This document shows, piece after piece, positions 1-64,000 of a stretch of 64,000 nt of DNA. This stretch comes from Nannochloropsis oceanica. Its lineage: Eukaryota; Sar; Eustigmatophyceae; Eustigmatales; Monodopsidaceae. The position numbers and the translations under genes were made by a program. The number at the start of each line of letters is the position of its first letter. Within the stretch, counting starts at the first letter, position 1. Where the stretch lies: contig CP038126.1 of NCBI GenBank assembly GCA_004519485.1, forward strand, positions 372,001 to 436,000, in the 5' to 3' direction. The notes under the pieces were generated by a model that was not told where the DNA came from, did not search any database, and saw only the letters and a list, made by a program, of their open reading frames with translations.

Positions 1-610
1 GGCGGTGTGGGAAACACCTTAGACAGCTTTCTCAGTAAGATGTTATTGTGAAGAAATATCTTGCAAGGACGTGCTCAGAACGCCTCCTCTGCAAGGCGAG
101 CAGGATGAGGGAAGAGGGGCGGAGCGGGTCTCCAATAGTTCGCTGAATACAAGACCTTTTGTTGCAAGTAATGCTTGTTTTGTTGAATTTTTACTCAAGA
201 TGTAAGAAATATTTTCAGGATGAATTGTGGTACGTCTGATGCGTCTTCTAGCGACGGGATTTGTTCGACCGATGGTTTGACAAGCTCTGCGTACAGTATC
301 ATGGGCCACGAAGGCACGTACATTCGTCTTCAGAGTAATCTTTCTGCGTGTAAGTGTGTGCATGCTTTTAAACCAAGCAAGGATGCTTAAATAAAGAGGT
401 GCGTTTTGTGCAAGGCTCATTTATCTATTGTCATGGACTGGCTCGCGTAAAGGCAGCACCTATATGTAAAATCAGTCGCTTGGTGCAGAAGGAAGACAGA
501 TGCCAATGGAGGTATACTACTGAGTATTAAAATCCCGTGGCGTTAAAAGAAACAGGATTCGTAAGAATCGCGAAACAAATAAGCTGGACCCAGCAAAATT
601 GTTTCTTTCT
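1..610. other. No supported gene
   Basis: Unremarkable sequence beyond the 3' end of the first minus-strand gene. A 125-codon open frame lies on the minus strand (43-420), but its product matches no family I know and shows no domain, signal or splice context, so I do not call it a gene. Confidence 0.5.
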
Positions 611-1383
611 TTAAGCATCGAGCTCCTTTCCTTCGTCTTCGTACTTCGCATTAATGATGTGGGCGTGTTGGTGCATGTCGCTCATCATCTCCACCACGTC
701 CAAGTGCTCTGGTTCGAAGACCTGAGTGCTCCCATCAAGGTACCTGAGGGGGGAGGGTGGGGAGGGAGGGAGAGAGGTAGGGGTGTGAGTTAAAAGGGAT
801 TGGAGATAGAGGTGGTTCCACGCACGCATCCAAGTATTAAAAAATCACACTTCCGGTGCATGTCACCAAATTATTAAAATCCTAAAGCCCTTCCTGCTGT
901 CCAATTTGATTTTTCCCATGTTCCCATTTTCCCTCCCTCCCTTTTTCCCTCCTTCCTCACTTGATCGCTACTGTTGGGGCCGCCTTCCTGTTGTGTGTCT
1001 CCACGTTGATCACACACTTGGGATTGGCTTTTCGAAAGCGTGGTACGGAAATTGCGCGCCAGAATTCACGCGTGCTTGAGAGGCGATGATCTGACCAAGG
1101 GTTGAGGCTGCGGGGAAGGATGGAGGGAGGGAGAGGTGAGCACAGTGGGGAGGATTCTCTCAACATGACAACACGGGGAGCAAGTAAGAGCCCGACGCAA
1201 GGAGCCATAGGATGGGCCAGAGGCAAGGGACACACATAGAGACACACTGCAGCGGAGAGAAGAAGGAAAAACAAGACGGATGGGGAAGGGTTCTGATTCA
1301 CACCTGACGTCGACTTGGGTGATGAAACGAAAGAGGTGGGTGGACTGGGCCTTGGCGACGCGAAAGAGGGGCCGTACTCCCAT
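611..1383 (-). CDS. Mitochondrial L51/S25/CI-B8-domain protein (ribosomal mL43/mS25 type)
   Basis: Three exons, 1304-1383, 961-1107 and 611-743, join in phase (80+147+133 nt) to give 119 residues. The core reads STREFWRAI, RFRKANPKCVINVET and KYLDGSTQVF. This resembles the thioredoxin-like L51/S25/CI-B8 fold shared by mitochondrial ribosomal proteins mL43 and mS25 and complex I subunit NDUFA2. The S-x-x-TREF and KANP motifs are typical, and the YLDG strand is closest to mS25. Its role is therefore probably structural, in the mitochondrial ribosome or complex I; I cannot say which. The start at 1383 has an AGCCATGG context and gives a basic, Arg/Lys-rich N-terminus suited to mitochondrial import. 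Both introns end in C/T-rich acceptors. Confidence 0.72.
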
Positions 1384-1978
1384 GGCTTGTGCTTCGGCTG
1401 GCTTGAAGGCTTGTGTAGAGGGGGACGCAGGAATGAGTCGGTGCGAAGGGGCAGCAAATATGGACGACGATGAGGGTGATATGGCTGCGATCCGTGGTAG
1501 GTTGCTTTGCCTCTAGAGATTAAATTGCGCCTGCTTGGAAAATCTACCTGGAACCCTTTGGACAGGGTACGACGCAGTGCTTGTAGGTGTATGGTGTGTG
1601 TATGTGTGAGTCTGTGTGGCTTTGTGCTTCAATTGCAGGGGTGGCAAGCAAGCAGCACCCTCATGCATGCATGATCAGCAAGCAAGCAGCGTGCAACGGC
1701 GATGAAGCAGTGTCCTAGGCACCCATGTCCTCGTCGCCATTCAAGAGCGTGTGTGTCGCGCACGGGATGCACTCGTCCATTGCCGTGCCTGAGCTTTTCA
1801 TCCGCATGAGCTGCATATCGGAAATGTGGAGGCAGCTTTCCCTCATGACCGCCATACTCGACCATCGCTTCCACCTCCCCACCTGAAGTTTCTTCCAAAT
1901 CGCGAGGCCTCACGCCACCACTTCACCCCATCTACTCTCACAGACAGGCAAAGCGCACACGGACGGCCCAAGCGAAAA
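1384..1978. other. Divergent intergenic region
   Basis: Separates the divergent L51/S25/CI-B8 gene (minus) and RanGAP gene (plus), so it should hold both promoters. I see no TATA-like box or repeat that stands out. Confidence 0.4.
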
Positions 1979-3911
1979 ATGGCCTCCACCTTCACCCCGG
2001 ACCATGAAGACGAAGAAGCCCACCGACTTTTCCTAGCCCGAAACCCTTCCTTCGTCCTCCGCGGAGCCCGTGAGAATGTCGACGCCGCCCGTGCCGCTGC
2101 GCTCGTGGCCGAGTCCCTCGACCAGCTCAGATTGGACCTTGCAAAAGCTGCAGACGCAGCGGCGGTGATAGAAACGAAAGATGAGGAAAATGGAGGGAAC
2201 GGAGGAAAGAAGGGAGGCTGTAAACGCGTGCAGCTTTCTAACAAGTCCTTGTCTGAGGAAGCGGCCAAAGTGGTAGCCGATGCTTTGAGAAACTTAGGGG
2301 AGGAAATCGAGCATGCTGATATCTCAGACATCATTGCTGGAAAACATGAGGATGAAGCGTTGAGGGTCCTCGAGATTGGTAAGTTTACAAGGAATGGAGG
2401 GAAGGAGGGAAGTAAGTAGGGAAGGAGGGACGGAGGGAGGGAAGGGGATGTCTATGATGATGTAATTATTTCTGCTGCATTTATGATGGCAGAAAATGCG
2501 GCGCATAGCATGCAGTAGCTAAGCAAATTGATGCCATTAGTTTAATGCGCAGGTGCTTTTTTTTCTTTGTGCCTCATGTCACGTGCGATGGAGCATCCAC
2601 CTTCCATCCATCCACTCATCGCCCCTCTATCTACCTACCTACCTACCTACCTCCCTCCCTCCCTCCCTCTCCCTCCTCTTAGTCTCGTCCTCCCTTGCCC
2701 ACCAGCCCCTCATCAGCATCAATCTCAGCGACAACGCCCTGGGCGAGAAGGGATTGATTGCCTGCTCCTCCCTCCTCACTGCCCAACCCCTCCTACAGTC
2801 CTTCTTCGTCTGCAATAACGGCCTCAGTGCCACGGCCACAGCCACCGTCGCCTCCCTCCTGATGTACCGCACTCCCACCCTCCTTCGTGTGCTGCATTTT
2901 TACAACAACATGTCCGGGGATGAGGGTGCGGTGGCGTTTGCTTCCCTTTTGCCTCACTGCCCTTTACTGGAGGACTTGCGGTTCTCGGGGACGCGGGCGG
3001 GGAGGAAGGGGAGCGCGGCGTTTATCAACACGCTGTGGGAGGAAGCGACGGGAAAGGGAGGAGCCGAAGGAGGGGGGGGAGGAGGGAAGGAGGGAGGGGG
3101 GAGGTTGACGGGATTGAAGAAGGTCGACTTGGCGGATAACTTTTTTGGAGGGGGGGAGGAGGGCGGGACGGAGGGAGGGTTGTCTGTGGCCGGGAAGCTG
3201 GCCGAGGCTCTAGGAGCACAGCAAGGTCTCGAGTGGTTGAATTTAAGGGATTGTGGGTTGGAGGACACAGGGGTGAAGGCGGTACTGAAGAGCGTGAGTG
3301 GGAAATGCCGAGCCGTTAAGCGACTGGACCTGTCGGGGAATGAGATGACGAGGTCTTGCGGCAAGGCTCTGGGGAGGGCAGTGGCGAGGTGGGGAGGGAG
3401 GGAGGAAGGAAAAGGGGGGTTAACGCATTTATATCTGGAGGAGAACGAATTGGGGAGTCCGGGAGCAAAGGCACTGGCGGAGGGAGGGGGGAAGGGAGGG
3501 TTGAGGCGTTGTGGGGCGTTACTGTATTTGAATTTAAATTATAACGAGGTGGGACGGACGGGAGCCGTGGCCGTGGTGAGGGCGCTGGTGGAGAGGGAGG
3601 GAGGGTGGAAGGGAAGGGGGGAGGGCAGGAAGAGGATGACGAGGGTGGAGATGGAGGGGAATCAGGTGGGGGAAGAAGGGAGGGAGCAGATGAGGGCGTT
3701 GTTGGAAAGGGAGGGATTGGGCATTATGCTAGGGCCGATGGAGGAGGATGAGGAAGGGGAGGAGGAGGAGGAGGAGGAGGAGGAGGAGGAGGAGGAGGAG
3801 GAGGAGGAAGAGGACGAGGAGGACGAGGAGGAGAGTGAGGAGGAGGAGGAAGGGGAGGATGAGGGAGGGGTGGAGGACTTGATCAAGGGGGTGGAGAAGG
3901 TGACGATATAA
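1979..3911 (+). CDS. Ran GTPase-activating protein (RanGAP)
   Basis: Two exons, 1979-2378 and 2683-3911, give 542 residues. RanGAP stimulates GTP hydrolysis by Ran on the cytoplasmic side of nuclear pores and so drives nucleocytoplasmic transport. Residues around 75-135 (LSNKSLSEEAAKVVADAL, then DIIAGKHEDEALRVLEI) and the following INLSDNALGEKG closely resemble plant RanGAP just before and within its first leucine-rich repeats. Further repeats follow: FYNNMSGDEGA, KKVDLADNFFG, KRLDLSGNEMT, LYLEENELGSPGA and LNLNYNEVGRTGA. The tail is a long Glu/Asp run encoded by a GAG/GAC repeat, as in other RanGAPs. No plant WPP domain is visible; the N-terminus is instead a short Ala-rich helix. Glycine/arginine-rich (GGGA)n inserts lie between repeats. 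The acceptor at 2681-2682 was chosen over one 23 nt downstream because only it keeps phase and restores the family sequence. Confidence 0.9.
3745..3850 (+). repeat. GAG triplet repeat coding the acidic tail of RanGAP
   Basis: Near-perfect (GAG)n with GAC/GAA interruptions. It encodes the poly-Glu/Asp tail, so its length is probably variable between strains. Confidence 0.85.
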
Positions 3912-5571
3912 AGAGGGAGGGAGGGAGGGAGGGAGGGAGGGTTGGAAAGGCTGGGTAGGTAGTTGAATTCTGTAGGATTAAGAAAGAATAAGGAAGAGGA
4001 GAGGAGCTCGTTCTCCTTTTTCTCCTTTCGCGCCATTTCCTCCTTGTCGTTCTTCTCGTCCTCCTTCTTTTTCTTCGTGTTTGTCTCGCCATATGCACAC
4101 ATAACAAAGATATCCCCATACACACCCCCATTGACACACATATACACACACGCACATGTCCAAAGCCCAAGCTGGATGTAGCTCTTGCTGCTTCCCCTCA
4201 CTTTTATTGCTGTCTTGGTTCGTCGTTGCTGCTCCTGATCCTCCTCCTTGTCCTCCTCCTCCTCCTCCTCCGCCTTTTCGTCTTTTCCGGTCTTGGTCAC
4301 TCTTTTTTTACACAGAAATTCCTTGCATATACCTGGACATGCACACAAAGTGGTAATTTTGATTGCGCTCACCGTCTTTTGATTTTCCCTCCCTTCCATT
4401 CCCTCCCTCCCTCCTTCCCTCCCTGCTTCCTGACTTCTCCCTTCCCCTACTTCTCGACGCAAAACGCCACCACATGTCCATGTCCCACTCAATTCCTTTC
4501 ATCCTCCCTCCTCCCCCTCTTGTTTATTTTCCCGCGTTCGTCACCATCGCCCACCACAGCAACAATGCCCTCAACTCTTCCGACCCCTTCCCCCCCCCCC
4601 TTCCATTCCCCGGCCCTCCTCCTCGGAGCAAAGCAGAAGGATTTAAAGGTTTCAGCATCATCTCTTTCTCCTTCAAGAAGACGTGTGTCTCATGTTTGCG
4701 TTGCGCCCGACGGACGGCGGCGCTGGAGTCGTGAGAGAGAGAAGGGGCTTTCCTGCCAGTACCTGATGAGGGAGGAGGGAGGGAGGGAGGGAGGGAGGGA
4801 GGGAGAGAGAAAAGAAGGGAAGGAGTAAGGTGCGATGCGACGATATAAGTTCGAAATTATTCGCCATAGATGATATAGAACTGTATCTCTTGTCTGCACG
4901 AAAGGTGATGTGTCAAGGGGGAAACGGAGAGGCTGGGATATAGTGGGAAAGAGGAGGAAGTAATGCCGCCAGGTTTAGCTGTCGACCTCGGCCGCATACC
5001 CTTCTTCATGTCGTGCGTGTGGCGGGGCGGGCGTAAAAAGGCAGGCATAAGGCTTTTTCACGTTGGGTGGAAATTGCTTGAGGTTGTGCGTGTGGGGGGT
5101 AGGATGGGGAAAGAGGGCAGACGAGGGAACGTGAGTGTCCGGCGGCTGAGGGACCGACAACCATGGGATGCCCAACCCCTCTCTCGGGGTTGCTTCCAAG
5201 CACAACGAGGACACGTAAGGCGCCTTGCAGACGCTGCCCACTGGGTGAAAGGCAATATTACGGTTGTGAAAGGACAAGGAGTTAGGGAGGGCAAGGCTGC
5301 TTTGTTCTGTTTTGTGTTGTGGCGCGGGGTATTATGGGGGGAGGGAGGTTATCCTCAGGCTGGATCCCTCCACCAAGCAGCACACAGCACTCGTACATGG
5401 GCAAAGCGGCCTGTTGACGTGATGACTGCAGCATGGCACTTGGCGCATGGGCGTGTGCCTGCACCCATTTCCCTGTTGTTGTTGTTGAGGCTCGCCGAAA
5501 CCTCTTCAGCTCCTCTGCCCTCATGCCTTGACAACACCAATGCCCTTACGCACCACGAAACAGCAACCAAA
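3912..5571. other. Intergenic, C/T-rich; no supported gene
   Basis: Holds the RanGAP 3' flank, which begins with a (GGGA)n tract, and the upstream region of the GH125 gene. Short (CCT)n and (TCCC)n tracts occur at about 4226-4275, 4395-4430 and 4777-4805. Open frames on both strands (for example 4975-5277 minus, and 4565-4828 plus) show no recognisable family. The open frame continues upstream of the GH125 start, but without homology. Confidence 0.45.
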
Positions 5572-8357
5572 ATGCCTCGACGAGGAGGGGTAGAAGGAAT
5601 TGCCGTCGGAAGACTACGAAGACAACGTGGTATCGTGCTTCCCGTAATCCTTTGCCTTCTTTTCCCTTCTGCCGCCGGTCTGGGTCAGGTGCGTCTTGTT
5701 CTCCTCTCCCACCTCTCCATCACACCCGTCCTTCTCACGCACACCCTCCGCCCTTTCTCTCCCCTTTCTCTCCCCTTTCTCTCAAAATATTAGAATTTGA
5801 CCCTGCAACGCCCCCCTCCCGAAAATCGCAAGTTTAGAAGTACCGTAATAGACGAGTATTTGCAGAGCCTCTTTCCGCGATTCAAAGACCCGGACCTGGC
5901 TGTGCTCTTCTCCAATTGTTGTACGTGGATGGGAGGAAAGGTGTACAGGGAGGGGGATAGGGGGGATGGAATGGGGAATAGAGGAGGGGAGGGAACGCGA
6001 ACCGGGAGAGTACGACAGGTAATGAGGACGATAATAATGGAGCCTCCCCCTACCCCCCTGTCCCCCCTCGCCCCCTTCCCACCCGCAGTGCCCAACACCC
6101 TTGACACGACGGTCTTCCACACCAATGACACGGACACATTCATCATAACCGGTGACATCCCTGCCATGTGGATGCGAGATAGCGCTTTTCAGGTCATGCC
6201 CTACATGAAGTTTACCAAGCAGGACCCGGCATTGAAGAAGATGGTAGGGAGGGAGAAAGGAAAGGAGGGAGGAAGGGAAGGAGGGGGGTCTGTTATGTGG
6301 ATGCAATGTGACACCTTCCATGACGAGTACCAAGCCCGACCCGCCTGTGAAGAAGAATAAATCAATCCTGGATGCCACACCCACCCTATTTCCCTCCCTC
6401 CCTCCCTCCCTTCTCCCTCCAGATTTGTGGCTTGATCAACCGTCAAGCCTACTCCCTTGTTCACGTCCATCCGTACGCCAATGCCTTTAACTTCAATGAC
6501 AGGTACCTCCCCCCTTCCTCCCTTCCTCCCTCCCTCCCACCCGCCCTTCGTTGCGTCACCCTCCCTCCCTCCCTCCCTCCCTCCTTCCTTCCCTCCTTCC
6601 CTCCCTCCCTCCCTCCCTCCTTCCAGTGACCCCACCCAAGGCCACCAGGGCGATCAAGTGCATCCTCCTATGAATGCTGGTGTGTGGGAGGGGAAATACG
6701 AGCTGGATTCTCTGGCCGCCTTCCTTCGTCTTTCGCGCATTTATTACCAGGAGACGGGAGACATTTCCTGCTTCCTCTACGCCGGCCCTGCTCCTGCTGC
6801 TGCTTCTACTCCTGCTGCTGCTGCTTCTGTTCCTGATGCTTCTGCCCATAGTTCTTCTTCAACACCTTCCTCCTCCTCCTCCTCCTCCTCCTCCTCGTCT
6901 GTGGTGGAAGAGAAGAAGGGAGAGGTGAAGGGGAAAGATGAGGGGGAGGAGGGAAAGAAGAAACTGAAGGAGGGGGACGAGGAGCAGATAGAGAGAGGGA
7001 GGGAGGTAGGGGGGGAGTCTCTGTGGCTGCGGGCTGTCTCCCTCGTCCTTGACACTCTGCAAGATCAACAGGCAGGCACCGTGGAAGAGCTTCCCTCCCT
7101 CCCTCCCTCCTTCCCTCCCTCCCACCCTCCCTCGGACACGCCCCCCCTCGCCTTTTCCTCCTCCTCCTCCTCCTCCCCTCCTTACACCTTTCGACGGACC
7201 ACTACCGTAGGGAGCGAGACTCTGTGGGGGGGAAGGGGGGAGGGAGGGGTGGCCCAACGGTGTGGGCTGGTTAAATCGCCTTTCCGTCCCTCGGACGATG
7301 CCTCCCTCCTTCCCTTCCATGTCCCCAGTAATGCTATGGTGTCCATGGAGCTGAAAGGAGTGGGAAGAATGATCTTGGGCGGAGGGTGGGAGGGAGGGAG
7401 GGAGGGAGAGAGGGAGGGGCTGGGGAGACGGTGTATGGCCATGGGGGAGGAGATCGGGACGGCAGTGGAAGAGGAGGGGGTGATATGGGTGAAGAGGAGG
7501 AAGGGAGGGAGTAAGGGGAATGTGGATGTGGTGGAGGAGGAGGAGGAGGAGGAAGGGAGTGGTGATGAGGGAAGAGGAGGAGGAGGAGGAGGAGGAGTAG
7601 GAGGGGGCTGTCCGATGGGTGACGTGGAGTCGATTTATGCGTATGAGGTGAGAAAGAAGGAAGGAGGGAGGGTGGGAGGGCGGGAGGGAGGGATACGGAT
7701 GCTCGCATCTGATGCATGTAGTCGTCAACATGGCTATTCTCACCCCCTTCCTTCCCTCTCTCCCTCCTTCCCTCCCTCCGCAGGTCGATGGCTTTGGATC
7801 ATCCTTCCTGGGAGATGACGCTGGGATCCCTTCCCTTCTCTCTCTCCCCTACCTCGGTTACTGCCCTCCCTCCCTCCCTCTCTATCAGAGGACACGGGCA
7901 TTCGCCCTCTCTTCGCGCAATTCGTACTATTACGTCGGGAGGGAAGGCGGGGGGGAGGGAGGGGCGCATTTGGGAGCAGGATGGATCTGGCCCATGGGGT
8001 TGATCGTGAGGGGATTAACGGCGGAGGGAGGGAAGGAGGGGGGGGAGGAGGTGATGGAGGTGTTGGAGATGCTGATGAGGTCGAGTGCAGGCACTGGCTT
8101 TGTGCATGAGGTAAAGGGGGGAGGGAAGGAAGGAAAAAGGGAGGGAGAATGCATGTGCGCTTCTTGCCATGGATCCACTATGTTTGAAGGACTTCATTCA
8201 CCGATTTCCCTCCCTCCCTCCTTCCATTTTACAGGCCTTCTGGAAGGACGACGTGACCGTGTACACCCGTCCATGGTTCTCCTGGGTCAATGGCTTGTTT
8301 GCCGAGCTGGTGATGAAGATCATCGAAGAGCGCCCGGCCTTGATTTTGAAGGAGTGA
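5572..8357 (+). CDS. GH125 exo-alpha-1,6-mannosidase, secretory
   Basis: Seven exons (5572-5688, 5794-5920, 6089-6243, 6423-6502, 6627-7647, 7784-8110, 8235-8357) give 649 residues. GH125 enzymes remove terminal alpha-1,6-mannose by an inverting, metal-independent mechanism. Family blocks in order: PNTLDTTV; ITGDIPAMWMRDS; CGLINRQAY; GVWEGKYELDSLA; RPSDDAS; FHVPSNAMVSMEL; DDAGIPSLLSLPYLGY; GWIWPMGLIVRGLT; FVHE; YTRPWFSWVNGLFAELV. Exon 1 encodes a basic start and hydrophobic core (IVLPVILCLLF) ending Ala-Gly-Leu-Gly, a signal peptide; this fixed the start at 5572. Exon 5 carries unusually long low-complexity inserts (Ala/Ser, Glu/Lys, Ser/Pro and Gly runs) between conserved blocks. They are in frame and probably form surface loops. 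A role in glycoprotein or cell-wall mannan turnover is inference. Confidence 0.92.
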
Positions 8358-8751
8358 GTGAGGGAAATGGAGGGGAGGAAGGGTGGAAATAGGAGGGTGA
8401 GAGTCATGTGGGAGGGATGGAGAAAGGAAGGGAGGGAGGGAGGGTCAGGGAGGGGGGTTAAAAAATAAGACTTGTAAAAAGACAGCTGCTTGAAGAGGCC
8501 GAACAAAAAGAAATTAATATATGGAGATAGAGAAATAGTAAGGATACCTGGCTACGCGCTTTGTCGCTATTTATCTATTCCTTTTCTTCTCTTTCTCTTT
8601 CAATATTCTCGTGCCGTGTCTCATGTGTAGCTACTTTCGATATATCGTCCTCTTCTACCATCAGTCTCTTCCAATCTCTCGCGTTAGCGCCCCAAAGCTG
8701 CTTTCATCGTGCCCTCTGTACCTCGTCGTCCTCATTTATAACTCTGTCTCC
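8358..8751. other. Convergent 3' region
   Basis: Lies between the stop of the GH125 gene (plus) and the stop of the flavoprotein gene (minus). It holds a (GGGA)n stretch near 8395-8455 and otherwise ordinary AT-richer sequence, presumably 3' UTRs. Confidence 0.4.
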
Positions 8752-10647
8752 TTAATTCTCCTCCTCCTTGTCCTCGTCCTTGTCCTCGTCCTCGCACAGG
8801 ACATCAAATGGATTATTAAACGCGTGGATGTTTCTCGTTGCTTCCTTCTTCTTCCCCACCTGCCCGTCTTCCGTTTCCTCCTCCTCCCTTCTCTCTGCTC
8901 GTATCACGTCTGCCAAGAGCCGAGACGCCGTCATTGCTCCTGTCAAGTTCGCCGCATCAGGTCCCACCTGTAACGCAGCATAGGGCCCCATCACGTGGAC
9001 CTTCATCTCTTTGTCTGCCCCTTGCAAATTCAAGCGCAAGGACGGTCCGACAACGGGAAAGCCTTGGCAGGTGGTCGGAGTCGGGGTTGGGATTGCCATT
9101 TTTTCTGCTATCTGGTCGTTCACTTGAGGGATCAGCAAGGGGGAGAGCAAGGGATCTTTCGTTACATCGACGGCACTGCCGGTGGCAAGCAACAGACGGT
9201 CTACCCTGGGAAGGACGACGCCCGTGCTGAGGGTGACGCAAAAGGACGAAGGCAAACAAGTCGAAGAGGATGAAAACGCCAACGGCAAAATGCCGGTGAC
9301 CTCCGCCTCCTCGTACATGACAACCTTGCCTCCTGCTCGCTCCATCAATGTCCTCAGCTCCTTCATAATGACCGGACTAATGGACCCTCCCGGACGCGCA
9401 GTCCGAAGGGTACGGACGCGTTCTTCCACAGGTTGCCCCCGGTAGTCAGATAACAGCAAATGCCGCGCCCGACCGACCCAGGCCAGGTCCACACAAAATT
9501 CCTGGACGCGGACTTGACGACGTGTCAGCAGGGTAACAGAGGCCGCGCCGTGCCGGTGTGCAGAGAGCACCAGGTGGGCAGACGTCAAACCGCCTCCGAC
9601 AACGAGCACATGTTGGCCCCGATAGAGGGATACCGGCGATTTCAGGCCTAGGCCGAGGAGCTCGTTGGAGTGCAGAATAGTCGGGATGACAACGGACGAC
9701 GGGGTTTTCCGCACAGATGGCATGGTTGTTCCATCGTTTCCTTTAGCCATGCTCTGCACTATATCATTCCTCGACTCCACATTCTCTTGGACCTCTTTCG
9801 TCTCCTCCATCGGCTCTTGCCCCTCCTTCTCTGTCCGCTCGATCACAGCGATGCGCTTCAATCCATGATAAGGCAATGCCCACTCCGGAATCCGGGGCCG
9901 ACCATTTGGGCCCATGCAACAGATTACACGTCCTGCTCGCATGATTTGCCCGTCTGACAGCTTTATGATCACGTCATTGCTCTCGTCTTGCGCACGAGTC
10001 AGGGATATTGCTGAAGCTGCGACCACCTTGTCTCCAAGGTTGTATCGATTCACCAACCCATGGCAGAGCCGCGCAAAGGCTGTGGTTGACGGACGGGCGT
10101 AGAGAAACTCCCGATCTTCGAGAAAAGGCTTAATATGGTTGGTACATATGCTCTTAATTTTGCTGCTGCGTTTTTTATTGCCGTTGCTGCTGCTGCTGGC
10201 AGTAGTCTTCTTCCCCTTCCGCAAGATTTGAGCGTTCCATTCGGTCAGGTCCACATCTGTAGAAGGCTCGCCGCTGCGACAAATTGTCCGCTTGCATTCT
10301 TTGTAGTCGGCACAAGCGGCTTCGAACAATGCCAGCTCGGTGCGAGGATCGGGATGGGCCAGCATGGGCGAACGCAAGGTGGGGATCTCGAAGAAAGCAA
10401 AGGCTTGACTCCATCCATTTAGCCACTTCCCGGCTTGATCGACGATCATAATATCTGCAGGTTTGCACACAGGCCCTTGTTGGTTGGCCAGGTGTCGGAC
10501 GCGTGTGTTGGCGGTCAGAGCAGCATCATCGTCGAGAGAGAAGGGCTGGGAGTCGAGCAAGGCCGCAGCGAGGGCCAAGGCCTGTGGGCCGGCGCCGAGG
10601 ATGCAAATCGGGACACGGCGGGGATTTCCACATTCAATCGGGGCCAT
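8752..10647 (-). CDS. FAD/NAD(P)H-dependent monooxygenase-like protein (ornithine/lysine N-hydroxylase-like fold)
   Basis: Single exon, 631 residues. The N-terminus shows an FAD-binding Rossmann motif, ILGAGPQALALAAAL (residues about 16-30). A second dinucleotide motif, VLVVGGGLTSAH, lies mid-protein, followed by VTLLTRRQ, the usual layout for NADPH binding in flavin monooxygenases. A C-terminal ATGSAVDV resembles the ATG motif of the same fold, and FFEIPTLRSPMLAHPDP resembles the substrate-side loop of siderophore-type N-hydroxylases. The likely chemistry is NADPH-dependent flavin hydroxylation or a related oxidation; the substrate is unknown. Low-complexity inserts (Ser/Asn/Lys at about 150, Glu-rich at about 285 and the C-terminus) separate conserved blocks. 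There is no signal peptide. The gene is divergent from the GH17 gene. It could also be a generic pyridine-nucleotide oxidoreductase. Confidence 0.8.
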   Translation of the reverse strand: MAPIECGNPRRVPICILGAGPQALALAAALLDSQPFSLDDDAALTANTRVRHLANQQGPVCKPADIMIVDQAGKWLNGWSQAFAFFEIPTLRSPMLAHPDPRTELALFEAACADYKECKRTICRSGEPSTDVDLTEWNAQILRKGKKTTASSSSNGNKKRSSKIKSICTNHIKPFLEDREFLYARPSTTAFARLCHGLVNRYNLGDKVVAASAISLTRAQDESNDVIIKLSDGQIMRAGRVICCMGPNGRPRIPEWALPYHGLKRIAVIERTEKEGQEPMEETKEVQENVESRNDIVQSMAKGNDGTTMPSVRKTPSSVVIPTILHSNELLGLGLKSPVSLYRGQHVLVVGGGLTSAHLVLSAHRHGAASVTLLTRRQVRVQEFCVDLAWVGRARHLLLSDYRGQPVEERVRTLRTARPGGSISPVIMKELRTLMERAGGKVVMYEEAEVTGILPLAFSSSSTCLPSSFCVTLSTGVVLPRVDRLLLATGSAVDVTKDPLLSPLLIPQVNDQIAEKMAIPTPTPTTCQGFPVVGPSLRLNLQGADKEMKVHVMGPYAALQVGPDAANLTGAMTASRLLADVIRAERREEEETEDGQVGKKKEATRNIHAFNNPFDVLCEDEDKDEDKEEEN

Positions 10648-11463
10648 GATTGAGAGAGTCGGTGAATAGTCTGTCGCTTGTCAGTGGATCTGTCGGGACA
10701 TTTTTTTGGAAGGTTTAAGTGAGGTGGGGAGGCTCGAAGGAGTGGGGGAGCTGGGGGGCCAAGTCGAGCTCGAAGGAGTGCCCGTATCACACGGCATTGA
10801 CGATACAGAGATGACAGGGAAGGGAGATTGACAAACAATATCTTGAGCATTACTTATAATTTAAGTCATGCCATGCATTGTGCTTCTGCCGTGGTCGTGT
10901 GCCCTTAGAATATTATTGTCGTCGGACAAGGAACAAAGTGGTGTAGCACATTAGGGGAAAGGACATCCTCATGGCGAGCTTAAAAAGTGCCTTATGGAAG
11001 AGCACGCCAGCTCCATAAGATCCATCCAAGCCTATCCTGTCCTGTGCGTAGAAGCACACACATCCACAGACAAAGCAAAAGAAGGAAAGCAAGGGGCGTA
11101 AATGCACACATCCACTTGCGGTCGTCGTCGGAGTAGCAGGCGGGTTTCGACGCGGCAGCACCCAGATCATGTCCCACACGGTAACGATGGCGCATATCAC
11201 GCGTACGGGTTGGGCCAAATGCACTGTTTTGAGACTCTACGACCCGCTCTCTGTGATTCTTGTGCATCACACCTTGATGTATACATGTTGGCCTTGCGTT
11301 TTCCCTTCGGGCATTACCACGCCCGTCTCATACCCAAGCTCGCCGACAAGCCCGAGATCGTTTGGCGATTAAGCTTGGCCAAGCCACCCCCCACCCCCCA
11401 TCGAACAGCCCTCTTTCCACACGACCGGCTTCCACAACCGCACAAACACACAATAACAGAGGC
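10648..11463. other. Divergent intergenic region
   Basis: Shared upstream region of the flavoprotein gene (minus) and the GH17 gene (plus). Small open frames occur on both strands but show no family match. No repeat of note. Confidence 0.4.
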
Positions 11464-14377
11464 ATGGCAAGGGCTAAGGGTAATAGTAGTCCCGCCTTTC
11501 CACAGGCCTTGGACTCTACGTCGGTCTCTTACCAGAACTCGGAGGACACCCCGCTCGTGGTGGTGGGAGTGGGGGCTACGCATGGACAGCACGTGACGTC
11601 CGGCAGCAGCAGTACGCTCGAGATGGAATTGGAGGGAAGTAAGTCATGACATGAAAGAATAGGGGAGAGGGACGTGGACTTTTTGATGGGTTAACTGATT
11701 GAAGGACTTATGGTGTATTTTTTGGCACCATTCACACACGCCTTCCCCTTATCCTTTGAATGACAGTGATGCAAAACCGGCCACGCCGCGTCCTCCTCGC
11801 GTCTCTCGCCGCCCTTGCCCTTCTTATCCTCGGGTCACTCTTCCTATTCTCATCTCTGGGGCAAGGATCAGAGGGAGGGGGAAGGGGAGGGGAAAAGGAA
11901 GGGGTGGTGGAGATGGATGCGATACAGGCCATGACAGAGTCGGAAGTGCGCTTTAATGCAGGGCCGGACGGAAAATTGGGCGTATGCTACGATCCCGCGC
12001 ACAAGTAAGTGTGAAGAGGAAAAGAAGAAGGGGAAGGAAAAGGGGTAATGGCATCGCACCCAATCCCTCTACTTTACTTTTTTATTTCATACCATACCGT
12101 GTCCTGTTTTTGAGCTGAGTTGTCGTTTTGTCCCCTTATCAAAGTTCACCATCGATAACAATAATTGCAAACCATTATGACCGCAGTCCTGCTTTCCCCG
12201 GCGATGTGGCAAGGGCCTTCGCAGAGGTAAGAACAAGAGCACAAATGATAGAAGGGTAAACACATTAGCTTATCCCTTAATCCCTCCCTCCCTCCCTCTC
12301 TTCCCGGCCTCCCTCCCTCTCTTCCCGGCCTCCCTCCCTCCCTCCCTTCTTTCCCTCCCTCCCTTCCTCCCGCCCTCCCTGTGTCAGGACTTCGCCCGAA
12401 TCTCGAATCATTTTCGCCTTGTCCGCACATTTTATGCTGTGTATTATGGGACCGAAGTGATGCCCTTCATCACCAAAGCCGGATTGAAGGCAGCCTTGGG
12501 GGTCTCGATTGGTGAGGGAAGAAGGGAGGGAGGAAGGGAGGGAGCGAACGAGGTGGCACGGGGAAGAGGTGATGTATTTCTGTTTCACGCTGACGCGACA
12601 TCAATATTATTGACTACCTGGGCTCCGATTTTCAGCGAATTGCATTCATCCTCTTGGACTGATTGTTTCAAATGCCCCTTTCTGACACTCCTTTCTCCCT
12701 CCCTCCGACCCTACCGTCCCCCCCCCCTTTCCCTTCCCTACAGCCAACGGCCGAGCTGAAGAAGAGAAGGCTGCCGCCATCCGTGCCTATCACGCAAACC
12801 CTGACAGCATAGCCGCCATTTACGTGGGAAATGAGGACTTGATGCCCGTCGGTCCCTTCACGGCGGATGAGTTGATCGGGCATATCCAGGGTAAGGCATG
12901 GGGGGAGGGAGGGAGGGAGGGAGGGAGGGAGGGAGGTAGGATTTGCTTCCCGTGGGCCTTTTCAACCGCGGACGAGCGTATTAAGAGTAAGGAGGGAGCG
13001 AGGGAGGGTGTCATTTGTAATTCATCTTCTGGTCTTCACCTCTAATTACCCTCCCTTTCCTCCTTTCTCTCCCTCCCCTCCCTCCAGACCTGCGAAACGC
13101 GGGCGTGAAATGTCCGATCGGAACGGCCCAACGGATCAACGAGTGGGTTTCCCCGGGACCGGAAATAGACAAGTAAGGGAGGGAGGGAGGGAGGGGGAGA
13201 GTGTGACCAATGTGCCTCCTCAATTTTATCTTATGCTCTCTCCTTCCCTCCCTCCCTTTTTCCTTCCCTCCCTCCCTCCCTCCCTCCCTCCCTCCCACCC
13301 TCATCGCCATCAGGCTAGCAGGGCACTGCGACGTGATTGGCGTCAATCTGTACCCGTTTTTCTCCTCCCCCCACAACGACGGTGAGGCCTGGCAGCTCAC
13401 CACCCAGCCCATTGGTACGGAAAACAGCGGAATGAGAGAAATTTCTTTTATCTGCACCCACCCACCCACCCACCCACCCCACACCCACACACATATATAT
13501 ACATATATATATATATACATATATATATAATGTGCGCCTTGTCTTTCCCTTTTTCCCGTATAACTACCTCCACAGAGAATTGCAAAGGTCAATTCAATGC
13601 CGTTACCGGCCGTTTCCCCGGGCAGGAATGGAAGGTAAGCCCATCCACCCGTCTTATCCCTTTTCCTCCTTCCTTTCCCTACTCCCTTCCTCCTCCTTGG
13701 TTTGTGCGCTCCCGTCATATCCTCTTCCTCCCTCCACTTGTTTTTTAATGCCCCTATTCCCTCCCTCCCCCCCTCCCTTTCCTCCCTCAGGTGCGGGTGA
13801 CAGAGACAGGATGGCCCACGGGGGGGCAACGTAATTTTGCCGGGCATGACCCAAGCCTGGAAATGTCCGCCAAGTACGTAGTGGGAGGGAGGGAGGGAGA
13901 GAGGGAGGGCGGGACCGAGAAAAAGATGAAAGGAAATATGTTATCTCCCCCTCCACCCCCCCTTCCCCAAAATTGCCCTTTCTGTTGTCTTGTTTTCCTG
14001 TTTTCCCTTGTCTGTGTTCGTGGCACTCACGCCCTTATATTCTTCTCTCCCATTTTCATTCGAAGCAGAGACTCTCATCATGCTCTAATCCTCTTCTTGA
14101 ATACATCCTGATCCCAACATATCCTCAAGGATATTTTTTAATTACCTTTCTGATTCTCTTGAATACATGCTAATCAGACCATCCCCTCCCTCCCTCCCCT
14201 TCTTCCTCCAGGTACTTCCATGATTGGGTCGGGTGGGCGTGTTCCATGGGCAGCGACTCGTATTACTATACGGCCTATGACCGATGGGGCGGGAATCCGG
14301 ATTATGAAAACTTCTTCGGGGTGATGACAGCGCAAGGAGAACCTAAATTCGACCTACCTCCAGGTGGGATGTGCTAG
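11464..14377 (+). CDS. GH17 beta-1,3-glucanase, type II membrane protein
   Basis: Ten exons (11464-11638, 11767-12004, 12187-12226, 12388-12511, 12744-12890, 13088-13172, 13314-13414, 13576-13634, 13791-13873, 14212-14377) give 405 residues. A cytosolic head of about 65 residues precedes one membrane span (LLASLAALALLILGSLFLF), placing the catalytic domain outside or in the lumen. GH17 landmarks: GVCYDPAHN; RLVRTFYAVYYG; AIYVGNEDLMPVGPF with the acid/base Glu near residue 223; CPIGTAQRINEW; CDVIGVNLYPFF; VTETGWPTGG with the nucleophile Glu near residue 328; and GSDSYYYTAYDRWG. The enzyme should hydrolyse beta-1,3-glucan, such as cell-wall glucan or a chrysolaminarin-like polymer; which one is inference. 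Exon 3 could also start 42 nt earlier in the same phase, but the shorter form fits the family better. Several introns carry (GGGA)n after the donor and (CCCT)n before the acceptor. Confidence 0.92.
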
Positions 14378-14975
14378 AGAGAAAGAATGAGAGAGGAAAG
14401 AGAGGGTTGGAAATAGAGAGTGGGAAGGAAGAGAGAGAGAGGGGAGGGAAGGAGGGAGGGAGGGAGGCAGCAGGGTTGGCAAAGGTGGGGAAGGGGGAAA
14501 GAGAAAAGACTCATTGCATTCATCCAATTGAAAGGCGGGAGAGGAAGTAGGGAGGGAGAAGAAGGGACGATTGTTTGTAGTGGATTTCAATGAGGTAGAG
14601 GGTAGGGGGAAGAGGGGCTTCGGCTCATTTCTTTTTGTGAATTTGTAAACTGGCTCCGGAACATAAAGAGGAAAAAACAAACCCGAATCAACGACTAGAG
14701 AGAGAAGAGAGCAGCGAAATCAAACGCTGGAATCAAAGCTGAAAAGGGATTCCTGAGACTCACAAGCAACAATGTAATCGAGCGAAGAAGACGACGAGAT
14801 TTTAATATACTAGAAGGCATCCAATTCAAAAAACAGTCCATAAAAAACAAGACAAGGTACCCGGAGCTTACACGCCCGCCAACCTGCACGCACGCATGCC
14901 CCTCTTCCATCGTGTCAAGGGCTTTGATTACAGTTATTTTTCTTTAATTGAGGAATCCTCTTGATCAAATCAGGG
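14378..14975. other. Convergent 3' region
   Basis: Between the GH17 stop and the U-box gene stop. Purine-rich (GGGA)-type sequence covers about 14380-14500; the rest is plain. No gene seen. Confidence 0.4.
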
Positions 14976-16736
14976 CTAGCTATACAAACCTTTCTTCACT
15001 TTCTCCGCCTCAATAATTTTTCCTCCTGTTGTGGACTCCTGTCTTCCCACACCTTCCCCTCGTTTCCGTCGGGTCCACTCATTCTTCTTCTCCTGTATAT
15101 ATTCCAACACCATCCTCCTGGCCATCACATTTGGCACCAACAGTGTCTCCATCTTCTCCCCCGTCATGGGCGATGTGACGGGCCTCCCCTTTGCCTTGCA
15201 AAAATCGATGTGCGACTGAATCGATTGGCGGGAGTAGCTGATGCCGTCCATCGCCATCACCACGTCCTCGAATAAACACAACGAAAGTGGACAAATAAGA
15301 TCCTCCGGGGCTCCGTCCTCCTTGTCGAAAGGCATGTCCTCCTCCTCTTCTTCATCTTCTTTTTCTTCCTCCACGTCACCACCTTCCTCCTTCCTTCTTT
15401 CACTCCCAGCAGGGGGAGAAGCGAGCTCGCCGTAGAGGCCCTCTCCCTCAACCTCTCCGTCATCACGCCCACTCAGATCTACAGCTGCCAGATGAATGGA
15501 AGCAGCAGCGTTTTCTGCCGAAGCTGCCTCCATCTCCTCGCTGCATGCCTCTTCGCTTGTTGATGCGACATCTTCGGCTGTTCCTGTTGCGGCTGCTGCT
15601 ACTGTCGCCGCTGCATCTCTCTCTGCTGTCGCTTCTTCTTCTTCCGCTGCTGTCACAATTGCTGCTGCTGTTGTTGTTGCTGCTGCTGCTGCAGTTACAT
15701 CAACAGTATTTGGTTCGCCTGTCCGCCGCCTCAGCTCTTTCTCCCAAGCCACGGCCTTGGCCTTCCGGAGAGCGTGGGGCAGAAAATGGGTGCTATATTT
15801 CTCCATGACCTCTTGCATTGCTTCCAGCCGATAAATATGCCACCACCAGGGGGAGGAGGAGGAGGAGCGGTAGGAAGCAGGAATGCGTGCCTTAAGCACA
15901 TCACAGTATTTCTTCATCCTGAGAGCGGCAAAGAGAAAGAGCTCGTGGAAGTAGTCAGGTGACTCCTGCATCAGGATCCACTTCCTGCGCACTGTGATCG
16001 CCCTGGCGATTCTCTCTTCCATTCCTCCGTTCTTTCTCTCCTTTTCCCACTTCCTTTTACTCGAGGAATCTCCCTTCAAGTACATCAATGCATGCAACGT
16101 AAGGTCGGCATACGTCTTATCCTCGCGGTCTCCCGCATCCTCCCGATCCATCAACCCCACACAAACGGAGTCCATAATTGAGATGAAAGCACGTCGGAAA
16201 ACATCCAGGACTTGCCTCCCTACCTTTCGACGAGCCTTTCCTTCGTCCCACCAAACCGCACAGCCCTCACTCTCTGCCTTCTCCATCTCCCTACCTTCGC
16301 ATTCATTCCGACTTCCTTCCTCATCATTTAATTCACCCTTGGCCTGCCCCATCTCCCGCCATATTCTAAGCCATTCAACATCCACCATCACCATCTCGAG
16401 TGTCCTGATGGTCTTTCGCATGTCCCACAAGATTGACGTCGGTTTGGACTTTGCTTCCAGATTCTCCCGCTCATGCTCTCGATAAAGCCACAGGTTCACA
16501 AGCCACATCCAGGCAGATAGTAAACCTCGCTCAGTCCTTAGTTTTGGATCACAATCCTCAGAACAAGAATCCTTAGAATCACAACTCTTGGGATCAGAAT
16601 CCTTAGGGCCGCATACAGACCGGAGAATCTCTCCGATTCCTTCCCACTCCGTCCCACCATCCTCGTCCTCCTCCTCTGTCGCTCCCTCCATCGCGGCCTT
16701 GACGGCAGCATCCACTGCCTTCTGTTCATCCTCCTC

Positions 16737-16784
<48 letters not shown>

Positions 16785-19700
16785 ATCCTCATTTTCCTTT
16801 TGCTTTTGTTTCTCTTTTTTGTTCTTCTTCGACTCTTTCCCATCTCCTCCGCTTTCACTTCCAAACGCTATCCACTCTCTTTCGAGTTCCTCCCCACCTC
16901 CCCTTTGCGTTGCTGGTGCTGAATCTACCACTGCTGCTGCGCCTAATGCCAGCCCTGCAGCCCCTGAAACGTCTCCTGATGCTACAAGATGAGACCTTAA
17001 CGCGATGGCCTGAGCCCGCAATACCTTTTCCACGAAGGACAGCTGTTCACTCACTTCCTCCACGCTCTCCCACGGCTGTCCGAAAAACGGCTGCCTGAGG
17101 TTGACAGTGTTGTTGTCGCTGGTGCTGGTGCTGCTACTGCTACTGCTACTATCACTACTACTTCTGCTGCTGCTGCTACCGGTGCTACTGCTACCGCTAC
17201 TGCTCTTACTGCTACAGCTACGGTTGGCAATGTTGCTACTGCTGCTGCTGCTGCTACAACCACTACTACTGCCGCTGCTACAACCACTGCTACTGCTGCT
17301 GCTGCCATTGCCGCTACCACCGCACGAGAAAGGGGGTTCGTGGGGGCCATTGCGCTGAGCTACAGCCAGGTAGCAGACGCGAGTGAGGGTGAGGAGAGCA
17401 CCAGCGCCTAAAACAGAGATATCAGGCCCATCTGGGTCCCTCTCCTCCCGGCCAAAAACGCGGCTTCCGCCCGTCGCGTTCATTTCCCCCTTCTCCCTCG
17501 CCACCTCTTCATTCGCCCGCCGGACCCAATGTATGGCCTGCCGTTCGCTCAGCCACCACGCCTCCCTCTCGTACACCCTCATGATACCCAGGGTCCCTAA
17601 CACGCGACCATGCACTCCCGAGGACCAGAACCGACGAGTCTTTGGGGTCTGCGTTATTGCCAAGAGCTTGTCCTGGATTGTCGCCCACCGCTCGGTGGCA
17701 GTGGCGGTGGCGGCAGCAGTAGCCGCCGCCACAGCAGTAGCAGTCGGGGATGATGCAGATGCCGCTGTCGTGCTGTTCATAGTTGCTCCTCCCGTTTCTA
17801 CTACTTCTGGTGAGGATGGTGATACTGCTGCCGCTGCTGTTGTCACCGCTACAGGCACCACCGCTGACGCACTCTTCTTCTTATGCTTCTTCTGGTACTT
17901 TTTACTTCCTTCTTCCCTTCGTATAGCCCCGCTTCCTCCTCCTTTTTCTTCCTCCTCTCCCAACAGCGCCCACACGACCTGTCGCACATCACTTTCCGGT
18001 GGCAATCCCCCTTTCAAGAGCAATGCGCGAAGGAGTGGGAGGCCTTCAGTGGCGATTAAAGCCTGGGCGGGGGTATAGCTGGCCCGAAAAAGAATTTGAA
18101 TGGCTTGGTGGGGACACGGGGGCAAGAGAGGGAGAGGGGCATACCCTAAACCATCACAAGCCTCATGCAAAGGCTTTGCGGATATGGGCGGCGGCGTCTT
18201 CGTTCCCTCTCCTATCGCCTCTCTCCCCTTCACTTTCTCATCTTCCCTTGCTCCCACGTTGTCTTCCTTCTCTCCTTTCAATGACATGCCTGCCGTTACC
18301 TTTTTCATTCTCATTTCCTTCTCCTGCACTGCATCGACAAAAATGCTCCTAAACACCTCCTCCTCCCTCTCTCCCTCCATCAGCATCTGCAACGCGCGAG
18401 ACACCAACCCCCTCCTGCCCTTCCGAATTCGGGCCCTGCATCCCTTTAACACCACAATAGCATCCGCCACACGCCTATACACCGGGGGGACCCACGATTC
18501 ATCGAGATCGCCATCGGCCCACTTCCCTCTGAGTGCCCACTGGAGCCTCCCCTCTTCATCCTCCGAGAGGTCGGGGAGCAAGGGGAGGGTGCACTCTTGC
18601 ACTTGTAAGACTCGGTCCGCCCACAAATACTCTATCCCCTCCTTTATGGCCGCAGATACCAATTCCTCCGCCGGGGACAAAATCTCTTCCCTATCTCGGC
18701 GCTCCTCCTCCTCCTTCGTCTTCTTCGTTTTTTCCGAGGCCAAGGCAACCGCTTTTCCCACGATTTTCTGGATGGATAATTGCTGCTGCTGATAATGGTG
18801 ACCCTCCCGCTGCTCCTGCTGCTGCTCCTGCTGCTCCTCCCGCTGCTCCTGCTGCTCTTGCGCTTCTTGCAGCCTCGCCCCGTCTTCGCTTCCATCCACC
18901 ATCTCTCTTCCCCTCCCCCTCAATGCTTCTTCTTCACCTTCACTTACCAACAGGTCAAAAAGAAACTGACGATAGCGAGGGACATCTCGCTGGAGCCGCA
19001 ACAAGGCATCCAGTACGGCCATTGCTCTCTCCCGCCTTCTTTCCTGTCCTCCGATCCACTTCTGCTCCTTCTGCTTCTCCTCTGTATCGTTCTCCTCCGT
19101 GGTAAAGGCATTTTTTCCACCAGCAGCTCCTCCCCTTCCCCCTCCCTCCATTTCGTTGTCGTCCTGCACCTTCATCCTATATTTCCCGTCTTCCTCTCTC
19201 CCGCCCCCCCTCCCCGGTCTCTCCCCCCCCTCTCCTACCACCTTCTGCATGTCTCCAATCACTGCAGAGATGTACGCTTCCGCCGACAGACTCTTTAGAG
19301 ATGTCTCTTGCTTGTGCATGTCCGTCATAAACTTGCTCAATCGCCAACACACCGGGTCACGGGGATCTCGTACATGCTTCCATCTGATTCCCTCCTTCTC
19401 TATTTCCACCTCCCCTAGTAATATCCACTTTATCGCATCTCCCAACTCCCGTCGGGTCTCGTCTGCGCACATCTTTTCCACCGCTGCCAGTGACAATCCA
19501 CATCGGGACGATCCCCCGCCTAACTGACCTCGGGTAGTCTCGCATGCGGCTGCGGCCGCTGCTGCACGTTTCCGAAACGCGGCACGCATCGCAAAAGAAA
19601 GCGAAAGGTATTTGGGTCCTTGTTCGAGGGGGGACTCTCTATCGCCAGAGGAGGGATGTAGCAAGTCCTGGCCAGAGGAAAGCCGAGGGAGGCAAGGAAG

Positions 19701-21227
19701 GATAGCGCGGAGCTCATTCTGGAGGCGATTGAGGGTAAGAGGGTCCAAGTGTGCCTTCACAGCCTTGAGAAGCCTCAATGTGAAGCTCATTTTTTGGTGG
19801 AAGGTACCGTAGACAAGGGAGGTAGGGAGGGGGGCTAGAAAGAGCACGCCCCTGCAGAGGTGCATGATGGCCTCAAAGCGGGCGTGAAGGAAAGCGTGGA
19901 CATGGGCTTCGCTGGCATAGGCTGGGGGAGGTGCGCTGGGATCTCCGACACCTAGACCAGCACCACCAGCAGTTGTCGCAGCAGCTGCCGCAGCATCCTT
20001 CTTGTTATTGTCGCCCTTCTTCTTGTCGTACTTGGCATCACCGCTGCCATCGACTTTAACGTCTCCTCCTCTTCCTTTAAATTCTCCTCCTCCTCGTCCT
20101 GCCCACGCTGCTGCATCACCAGTTGTTGCTTCTCTGCTGCTGCTGCTGCTCCTGCCTCTTTTCCCCCCAATATCTCGCGAGCCTCCAACCCCTCCACCTT
20201 TCCCACCCTCCTTCCCCTGCTCCTCGTCCATCCCCACCGATGACGGCTGCATGTTTTCCTCTCCCCCATTCCGCTTCCCCCTCTCCCTCTCCCCCCTTCT
20301 TTTCTTCTTCACCTTCTCCAACACCTTCCGCTCCCTCCTCTCCAAATACACCACCACCTGCTCATGGGCCCATCTTCGCGCGCTTTCCTTCGGCTGCCGC
20401 CCGTACTCGTCCTTGACATACATGTCTGCTCCCGCCTCCTCCACCAACCACCTCACTATTTCCAAGTGCCCTTCCTCGGCCGCAACGTGCAAGGCCGTTA
20501 ATCCGTCAGCTGCCCTCTCCTCCCTCAGCCCCCTTCCCTCCTTCCCTCCCTCCTGCAGCAAAAACCGCAACACAGGCAAGTGACCGTAGGCTGCGGCCGC
20601 ATGGTGGGCCATCACTCCACTCTCCGTCGAACGCCCCCGAATGTCCGCCTTTCCCTCCTCCACCAGCCACCGGACCAATGCCTCATGCCCATATCTCGCT
20701 GCTATGTACAATAACCGCGCCCCTGCGTTGTTGTGCTCCGTGCCCTCAACATCCACCCTCCCTCCCTCCCTCCCTCCTCCTTCCTGGACCAGAAATCGAA
20801 CCACTTCCACATTGCCCCCGGAGGTGGCGATCGCTGCCACGCCGTTCCCTTCCTTGTCCCGGGCCCCGACGTCCGCCCCTCCCTCCTTCACCAGGGCCTT
20901 GACGCACTCTACCAAGCCCATGCAGCAGGCCCACATGAGGGGAGTCCTCCCCTTGTCGTCCTTCACGTTGACGCACGCCCCCCCCTCTCGGATTAAGAAG
21001 AGGGCCACGTCTTGGTGTTGTTGCTTGAGAGCCAGGTGGAGCGCGGTTCGTCCATCTCCCAAAGGAGCATCCACGTCAATTAAGCCTGGGCGGGACGGCG
21101 CAGTGGCGGTGGTGGTGGGGGAGAGACCGTGTTCATCCCCGTCGCTGCTGCCACTGGGAAAGTACCCAGCACTGTGGTCGCAGGATTCTTTCTCCCCCGC
21201 CGCTTGTCTGCTGCTACTGCTACTACC

Positions 21228-21264
<37 letters not shown>

Positions 21265-21914
21265 GTGGTGTTCTTATGGCTTTCGGTTGTCGATGTCTTC
21301 ATTTCCTCGACTCTACTACCCCCTTCGTTTTGGCCTGGAATCAACTCATTTCCTCCATTCCCTCTACAACATCCACCCTGCCCATGCTCCTCGTTGACCC
21401 TCCGCCGCTGCTGCTGCTGCTTCTTCTTCTTTCTCGCCTTCAAGGTTACCTGGTCCGTCTCCTTTTGTTCTTCGGCCTCCTGCTGCTGCTCCTGCTGTTT
21501 TTGTTGCTGCTGCTGTGGTTGCTGCTTCCGCCCGCACTCCAACACCAAATAGCGGACCATCTGTAACCTCCCCTCACTAGCTGCTATATGCAACGCCTGC
21601 AATTTCTCCGGGTCGTTGGGCGATGGCACATTCGGCCACACTCCACACTCCTCAACCAGCTGGCGACAAATGTCCACTTGCCCCTTACCGGCCATCATGC
21701 AAAAGAAGCCGGCCGCGTCGACGGAGTATGGAGCCGCTCGAGCTTGATCCAGGCCCCACTGCACGTACTCGGGGGGCATGATGCTCGTGTGCAATGTCGT
21801 CCAGAGCAGGTCAGGGTGTACGGACGCGTCGAGAAAGGATTGCCTTGGAAGCAGGGCAGGGGAATATGGTGGTAGAGTGGCACCTGTCGCAGCGCTGGCC
21901 TCCTGCTCCGCCAT
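14976..21914 (-). CDS. Giant ankyrin-repeat/U-box protein, putative E3 ubiquitin ligase
   Basis: Single exon of 2312 residues. The N-terminal quarter has seven or eight ankyrin repeats, for example LQALHIAASEGRLQMVRYLV, GRTALHLALKQQHQDVALFL, GRTPLMWACCMGLVECVKAL and LTALHVAAEEGHLEIVRWLV. The C-terminus holds a U-box (about residues 2200-2273): EDLICPLSLCLFEDVVMAMD, GISYSRQSIQSHI, then SPMTGEKM. U-boxes recruit E2 enzymes without zinc, so the protein probably ubiquitinates partners caught by its ankyrin repeats; this is inferred from domains. The roughly 1500 residues between are charged and helical, with many homopolymer runs (Gln, Ser, Ala, Glu) from triplet repeats, and match no domain I recognise. 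They do not look like the UFD2 core. An unbroken 6.9-kb frame without introns stands out among its intron-rich neighbours. Confidence 0.85.
16737..16783. repeat. CTG/CAG triplet run inside the U-box gene
   Basis: About 15 nearly perfect triplets encode poly-Gln on the minus strand. Similar shorter runs (poly-Ser, poly-Ala) lie near 15550-15700, 17110-17320 and 21190-21265. Confidence 0.85.
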
Positions 21915-22381
21915 GGCTGCGACAAGACGAGGGCGCGCGCTCGATCAGGATCTGTGGTGGGGTGGGAGGCGAACAGGACGATACACAAAGTTAGAGGCTA
22001 AGTTTAGGTGGCATGTTTCCCCCCATGTCACACATTCTTGGCAGGACTGCCGTCACGTGCTGCTCGTGGCACCTCGTCGTCCTGCATTGCCCACGCTTGG
22101 ATGGCACGTTTGCATGTACACATAGCAGGTGCCCGGGAAAGGCCGAACGAGTTGAAATACCTTTTTGATTGTGAACGCGCTGTAGACACTAATCAGTACG
22201 CAATCCTGGTCATCGTTCGTTCTTATGCTTGTCGTGCATGTTGTGGTGGTGGTCGTGGCGAGCCAGAAGGCTCGAGTGTCCAAGCGCGAGATATAGACCT
22301 CAAAACAACCTCCTCTGTCACCCTTCAATCAAGTCAAAAGCCCCATTACCACTGCCTTTCAATCCATAAGACGCTGCCTTA
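21915..22381. other. Divergent intergenic region
   Basis: Shared upstream region of the U-box gene (minus) and the SET-domain gene (plus). Nothing distinctive is visible. Confidence 0.4.
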
Positions 22382-23934
22382 ATGCCCACTACAAACACAC
22401 CTACAGCCACAAGACATATGCCATCACGACGACCACCACCGTACCTCTACTCTGCAGTCCCCCTCCTTTTTCTAGTCGCCTTCATCCTCCCTAAACTCCA
22501 TGCCTTCCTCCCCGTGTCTCCCTACTCCACCTCCACCTCCACCTCCTTCTCCTCCACGGCCCTCCAGGCAAAGAAACCCTCCACCAAAAAAAGCTCTGGA
22601 ACCGGTGCCAGCACCGTCAAAGGCTTCGGGAGTGCGAAACCTTCCGCCTCCTCTTCTTCCTCCTCCACCGTGCAACACCCCCTCCTCAAAGACAAGGGCC
22701 ACCTCGCCCTCATCGACTGGATTCAGACACAAGGCGGACTAATAAACCACCTGGCTGTCGCCTCGATCCAACCCTATAATATCCGCGGCATCGTTGCTCT
22801 AAAGCCCTTCAAAAAAGGCGACATTATTATTAGCATCCCCTACTCCCTCGCCTTGGACGTCACCCCTCCCTCCCTCCCTTCCTCCTCCTCCACCCTCGCG
22901 GACCCCATCCCTGCTGCTCTGGAACTCCTTCGACAGCTTGACGACGAGGAGATTAAAGCGCGTTATGCACCTTACCTCGCCATGATTCCGTCGGCCACCA
23001 CCAAGCAGGGGGAAGGAGGATATGGCCTGACTACAGGTAAGTACCAAAAAGGGGACGAAGGGGGAGCAAGCGAGCGACACACTTGGGATGAGGGAGGAGA
23101 GGGAGGAAGGAGAGATATATATATGGAAACTAGAGGCTCATCATGCCCTGATTTACCATAAATCGTTTATCCATGCCACCATTTTGGTGATTTATCTCAT
23201 TCTCCTCCTATCCTTCCTCCCTCCCTCCCTCCCTCCCTCCCTCCCTCCCTCCCTCCCTCCCTCTCCTACACGTAGATTTCTTCACGAAAAGCGAGCTCGA
23301 AAGCTTGCAATGGCCCCCCACTCTCGTCGAGACCAACAACCGCATCCAACGCACACAGGAGGCAGCGAAGGAGGGCGGGAGGGAGGAAGGCCTCGTCCGA
23401 TGGGCAGTGTGGATGGTGGTCAGTCGGTCGCTGGGAATTGCACCTGCCTTGCTGGGGGAGGGGGAGGGAGGGAGAGGCGGAGGGAGGAGTGGCCAGAGAC
23501 AGGTTTTGATCCCCTTCCTCGACTTGTGTAACCACGACGAGGGGAGCCCCCATGTGCTGACTGGGCGGGAGGGAGGGATGCTTAAGGTGGTCGCCGGGAG
23601 GGAGGTAGGAGTGGGGGAGGAGGTAGCATTTGCCTATGGAGGGGGGCAGTTGACCAGCGACCGGTTCGTGCAGGATTACGGATTTTTGGAGGAGAAGGGG
23701 GGGGAGGGAGGGGGGAATGGAGGGAGGGATTGGGACAGGAGGATGGTGCGGGGAATGATAAAGGCGGGGAGGAGGGAGGAGGTGGAGAGATTTGTGGCGG
23801 GCTTTAGAGAAGAGGAGGAGGAGGAGAAGGAAGAGAAGGAGGGATGGAAAGAGGACGTGGGGGAGAGGGCTAAGATGGCACGGAGGTTTGCCAGAAGGAT
23901 GCGAGCAGCATGTGTGGCGGAGTTGGCGAAGTGA
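22382..23934 (+). CDS. Plastid SET-domain protein lysine methyltransferase (Rubisco LSMT-like)
   Basis: Two exons, 22382-23036 and 23276-23934, give 437 residues; an alternative start is Met at 22418. The N-terminus has a hydrophobic stretch, YLYSAVPLLFLVAFILP, then KLHA|FLPVSPYS and a Ser/Thr/Lys-rich region. This is the two-part plastid targeting signal of algae with red secondary plastids, with Phe just after the cleavage point. The mature part follows the Rubisco LSMT/SETD3 family: IDWIQTQGGLINHLAVA, NIRGIVALKPFKKGDIIISIP, VLIPFLDLCNHDEGSPH and EVAFAYGGGQLTSDRFVQDYGF. These contain the SET signature Asn-His and the GGGxLTSDRFxxDYGF-like end that forms the cofactor and lysine channel. The substrate (Rubisco, aldolase or another plastid protein) cannot be told. 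Glu- and Gly/Arg-rich repeats interrupt the C-terminal domain. Confidence 0.88.
23216..23264. repeat. (CCCT)n tract before the SET gene acceptor
   Basis: An almost perfect tetranucleotide tract of about 12 units forms the polypyrimidine region of the only intron of the SET gene; the acceptor AG follows at 23274-23275. Confidence 0.9.
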
Positions 23935-24616
23935 AAGGGAACGGAGGGATGAAGGGGTTGAGGAGGACGGGAAGAACGGAGGGAGGGAGCGGAAAAAATG
24001 TCCAAAGAAAAATACAATGATTAGTAGATGTGTATCGAGCCCACCTGTCGGACCTTTCCTTTGAGACAGCTGTAGTGAATAGGAAGACAAGAAGCAAATG
24101 CTTATCAAAATAAAATTTGTATCAAGCCATTCGGTTGTTTCGTTGACTCCTGCCACCACTTTCCCCGCCGTTTTAGTTCATCTCTATTATTATCATGAAT
24201 TTCATCATCAATTATCGATCATCCCATCCCTTCTTCAAGCAATCGCATTGTTTATAAACCACTTGTGTAATAAAAGGAATGCGGGGCAAGGGGGCGTTGT
24301 GAGATGCTTGTGTGATACTGAGATGGGACCCTCTATTGATTTGTGCATGTGCGCGTGGCCCTTCGAGCACCCGGTACCATATATGTATATTTTGCTCAAT
24401 ATTTGTCACAATTATGGCATTGTGGTTGGGCTGTGCCTGTGGATGCACTTGGTACATTTAATGGAAAGGGACAATGGATGACCTCCCCACCCCCGAAGCA
24501 ACAGACACAGCAACGCGTTGCTTCTTCCTTCCACTTTTCCCCTCATGTCACTACACACTGTCATGTTTCTCACTCCACTCCCTTGTCTGCCGCTACCCCT
24601 GCTAGGTATAGACACC
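23935..24616. other. Intergenic region between tandem plus-strand genes
   Basis: The 3' flank of the SET gene and the upstream region of the PRP22 gene. AT-richer than the surroundings near 24080-24260. No gene seen. Confidence 0.4.
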
Positions 24617-27600
24617 ATGGCGGCCCTGGATGAGCTCCAGGAGCTGTCGCTGGTGTCCAAGATTTGCACGGAGCTGGACAGTCACTTGGGTTTGGCAGAT
24701 AAGACGCTGGCCGAGTTTATCATCCATTTAGCTGAGAGTCACGGAGACCCGATGGTACGTCCGCATGTGGTGCAAGAGGGGGAGGAGCAGGAAGGGAAGT
24801 GAGAGTGGGAAGGGGAGGAGGGGGGATAGGATACGGGTGTGGCCGATGGGTTTGTGGGAGTGCGTTGTGAAATGCAAGGTGGTAGGAGGGTAGGAAGCAT
24901 TGAGGATAAATAGGGCTTGGCAGACATGTACATTCCCTGTGTTAGGGTTATGCCATAACGTCAAAGAGTACGGCTTCATCCCTTTACTCACCCTTATGCT
25001 CCCGCCCTCCCTCCCTTCCTTCCCTACAGTCGTTCCGCTCAGCCCTGGACCAGAACGGCGCGGAGTTTCCCCAGACACTCTCTGACAAGCTTTTCCACCT
25101 CATCAAGGCCATGAGGCCTATCAAAAGCGGGCGGAAAAGGGCTTATAATGGAGGCGGTGACGACGACGGGGAAGAGCACCAGCATGTAGAGCCACGCCAA
25201 GCACGGAATGAGAACGAGGCGGCGTTTCCTGGACTAAGGTCAGCAGTGGCCCTTCCTTCCCTCCCTCCCTCCCTTCCTCCCTCCCTCCCTTCCTCCCTCC
25301 CTCCTTCCCTCCCTCCTTTCCTCCCTCCCCTTCGCTCATTCCTTACTCCTTTCTATTTCTTTAGGCTCCAAAACACGAGCCGATCCACGCTCTACCTTCC
25401 GGACGTGGCGATGGTAGGGACTGGGGAAAGTCTTGACCGTCTGAAGGCAAAGGGCGTGAAGGAGGAGGAGGTTGTGAAGAAGGAGGAAGAGGAGGAGGAG
25501 GAGGAGGAGGATCGGAATGGGAAGAGGAAAAGGGAGGAGAGGGGGAGGGAAGAGGAGGAGCGTCAGGCCAGGAGGGAGGGAGGGAGGGAGGGAGGGAGGG
25601 AAGGAGGGAGGGGTCGCGGGCAAAGCCGGGAGAGAGATGGTGACCGGCGCGACAGGGACAACGACCGAGGTACATACTAGTGGTGCCCTTCCTCTCTTCC
25701 TCCCTCCTTCCCTCCCTCCCTCCCTTTCTCCTTCCATCCCTACCTCTTGCCATCCTTTTCTCCCTGCTGTTCAACATCCTCCCCCTCCCCCCCTCCCTCC
25801 CTCCCTCCCTCCCTCCCTCCCTCCCTCCCTCCCTCCCTCCCTCATTTTGTCAACACCAACAGACTACTCTCGAGGCCGTGGTAGGGACAGTGGTAGGCAC
25901 CGCTCAAGGGAGAGGGACGATGGAGATCATCGAAGGAGGGAGGGAGGGAAGGAGAGGGAGAGGGAGAGGGAGCAGGGAAGAGGGAACAGGCGACGTCATT
26001 CCTCCCGCTCGCGGTCTTGTTCACCGTCTCGGGGGGAGAGGGAGGGAGGAAGGGAGGGAGGGAGGGGGCGGTCGTCACGGTGGGACGACCAGGACAGGAA
26101 TAGCGTGTCGTCTTCCTCCTCTTCACGCTATGGAGGGAGGGAGGGAGGGAGGGAGCGATCGCGTTCCCCTCCCTCTCGTGCCGCGGCCGAATTGGAGCTG
26201 TATGGGATTTATGACGGAAAGGTAGGGAGGGAGGGAGGGAGGGAGGGAGGGAAGGATATACCTGTGCGGCCCATACACACACAGATGCCTACTTCATCCT
26301 CCCTCCCTCCCTCCCTCCCTCTTTCCCTCCTTTTCTCCCTCCCCCCCCTCCTTTCCTCAGGTAACAAAGGTGATGGATTTCGGATGCTTTGTGGAGCTGG
26401 AAGGTGTCAAAGGACAGCTCCGGGAGGGGCTCGTCCACGTCGGGCAGATCCAGCAGGTGCGCCCTCCTTCCCTCCTTTCCTCCTTTCCTTCTTCCCATCT
26501 TCGTTTCCTCTCCTGCTGTCCCCCTCTCTTCCTTTCCCTCATTCCACCTTTTCTTCTTCTATCCTTCCCTCCTTCCGTAAATCAAACACTCGCACAATGA
26601 TTTCTGACCACCTCCTCCCTCCCTCCCTCCCTCCCTCCCTCCCTCCCTCCCTCTCCAGGGCATGCTTCGAGACCCCAAGGCAGCAGTCGGTAGGGGGCAG
26701 CGGGTCAAAGTGAAGGTCATTAGCATCACAGGCTCCAAGCTCTCCCTCTCCATGAAGGAGGTCGAGCAGAAGACAGGTAGGCCCCTTTTCTTCTCCCTTC
26801 CCACTTAAAAAAAAAGAATCGGAATGAAAAGTAATAAGGATAACTCTAGTCACTGTCACTAATCGCGTTCCAGCCTCCTCCCACACTCCCTTCCTTTACT
26901 CCCTCCCTCCTTCCCTCCCATCCATTGAAGCGGTGATACCAAGCACGCTAATCCCTCCCACCCTCCCATTCCCTCCCTCCCACCCTCCCTCCCTTCCTCA
27001 GGGGAAGATCTCATGCCCCAACGGAGCGCTGCGGGCATAGCCAAAGCTCAGGCCGAGCTGCGGTCCAATCCCACCGGGCCGGGGGGAGGGGGAGGAGGGG
27101 GAGGAGGGATGGGAGGTGCGTGGTGTGGGGGCAAGGGAAGGAGGGAGGGGTTGTTCCGGGGTACTCCGAAACAAGGACTACTTTCTGGCCTTTCATTTCA
27201 AAGATTTTTGAATTTAAATTTTAAATTCATTTTAAAATAAAAATAAAATCTCCTTTCTTCATTTCTTTCCCGTCAGCGTTTGCGGGCATGGGGGGGATCA
27301 ATCGCGGCGTGGATATCGAGGCGGTGAAGCAGCGGATGGAGGACGAGAGGGACACGAGGGCTCGGAAGCGAATGACCTCGCCCGAGCTCTGGGAAGCACG
27401 GCAACTGATTGCCTCAGGTGGGAGGAAGGGAGGGAGGGAACCAGAGAGGGAGGGAAGGAAGGAATGAGTGTGAAATGCAAAGAAAGTACCGGGTATATCC
27501 TCACCACGTTTCCTCCGCTTCTCCTTCCCTCCTTCCGTCCTTCCCTCCCCTGCCTCCCTCCATCCCTTCCCTCCTCCAGGCGTGATGCCGGCCTCGGAGA

Positions 27601-28073
27601 TTATCGGCGACGCAGAAGGGGGAAATCTTCTCGACTACGAGGAAACAGCCGAAGGTATGACTTCTCCCTCCCTCCCTTCCTTCCTTCCTTCCTCCCTCCC
27701 TCCCTCTTCCTGACGTCAACTTTTGGAGCTCACATTTCGCTTCCCTCCCTCCCTCCCTTCCTCCCTCCCTCCTTTCCTCCCTCAGAGTTGGAGGTGGAGC
27801 TGAACGATGAAGAGCCCGCCTTCCTCGCCGGTCAGACACAGTTCTCCCGGTACGCCCCCTCCCTCCCCTTCCTCCCCTCCTTCCTTCTCCCTCCCCTTAC
27901 ACGTCCCTTCCCTCTTACCTCCCTTGCAGAGAACTCTCCCCTCCCCGCATCGTGAAAAACCCCGACGGGTCCCTCAATCGTGCGGCTATGACGCAGAACC
28001 AGCTGGCCAAGGAGCGACGGGAGCTTCGGCAGGCCCAGGTCTCCTCCCTCATCGACCAGATCCCCAAGGTACC
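24617..28073 (+). CDS. PRP22/DHX8 spliceosomal DEAH-box helicase, 5' part only
   Basis: Eleven exons (24617-24754, 25030-25238, 25365-25669, 25863-26221, 26361-26456, 26659-26776, 27002-27115, 27277-27417, 27580-27654, 27786-27849, 27930-28068) give 586 codons and stay in phase up to the donor at 28069, just before the assembly gap. PRP22/DHX8 releases mature mRNA from the spliceosome. Evidence: an N-terminal helical segment ([24 protein letters not shown]) typical of DHX8; an Arg/Ser/Glu-rich domain; an S1 RNA-binding domain at about residues 290-362 ([45 protein letters not shown]); then [31 protein letters not shown], the DHX8 linker leading into the helicase core. The core itself is missing, lost to the gap. 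Exons 3 and 4 contain (GGGA)n runs read as Gly-Arg-Glu-Gly repeats, swelling the charged domain. Confidence 0.88.
25783..25845. repeat. (CCCT)n tract in PRP22 intron 3
   Basis: About 13 uninterrupted units precede the acceptor at 25861-25862. Confidence 0.85.
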
Positions 28074-28173
28074 NNNNNNNNNNNNNNNNNNNNNNNNNNN
28101 NNNNNNNNNNNNNNNNNNNNNNNNNNNNNNNNNNNNNNNNNNNNNNNNNNNNNNNNNNNNNNNNNNNNNNNNN
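28074..28173. other. Assembly gap, exactly 100 N
   Basis: A run of exactly 100 N, the usual placeholder for a gap of unknown size. The sequence to the left is PRP22 and to the right MSH2, so the missing DNA must at least hold the PRP22 helicase core and most of MSH2, or the join is wrong. Confidence 0.98.
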
Positions 28174-28951
28174 TGTGCGGAACCTGCACGTATCGGCCAC
28201 GACTGCCCCCGGGAGTATCACCATGCTCTATGAGGTGAGACCTGGCCCGTGCCTCGACTCCTACGGCATCCACGTGGCGCGAATGGCCCATTTCCCCGCC
28301 AGCGTCATCGAGGTTCGTTCGCCTTCCTTCCCTCCCCCCTTCCCTCCTCCCTTCCCTCCCTCCTTCCCTTCGTCTGTCACCCACTGGACTGCCCCATCCA
28401 TTGTCACACCCTCCTTCCCTCTCTCCCTCCTTCCCTTCGTCTGTCACCCACTGGACTGCCCCATCCATTGTCACACCCTCCTTCCCTCTCTCCCTTCCCT
28501 CTCTCCCTCCCCTCCCTCCCCCCCTCCCTCCCCCCCTCCCTCAGGAGGCAACCGCCAAGGCGAAGGAGCTGGAGTTCCTCGAGGGCAAGAACCAGTTCGC
28601 CCCCTCCTCCTCCTCCCCCGCCCACAAAAAAGCTCGCTCCTCACTATCTTCTGCCGCCTCTCTGTCCGCTCCTGCCCGGGCGGTCCTCGTGGCCTGTGAG
28701 GGGAAGGAGCAACCCCAGCAAGCGCTCAAAGTACGTCGCCTCCCTTCCTGGAGAGAGTCACAAGTAGACCTTAACGTGAGCTATCCCCCTCCCTCCCGCG
28801 CTCCCTCCCTCTCTTCCTCTCTCCTTCCCTCCCTCAGGCCCTGGGCCGTGATTTCGCCGACCTCCCCTTGGACACACTGACCGAAGCATCCGTCGTTGTG
28901 AGTAAATTGGAAGAAATCGTGGATGGGATGAAGGGGAAGGTGCCCCAGTGA
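28174..28951 (+). CDS. MSH2 DNA mismatch-repair ATPase, 3' part only
   Basis: Three exons follow the gap: 28175-28312 (5' end unknown), 28545-28730 and 28838-28951. The first reads [20 protein letters not shown] then [22 protein letters not shown], matching the end of the MutS ATPase domain of MSH2: the NLHV strand, the TMLY strand and the SFGIHVAxxAxFPxxVI helix. The next begins [11 protein letters not shown], as in the C-terminal helix-turn-helix region that contacts MSH3/MSH6. MSH2 recognises mismatches as a heterodimer with MSH6 or MSH3. The Walker motifs and everything before them are lost to the gap. A run-on translation from the left side would falsely fuse it to PRP22. The donor after exon 1 here is GTTCGT, a little unusual. 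Confidence 0.87.
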
Positions 28952-29566
28952 GGAGGGAGGGAGGGAGGGAGGGAGGGAGGGAAGGAGGGAAGGAGGGGTA
29001 GTGTGCGCCGTGGATTGTAGTGGATTTGAGGGAGGGAGGGAGGGAGGGAGGGAGGAAAGGGTGGGAATGATCGCAGAAGCAAGATGTACGTGCGGCCAGA
29101 GGCAGTGGTGAGGAAGAGCACAGAACGCTGTATGAGGACGAGGGGAAAGATGTCGAGAGACTGAAGAAAGGAAACACGAGGATGAAATAGATTTATATAT
29201 AATATTAATAATGGATGCCCTCTCCAGAGGGCAGGGAGGGAGGGACGGCAGCAATTGGATGCTTCCATCATTCCATTTTTATTTTTTGCTCTTCCCTCAT
29301 CGTCTGCCTCTGCTTCTTATGCTACTTCTTCCACTACCCTCCTCTTTTTTCTGTTTCTTCTTTCTTCGCTGCTTCTCACTACTATCGTCGACCTCCCTCC
29401 CTCCCTCTATCCCTCCATCCCTCCCTTCCTCGCCTTAGAGCCCCTCTCTCCCCTTCAAAACTTTAGAGATATGACACCAGAAAAAGGAGCAAAATCCCCG
29501 AACACGCATTCAAATACTTCTCCCTCCCTTCCTCCCTCCCTCCCTCCCTCCCTCCCTCCGCGTCGA
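28952..29566. other. Convergent 3' region
   Basis: Between the MSH2 stop and the acyltransferase stop. (GGGA)n tracts at about 28951-28998 and 29028-29060 face a (CCCT)n tract at 29390-29430 and 29520-29560. No gene seen. Confidence 0.45.
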
Positions 29567-32500
29567 TCAAGCGGAGGAAGCAGGCGCAGGAGCTTCTTGA
29601 TGGCGCTGGTACTCCGGCAGCCCCTGGTTGACGGTCTCGAAGACCTAAGGAGGGAGGGAGGGAGGGAGAGAGGGAGGGAGAGAGGGAAATTAGAGATGAA
29701 TTTTGAGCTGACAAACTTTTGCTGAAAGACTTAATCTTGGCCTCTGTTCCCTCCCTCCCTCCCTCCCTCCCTCCCTCCCTCCCTCCCTCCCTCCCTCCCT
29801 CCAAATTATTGTCTCGTCCCTTCGCTCCCTCCCTCCCTACCTCCCTCCAAACCAAATTCTCGTTCCTGTCTTTGGTTTCGACGGGCGGGTGAATGCGAAT
29901 CACCACGTCCGTAGGCACGCCTGAAGGGGAGGAAGGGAGGGAGGGAAGGGAGGGAGGAAGGGAGGGAGGGAAGGGAGGGAGGAAGGGAGGGAGGAAGGGA
30001 GGGAGGGAGGGAGGGAAGGAGGGAAGAGAGGGAAGGCGAAACGAACAAGCGTAAATTATCACATCCGTGGATAGATGGGTGGAGGAAGGAAGGAAGGAAG
30101 GGAGGGAGGGAGGGAGGGAGGGAGGGAGGGAGGGAGGGAAGGAATGAGGGGCTTACCGAGGGGTACAAGAGCACCGGCGGGCATCCATTTATGCAGATTA
30201 CAAATAGAGATAGGAATGATGCGGACGCCGGCCTCCTTGGCAATGCGGAAGGCTCCCTTTTTGAAGGCGTTGAGGCGGCCTGAAAGAGGGAGGGAGGGAG
30301 GGAGGGAGGGACGGGAGGGAAGGACGGTGAGGATCATGTTTGTGTGAAGGTATATGGAAGGAGGACGGAATTGAGGAGGCGGATGCGATGGGAAGGAGGA
30401 GGGGGGGATGGAGGGAGGGAAGGAAGTCAAGAAAGAGGGCCAGAAAACTCAGAGAGGAGAAGCAAAGCAGAAGGAATGAAGGGAGGGAGAGAGGGAGGGA
30501 GGGAGGGAGGGAGGGAAGGAGGGCGGGCGGGTGGGCATCTACACTATATACCGTCTTTGCTCCGGGTACCCTCGGCGAAGGTGACGAGGGAGTTTCCGTT
30601 CTTGAGGTGTTTGATGGCATTTTGGACCATCTCGATTTGGGAGGTACGAGAAACACGCCGGATGGCAATGTGCTTGGAGAGGCGCATCGCCCACCCGATG
30701 AGAGGGATCCTGGAGGGAGGGAGGGACGGAGGGAGGGACGGAGGGAGGGAGGGACGGAGGGAGGTGTGGGGGGTTTGTTAATGGGCTTGGGCTGTGGAGT
30801 AGACTTGATAAGGCGGGCGGGCGAAAGGGAGAAAGGAAGGGAGGGACGAAGGAAGACTTACCTCAGAATCTCGATTTTGCTTATGTACTTGAAAGGGCGT
30901 TTGATGAAGCCGGAGAGGGTCAGGATGTCCAGGAAGGAGGTGTGGTTGGGCACATACCTGGGTAGGGAGGGAGGGAGGGAGGGAGGGAGGGAGGGAGGGA
31001 GGGAGGAGGGAGGGAGGGAGGGAGGGAGGGGTAAGTTGAAGGAATAAAGAAGAATGGTAGGGTGAGCGGTAAAAAGAGAATCGCAGGTAAGGAGGGAGGG
31101 AGGGGAGGAGGGAGAGAGAGAGGGAGGGAGGGAGGGAGGGACGCACATGACCGTTTCTCCGGGGGGAGGGAGGTTCTCGGTGCCTTCCACCCGCGGCACG
31201 TAACCGATGAACCGCATGGTGACATGGGCCCACCAATGAACGATCCAGTCGACAGGGCGCATTTGCTTCCCGCCGTCCGTGAGGAGGGAGAGGGCTGCGG
31301 GAGGGAGGGAGGGAGGGAGGGAGGGAGGGAGGGAGGGAGGGAGGGAGGGAGGGAGCGTGGGGTGTATCGGTGAGGCGGCACTTACGAGACGGGAGGGAGG
31401 GAGGGAGGGAGGGAGGACACACCTACCGGCCGCGAGGAATAGGGGAGGGTAGAAGAGCGCGACCCAGACGAAGACGCAGACGAGGATGTAGACGCCACTG
31501 GAGAAACAAGAAGGAGGGAGGGAGGGAAGGGAGGTTGGATGGGTGTATATGGAGGAGGGATAGGATAGGGAGGGAGGGTGTAGGTGGGTGAATGAGTGCG
31601 TAGAAGGATGACGAAGAAAACCATCTGAAATGGAATACACCATCCTCAACTTCCTCCCTCTCACTCTCCCTCCCTCCCTCCCTCCCTCCCCTCTCCCTCC
31701 CCTCCCTTCCATTCTCCCTCGTGTCAGATTCTTCAAGCTCTCATCCTTCTTTCCTTCCTTCCTCCCTCCCTTCCTCCCTCCTTACATAGGTGTCAGGAAC
31801 TTCTTGCCTATCTTTATCCTCTTGTTCAAGATCGAGTCCAATTGCGGCAAGTCCTCGTCCCTCTTCATCGGCGTTGCCGCCGCCCCTCCCTCCCTCCCTC
31901 CCTCTGGGCTTGGCATGGCGCCAGCAGCAGCAGTACTGTAGAGCTCCGTTGTTGTCTGCCGTCGACCGGCGAAGAGAATGGCAGCGCCCTGTGCCGAGAA
32001 AGGGAAGGAGGAAGGGAGGGAGGGAGGGAGGAAAGGACGTCGAGAAGAGGGAGCAGAGGAAAGGGGGAAATGAGATGAAATGAGAGTAGGGAGGGAGAGG
32101 GAAGGGAGGGTGGGGCGGAGGGAGGGAAGGAGGAAGGGGCAAGCATCCAGGACGAGTGGACGTACCTCGTGATGGCCCCAGGCCGCGGGTGTGTGCCGTC
32201 GGGTCGCAGGTGGCTTGGAATGGAGGAGTCCTGCGGGAAGGGAGGAAGGGAGGGGGGGAAGGGAGGGAGGGAGGAAGGAACAGATTGATGGACGCAATGG
32301 CAGAGAGGAGAGGGAGCGAGAAATGGATGAAGGGAAGGAGAGATGAAGGGAAGGAGGGTTGGGATCGACGTACGGGCCAGGGAGGAGGCTGCCGGGAGTC
32401 GGAAGGCGTCCGAGGTGCTGCTCGAGAGGGTCAGACCAACGGCAACGGCGCTCAAGAGCAGGTTAGAGGTAATGCCTTTCAATCGTGTTTGAAAGTGGCT

Positions 32501-32755
32501 ACTGCTGCCGCTGTTACAACGACTACTACTACTGCGACGGCTGCCGCCGCTGCTGCTGCTGCTGCTGCCGTTGCTGCTGCCACTGCTGCTACTACTGCTG
32601 GTACTAATACTCCTGCGGCTGCTACTGGTGCTGCTGCCGCTGCAGCTACTGCTGGTGTCTTTTCTTCTGAATGGCGACTGAGAAGGCAGGTTCTCCATCC
32701 CTCCTCCCGAGAGGCTGATGTTGCCGATGCTGCTGCACGTCGACATCGCCATCAC
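29567..32755 (-). CDS. Plastid 1-acyl-sn-glycerol-3-phosphate acyltransferase (PlsC family)
   Basis: Ten exons on the minus strand: 32374-32755, 32166-32230, 31786-31988, 31427-31497, 31147-31294, 30862-30957, 30552-30709, 30157-30279, 29841-29920 and 29567-29644; 467 residues. LPAAT transfers an acyl chain to lysophosphatidic acid, making phosphatidic acid for membrane and storage lipids. Catalytic NHTSFLD (His295, Asp300) and phosphate-binding EGTRS (about 368-372) are both present, with IPLIGWAMRL and AFKKGAFRIAKEAGVRIIPI between and after them. A membrane span (GVYILVCVFVWVALFYPPLF) precedes the domain. The N-terminus carries a Ser-rich run, then a hydrophobic segment ending TSDA|FRLPAAS, suggesting plastid import through the ER. 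Exon 9 may end 12 nt earlier at another GT; both keep frame. The exon 7 donor is GTATAT. On the sense strand nearly every intron is C/T-rich throughout. Confidence 0.88.
29746..29802. repeat. (CCCT)n tract in last intron of the acyltransferase gene
   Basis: About 14 units on the plus strand; in the transcript it is a (GGGA)n run. Confidence 0.85.
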
Positions 32756-33940
32756 GAGTATCTGAGCGAAGGGGAGGGAGAGCGGGCGTGGTGAGCGGTG
32801 AATGAGGTCGTGTTAGTATCGCTTTGAATAAAAGCCTCAGCAAGCGTGATAGACATCATGATGGGTTGATGAAACGCGACAGTCTCCCACAATGTCTTGT
32901 CTTGCATAACCGGCGAGCGGGTTGGAGGGATGAGGTGCTGCTTGGCTTGACGTGACGACGTGGGGAGGCGCCTTCTCCCTCATCACTCCTTTCTTTCTTT
33001 CTTGCTTGGATCGTGTGTGTGGAGGGGGTAGAGGAGGTCAATGCTCACGCTGCCCAAGCAACCGACAGCCGATTACAACGACGTACTTTGCGAGAAGCTG
33101 TGACCGGTGTAACAATAGGCAAGCCTAATGTTCACGCTTGCTCGGAGAAGGGATTCTCGAGGGAGTCCTCGATCCAACTTCTGGGCGGCTGCGTGTTGGT
33201 TTTTGAATGAGTTTTCTTCGTCGATGAAGAAAAAGGGATGGGGAGGTTGGCCAGAATGAAAAGTAAATGGTCTTGATGCATACGTCGCAATTGAACCTGC
33301 AGCATTACCAGTGGCAGCAAAGGAGTAGCTTGTCTTCCATTTGCAGCGTGTCTGCTGGAATATAGGTGGCAGGACACATCGAAAAAGAGCATCGCGACAG
33401 GCCTCGACGCAAGCCCTCAACACGCGATGAACATAGCGAAATAGCACAGAGAGGGCGAAGGAAATGAAAGAGGATCATGTGGTAGTGGCATGATTTCCAG
33501 AAATAAAAAATGATTGCTACAGTGTGCATTCAAAGGCAGTGGGTGTAGAAAACGGGGCAGTATTACATGAAAGGTTTGGGGGCGAAAGGGCCACGGTATG
33601 ACCCTCGTGACTCAAGGGGCGAGGAAAGAGTCGTCATCATAGGTGGTGCATGAGTAAGGGAATAGGCACTCTCTGGCATCACAAGGAGAAGATTACAAAA
33701 CAAGGCGCTGGCGACGAGTGCAACTTTAGAAGCAGCACGCAAAGACGAGGACGGACTCGAGTACCACTACATCATCTCCTGCTCTGTCCTTTCGATTGAT
33801 TCCTTATGTGTCTATGCACAAACAATCGGCTTGTCGAGCGATTTCGTCGTTACTTTAGTCTGTGTGAGTAGTTAATGCACAGAAAGTCTATTTTATCTTC
33901 CCCCAGCGCCTTTTATTACCTCCATTCCCATCTCCATCGT
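32756..33940. other. Upstream region of the acyltransferase gene; no supported gene
   Basis: About 1.2 kb between the 3' end of the F-box/ankyrin gene and the start of the acyltransferase gene, both on the minus strand. It is free of tetranucleotide tracts. A 124-codon minus-strand frame (33073-33447) shows no family or splice context, so I leave it uncalled. Confidence 0.4.
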
Positions 33941-36900
33941 TCAAAACGGTCCTACCTCCCTGCCCCTCTTTAACAGACACTCCTCCACTAACTCCCGACC
34001 TCTGCTCTCGATGCCTTGCATATGCCATCCTGTTTTTTTCCCTTCCACGAGCATGTGCGCCGCAGTCCGTCCGTCATGCATCAGTGCATCAACATCCGCG
34101 CCTTTGTCCACTAAGCATTTAATGACCTCCTTTTTCCGACCCCAGCACGCATTATGCAGGGGAGTACCTCCAATTGTGTTGCGGGCCTCGAGGAGAAAGG
34201 AGGGAGGGAGGAAGGGGAAGGATGAGAAGGAGAGGAGGGCGAGGACGGTGGGTAGGTGACCGGCTTGGGCGGCGAGATGGAGAGGAGTGTTACCGTTAAA
34301 AGTCCTAGCCGTTAGGAGGAGGAAAAGAAGGGAGGGAGGGAGGGAGGGAAGGGCAGAAGGAGTGGCGGGGAAGGGGAATGGAGGAGGACGAGGCGAAGAG
34401 AGAAGCGCAGAGCAGGCGAGAAGGGAGGAGGATGGAGAGGAGGAGGAGGAGGAAGGAGAGGAGGGCGAGGAGAAGGGGGAGGAGGAGGAGGAGGCGGCGG
34501 CGGGAGGAGGAACGCCAGCAGTCAACCGACCCCCTACATCCTTCTCAGTTGAACCTGCTGCATGCGTGAGTAAAGCCGTCGCAGTTTCCTCCCTCCCCCT
34601 GAGGGCAGCGTGATGCAAAGCCGTAAAGCCGTCTATTGCCGCTGCTTCTACATTGGCGCCCGCTCTAAGGAGGGGGAGAAGGAGGGAGGTCCTTCCTTTG
34701 TAGGAGATGGCATGAAGGGGGGTGCGGGCTTGCATATTGGAGGCATTTGGGTCAGCGCCGGCCTGAGGGACCGAGAGAGGGAGGATGGGAGGGGTGAGTG
34801 GAGGAAGGTGAGGTTGGCGAATGCCTGGGCGATTGTGCGATAGAAAGGAAGCGAGGGAGGGAGGGAAAGAGGGAGGGAGGGAAAGAGGGAGGAAGGGAGC
34901 GAGATTCGCTAACCTGAAGGAGGAGGAGAAAGCAGGCTTCATGTCCATGCCAGCCGCTGATATGGAGGGGAGTCTGCCCCTGGGTTGATTTAGGAGAGAG
35001 GGAGGGGAAAAGGTAGGGGGGGGGGGAAGGCGAGGACGAGGACGATGACGAGGAAAGGAGGGAGGGCGGGCGGCGTTTGGATTTTGCCAGGAGGGCATGG
35101 ATAGCTGGGGATAGTTCTCCTGGCGGTACATATCCCTCCGCCGGCTCCTCGACTCCAACCTTCCCCTCGTCCCCGGGCCCAAAAGGAGGGAGGGAAGGAG
35201 GAAGGAAAGGAAAGAGATATTCAATGAGGAAGAGGAGGACGGCAGGCTGGCCGTGCTCAGCAGCGATGTGAAGAGGGCCACGGCATTGGGAGTCCTTCAT
35301 CCAGGAGGGAGGGGTAGGAGGGAGGGAGGGAGGGAGGGAGGGAGGGCTGCTCTTGCTGCTGCGGATCTCGGTCGGAGGGAGGTTGCTGTGGTTGTTGCTG
35401 CTGCCGCTGTTGCTGCTGTTGCCGCTGTTGCTGCCGCTGTTCTCCTTCTGACCTTCCATGAGCTCCCCTGCACCAGTCGGCGCGGGACGGGGATATGAGG
35501 CAAGGCCCGGGGCAAGGGAGGGAGGGAGGGAGGGAGGGATGACGAGGAGGAGGTCTAGGAGGGTATGGACGACCTCTACATGCCCTTTGCGACATGCGAC
35601 ATGAAGGGCGGCCCGAGCGGATGCCGCGTCTTCCCACCAGGAAGGAAGGTAGGACGAGGAGGGCGGAAGAGAGGAGGTAGAGGAGGAAAGGGTGGTAGTA
35701 AACGGCTGCCGTTGAAGGCCCTTCTCATCATCTTTCCCTCCCTTCCTTCCTCCCTCCCCCTCAACAACACCTACACGAGTGGTATCGAGGATCGCAGCAG
35801 GAAGAAGAGGAGAAGGAGCAGCAGCAGCAGAAGCACGGCTTTGATTCTCCGTTATCTTCGCATGTTGCAGCAACTCCCTAACAGCCTCCGGGTATCCTCC
35901 CTTCGCCGCGTAATATAGAGGACTCTTCGTGCCCACCCCTTCCTCTTCATCCCCCATCCCAGACTTCAATAGCAATCGAAGCACTTCCACATGGCCTCCT
36001 GCCGCTGCACACTGCAACGCCGTTTTCACCTCTCCCTCCTTCCCTCCTTCCCTCCTTCCCTCGCCATCTGCTCCCTTCCTCTTCCCTCCCTCTCTCCTCT
36101 CCTTTCTGCCTGCTCCTTCGAGAAGTAGAAGCTTTACCACGTCAGTGTGGCCCCGTTGGGCGGCATGACGCAAGGCCCGCGACAAGTCCACCCTCCCTCC
36201 CTCCCTCCCTCCCTCCCTCCCTCCCCGACCAACCTCCCCCCCTTGACTAGGCTCCCGCTCTCTCCCCCTCCTTCCCTCCCTCCCTCCCTCCTCCAGCAGG
36301 GTGGCAACCACGGCGGTGTGGCCATAGTGACAGGCATACACCAAGGGCGTGATCCCGAGGGCATTGGGAGAGGATGAGGAAGCGAGCGAGGGAGGGGCGA
36401 GGAGGAGGGTGACCAGAGGGAGGTTTCCACTCTGAGCTGCTACGTGCAGGGCTGTCGTTCCGTCTATTGCCGCCACCCTCGTCAGCGCGTGGGCTGCGGC
36501 TGCTCGCTGCTGTTTCCGCTGTTGCTGCCGCTGGTGCTGCTGTTGGAGCCGCTGCTGGAGTTGGAAAGTGTGGAAGGAATCAGCTGTGATGCAGGTGTCT
36601 GCTGCTGTCGCTGCTGCTGCTGATGCTACTCTTGCTGTGGCTGCCGCTGCTGATGCTGATGCTGCTGTTGCCGCAGCTGCAGCTGCAGTGGCTGCTGATG
36701 TTGCTGATGCTCCTGCTACTGCTGCTGCTGCTGCTGCTGCGACTGCTGCGGTTGCTGCGGTTGCTGCTGCTACTGCTGGCACACAGGCTGCCTCCCCCTT
36801 CTCCCGAATTTCTTTCTGCGCTCGGGATCGTCCCACCTCCTCCCCTTCCCCTCGTCCTTCTCCTTCTTTCTTTTCGGGCCCTTCTCCTCCTTCTCCTTCC

Positions 36901-38695
36901 CCTCCCTTCAGCTGCATTCGCTTGAACGTTGTCTCCACCTCCACCACCTCCTTCCATCCTTCCTCTTCCTTCTCCTCCTCTTCCCCCTCTTCTTCCAATC
37001 CAAACAACAGCAGTCGCGCCAACGAAGGCCCTCCCCTCCCTCCTTCCCTCCCTCCCTCCTCCTCCTCCTCCCGATGGTGCCGGTGCTGGTGTGCGGCAAG
37101 AGTATGGAGGGGAGTAGAGCCGTTTTGGGTGCGAGCATCACGTGCAGCACCAGCAGCAACGAGGCGCCGCGCAATGCCGAGATGACCCACACGGCACGCA
37201 ATATGCAGGCAGGTACCTAGGGAGGGAGGGAGGAAGGGGGAAAGGGAGAGAGGGAGAGGGAGAGAGGGAGGGTGAGGGGATGACCGACAGAGGTAGGCCG
37301 ACGAGGAGGCCCCTCGAAAGAGACAGAGGGAGGGAGGGAGGGAAGGAGGGCGGGGACAAACGTACTACCACCGGATGCGCGGGCCTGCACCTCTGCTCCT
37401 TCCTTGAGGAGGACGTCTACTACCTCCTCTCTGGCCAGGTATGTAGCCAACATTAACAACGTCACCTTGTGGTCGGTGTAAGGCCCGTCCAGCAACAGCT
37501 GCACCACGGATACCTCCATCCCTCCCTCCCTCCCTCCCTCCTTCGTTTCCTTCACGTCCCCTTCCGTTTCCACTCCACGCCGAGCTCCCACGTCTGCGCT
37601 CGCCTCTGCTTCAGTCCCGTTCTCTCTCCCTCCCGTCCATCCTCGTACTACAGATCGGAACTGAACTGGCGGCATACGCCTCGCTTCCTCCAGACAAGCC
37701 TCAAGGCCTCCCACATCATTGGCTTTGATTAATGATTGCACCCGTACTTTTAACCCTTCCACCCTTCCCTCCCTCCTTCCCTCCTCGTCTTGGAGTGCAA
37801 GCGCCAACTGGGAAGTCGCGGGGGTGCCCCGAGGGGGGGGGAGGAGGGAGGGAGGAAGGGAGGGAAGAAGGAGGTGCTCAAGTGTGGTGAGGGTGGAAGA
37901 GGTGTAGGCGACGTCGATGGTTTGGAGGGCGGGATAGAGAGATATTGGGGAGAGGGCCAGGAGGCAGTCTCCCGTGATGCTCCGGCACCCTCGGAGGACG
38001 AGTCGTTGGAGGGCGTGGCAGCGAGGAAGGGAGGGCAGGAGGCCACGGTCGGTGAGACATGGGCAATAAGAGACATCGATGCCGGTCAGGGTAGACGCGA
38101 AGGTGGTAATGGTAGCCGCCAAATCAGGGTCATTGATGAGCGAGGAAGGAAAGGAGAGGGATAGGACATGCTGCAACCCAGCCCGACGGACAGAGGAGAG
38201 GTAGGCACTGATGCCTCTTGGGGAGGAGAGGAAGGTTGAGGCAGGGATGGCAGACGGGGAGGGAAGGGAGAGGTGGAGGGCGGGTTGGGATTGCATGAGT
38301 CGACGCCAGCGTGGGGAGACGGTGGCCATGTGGAGGAGCTGGTCGGAAAGGGAGAGGTAGCAGGTGAGAAGGTGTTGGAGGAGGGGATCGTTGGAGAGAA
38401 CGGTGGTAACGGCCGAGGAGGAGGCAGGCAGGGTGGAGGGCGGAGGGGGAGGAAAGGTGGGAGATAGAGTGGTATTGATGCCCTTGTTGCTTCCATTTCT
38501 GAAAGGGTAGCTCCTGCTCATGTTGTCGCTTCTGCTACTGCAGTCGCTTCTGCTACTGCTGTCGCTTCCCCTAATGCTGTCGCTTCTGCTATTGCTCGAA
38601 GAAGGGGTGGAGGGTGAAGTATCAGCCTCCCCAACGGCGAAGGATGAGGGAAGATGAGAATTACCACGACGAGAAATGGCGGTAAAGGACGACAT
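33941..38695 (-). CDS. F-box-like/LRR/ankyrin-repeat protein, putative SCF substrate receptor
   Basis: Three exons, 37369-38695, 34914-37216 and 33941-34762, join in phase to give 1483 residues. After a Ser/Arg-rich head there is an F-box-like helix set (about residues 103-145: DPLLQHLLTCYLSLSDQLLH, VSPRWRRLMQSQPALHLSL). Cysteine-type leucine-rich repeats follow (LTGIDVSYCPCLTDRGLLPS, LQRLVLRGCRSITGDCLLAL). The rest is many ankyrin repeats separated by low-complexity spacers: TLLMLATYLAREEVVDVLL, TCLHIACRVGHLGIARRLV, TALHVAAQSGNLPLVTLLL, ARAALHVACRKGHVEVVHTL, TPLHISGWHGHEACFLLLL, TALHHAALRGREETATALL and TPLHNACWGRKKEVIKCLV. F-box proteins dock substrates onto SCF ubiquitin ligases; this role is inferred from domains. 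Poly-Ala and poly-Gln spacers come from CTG-type triplet runs near 36480-36790. Exon 3 was kept whole because the frame stays open. Confidence 0.8.
36595..36782. repeat. Imperfect CTG/GCT triplet array in the F-box/ankyrin gene
   Basis: About 60 triplets of the CTG/CTT/CCG class, encoding an Ala/Thr/Ser-rich spacer on the minus strand. Confidence 0.8.
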
Positions 38696-39937
38696 TTTAA
38701 GGTACAGCGACGGGATGCTTAAGAGGAAGAAGAGGGCCGACGTCGCCCTTGTCGCCTGTCCTGTGGGTGGGTGTGGGCGGTGAGGGAGGAGGATGAGACG
38801 GGAGCGTGACTAGCTAATAGCTAATTGAGTGGGTGGGGCACCACAGGGTTGGAGGGTGGGGCAGGAAAGACACGCATATTGGCGGTAGGAGACCAATGTC
38901 AGGCTTGCTATTGTCCTCGTGTGGTCAAGTGTACGGGTAGTATGAGTAAGCGCGCGTAAAGACGAGCGCATGCAGCTGACGGAGGGGAGGGACATTTGAA
39001 CGTACCGTCAAGCAAGGCAAAGCAGACACGCATGGAGGCCGGTTAAAAATGTTTGCGTTGTGTGTAGTCCGTTAAGACAGTCATTGACGCCATGGATACA
39101 CACATATATATAGATAAACGCTGTGCGTATGTTACACAGGCGTGCAGCACGCTGCAACCGCGTCTCGGACTGCACAACGGACTAATCAAAAGTGGGGCCA
39201 AGCAAGCTTTATGCGCACGCAGATACTGGCATCTCCATGTATGTTATCATATGTCTCGCGATGCTTGTCGCAATACCGTATGCACATACATACAACCACT
39301 CATGTGTACACACACTGTCTTGTTCGTATGTTTTGAGTTTCACAGGCCCATATGGGCGTTAGATTAGATATTTTTGAAATAGGATGGTGGCGCGCCAACT
39401 GGCGCGCTCCGAAGTCCATCGACCTCCTCCCTTCATGTCCTTCATGCAACCTCCATGCAAGCTCTGGAGATCAGCATGCACTCAATCTCCAATTTATAGA
39501 GAGTACGAAAATATTGCTGGGAATTTTCGCCTGATGTAGGCATATTTTGTGTCGTACTTTGATGAGCTGGGAAGCGACAGCGCAATCCTCTGGCCCATGC
39601 AAGCGCCTCGTCAACTTGGTTCTCCTCGTGTGGAAGGAAGGCATGATGACCAATACTCAGAACTGATGCATTTAGTATCATACCGTATCGTGCAGATACC
39701 TGCCCTTTGCGCCCGAAAATTTTTGTCCCCGGTCTCCTCATTTTGGGGGCCGTTTCAAAGTTCACCTCATGATTCAATAAGAACGAGACTCACTCCACTT
39801 TCCCTCTGCCTTGCCGTTCAATCAAACGTAAAGGCCCGCATAAAGGAAGGAGATGGGCAAGACCAAACCAAATCCAAAAGAGACCTAGACGAGAATGGGG
39901 ACAAAAAGAGCGACTCGGTCAACAGCCGCGTGACGGA

Positions 39938-40016
39938 TGACAACTGCGAGATTCGAACTCGCGCCCGAAGATATGAGCCTTAATCATACGCCTTAGACCA
40001 ACTCGGCCAAGTTGTC
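39938..40016 (-). tRNA. tRNA-Leu (anticodon AAG)
   Basis: On the minus strand the acceptor stem GACAACT pairs with AGTTGTC. The D-arm TGGCCGAGTTGGTCTAAGGC is of the leucine type. The anticodon stem TATGA/TCATA encloses loop TTAAGGC with AAG at the decoding position. The T-arm is GCGAG-TTCGAAT-CTCGC, and the last base (discriminator) is A. The variable region is only 9 nt (TCTTCGGGC), short for a leucine tRNA. No intron. Internal A and B boxes are intact. Confidence 0.9.
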
Positions 40017-40974
40017 AACTCAGAAGTCATAAGAGAGATCTTGCCATTTATCAAAACGATATGTGAATCCGACATGTTCTCATGTGGTAAGTGGACAGAA
40101 CGAAAGGTGAAGAGGTCATCCCTTCCTTGAGTGCATGCGGCTTTCGATATATCCACGGCGAATGCTGCGAGTTCGACAGTTTTAATGTTTGTACACTCTC
40201 TTTTTGCTGTAACATTTCATTTTGAGACCAGGCTGATGAAGGATTTGGCTGAGGACAAAGTGGCATCAACGCCAACTATCCTACTTCCCTGAAGGATTAC
40301 ACTGAGTAGCACCCGTGGGCTGAAGGGATGGAAGGAAGCACGTGGAGGATAATAGGCGGAGGCCCCCTTCTTTGGGTCGCTCAAAGTTGGAAAAAGGCAA
40401 GAATTTGCAGTAAAATAGGGAGAAAGGCCAGGGCGATATGGGCAAAAAAGAACGGGGCAGGCAGAGGGCAAAGTGTTGTGAGGGATCGCCTCTACTGCTG
40501 ATCGAAATGAGGGTCCTGCGGGCGACAACGAAGAGAATGCAAGTCACGGGCCAGAGCTGCATGTTCTGTTACTGTAGAACAATAGAATGCGGGAGCTAAA
40601 GAATTGAAGAAAAGGAACAAGGCACCACCAAAATGTGGGAAGTGAAATGCTTGAGCTTGGTCGAGCATGATCTCTTCGAGAGGCGAAATCGAGAAGCCTA
40701 CACATAGGTGCGGACAGGCCCATGAAAAGCATATCAACACACAAAAAATCAAGTAAGTCCCTCATCGATGGGTCGATGTAGTGATAATACCTTCTCCTGG
40801 CGTCGACAAACATAAATGCCCCTCAGGGGGGGTACGTCGAATCAGCGGGAAGGGCAACATTGTGACGAGTGCTCGGGATTAAGATTGTGGGTTATGTGGC
40901 AATCATGATCTATGAAAAGAAAACGTCAGATGTACACACTAAACGAACTAGTAAATTTAAAAAGTATACGGTTA

Positions 40975-41051
40975 TGACAAAGACGAGACTCGAACTCGCG
41001 CCCGAAGACTAGTACCTGAAACTAGCGCCTTAACCACTCGGCCACTTTGCC
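40975..41051 (-). tRNA. tRNA-Leu (anticodon CAG)
   Basis: Acceptor GGCAAAG pairs with CTTTGTC (one G-U). The D-arm TGGCCGAGTGGTTAAGGC is followed by anticodon stem CTAGT/ACTAG around loop TTCAGGT, anticodon CAG. T-arm GCGAG-TTCGAGT-CTCGT, discriminator A. The variable region TCTTCGGGC and T-stem are the same as in the tRNA-Leu(AAG) gene 1 kb away, so the two are probably related copies. Confidence 0.9.
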
Positions 41052-41605
41052 ATTGATATCGTACCTTGTGAGTGGAATTCTCATTTTATCAAGCAAGGGC
41101 TTGGGCATTACTACGTTGCGTTCGGCAGTGGTCAGGAAGTGGACAAAAAGACGCAAGATAACACCAAACTGCATGAATTAAAGGCTAAGAGCAGCTGGGG
41201 GAGGCGTCCCGTCACGTTTAAGGTTGGATCAGGCAAAAGACATACAATTGTCATGGGTCTGATGGGAGTGGTAATGTGCCGCTGCAGAGGTCGGGGAGGA
41301 TGGCAGTACATTACGTGGGAAGAGGCTAAAAGAGGCAGCAGCTGATGAGTTTAAGTTTCCTACGATCCTAAAATGATCGCGTGCAACCTATACCCGCAAA
41401 CAAATGCTACCTAACATTGCACAAGTCCGCTCCGTCACAGGATTACACACAAGGGTCCAGGTAGGTATAAAGTCATGCAAAAGCAAAACCAACCCACTCC
41501 CCTAGCCCCTTGTTTCGAGCGTATAACAACGTGTCTTAAATTCTTTCTTTTCTTCGTCCAGTCAGTCGCATAATATCTGTCTGTCCCAATCCATTCCTGC
41601 CATTC

Positions 41606-44600
41606 CTATTGTACATCCTTCCCTCCCCCTCCCTCCCGCCGCAGTCGCTGATCCTGCCCCAGCTTCCTGAAAGCAGCTGCCGCCGCCTCGAGCGTCTCGT
41701 CCGTCTTGCAAAACGTGAACCTTACTAGGCTCTTCCTCCCTCCTCCTCCTCCTCCCCCGTCTTCCTCCTCGTCCCCTCCCTCTCCTGCTGTCCGCGGGCC
41801 GTAAAAGGCACTGGTGGGGATCGAGACGACGCCGTATTCGAGCGCGAGCCATCGGCAAAAGGCCCAGTCCCTCGTCATGACAGGCATGGCCGGTGTGCCT
41901 GTGATGAGGAGGGAGGGAAGGAGAGAAAGAAGGGTGAGGGGACAGTATGAGGGACGCTTTTTGATTAATTAAGTAAAATAGGAGGGACAAGTTGATAATT
42001 AAATATAAAGAGTAAAGTATGAGGGTTGGATGGCGATGCTTAAGTCTCTCTATAAAAAATACAAGGAGAGAAGCAATGGAGGGAAGGAGGGAGCGAGGGT
42101 TTTACCTTCCCGAAGGTACACCTCGGGCACTGCGACGTGAGAGACATCGCCAAGAAGGAAGAAGCCGCCCTGAGGTTGAGGGAGGGAGGGGTGTGAGTAA
42201 GGTCGCGGGTATTCTTCAATAAGTAGAAAGCTTAATCTTCCCTCCCTCCCTCCCTCCCTCCCTCCCTCCCTTCCCCCCTCCCTTCTCACCTCGCTCTTCA
42301 AAGTCTTGATGCCTGCTTCTTCCAAGGCCGCGGTGAGTCTGTCTCTCTTGGTCCTAAATCCCTTCGCCAGCCACGAATAGTACGTAGGGCAGCCTGCAGG
42401 GAGGGAGGGAGGGAGGAAGGGAGGGAGAGAGGGAGGGAAGGAGGGAGGGAGGGAGGGAGGGAGGGCGGGTATGAATGTAAAGACACGCGCACACTTGTTG
42501 GGCACAGGAAAATAGGAACGGAAGGAGGGAAGGAGGGATGGAGCGAGGGAAGGAGCGAGGGAAGGAAGGAGTGAACGGACCTTCGTAGGGAAGCTCCGCC
42601 CTGCGGATGACATGGGTGAGGGCCTCCTGCATGGGAGTGGAGGCACAAAATTGGATGTAGGGTAACGCCACCTGAATGTCAGCGAGGTAGGTGGCCGGGC
42701 CTACGATCCAGCCGACCTGAGGGGAGGGAGGGAGGGAGAGTGGAGGGAGGGAGGCAGGGGGGGTGGGGTTACTTGCGGCGGTTGTCGACGTTGCCCTCCC
42801 TCACTCGCCTGTCACATCATGTATCTTTTCTCCTTCCCTCCCTCCCTCCCTCCCTCCTTCCCTCACCTGCCATCCCGTCACGCTGAAGGTCTTGCCGGCC
42901 GAGGAGACGGTCAGCGTTCGGTCAAACATACCCGGAAGAGAGGCGAAATGGATGTGGCCCTGTGAGGAGGGAGGGAGGGAGGGAGGGAGGGAGGGGGGAT
43001 GAGTGACATGAGTGATACTAGGGATGCCTTTGGATTTGAAGGAAAGGAAGGGAGTGAGAGAGAGGGGGAGGGAGGAAGAGAGGGAGGGAGGGAAGGAGGG
43101 AGGGCTCCCGCACGCACCTGAGAGCCTTCCTCAAAGACGGTGAACTTGTACACCTCGTCGGAGATAACGACCAGACCCTCCTGGGAACGGACTAAGGCCG
43201 CAATGCCCTCCATCTCCTGGCGCGTGAACACCTTTCCCGTAGGGTTGTGCGGGCTGGGGGAGGGAGGGAGGGAGGGAGGGAGGGAGGGAGGGAGGTGAGG
43301 ACCATGTCAGGGGGAGGGGAAGAGGGTGCAATAGAGGGAGGAGGAAAGGGAGGGAGAGAGGGAAGGGACCTACCTGTTGAGAATGAGCAGCCGTGTCTTG
43401 GGCGTGATAGCAGCGGCGAGGGCCTCCATGTCAACGTCCCAGCCGTTGGAGCCGTTGGGAACGAGAGGAACGAAAACGGGCGTGCCACCTGCGCGAGGGA
43501 GGAAGGGAGGGAGGGAAATTTGTCAAAGGAAGAGAGGGAGGGAGGGAGTTAGGACACTCTGCCAGGGGCAGGGAATAGCAGGGAAGCTGAAAGGGGGAAA
43601 GGGCGGGAGGGAGGGAGGGGGGGAAGGAGGGAGGGAGGGAAAGGCGCACCTGCTAAACGGATCTGTCCGACATAAAGATCGAAAAACGGCTCCAAGAGGA
43701 TGACCTCATCCCCTGGCGCCACGAGCGACTGTAAAGCAATGTACAGGGCCTGAGGGAACAAGGGAAAGAGGGGATGAGTGAGTGCATGACCTAGCAGAAG
43801 AATAGCACTGTGACGGCTACTCCCTCCCTCCCTCCTGCCCTCCCTCCCTCCCTCCCTCCCTCCCTCCCTCCCTCCCTCCCTCCCTCCCTCCCTCCCTACC
43901 TGGGACGCGCCCACGGTAACGGCCACCTCCTTCATTGGGTCAACCGTCCTGTGCATGTGCTTGCTGTACCGCTCGGCGAGGAGCTGCACTAAAGCGGGAT
44001 GGCCTGCGGAGGGAAGGGAGGGAGGGATGGAGGGGATGAGGGTGAGAAAGAGATCCTCTCCTGGCATTCATTGTGGCAAATGAAAAGGAAGGGAGAAAAG
44101 AAGGGAGAGTGGGAGATAGGCGGAGAAGGAGGGAGGGAAGGACGTACCTGCCGTTCGGGTGTACTGATTGAAGTTACCGTTAATGGCGGCGTGGGCAGCC
44201 TCTGTGACGAAGGCCGGCGGGTTCCAATTAGGAAAGCCTTGGCCGAGATTGATCACCTTCTCGGGAGGCAACGACGCGGCCAGTGCACCGAATTCTACCC
44301 ATACCTGGATGAGGAAGGAGAAAGGGAGGGAGGGAGAGAAGGAGGGAGGGAGGGAGGGAGGGAGGGAGGGAGGGAGGGAGGGAGGGAGGGTGTTGGCTTG
44401 TCGTAGCTTGGGAAAGTAGGGGAGGGCGGGTGTGGGGACGGAGAGAGGGAAGAGAGAGGGGAAGAGGAAGAAAAGAGGGGGGGGGCGCACCGTGGGAGCG
44501 TTGTTGGGTTTTCGTAATTTGGTTGCAATGACGCTCGAGGCGTGATAATGAGGCTCGAGCTCGTGGGCGGGGGAGGAGGAGGAGAAAGAGGAGGAGGAGA

Positions 44601-45039
44601 AGGAGGAAAAGGAGGAGGACGACGAGGAAGAGGAGGAGGAGGGTTGTGGGGATGGAGGATTAGAGTGGACTTTGCTGCTATTTATGCCACCGCTACTACT
44701 GCTGTTGCTACTGCTGCTGCTCCTACTGCTACTACTCGTGGTGGACGTTTTGGTCTTCGCCCTCAGAGCGATAATCCCCTGCTGCTGCTGCTCCTGGTGC
44801 AGCGGCGGTCTTCTCCTCCCCCTCGATGACGAGTGCTGCTCTCGATTCCTCGCGTTACAATGCAGCACACGCGGGACAAACGCATCCGCCACCAGCCTTA
44901 TACTGCGTCCCTTTGTCTCTGTTTTTTCCCATGGCGCGCCTGAGAGGAAGAGCAGGAGCAGCAAGCAGGTTGAGGTCGTGCTGGAGAGGAGGCATACATT
45001 TCTTTTTGGTGGTCTAGCACGCAGTGCTGTCGCTATCAT
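41606..45039 (-). CDS. Kynurenine/glutamine-K-type aminotransferase (PLP, class I)
   Basis: Eleven exons on the minus strand (44491-45039, 44148-44304, 43900-44003, 43650-43749, 43374-43488, 43118-43253, 42867-42959, 42581-42716, 42290-42393, 42106-42169, 41606-41898) give 616 residues. The family moves amino groups between kynurenine, glutamine or cysteine conjugates and 2-oxo acids, with PLP. Motifs: VWVEFGALA; NLGQGFPNWNPPAFV; QYTRTAGHPALVQLLAERY; ALYIALQSLVAPGDEVILLEPFFDLY; NSPHNPTGKVFTRQEM; ISDEVYKFTVFE; and VSSAGKTFSVTGWQVGW, whose Lys (about residue 410) should bind PLP. GVVSIPTSAFYGP and VRFTFCKTDETL close the small domain. Exon 1 adds about 180 residues: a hydrophobic stretch (TCLLLLLFLSG), then VADAFVPRV and a Ser-rich run, so ER or plastid import is likely. 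A Glu/Gly insert splits the C-terminal domain. Confidence 0.9.
43806..43898. repeat. (CCCT)n tract in aminotransferase intron 3
   Basis: About 20 units with one CCTG interruption. In the transcript it directly follows the GT donor as GTAGGGAGGG. Confidence 0.88.
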
Positions 45040-45401
45040 GCCTCTCCTGATGTTACAAACACCTGTATTCTTGCGATTCCCGCAGCCTCTATGTGTGTGG
45101 GTGGGTGCATGTGGGGCGAAGAGGGGTGAGTGACTCGGCAACTGCTCCCATCGATGCGCCACGTACCGCACACTTTTACACACTGCGAGCACGGCTGCAT
45201 GTTGGTCCGGCCGACCAGGCTGGGTATATAGCCCCAAGGCCACCCGCACACTCGCTAGATAGAAGGCATGCATATCTTATCAAGGTATTCGAACCCGTGT
45301 TATGACATAATGTCTGACAGGCTGTGTTTGCTGAGCTCATCAGTGGCTCGGTCCTCGCGTCTCGCCGGCTTCGCCGCTTCTTGTCGAAGAACTGTTCTTT
45401 G

Positions 45402-45749
45402 ATGTGGTCTTCCCTTTCTCACGATACATGCTCTCACTGTCCACGCCCCCAACCTCCAACCGCACACTCACAGGAAAGACGCCAAGGTCCTGTACTCCCT
45501 CCTCGCACGGTTTGTCCCCCGGCCGGCGCAGCGCAAAAGGCGCCGGCTGTCATCGAAGCCTCATTGTTCGACCTCCCGCCCCATCCCTCCAACCCTTCGC
45601 TCCTCATTAATTCCGCTCCTGCCCCGTCAATAGACTACAAGACAGCAAGATTACACGCCCTACACGATTCCCTTGCATCTTCTTCCTCCATCACCTCCTC
45701 TTCCATCTCCCCTCGCGCCTGCCAGCCTGCCCACGTCCGCACACGAAAG
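45402..45749 (+). CDS. Possible first exon of an unrecognised gene
   Basis: An open frame from ATG at 45402 runs 116 codons to a strong donor, AAG|GTAAGC, at 45750. The product is Pro/Ser-rich with a YKTARLHALHDSLA helix and matches no family I know. I could not find a matching downstream exon: the first exon of the hydrolase-like gene 4.3 kb away does not fit its phase. It may be the start of a gene with a very long intron, or non-coding. Low confidence. Confidence 0.25.
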
Positions 45750-46715
45750 GTAAGCCTCTAACCATTTCTTTTATCTCTTCCACCTGTGACATACCACCTC
45801 TCGTATACACACCACTACTACCATTATTATTTTTAATCATTCCGCCGTGATGCAAACGACAAGGACATCAAGTCAGTCAATAAATAAATCGACTGCCAAA
45901 TTCTCCTTTCCTTTCTTCCCTCCCACCTTCTCTCCCTCCTCCACTCCCCCCTTTTTCCTTCGGGATTAAGGGACGGAAATAAGGGAGGAAAGAGATTGAG
46001 AGAGAGGGAGGTTTCATCCCTGTTCACATTTATTTTTATTTTCTCTTTTTCCTATTTTGGAGAGAGCGAATCATGAATGGTTGAAAGAATGCTTACCTTG
46101 ACGGTATGTCGACGAAAGGAAGGAGAAGCGAGGTGACGAGGGAGAAAGACGTTAAAAGGAGAAGGAGCAGGTAGGGAGCGACAAGATTGAGAGGAGGGAG
46201 GAAGAGTAAAGGGGATTTTGGGCGTATGGGTGAGATAAGAGGGGAGAGAGAGATGCGTGCGTGCGACTGGTTTTGAGACACGCACAATTCCACCATTGAT
46301 CACTCCCATGACCGCCTTTTTGATTATTTTTATTATTATTAGGAGTATGGCTATTATTATTTTTATTATTTACATCTTACTTCTCTTTTTAATTCATTTA
46401 ATTATTTCATTCAATTACTTATTTAAATTCTCCTTTATTTGGAAAAATAAAAAATCGAGACACACACACCCCCTTGTGGTTTTGGTGGTTAGTAACCCTA
46501 ACAGAGTGTTTTCAGGCCTACGGTACCCGGACAAGGCTGACTCATAGATGAAATTAGATGACAGATAGGGCACTTAGAGGGGGTTTCCTCTCTATTTAGA
46601 TATGTCCTTGATTGACTTTGATGGGTCGTGAGCCGTGTCTTGTCCCGCCTTGGTCTTTACCCATTTGCAATTTATTTGCATTTTGGCCTCTTTATGAGTG
46701 CTTGTGAGTGCGTGT

Positions 46716-46738
46716 TTGTGTGTGTGTGTGTGTGTGTA
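46716..46738. repeat. (GT)n dinucleotide run
   Basis: About 11 GT units, followed by a long purine-rich stretch to 46860. Confidence 0.8.
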
Positions 46739-47324
46739 TGGAAAAGGGAGGGAAGATGGGAGGAGGGAGGGAGGGGGGGAGAGAGGGAGGAAGGGAGAGA
46801 GGGAAGGAGGAAGGCAGCTCGAGGGAGGGGGTGAGAGGGAGGAAGGGAGAGGATGGGAGTTGTATCTCTTTCAGTACTTTCTTCCCACTTTGGTCACTTT
46901 CCTCTTTGGAGGAAGGAGGCGGGGAGGGAGGGAGGGAAAGCAGAGGCGACAATGACCCTTCCGTTCCTTTCTTTCGTTTCCCTTCATCTCCCTTGTCTTC
47001 TTTCTTCTACTCGCGCTCTTCCTTCTTCAAATTTTCCCTTCTTGTCTTATCTTCCACCTTTCAATCTTTCCCTTGGGTGTCTTTGTGTATGTGTGTGTCT
47101 CACGCATACGCATGCGCCGACAAGCACACGCACTCATATGTCATGCCTTCATCTAAAAGTTGATTTATCTCTCAGACAGAGGGTCGATTTGGGGAGGATG
47201 GGAGAAGGAAGAGAAGGAGGGAGAGCAGGTGACTTGTCTAGCGGCCAAGGCGGAAAGGGATAGGAGGAGGAATGTGGAGGAGGTAAAGAGGAGGAAGAAG
47301 GAGAGAGAGAGTGTTTTTTTCATC

Positions 47325-47374
47325 TATTTATTTACTCATTTATTTATTAAATTAAATAAATGAGTAAATAAATA
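47325..47374. repeat. Perfect AT-rich inverted repeat
   Basis: Two 21-nt arms (47325-47345 and 47354-47374) are exact reverse complements around an 8-nt spacer. The arm reads TATTTATTTACTCATTTATT plus one T. It can form a hairpin or cruciform. Confidence 0.92.
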
Positions 47375-50108
47375 ATTCCGAGTCCTATTTTTTGTGTGAA
47401 TTCTTGCAAGAGACTCTCCTCCTTCTTGGCTAGCTTTCTCTTCCCTTTTTTGGGGGGGCGGACTGCTAGTCTGTGTGCCCGCAATTTCTATATATTTGTT
47501 TATTTTATGTAATTTATTTTATTCATTTATGTGGATAAAATTTATTCATTGATAACAAATGTTTTTGCGCAGGAAGGGATAGGGAGCAAGGGGGTAGAGG
47601 GCTGTTCATTCCCACCCACAGGACTCGAAGCGCGACACTTTTTTCCCATTGAATTATAGGAGAGAGAGTATTTAGAGAGACTGAGAAGCCCTAGACTGGA
47701 ATGATCCTCCCCTTTTTGGTTCTCGCAAGAGACCCAAAACGCATCTTGTTTACCTTCATATGATAATGATGGTAATTTAAGGTGTGCTTCCCTCCCTTCC
47801 TGCCTCACTTCCCGGACCCTCAACCCTTTTGTCTTGCCCCTCTTAAGGCCTCTCTCCCTCCTTCCTTCTTTTCGTCGGAAGGGGGGGAAGGTCAGGAGGG
47901 GCTCCTTCTCCTCCTAGTCCTCCTCCTCCTCCTCCTCCTTCTTCACTCCTTTATTTTGGGTCGGATCCAAAATGTTGTTCTCCCGTCTTTGTCCTTCTCT
48001 TTCTCTCTTCTCCTCTCCTTGGGCAGACGCCGTGTAAAAAAGTGTCGCATCTCTTCCACCTCTTTCTTTCTCTTCAAGTTCAATCAACCAGTCAATAAAA
48101 ATAATTTCCTTAGAGGAAATCCCCCTTCCTCCCCCCTTTCCTTCTTTTCCTCCACTATTTTCTTCTCTTCTTCCCAAGGGTTGGGGGGGAAGGAGATAAG
48201 GAGGAGGGGACGGCACAAAATTAGCATGCGCTCGGTGGGATGAGTGGATGTGTGCGAGAGAAAGAGAGAGAAAGAAAGGAGGGGGTCCCTTGCCGTCTCA
48301 ATTTTTTATTTAATTGAATAAGTATTAATTTACTCATTCGATTAATGTATTTATTCAATCCCTCTTTATTTTTCCAAGGAGATTTTCATTTATTTATTTG
48401 AATGCAAGAATGATATATTGAAGAGAGAGGTAGTAAACAATAATCACTAATAGTACGTCATATCTTATAATAATAATATTGATAAAAGGATTAATCGTGC
48501 GTCTGTGTATATGGTGGTGATCGTGTATGTGTCTCCTCCGGACCGCTAGCCCCTCTGTATTTCCTCCTCTTTTTTCCCTCTCCATCATTGCACCCCTTCC
48601 CCCCTCTTCCTCCCTCCATCTCGAACCCGCTCTCCTTCCCTCCCATTCTTTATGTCCTCTCTCCTCTTCTACCTTTTTTTATTCTCTCTTTCGATCCCTG
48701 ACGGGTTGGGATGTCTATGTTTCTCTTTCTGCTCTCTCTTACTTCTTTTTGAGAAGAGGAGGGAGGAAGGAAGGGAGGGAGGAGTGTTATCGGGCAGAAA
48801 AGATGACTGACGACGAGTCTCCTTCTTGGTGTGTGTCTGTGTGACTCGTTACCTTTTTCATGAGATGTCACATACTTAGGGAATGAACAGCCCCACTGTG
48901 GAGGATGGATCATCAATTTATTAATTAATCAAATGATTGTTCAATTATTTTGATTAAAGAAAGAGGGTGAAAAGAACTGTGAAGGGCGCATGTTTTAATT
49001 GTATGTGGATGAGTGGCTGAATACTGACGCATGCGTGTTGTAAAACAAGAAGAGAGGGGGAGAAAGGAGAAAAAAGGCATGAAGAGGGGAGGGAGGGAGG
49101 AAGGGGAGGATGGGAGGATGGGAGGGAGAGGTGAGGTGGGAGCATGCAGTCTTGAGAAGGGGGGCCAGACGAGGAGGCAAGTATCTGTCATTTTTTCCTG
49201 TCCTTTTTGTCCCTCTCTCTCTTCATTTTCAGTCTTTGTCCTTCATCCCCTTCTTGCTTGGTTTTGGCCTGTACATTTGTTGTATTGTCGAGATCAGGGC
49301 GCCTCCCCCTTTTGATTATTCGTTTAAATGAGTAATGGGGGAGGAAAAGGAGGGGAGAAAGGCGCACGGTGTTTCGTCGCCCAGCCTTGTCGAAGGAGGA
49401 GACAGAGCAGGGAGAGAGGGAGGAGGAGGAGGGTGCGGGAGGGAGGGATGGAGGCAAGGGTGAAGAGGGCGGGGAGGTAGCGTTCTGCTGTTTCCATGGC
49501 TCTCGTCCCTTCCACAGCTTGTCCGTTCCGAGGACTCTCGTTTCTCTGTCAGGTCACGGTTTGTTCTCTCTCACTTCTTAATCCTCCTTGTCACCATCTT
49601 TCGTCGTCCATGTCCTCTCTTCTGGTACTCCTTTACGGGTTTTTTTCCTCTTCTTTTACTCCATCTTCATTTTTTCACGTGTGTGCGTGTGCGAATGATT
49701 ATTTCATCCCACACCCCAAAGGAATGCCCTTCTCGTTTATCTCCTTTTACCTTCTTTCGTATTTTTTAATTTGTGAATTTCCTCCTTTTTTCCAGTAAAA
49801 TCTTTACGATTTTATTGCTCATGGAGAAGAGGAGAAATGAGTAAATCGTATTTATTCATTTATTTATATCTATAAATACTCGTAATGTCGAACGAATCCC
49901 AAAAATAAATTGACTGAGCGGAATTTCTTAATTAATATATGCATGTGTTCATTTTAGTGAGAAATAAAAGAATAGGATAATTGTAGTAGTGGTGAACATT
50001 CTCAATTCTTCCCTTCCTCTCCTCAGACACGCTGACACTCACCCGCCCTTCCAACCCTCCCTCATCTCCTCCCTCCCTCCCCATCCATCCACGAGGCAAA
50101 AGAAACGG

Positions 50109-50177
50109 ATGATTCAATTACGTCGAGCATCAGCAAAGGTCCTGAGTAGAGGGGTAGGTAGAAGAGAGGGAGGAAAT

Positions 50178-50223
<46 letters not shown>

Positions 50224-51641
50224 TAGTAGCAAGACCGATCACGGCAAGGAAACGGCCATGTACTGTCCTTTTCTCCTCCTTCTCCTTCGCCTCCTTCTCC
50301 TTCTCCTCCTTTTCCTCCTTCTCCTCCTTCGCTATCTTCTCCTCCTCTTGTTCCTCCTTCTCCTCCTCCTCTTCTTCCTCCACCCGGATCCCTCTCACTC
50401 TCTTCTCCCCCTCCCTCTCCTGCCCCCTCGAACGACCCACACCTGTCCTCGTTCTACCTCCCGAGACCAAACGGAGAAAAGGCAGCAGCATGACCACAGC
50501 AGTCACTACTGGTGCCAGCGCCTCTTCCTTCCTCCAACCCTCCCTCCCTCCCTCTTCCTCCTTCGCCTCCTCCTCCTCCTCCCCCTCGTCGGAAATGGAA
50601 TGGGCGCCGCTGGTGGATTTTTTCACTGAGCGAGGAGTGACCGTCGGGTGAGTGCAAGGATGGAGGGAGGGAGTGAGAGGAGGGAGAAAATGGGAGGAAA
50701 GTGGGTAGGAGAGAAGGGAGAAGGAGGGAGAGAGGGAGGATGGCAAACACCCTGTGATTGAACAACTTCTCATCGCGCTTCCTCCCTTCCTTCCCCCATT
50801 TCTCCCTTCCTCGTCCCTCCCTCCTCACACCAGCTTCATCTCCGGGATCCACCGCGATTGCTCCTCTCTGTCGCTCGCTGACTATGAGGGACGGCTCGTC
50901 GCAGCTGTGAAGGATCTTGCCACCCCCAGCCCTGTTGTCATCGCGTTGTCGCCCTTGATGGTATGGCAGGGAGGGAGGCCGGGAGGGAGGCAGGGAGGAA
51001 GATTTGCTCTATTTTTGATCCTTGTTTCAGCACCACAATTACATCCTAGCCCCTCCGACTTGTATATCCTCCCCCCCCTTTCCCTCCGTCACTCCCTCTC
51101 TTCCTCCTTTCCTTCCCTCCTTCCCTGCCTCCCTAAGAGCTTTGTCGCTCAAAAGTACCTGGAGTCTCACGCTGCTGCCGGTGTTGTCCTCCTCGACCCC
51201 CTTCCTCCCTCCCCCTCCTCCCCCTCCTCCTCCTCCGGCAGCGCTCTTCAACGATACTCTCGATGGGTACGGACGGAGGGAGGGGAGGAGGACGGGGAGG
51301 AGGACGGGGACGACGGTGAATTTCCTTGGCAGGCGATGAAGGAGGCAGGGAGGGAGGGAGGGGACGTGAAGCTGGAGAGCGGAATCATGGACTGGCTCGT
51401 GCTTCTAAGTGGAGAACCGCCAAGCGGAGGAGGAAGGGAGGAAGGGATGGACGGGGCGCATCCGTTTTTGACGAGGGAGGACGTTCAGGCCTTGATTGAG
51501 ATGCATGGAATGGATGGGAAGGAGAATGTGAAGGTGTTGAGGGAGAGAGGGAGGGAGGGAGGAATGGAGGAGGGGCCGGAGCGGCAGGCGGTGGAGGAGA
51601 TGGCGGGTCTGGTGTATGGATGGTACGATGATCGATTTTGA
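50109..51641 (+). CDS. Degenerate alpha/beta-hydrolase-like protein
   Basis: Three exons, 50109-50647, 50834-50960 and 51138-51641, give 389 residues if translation starts at 50109; Met at about 50490 is an alternative. The N-terminal 130 residues are mostly poly-Ala and Ser/Phe/Leu runs from CAG and CTC repeats and may not be real coding. The conserved part reads WAPLVDFFTERGVTVGFIS, SLADYEGRLVAAVKDL, PVVIALSPLM, SFVAQKYLESH and AAGVVLLDPLPP. This follows the strand-helix order of alpha/beta hydrolases, where the nucleophile elbow GHSxGG should precede VxQKYLE. Here that place reads ALSPLMS, so the elbow glycines are absent and activity is doubtful. Glu/Gly-rich inserts fill the C-terminal half. 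The splice joins are in phase and the join SPLM/SFVAQ recreates the family order. Confidence 0.55.
50177..50229. repeat. (CAG)n triplet run
   Basis: About 17 CAG-type triplets, encoding poly-Ala in the frame of the hydrolase-like gene. Confidence 0.85.
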
Positions 51642-51882
51642 GCATTGTAATGTTTGAGTATCGGAGTATATATCTAGATGGATGGATGGATGGATGGATG
51701 GATGGATGTATATACTACAATAACATGAACGGTACGATGATCGATTTAGAGCGTCGTAATGTTTGAGTATTGGAGTATATATCTAGATGGATGGATGGAT
51801 GGATGGATGGATGGATGTATATACTACAATAACATGAACGGTACGATGATCGATTTAGAGCGTCGTAATGTTTGAGTATTGG
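51622..51882. repeat. Tandem repeat with 109-bp period covering the end of the hydrolase-like gene
   Basis: Units begin at 51622, 51731 and 51840, each starting GGTACGATGATCGATTT; the third is cut short at about 51882. The first unit includes the last codons and stop of the hydrolase-like gene, so the gene's end was the seed of the duplication. Each full unit carries an internal (GGAT)n run (about 51677-51707 and 51786-51816). The second and third units agree better with each other than with the first. Confidence 0.9.
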
Positions 51883-52391
51883 AGAGGGAAGATAAGCTTT
51901 TCAGTCCATGGAGACGTTGCATAGTGAGAGAGAGAGCTTTAAGGCCCACGATGACTTGGGATTGATAAAGGAGTTGATGAGGCAGATATTGATGAGGGGG
52001 GTTTGCAATCATGACAAAGAAGTTATGTCTATGCCTGTGTATATCTTTGTATGACAGACAAGGCGGAAACAGAAAACGAGCCGTAGAATCCATTAAGAAA
52101 GAGAACACGGCAACCTATTTCCCTTCTCTTTCTCTCCCCTCTCCATGCCTTCCTGTATCATCTTTCCTTCTTTATCCGTCGTTGATCATTCGATTGATTT
52201 GATTAATTTCGCACGTATGTACAGGCGGTGTATACAGGGGTCTCTCTTGTCTCTCGTCTCCGGTCCTCTCCTTCTCCCCTTCTCCCCTCTCCCTCTTTGT
52301 CCATTCCTAAACTAACTCTGATTTGATTAGATGGCTGTCAATCTCGATCTGACTCTGATTAGATTTTCATTTTTTTTTAATCTGACTCTGA
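51883..52391. other. Convergent 3' region
   Basis: Between the 109-bp repeat and the stop of the ING-SGF29 gene. The phrase CTGACTCTGATTAGAT occurs at about 52350 and 52382, a short local duplication. No gene seen. Confidence 0.4.
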
Positions 52392-54963
52392 TTAGATGGC
52401 TTTGAAGATGTGTTGCACCGGCACCCACCGGATCGGCGTGAAGCCCGTCTCGTCCGCATCGTCCTGCATGGATATGGGAGTGAGGGAGGGGGGTTAGGTG
52501 TGTGTGGGTCTAGGTGTGTGGGTGTAGAATTATTGCTACATCCCCACCTGGACCTGGTGCGTGTGCCATGGCGGTGCTGCGAATAAGTCTGACTCCCGCC
52601 CGCCCTCCCTCCCTCCCTCCATCTTCCTAGGATGGAAAGCAGTTGCTTGTCCCTCCCTCCCTCCCTCCCTCCCTCCCTCCCTCCCTCCCTCCCTCCCTCC
52701 CTCCCTCCCTCCCTCCCTACCTGGAACTGCACTGCCAGTTTGGGCACGTCCTGTCCTGGCCCGCCATGACCCACCCCGCGACGAGGAGGCTGCGCAATGG
52801 TGCCTAGGGAGGGAGGGACGGACGGCGGGAGGGAGGGAGGGACGGAAAAGATAAGTTGGAGATTTTCGATTCCTTCTGTTACGAAGAGGCTACGCAATAA
52901 TGTCGAGGAATAGTGCTGAGGAAGCGGCGAAGGAAGGAAACGAGGGAGGGAGGGAGGAAGGGAGGGACGGAGGGTGGGTGGGATGTCCCAGAATGACCCC
53001 GCAGCAACTCTTCCTCCTTTCCTCCCTCCCCCCCTCCCTCCCTCCGTCCCGCCCTCCCTCCCGCCCTCCCCTCCCGCCCTCCCTCTTACCCAGATAGAAG
53101 GAGGTGGTTTCCGGGTATACTGCGAAAACCTCGTCGCCTTTTTGGTACTTGAGCCGCTGGGCTTCGGAGCCGGGGTTGAGGAGAACCACCTGGGAGGGAG
53201 GGAGGGAGGGAGGGAGGGAGGGAGGGAGGGAGGGATGGGTCGTGGAAGTCGGGGTGGAGGAAGACCACCAGAAGCGGAGGGAGGGAGGGAGGGAGGGAGG
53301 GAGGGAGGGAGGGAGGGAGGGAAGGAGGGAGGGGGGGAGGGAGGGGGGTTTACTTACCTGCGTCTCGGGTAGAGTGTACACGCGTAGGTCGTCGTCCACG
53401 TCGACCACCTCGTACGATCCGCTCTCGCCCCTGTACGCCGCCACCTTCCCCAGCACGAAATGAGTCTCGTAGACATTTTGCTTGAAGGCCACGGAGTCGC
53501 CCTGGAGAGGGAGGGAGGGGGGGAGGGGGGGGGGGGAGAAAGTGTGGAGGGAGGGAGAAAGTGTCAAGGAAGGGAGGGAGGGAGGGAGGGAGGGAGGGAG
53601 GGAGGGAGGGAGGAAGGGAGAAAGGGAGGAAGGGAGGGAGGGAGGGCGGTACCTTGCGGGCACCGAGGAAGTCATATTCCCCCGTTTCTCTGAGCTCGGT
53701 TTGAAAATTCCCCATGTCCACCTTGAGCAGCCGCATGTGCTGGTCTATCATCTCTGAGATCTGAGGGAGGGAGGTGGCACAATCACGAAACGATGAGAAG
53801 GGAAGGTGGTCAGAGTGTGCCGCCTCCCTCCCTCCCTCCCTCCCTCCCTCCCTCCCTCCCTCCCTCCCTCCCTCCCCACCTGATTGGCCACATCGACCTT
53901 CTCCCGCTGCTTGGTCATGATCAGCGCCCGCAGGTTAGCGATATCCTCCTAGAAGGAGGAAGGGAGGGAGGGAGGGAGGGAGGGAGGGAGGGAGGGAAGG
54001 GGGGGGGGAAGGTGAGCAGTTGTACACGCATATGTCCTCTCCTCTTCTTTCCTTCTCTCGCGCCCTTAACCCCTTATCCTGTTGCATCTTAAGCATTTCA
54101 TTACGGTGCGACTCCTTCCTCCCTCCCTCCTTCCCTCCCTCCTTCCCTCCTTCCCTCCCTCCCCCCTTCCCTCCCTCCCTCCCTCACTCCCTCCACCCTG
54201 CGTACCGTGGCCTGCTTGTCCTCTATTATCTTCAGTCGCTCCTCCGGGTTTGTTTCTTTGACACCGTGCAGCTTCTTCTTCGATTGGCTCAGGTACCGCC
54301 TTTCCATGTCCGAGAGGCGGCTGGGAGGGAAGAAAGGCGGGAGGGAGGGAGGGAAGGGAAAAGGGAGGGATGGAGAGAGTGAGGACCGAGGCGTCAGAAA
54401 TATACTTTGCAGGGCTGGGTTGTAGAGAAGAGTCTGCTAGAGAGGTCGTTGAAACAAATGGAGAAGGATCAGATATTTGAATAAAAAGGAAGCAGAAAGC
54501 AATGGCCTACCCTTTCGTTGCCTCTCCCTCCTTCCCTCCCTCTCTCCCTCACGCCCGCCCACCCGTCCGCCCTTCTCATACATGTGTAGCTCCGTGGAGT
54601 CTTTGTCGAGCTCTCGCATCAGATGGAATGAGCGCTGGATGTCATTCGGCAATGGCTGGAGGCGCTCCAAGAAATCCTTGGTGTGATGAAAGGGAGGAAG
54701 GGACGGAAGGAGGGAGGGAGGGAGGGTCAATGATTAGGGGGGAGCCAGACCTTGAGCGCAGGCACACTCTAAACAGATCATGGCGGACGAAGTTGACAGG
54801 CAGCTATGAGTATGACACAGATATATGTACACGCAGACACACACGGCACGACCCAAACAATTTCCGTCGCATTATCATCGCCACCATCATAATCATCAGC
54901 CCTCCTTCCTCTCCCTACCTCGAGATAAGTCCCACTCTCCTCATGGTGCTTCGAATACGCCAT
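52392..54963 (-). CDS. ING N-terminal domain fused to SGF29 tandem-Tudor domain
   Basis: Nine minus-strand exons (54919-54963, 54582-54676, 54206-54320, 53880-53948, 53653-53760, 53358-53501, 53090-53189, 52721-52803, 52392-52463), all in phase, give 276 residues. Residues 1 to about 135 follow the inhibitor-of-growth (ING) N-terminal domain: YLEDFLERLQPLPNDIQRSF, HLMRELDKDSTELHIRL, then helices ending EMIDQHMRLLKVDMGNFQTEL, as in ING YLDSLESLPLELQRNFTLMRDLD. From about residue 145 it is SGF29-like: GDSVAFKQNVYETHFVLGKV, SYEVVDVDDD, EVFAVYPETTSFYLGTI, LAVQFQDD and PIRWVPVQHIF. SGF29 is the SAGA/ADA subunit that binds H3K4me2/3. The acidic patch and the YPxTTxFY aromatic cage are present. The PHD finger that normally ends ING proteins is absent. 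A chromatin-reader role in a histone acetyltransferase complex is inferred. Confidence 0.83.
52651..52719. repeat. (CCCT)n tract in last intron of the ING-SGF29 gene
   Basis: About 17 perfect units ending at the exon edge; in the transcript it begins right after GT as GTAGGGAGGG. Confidence 0.9.
53199..53330. repeat. Two long (GGGA)n tracts in ING-SGF29 intron 6
   Basis: Tracts at about 53192-53236 and 53279-53330 are separated by ordinary sequence. In the transcript they read as C/T. Confidence 0.85.
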
Positions 54964-55290
54964 TGCTAGTGATAGCTGTGTCGTGAGGGGAGATTTCCGT
55001 GGTGGTGTGGGAGGGTTGTGGGATGCAGGCCGTGTGGCATGTGAGGGGAGGAAGGAAAAGGAAATCGAAGCCTTGAAGGCGCGAAGGTCACACGCATGGC
55101 CCACTCCATTACAGGACGGTACTCACTCACAACGTTCAATGTCACACACGTGCGCCTCGCTCACCTCCTCCCTCCGGTGTTTTTTTCCACCCGCCTCGCG
55201 ACAGGGTGCTCGAGCTCGACCATGATGGAGCAGAGAAGAAAAATTGGGCAGCTCGCATCAACAAAAGGGAGCGCAGCATGCATCGCCACA
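54964..55290. other. Divergent intergenic region
   Basis: Upstream of both the ING-SGF29 gene (minus) and the plastid protein gene (plus). The plus-strand frame is already open here, with in-frame Met codons at 55096 and 55222 as alternative starts. Confidence 0.4.
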
Positions 55291-57940
55291 ATGATCAGAC
55301 AGTCCCTCCTCGCCCGTCAACCAAACCCTATCCGACACTGCCACGTCCAGCCCCTTGCCTTAATCCTAGTCGCCCTCTTGGTCACACTGGCAAACTCTTT
55401 CCTCGTGCCCGTTCCCCCTTCCCCTTGTTCCCCTTTCCTTGGTGTATCTACGCACTTTCCCTCCTCCGCCTCCTCCCGCCCCTCCACCACCGCCCTCCCT
55501 GCCCGCTACACCAGCAAGGACACGGGCGACCGAAAGAAGAAGGCGCGTATTCGTGGCTTTAAGTCTGCCAAGGCAGGGGGAGCGAGCAAGAGGCCGGGAA
55601 TGACAGAGGAGGAGAAGGATTATTTCGACAGGTAGGTATTCAGTGGGACTGGACTGCTAAGGCGGGTGGGTGGGTCTACGGGACGAAAACTCGATGTAGG
55701 TGTGAGAATGAATTGGTAGATGGATGTAGGGGTGGGGATAGATGGGGATGGAGATTGGGATGGGTGTGGCTGTGGATGTGGGTGTGGGTAGTATCGATAA
55801 TAAGCACAGCTACGTCAGTACGTCAGCCTCCCTGCTTATTGCTCCGTCGTACTTGAAGCTTGATAGGAGACCTCGCGAGCTAACGACACCTCTTTGAGCT
55901 CCTCTCCCCTCCCTCCCTCCTCCCTCCCTCCCTCCCCTCCTTCCAGCCCCGATGGTGAAGAGGAGGTGCTGGAGATAGCCGTGGACGTGGAAGAGCTCCT
56001 GTCATTTGCGTCCAACCTTGAGGACGCTCTGAAGGGCGTGGCGAGGAAAGATCAGTCTGCCCCACCGCCCGCCGTCATCCTGAACGCCACAAACCTGCAC
56101 TGGCTGCTGGGACAGGTTGGGAGGGAGGGATGGAGGGAAGGGGGGGAGGGAGGGAAGGGAGCATTGCCAGACAGGTGGTTTGTATTGGTCTCATCCAGTA
56201 GGATTCATTCATATCATTTGTTTCCATCTATGATACTACATTCATTCATATCAGTCACCCTTTCTTTAATTCACATATACATTTCATTTATCATTAATCA
56301 TTCATTCAACTCATTCCATCGTCCAATCATGCATGCTCACTTGTAGATCGCGTCCCCCTTCCCTCCCTCCCTCCCTCCCTCCCTCCTTCCCTCCCCCCCT
56401 CAGGTCGCTTACGACACAGGCGTGCGTCAGTTCTGTGTGCCGGGTCTTGGGCACCTGAAAGACACCTCGGCCCTGCTTCCCGATGACGTGGAGTGGATTC
56501 TTTCGTCGGGCGTGAACGAGAAGAGCGTCCGTCGCCTTCCTGCAATTGAGGGTGTGAGGGCTGTGTATATCGGCAACATCGACACGGCGTTACTATTGGA
56601 AGAGGCTTTAAGAAAGGTACGTCTTCTCCTTCCTTCCATCCCTGCATCCTTCCTTCCCTCTGTGTTCACCTCTTTTCTCTCTGATCTCTATCGTTGTCTG
56701 GCTTATCGCACACGCTCCCTCCCTCCCTCCCTCCCTCCCTCCCTCCCTCCCTTAGGAGGAACACCGACTGGCCACTCGCTCTAGCTACAGCAAAGTCTCT
56801 CGTTCTCGCGCAAATTTCCTCGTCGCGCAACAGAAGAAGAAGCTGCAAGAGAAAAAGAAGGCCAAGCGGAAGAAGGAGTCCGAGGGGGAGGGGGAGGACG
56901 GGAGGGAGGGAGGGATGGAGGAAGGGGCAGAGGAGTTGGATTTTCAGCTGTTGAAGGCGGTGGTGCTGGCGCCCACGAGCGACGAGGACGATGTGATGCT
57001 TTTGGCCACCCAGATACGGTAAGGTCGAAGGGAGGGTAGGGAGGGTAGGGAGGGATGGATGGGTGGGAGGGAGGGAGGGGAGGGAGGGCTCTCTTGGCCG
57101 AATGTCTTGCGAGCACTTGTCGGCTGTGCCATAATTCCTCCCTCCTTCCCTCCATCCATCTCTCCTCCTGCAGTGACCGTTGCCCGCGTCTCGTCCTCTG
57201 GGGGCTCTCTCTTGAGAAAGCTCGAGGCTCCCATACCATCGCCAGCATCAACCCCCTTCGTTCGCTTTTGGGGAGGGATCCTGTGGTTATACTGCCCATG
57301 GAAGGTACGGAAGGAGGGAGGGACGGAGGGAGGTCAGGGAGGGAAGGATGGAGGGAGGGAGAGAGTGCGCATTTGGTAATCATCCCTTCCCCACCTCCCT
57401 CCCTCCCTTCCCTCAGGCGGCGAAGGTCTGGCCAGGGAAGTGACCAAGACACAGTCCTTGGCATGGGATAGCCTCGCGACGCTTTTAACGGTCGAGGCGC
57501 CGTTAATCGAAGATTTGAAAGACGGGATCCAGCCTGATGTGGAGGAGGAGGAGGAGGAGGGGGGAGGAGGGAGAGAGGAAGGGGGGTATGACCCGTTGGC
57601 GGTGGAGGGGGATGGGATGGAGGAGGGCATGATGGAAATGAATAGAGGGCTGGATAAGGGAGAGGTGTACAAGTTTGACTTTGAGGAGGAGGAGGAGGAG
57701 GAGGAGGAGGAGGAGGAGGAGGGGGGGGAGGAGAGAGTAGTGGAAGAGGAGGTAGTGGAGGTGATGGAGGAAAGAAGGCAAGGACCCGTCTCACGCCGGG
57801 CGGCAAGAAAGCCGTCCACAGTCACAGCAGCAGCAGCGAAGAAGATGAAGGAGGGAAAGGGAGAGGTGGAGGAGGGGGAACGGGAAGGCGAGGGAAGAGG
57901 GGGGGCATTTGGTGCAGGGTTGGACAGAAAGGGGTGGTAA
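55291..57940 (+). CDS. Unrecognised plastid-targeted protein with acidic C-terminus
   Basis: Six exons (55291-55631, 55947-56115, 56404-56616, 56756-57018, 57174-57304, 57417-57940) stay in phase and give 546 residues. Starting at Met 55222 adds 23. I chose 55291 because it places a hydrophobic core (LALILVALLVTL) near the N-terminus, followed by ANS|FLVPVPPSP and a Ser/Pro/Thr-rich region, the pattern of a two-part plastid signal. The middle is well-ordered: VLEIAVDVEELLSFASNLED, AVILNATNLHWLLGQVAYD, GVRQFCVPGLGHLKDTSALL, GVRAVYIGNIDTALLLEEAL, then a Lys/Glu coiled stretch, and PRLVLWGLSLEKARGSHTIA. I know no family with this pattern. The last exon adds long Glu runs from (GAG)n and a Lys/Arg end. 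Confidence 0.75.
57675..57722 (+). repeat. (GAG)n run coding poly-Glu
   Basis: Triplet repeat in the last exon of the plastid protein gene, about 14 units. Confidence 0.88.
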
Positions 57941-59432
57941 TGGAGTGTCATAAAGGGAGAGAAGGAAGAGGAGTACAGGGAAAATATTGATGAACGAGGA
58001 AGAAAAACAGTAGTGCCCTGCAATATCTATTTATGTATATTCCTATCGTTTTATCCGTGGGGCAGGAAGAATGGGGTGTTCGAGGTTTTATTTACAATTT
58101 TTTGTTCTGGGATACATATATATACATGAGTTTACATGTAAAAATGTTATTTATATTTTTTCGAGCAGTTGCTTGCGTGCTTCAGTCGTCACTATCCCCC
58201 TCCTTCTTTTCATCCACACACCTGGGCCCCATCCAAGTGAGAGTAGTCCCGCCATCATCAACAATGCCATATCAATTTAAGTGCTTGCCACTCCTGAGGG
58301 TTAGGGTGAAACTGTGGTGTCCAAAAAGGCGAGCGGGTTTTAAATCTTCCACCAAATTTTGGCGCAATTTAGGGTTGGCGCCTGCCACCTCTTCGCCCTT
58401 GTACGACATACCACAAAGCCATGGAGCACTGCTGCGCCCACAATGCCCGGATATTTCCATTGAAGCCTTTTCCTTTTGCACACCCTCCATGTCGCCCGGT
58501 CAATCCATAATTGGGGTGACTCGCATCTCACGCTGGGAGAGCATGGCGACATGTTCTTCTGCGAGAAGAGACGAGAGAGGACAGCAAAAGGACGACTCCT
58601 CCTGGCCATACGCTACTTCTTCGGGGCTACATAGCTTTTCAGTCTCATTACCGACATTCAAGACGCTATGCATCTAGACTGGCTTCGGCCTCGGTATTTG
58701 TGTGCGCAAGCCATCCATGGAAGTTAAAGGCAAAAGCACGTGGCGTGTGCGTGGCCCATCTGCTTCAATTTTCTCGTTTGTTCTGCACGTCCCCAACGGA
58801 ACCCGGGCTACGTCTCACGCTCGCTTCACCCCCCCAGGGCAAGCTTACTGACAGCGCCCTGTGCACATGGCCTTTAGGGCATACTCAGAGTAGCTTTCAA
58901 GATATTGCTGGCGATACTTGTACATGCACGACAACAGACGAGATCCTCGTCTGTCTTGCTCCGCTGGCGCCGGAGGACGGGTGGTGGTCCGTGGCGCCGT
59001 GGCCTTGAAATGACCACATTGCACCTTCACCGCACGAATTCTATCACACACATGCTTTTATGCATATTTGTTCAGCCTTATAGGCCAGCCAGCCGGTGCA
59101 AAAGCGCCACGATATGCCTGTGCGCACGCCACGCGATTCCAGGAACGCGGGCGAGTAAGATCGTCTCGATGAGGCGCAGGGAAGGCTGTGCTTTGTGATT
59201 CGTGTGCGCACATCCTTTGCCTTTGGTTCTCGTACATGATCCGCCTCCTCTTCCTTCCTCCTCTTTTTTGCCTACCTCTCGGAGCAAGACAACGCAGGAC
59301 CAGCCCCATGTTGAGGTCTCGAGGCAGCACGAGGCCGCACGTCCTCTTCTCATTGCCCCTCAATCTCTTAACCACCCTCTTCTACCCTCATTACACCCAC
59401 ATTTTACTCCTACAGATAGCCAATAGGGAACC
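57941..59432. other. Intergenic region; no supported gene
   Basis: Between two plus-strand genes. A 214-codon plus frame (58033-58677) and shorter minus frames show no domain, and no splice model makes sense of them. Free of tetranucleotide tracts. Confidence 0.4.
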
Positions 59433-61367
59433 ATGCGGGTTCGAACTTGTCAAAAGGGCGGCCTGGTCCAGCTCCTGGCAGTCCTCTTCTTAATAGCCCC
59501 TCTCGCGGACGCTGGCCCCCTGACTGATTTTTTGGATAGAGCTCGTGCTCGATCCGCCACGCCGTCGCCGACCTTAGCCGCGACACCAGCTCCGACTGAA
59601 GTCAAAAAGACGCCTGCACCAACTTCTGCTCCTACGAAGAGTCTCACGAAAGCGCCGACGAGGAAGCCTCTCTTCAACCCCAAGGCAACCCCTGTGCCCG
59701 AGCTCCCAGCTAACGATGATGACGAGGAGGATGTCTGGGATGGAGAATATGCCGATGGAGGTAACGACCCAAGAGACGACGATGACGAGGAGGAGGCGAC
59801 CGACGACGGCTGGGACGACGACGATGAGGGTCTTTGGGATGACTTTACGTGGCCCCCTACTGCCGTTGCCCCTGCGACTGACGCGATGAAGGACAGTGTG
59901 GCGGCTCCCACGGACCTCCCAGCGGACGATGATGAAGAGGAGGATGACTGGGATGAGGACGAGTACGGTTGGAGTGACGACGATGACGAGGAGGAGGCGA
60001 CCGATGACGGCTGGGATGACGACGACGAGGGTCTTTGGGATGACTTCACGTGGCCCCCCACTGCCGTTGCTCCTGCGACTGACGCGATGAAGGACAGTGT
60101 GGTGGCTCTGGATACTGCGACGCCTATCCCCACGGAACCTCCTTTCGAACTCTCTGTGATGCCTGCTGACGATGACTTTCGAGTGGAGGGTGAATACGAG
60201 GGGGAGGATGACGACTTGGAGAATGATGAAGACCTTGAAGACATGATGGAAGACGACCCTGAGGTAGCGGAGGAGAAAGAGTTTGATATTGCCAGCAGTG
60301 AGGTGGAGGAAGACGATGACCTGGAGGAAGGCATAGAGCCCCTTGACGAAAGTGAGGAGGCCACAGTCGGCCCGGTCGAAGCTGGGGAAGCTGTCACACC
60401 TGCGGAGAAGGGGGATGCCGCTGCTATCGACGACGACGAGGAGGCAAACGATGATGACGTCGCGGCCGAACCTATGGAGGAAAATGCGGTGGCGGCGGAC
60501 GACGACGAGGAGGCAAACGATGATGACGTCGCAGCCGAAACTATGGAGGAAAATGCGGTGGCGGCGGACGACGACGAGGAGGAGGAGAAGGAGGAGCACA
60601 ATGACGATGACGAGGAGCACGACGACGACGACGAGGAGCACGACAACGATGACGAGGAACAAGTTGACGACGTGGACGATGAGGAGGAGTTGGAGGTAAT
60701 GGGCAAGGAGGATGACGCCGTCATTTCCGAATTTCCGGTTGAAGCTGCGGTTGAAGTGCCCGAAGAGGAGACGACGGATGGCGACCGGACTGATGGCACC
60801 GTTGCTGACCCCGCCGAGGTTGTTGATGCGAAGGCCACGCGAGCCCCTACCGCTGCGCGCTCGCCCGCGCCCACCAACGGTGTGCCCATAGTCGACCCGG
60901 ACGGGGTAGGGACGGGACTCCCTCCTGATGCCGTTGCAGAGGGGGGGCTTCCCGGGGCACCCGGAGGTGGCTTAGGCCAGGGGGGTGGAAACCTGCCCGG
61001 AGTGCCTAACCTGGGAGGGGTGGGTAACGGTCCTATCGGGGATATGATTACCGGTGGGGCGAAGGACGGGACAGATGCCACGCCCATGACGGGAGAGGAG
61101 GGGAGCGTCACAAACCCCACGAGCGGAGTCGACCCGACAGACACGACAAGCGGCGGGGGCAAGACCACCACCACGAACATCACCCCTCCAACTGCCCCGC
61201 CGACGGAGAAAGAAGACAAGATCCTGCCGATTGACGATGCGCTGCCGGCGGACGGGACGCTCAACGAGCAGGCGGTGATGCACTCGGGTGCGGCAATGAT
61301 CCATACGTCCGTGTTGGCGGTGCTGGCGACCGCAGCCATGGCGGCCGTGCCTCTGCTAGCATTTTAA
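59433..61367 (+). CDS. Secreted acidic repeat protein with GPI-anchor-like tail
   Basis: Single exon, 644 residues. The N-terminal signal (LVQLLAVLFLIAPLADA|GP) points to secretion. A Pro/Thr/Ala-rich region follows (TPSPTLAATPAPTE, TPAPTSAPTKS), likely O-glycosylated. The centre is extremely Asp/Glu-rich, with two copies of a roughly 40-residue unit (EEEATDDGWDDDDEGLWDDF, then TWPPTAVAPATDAMKDSV) and three, partly degraded, of a 23-residue unit (DDDEEANDDDVAA, then MEENAVAA). A Gly/Pro-rich stretch comes next. The last 20 residues are hydrophobic (SVLAVLATAAMAAVPLLAF) after Ser/Gly/Ala, the usual layout of a GPI-attachment signal. I infer a cell-surface or wall protein, perhaps binding cations. 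No catalytic domain is visible. The long minus-strand open frame opposite it is a mirror of the acidic codons. Confidence 0.82.
   Translation: MRVRTCQKGGLVQLLAVLFLIAPLADAGPLTDFLDRARARSATPSPTLAATPAPTEVKKTPAPTSAPTKSLTKAPTRKPLFNPKATPVPELPANDDDEEDVWDGEYADGGNDPRDDDDEEEATDDGWDDDDEGLWDDFTWPPTAVAPATDAMKDSVAAPTDLPADDDEEEDDWDEDEYGWSDDDDEEEATDDGWDDDDEGLWDDFTWPPTAVAPATDAMKDSVVALDTATPIPTEPPFELSVMPADDDFRVEGEYEGEDDDLENDEDLEDMMEDDPEVAEEKEFDIASSEVEEDDDLEEGIEPLDESEEATVGPVEAGEAVTPAEKGDAAAIDDDEEANDDDVAAEPMEENAVAADDDEEANDDDVAAETMEENAVAADDDEEEEKEEHNDDDEEHDDDDEEHDNDDEEQVDDVDDEEELEVMGKEDDAVISEFPVEAAVEVPEEETTDGDRTDGTVADPAEVVDAKATRAPTAARSPAPTNGVPIVDPDGVGTGLPPDAVAEGGLPGAPGGGLGQGGGNLPGVPNLGGVGNGPIGDMITGGAKDGTDATPMTGEEGSVTNPTSGVDPTDTTSGGGKTTTTNITPPTAPPTEKEDKILPIDDALPADGTLNEQAVMHSGAAMIHTSVLAVLATAAMAAVPLLAF
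59776..60103 (+). repeat. Two copies of a ~128-bp coding repeat, 200 bp apart
   Basis: Starts at about 59776 and 59976; the copies differ at only a few bases, mostly third codon positions. They encode the TDDGWDDDDEGLWDDF unit of the acidic surface protein. Confidence 0.85.
60429..60590 (+). repeat. 69-bp tandem coding repeat
   Basis: Two full units and a partial third of a 23-codon repeat (DDDEEANDDDVAAE type) in the acidic surface protein. Adjacent units are almost identical, indicating recent duplication. Confidence 0.87.
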
Positions 61368-62992
61368 TCATAAAATTATGTAGTCAAGGGATTAGGGGAT
61401 GGGAAGGAGAAGGGTCGTAATATCTCTATACCATATGTGCGTTTTTTAATTGTGTGGTTATCCGTGGCTCTGTCACGAACGGGGGAATGTGCATACCTTC
61501 ACTCTTGCGTGTCAGTGCGTGCGAATTTCCGGTGAAGGAGGAAGAGATACGCTTTGTGTATGTACGTTTCTATTTTTGTCAGCTGATGTAAAATATCTGC
61601 ATGTGGATGGGAGTGGTTGAAAAGTCAATGGAGAAGAGAAGCAGGAGGAGGAGGAGGAGGAGGGGATGGTGGTGGTGTAAGGTCGTGCATCCTCCCCCCC
61701 TCTTTCCTCCCCGTTCCCTCTCTTTCAGTCGCATTTTTTGTTTGTGTTTGTTGATTCCAAGTACTGTATCGCCCGTCATACCCCTTCCTCCCTTTTGCTG
61801 GAGGGGAGAGGGTTGACGAGGGAGAGAAACAGAGAAAGGAAAATAGCACAGGGGAAAGGAGTGGAGAGAAGAGGGGGTAGAGGAAGAGAACGAAGATAAA
61901 AGGAAGAAAACAAGAGCACGAGGCAACTGCCCCGTGTGTCAAGGTAAAGAAATCATGTGTATGTGGGGGAGCTTCCCCGGCAAGGGCCGGCGTTGTAATG
62001 AAGGCAGCACAGTGCATGGGTAGGAAATGGCCGTCACAAAAACAAGGTGGCGACCGAGCGATTCATCCTCCGGCGACGGCACTGAATGGTTTCTCCACGA
62101 CACATGTACTGGCAGCGGCTTCCTTGGCTTTTTTTAGCATGTTTCAGGCACACCACCGCGACCAGGAGGGGGGGGAGAGAGGAGGAGGAGGAAAAGAAGA
62201 GACCAAACCTAATCCTCAGGTAGGAAGAAGAAAATGCGTGATTACGTAGGAGAGAAGAAGAAGAAGAGAAAGGATGAACTATAAGCAGCCTTAAGGTTAA
62301 TCTTTATTTCGTACTTTTTCTTTGTCTCTCATTTCACTTTTGGGGATGATAGTTTTCTTGATCATGGTAATCTATTTTCCCCTTCTTAAGAAGCACTTGT
62401 CTATATCCTGCTCCGATGCCACCATCTACACATCTTTCTAGTGCTATTTCCTTTCTTCTATTTTCCTTGGCCATTAAATTTTCGTCAAATCTTTCTACTG
62501 CGACTGCTGCTACTACTATCTTCAGTGCTGCTGCTACTGCTTCCGCTGGTAATGCTGCTGCCACGGTGGCGGTGGTTGGCGGGATTGCTGCTGCTGCTAC
62601 TGCCGCTGCCTCTGCTGTTGGTGTTGCTGCTGCTTCTGCCACTGGTGCTGCTGCTACTGCTGCTGGTGGTGGTGATGGTGCTGCTGGTGCTGCTGCTGCT
62701 GCTGGTGCTGCTGCTGGTGCTGCTGCTGCTGCTGCTGCTGGTGGTGGTGCTCCTGCTGCTCCTGCTGCTCCTTCTCTGCTTGCTCCTGCTTCGGATGCTG
62801 CTGGCAGTGCGGAGCTGCTGCAGCTGCTGCTGGTGTTGCTGCTGGTACTGTTGAAGCTATTGCTGCAGCTGCTGCTGCTGCCTTTGCTACTGCCAACGGT
62901 AGTGCTGCTGCGAATGCTCGTGCTGCTGGTGCTACTTCTGGTGCTGCTGCTGGTGCTACCATTACAACTCCTCCGCCTCCTTCTCTTTCTTT
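61368..62992. other. Convergent 3' region with a triplet-repeat array
   Basis: Follows the acidic protein gene and reaches the stop of the terminal minus-strand gene. The left half is AT-richer with short purine runs; the right part is the triplet array listed apart. Open frames of up to about 200 codons here are low-complexity and not credible. Confidence 0.45.
62505..62962. repeat. Large imperfect GCT/CTG triplet array
   Basis: About 450 bp of almost continuous GCT/CTG-type triplets with drifted third bases. It reads as poly-Ala, poly-Leu, poly-Gln/His or poly-Ser depending on frame and strand. It lies just beyond the stop of the terminal minus-strand gene, so it is probably 3' UTR or spacer. 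Confidence 0.85.
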
Positions 62993-64000
62993 TTAAAGGC
63001 TTTTTGCCCGCAGCTCGTAAATAAACCACCCCCGGGCCTGGTCGTGCTGTACCTGTTTGACCTAGGGAATGAAGTGGGGAGGGAGGAAGGGAGGGAGGGA
63101 GGGAGAGAGGGAATGAAGGATGGGAGGGAGGAGAAAAGAAACGATTGAGGGCCATGCCGCGTTTGGTGGAGCTTCAGCAGGCATGAACAGGGAAAATGGA
63201 GGAAGGAAAGGAAGGAGGAAGGGTGGGAGGGAGGGAGGAGCGACGAAGGTGGAGGAAAAGGTGTAGACACAAACGAACCATAATGCCCCTAAAACAAATA
63301 GAAGAGGAAAGGGTAGAGGGAGGGAGGAAGGGAAGGAATGAGGGAAGGTAATACGTACCTCCATAGTTGCTCGAGCACAGGCCAGGAAATCGTCCACCCC
63401 ATCCCCATTCCGCCGCTCCACACTGATGATGCCGATGCTTGGGAAAAGGACGGAGGGTAGGGAGAAATGGGGGGATGGAAGGACGGAGGGAGGGGAGGAA
63501 AACAGAAGGAGTTAGTGTACTGGGTAGTGGTTCCCATTCCGCCGCTCTATGCTGATGATACTATTGTTGGGGAAAATGGAGGAAGGAGGGAGGAAAGGAG
63601 AAATGCAGGGAGGGAAGAAGGGGCCGAGAAAGGAGGGAGGGAGGGCAAGAGAAAGGGAGGGAGGGAGAGCTGACCAGGTGGAGGGACTGCGGGCGGAAAA
63701 TTCTTCGAAGCACGCCAAAAGGGCCCTGTGGTGGAAGTGTAAGAAAATGATATAAGTGTAATAACGGTGCTAGACAATTACATTACCCTTGATGTGGAAT
63801 TAATCCTTTGTCTTAACCTGCGGTGGAAGAGGAAGACAACAACAAGGGCCCTCTATCCCTAACCAAAATGACAACCAGAGCAACAACATCATCCACAGGA
63901 GAGAGCATCTTTAATCACGAGTTAAAGAAGGGAGAAGATGAACAATACTTGGAAAAATTATCCCTCCCTCCCTCCGTCCCTCTCTCCTTACTTGTAGCTC
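62993..64000 (-). CDS. 3' exons of an unrecognised gene, cut by the window end
   Basis: Three exons join in phase: 63675-63725, 63359-63437 and 62993-63061, reading ALLACFEEFSARSPSTC, IGIISVERRNGDGVDDFLA, CARATMEV and KQVQHDQARGWFIYELRAKSL, then stop. A further exon seems to end at 63992 (GAGCTACAA before GTAAGG), but a link to 63725 was not established; a candidate exon near 63790-63820 did not fit phase. I do not recognise the family. The intron between 63359 and 63061 is C/T-rich in the sense direction. The real gene extends beyond the window. Confidence 0.55.
63516..63568 (-). pseudogene. Degenerate duplicate of the neighbouring exon
   Basis: On the minus strand this reads NSIISIERRNGN, close to SIGIISVERRNGD in the exon at 63359-63437. 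The match covers about 30 bp, then diverges into a frame that ends after HYPVH. It sits inside the intron directly upstream of the intact exon and has no in-phase splice sites, so it looks like a decayed tandem exon copy. Confidence 0.65.

Follow-up and report, generated by a model that had tools for sequence, protein, structure and literature searches.

A predicted chromatin protein of Nannochloropsis oceanica that combines an ING domain with an SGF29-type tandem Tudor

The window, a stretch of 64,000 nucleotides of the Nannochloropsis oceanica genome, carries on its minus strand a gene of nine exons whose predicted product joins an N-terminal ING domain to a C-terminal SGF29-type tandem Tudor. 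We consider it probable (about 60%) that this product is an intact nuclear hybrid chromatin subunit, whose ING domain docks in a MYST or Sin3 complex and whose Tudor half reads H3K4me2/3. The fusion is read from the sequence itself, binding of the mark is deduced from conserved residues, and it is from the presence of the ING domain only that membership of a complex is proposed.

Gene model and domains

The spliced coding sequence of 831 bases encodes 276 residues and runs from 54963 to 52392 of the window on the minus strand. All eight introns have GT-AG borders and lengths between 119 and 286 bases, one codon frame is kept throughout, and the 276 codons of the nine exons contain neither a stop nor a frameshift. 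The features of the gene are as follows.

54919..54963, minus strand: exon 1, residues 1-15, with the start codon at 54963 and the beginning of the ING motif (YLE); donor GTAGGG (splice model)
54582..54676, minus strand: exon 2, ING helix 1 (DFLERLQPLPNDIQRSFHLMRELDKDS); PF12998 on this exon alone gives 22.7 bits, just below the cut-off of 23.9
54206..54320, minus strand: exon 3, middle of the ING domain (splice model and Pfam)
53880..53948, minus strand: exon 4, start of ING helix 2 (splice model and Pfam)
53653..53760, minus strand: exon 5, end of the ING domain (residue 126) and linker (splice model and Pfam)
53502..53652, minus strand: intron 5, 151 bases, phase 0, between the two halves; rich in (CCCT)n, no in-frame stops
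53358..53501, minus strand: exon 6, first SGF29 Tudor, with D178 and D180 at places 2 and 4 of the DDID of solved SGF29
53090..53189, minus strand: exon 7, second SGF29 Tudor, with cage residues Y217 and Y224; PF07039 on this exon alone gives 28.8 bits
52721..52803, minus strand: exon 8, continuation of the second Tudor, with cage residue F252 (splice model and Pfam)
52392..52463, minus strand: exon 9, end of the Tudor, with D254 and the stop codon (splice model and Pfam)
52376..52381, minus strand: ATTAAA, a polyadenylation-like word just 3' of the stop codon, putative signal

The ATTAAA is the sole match of four polyadenylation-like words on the minus strand between 52001 and 55000. The original prediction of nine in-phase exons joining an ING domain to an SGF29 Tudor is borne out by this splice model, with its eight GT-AG introns and single frame. 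The predicted absence of a PHD from a compact single gene agrees with the Pfam scan of the 276 residues, which with a limit of E 1 lists no PHD family. The sole two further families at this threshold, CDC73_N and DUF6127, are each below their own cut-off.

Several of the introns between 52464 and 54918 carry long GGGA/CCCT runs, which are responsible for spurious open frames on both strands of this interval. A tandem repeat with (GGAT)n tracts lies at 51640-51880 of the window. Upstream of it, an open frame on the plus strand (50709-51641) matches no Pfam family at E 0.001. Four pieces of the flanking plus-strand open frames likewise matched no Pfam family at E 0.001, and an NCBIfam scan of two proteins returned no family.

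The ING domain (PF12998) covers residues 13-126 of the spliced protein with 47.4 bits (E 3.1e-12, cut-off 23.9) and spans positions 1-101 of the 102 of the Pfam profile. An ING3/4/5 model scores 50.7 bits on residues 1-144, compared to 9.9 bits for the best among 1000 shuffles. Matches to solved structures are found for ING4 (6.8e-9), ING5 (1.1e-8) and also ING3, and the YLE..L...LP and KV..A stretches of this half align to all three. ING4 and ING5 belong to the acetyltransferase class, and by score (38.5, 37.8 and 36.6 bits for ING4/ING5 against 27.2 bits for ING3) the ING half appears to lean slightly towards that class. The complex of the window protein cannot be named from this comparison, since the identities to ING4 (32%), ING5 (33%) and ING3 (31%) are nearly equal and the solved chains listed include no N-terminal domain of ING1 or ING2 to compare with.

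The SGF29_Tudor domain (PF07039) starts 17 residues after the end of the ING domain and covers residues 144-270 with 73.8 bits (E 1.7e-20, Pfam cut-off 23.8), spanning positions 1-126 of the 132 of the profile. Both domains therefore score far above their cut-offs, and neither is rejected by the profile searches which the original prediction had proposed as a check. The Tudor half matches solved SGF29 (2.2e-8; several entries) and the structure of yeast Sgf29 weakly (0.073, or 0.0068 with a two-Tudor profile). In human SGF29, D194 and D196 form the acidic pocket for H3 alanine 1. In the alignment with solved SGF29, residues D178 and D180 of the window protein fall on places 2 and 4 of its DDID stretch, and these counterparts may likewise hold H3 alanine 1. 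Y217 and Y224 are aligned to two tyrosines, 7 apart, in solved SGF29. F252-x-D254 has the spacing of F264-x-D266, an equivalence seen by the F-x-D motif alone because the printed alignment ends before it. The excerpted text of an earlier report on human SGF29 gives Y238, Y245, F264 and D266 as the cage and describes a negatively charged pocket for H3A1 (PMC4589357). As judged from alignment and motif, the residues of the H3K4me2/3 cage (two tyrosines, a phenylalanine and an aspartate) are retained in the Tudor half, which should thus be able to recognize an H3 tail with methylated lysine 4.

Related genes in the genome

The genome (29,264,788 bases in 32 contigs) was searched exon by exon. PF12998 identified, apart from the window, one other gene, located on contig C8; the same search gave below-cut-off matches in two of 14 control genomes. 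With one intron spliced out, this gene on C8 encodes an ING-PHD protein. Its ING domain scores 37.1 bits with the best stretch at profile positions 52-102, and the first half is visible in the alignment. Its PHD is closest to the PHD of ING4 (4.5e-23) and reaches 22.6 bits with the Pfam PHD model, just below the cut-off of 24. When the ING half of the window protein was used as query against the genome at E up to 10, its own exons, a weak place on C1 (0.08) and no third ING were found. This query says little on further INGs because it missed the ING of C8 as well.

The original prediction held that the lineage had swapped one H3K4me3 reader for another on an ING scaffold. A Tudor graft on an ING domain with its cage kept is indeed what we find; however, since the same genome retains an ING-PHD gene, there has been no simple swap of readers and the PHD has not been replaced genome-wide.

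Three places exceed the cut-off in the PF07039 search, namely the window, a gene on C14 and a gene on C3. The C14 gene (L001:658-2307) is a single uninterrupted open reading frame of 549 residues in which a SAP30_Sin3_bdg domain (residues 167-215, 41.5 bits) is followed by an SGF29_Tudor domain (residues 282-410, 85.5 bits), and it is the sole SAP30 match in the genome at E up to 10. Its Tudor is 43-45% identical to that of the window protein and has a phenylalanine at the position of the first cage tyrosine. In both proteins an SGF29-type tandem Tudor comes after a domain which binds a scaffold, and they differ in that the scaffold part of the C14 protein is a SAP30 Sin3-binding domain and its frame is uninterrupted. 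Long low-complexity stretches are present in the C14 frame, together with a forkhead-like stretch below cut-off near its end. With the window Tudor as protein query, at E up to 10, the genome yields the gene's own exons and C14 only. The grafting of this Tudor is therefore not a one-off, as the SAP30 protein of the same genome carries the same type.

The C3 gene (L002:1-1881) was rejected as an SGF29. It passes the SGF29_Tudor cut-off (34.9/31.7 bits) but is matched much more strongly by Tudor_5 (64.6 bits), and its Tudor domains are near Tudor_5 and PTM_DIR17_Tudor. Leaving C3 out, both SGF29-type Tudors found in the genome form part of fusions with scaffold domains. The exon-by-exon search, which recovered the window's own split Tudor, detected no free SGF29; a gene with divergent, finely split exons could escape it. 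Separate ING-PHD and SGF29 genes had been proposed as a further check in the organism's own genome, and of these the former was found and the latter was not.

Candidate complexes and alternative readings

In known complexes the ING domain engages a scaffold subunit through a coiled coil. In the window protein the N-terminal helical ING domain would be the docking part, and the C-terminal tandem Tudor would be the reader, recognizing lysine-4 methylation on the H3 tail and so taking the job normally done by the PHD finger in ING proteins. Its most likely homes would be the complex of the one MYST acetyltransferase and EPL1 and that of the Sin3 deacetylase. In yeast Rpd3L, as described in excerpts of one report, a coiled coil with Rxt2 places the ING subunit Pho23 in the scaffold, and the H3K4me3-binding PHD of Pho23 sits on a flexible tether (PMC10224958). 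By analogy, a change of reader need not disturb assembly, because the PHD of Pho23 hangs on its tether and docking is separate.

Genes for both candidate homes are present. The genome search identified one MYST acetyltransferase gene with a Tudor-knot, one Sin3 gene and one EPL1-like gene (26.5 bits in the genome search, 23.3 bits against a cut-off of 25.4 in the Pfam scan). Components of a GCN5 module are present as well. GCN5 is located on C8, where a bromodomain (70.3 bits) lies beside a GNAT piece (29.9 bits) and more GCN5-like stretches can be seen by eye. A candidate ADA2 on C7 is marked by three adjacent exon matches, scoring 24.5, 22.3 and 17.3 bits, each below the cut-off of 27. Of four pieces of this locus that were scanned, one matched the ADA2 model at 22.6 bits and the other three matched no family, and ZZ-, SANT- and SWIRM-like stretches were recognized by eye. 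The ADA2 model also has a below-cut-off match in one control, E. coli, and a SWIRM search gave no match, either here or in the control genomes. The predicted C7 product is probably ADA2. An Ada3 candidate (17.9 bits, sub-threshold, at one place) was not listed in a Pfam scan of 1070 residues of its frame and was not counted. This frame, of 1780 residues on the minus strand of locus L011 (C11:203500-212500), also has a PHD finger and another stretch resembling a zinc finger near the Ada3-like one; its product could be a divergent Ada3 with PHD fingers, or the likeness could be due to chance.

The presence of GCN5 and a probable ADA2 together with no detected free SGF29 favours a different reading, in which the window protein is the SGF29 of this lineage, that is, the H3K4me reader of the GCN5-ADA2 module, its N-terminal coiled coil having been replaced by an ING domain, or an ING domain having been gained. 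In line with this reading, PF07039 marks three places in all, of which C3 is fitted better by another Tudor model and the other two are the window and the fusion with SAP30. Nevertheless, we regard such an SGF29 as rather unlikely, though it is the main alternative. SGF29 has an N-terminal coiled coil which binds Ada3, whereas the N-terminal half of the window protein is clearly ING by profile and its solved-structure matches are to ING proteins and not to SGF29; Ada3, the usual partner, has only the sub-threshold match mentioned above. The SAP30 fusion also means that this type of Tudor is not tied to SAGA in this genome. A link of the window protein to SAGA, as had been suggested in the original prediction, is unproven, and the genome points at least equally to the Sin3 deacetylase side, as the one other clear SGF29-type Tudor found is fused to SAP30.

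Two further readings question the fusion or its function. It is very unlikely that an adjacent ING-fragment gene and SGF29-fragment gene have been wrongly merged by the gene model. Intron 5, which joins the halves, is a simple repeat and may as such conceal errors of the assembly or the model, but its borders are GT-AG, its length falls inside the 119-286 span of the seven other introns and none of four polyadenylation-like words occurs in it. If exon 5 is read on through intron 5, the first stop is at 53352, a few bases beyond the end of exon 6, and such a read-through would cross all of exon 6 in a different frame. In the frame of exon 6, after the last upstream stop, the sole in-frame ATG lies at 53675, within exon 5 and in another frame. 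With intron 5 free of stops and this sole ATG, two separate genes would need to overlap in different frames, and this argues strongly that the ING and SGF29 Tudor domains belong to one gene. Scans of prokaryote and viral contigs gave 15 and 5 pattern matches, respectively, for the whole protein and 196 and 164 for the two-Tudor alignment, none of which was confirmed as a relative. This lack of confirmed relatives could be taken to favour a recent or decaying fusion without function. We give such a fusion hardly any credence, since the codons are intact, the cage residues appear to be retained and both domains are near full length. The hybrid subunit which docks by its ING domain and reads H3K4me2/3 by its Tudor is hence the reading we prefer.

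Known readers and the meaning of the fusion

ING proteins carry a C-terminal PHD finger which reads H3K4me3, and SGF29 reads the same mark through Tudor domains in SAGA/ADA. With the ING family (human ING1-5 and yeast Yng1, Yng2 and Pho23) the window protein shares a near-full-length N-terminal ING domain, but it has a tandem Tudor where these proteins have a PHD. With SGF29 of the SAGA/ATAC acetyltransferase module it shares the tandem Tudor and its predicted cage of Tyr, Tyr, Phe and Asp. The constituent parts are all known; their combination appears to be new. The literature matches listed include no report of an ING-SGF29 or SAP30-SGF29 fusion. In the excerpted portion of a Holozoa Tudor-gene table SGF29 is given without a further domain (PMC12147562), and part of a review of protozoan parasites describes SGF29-like Tudors of Giardia and Trichomonas as of unknown function (PMC8638923). 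The main text of a cross-kingdom SAGA review contains no mention of fusion, alga, protist or stramenopile (PMC8194025). A study of histone marks in N. oceanica mapped H3K27ac, H3K36me2 and Kcr, and H3K4me has no occurrence in its text (PMC10436460); that this alga methylates H3K4 is an assumption of the present reading.

A comparable exchange of H3K4me2/3 readers between Tudor and PHD types is found in the GCN5 module of Plasmodium falciparum with its PHD1, where, according to excerpts of two sources, a PHD protein instead of SGF29 reads H3K4me2/3 (PMC7145593; PMC8396726). The direction there is opposite, as the PHD replaces the SGF29 Tudor, and the exchange is made via a separate subunit, whereas the window protein is a fusion. 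It is possible, though we put it forward tentatively and as somewhat improbable, that SGF29 was lost as a separate SAGA subunit and its Tudor duplicated into the ING and SAP30 scaffolds, so that one type of reader would guide acetyltransferase and deacetylase alike to a shared set of promoters. If true, this would mirror the situation in Plasmodium, in which the task of SGF29 has passed to a PHD protein.

Readers of H3K4me3 are usually seen as fixed, with the PHD belonging to ING proteins and the tandem Tudor to SGF29. Since the SGF29 reader is present here on two scaffold subunits and is not seen as a free SGF29, it behaves as an exchangeable plug-in. This suggests that the lineage has rearranged the means by which its histone-modifying complexes locate active genes. 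N. oceanica is an oil-rich alga used in genetic work, in which it may be asked whether targeting follows the mark or the type of reader, PHD or Tudor.
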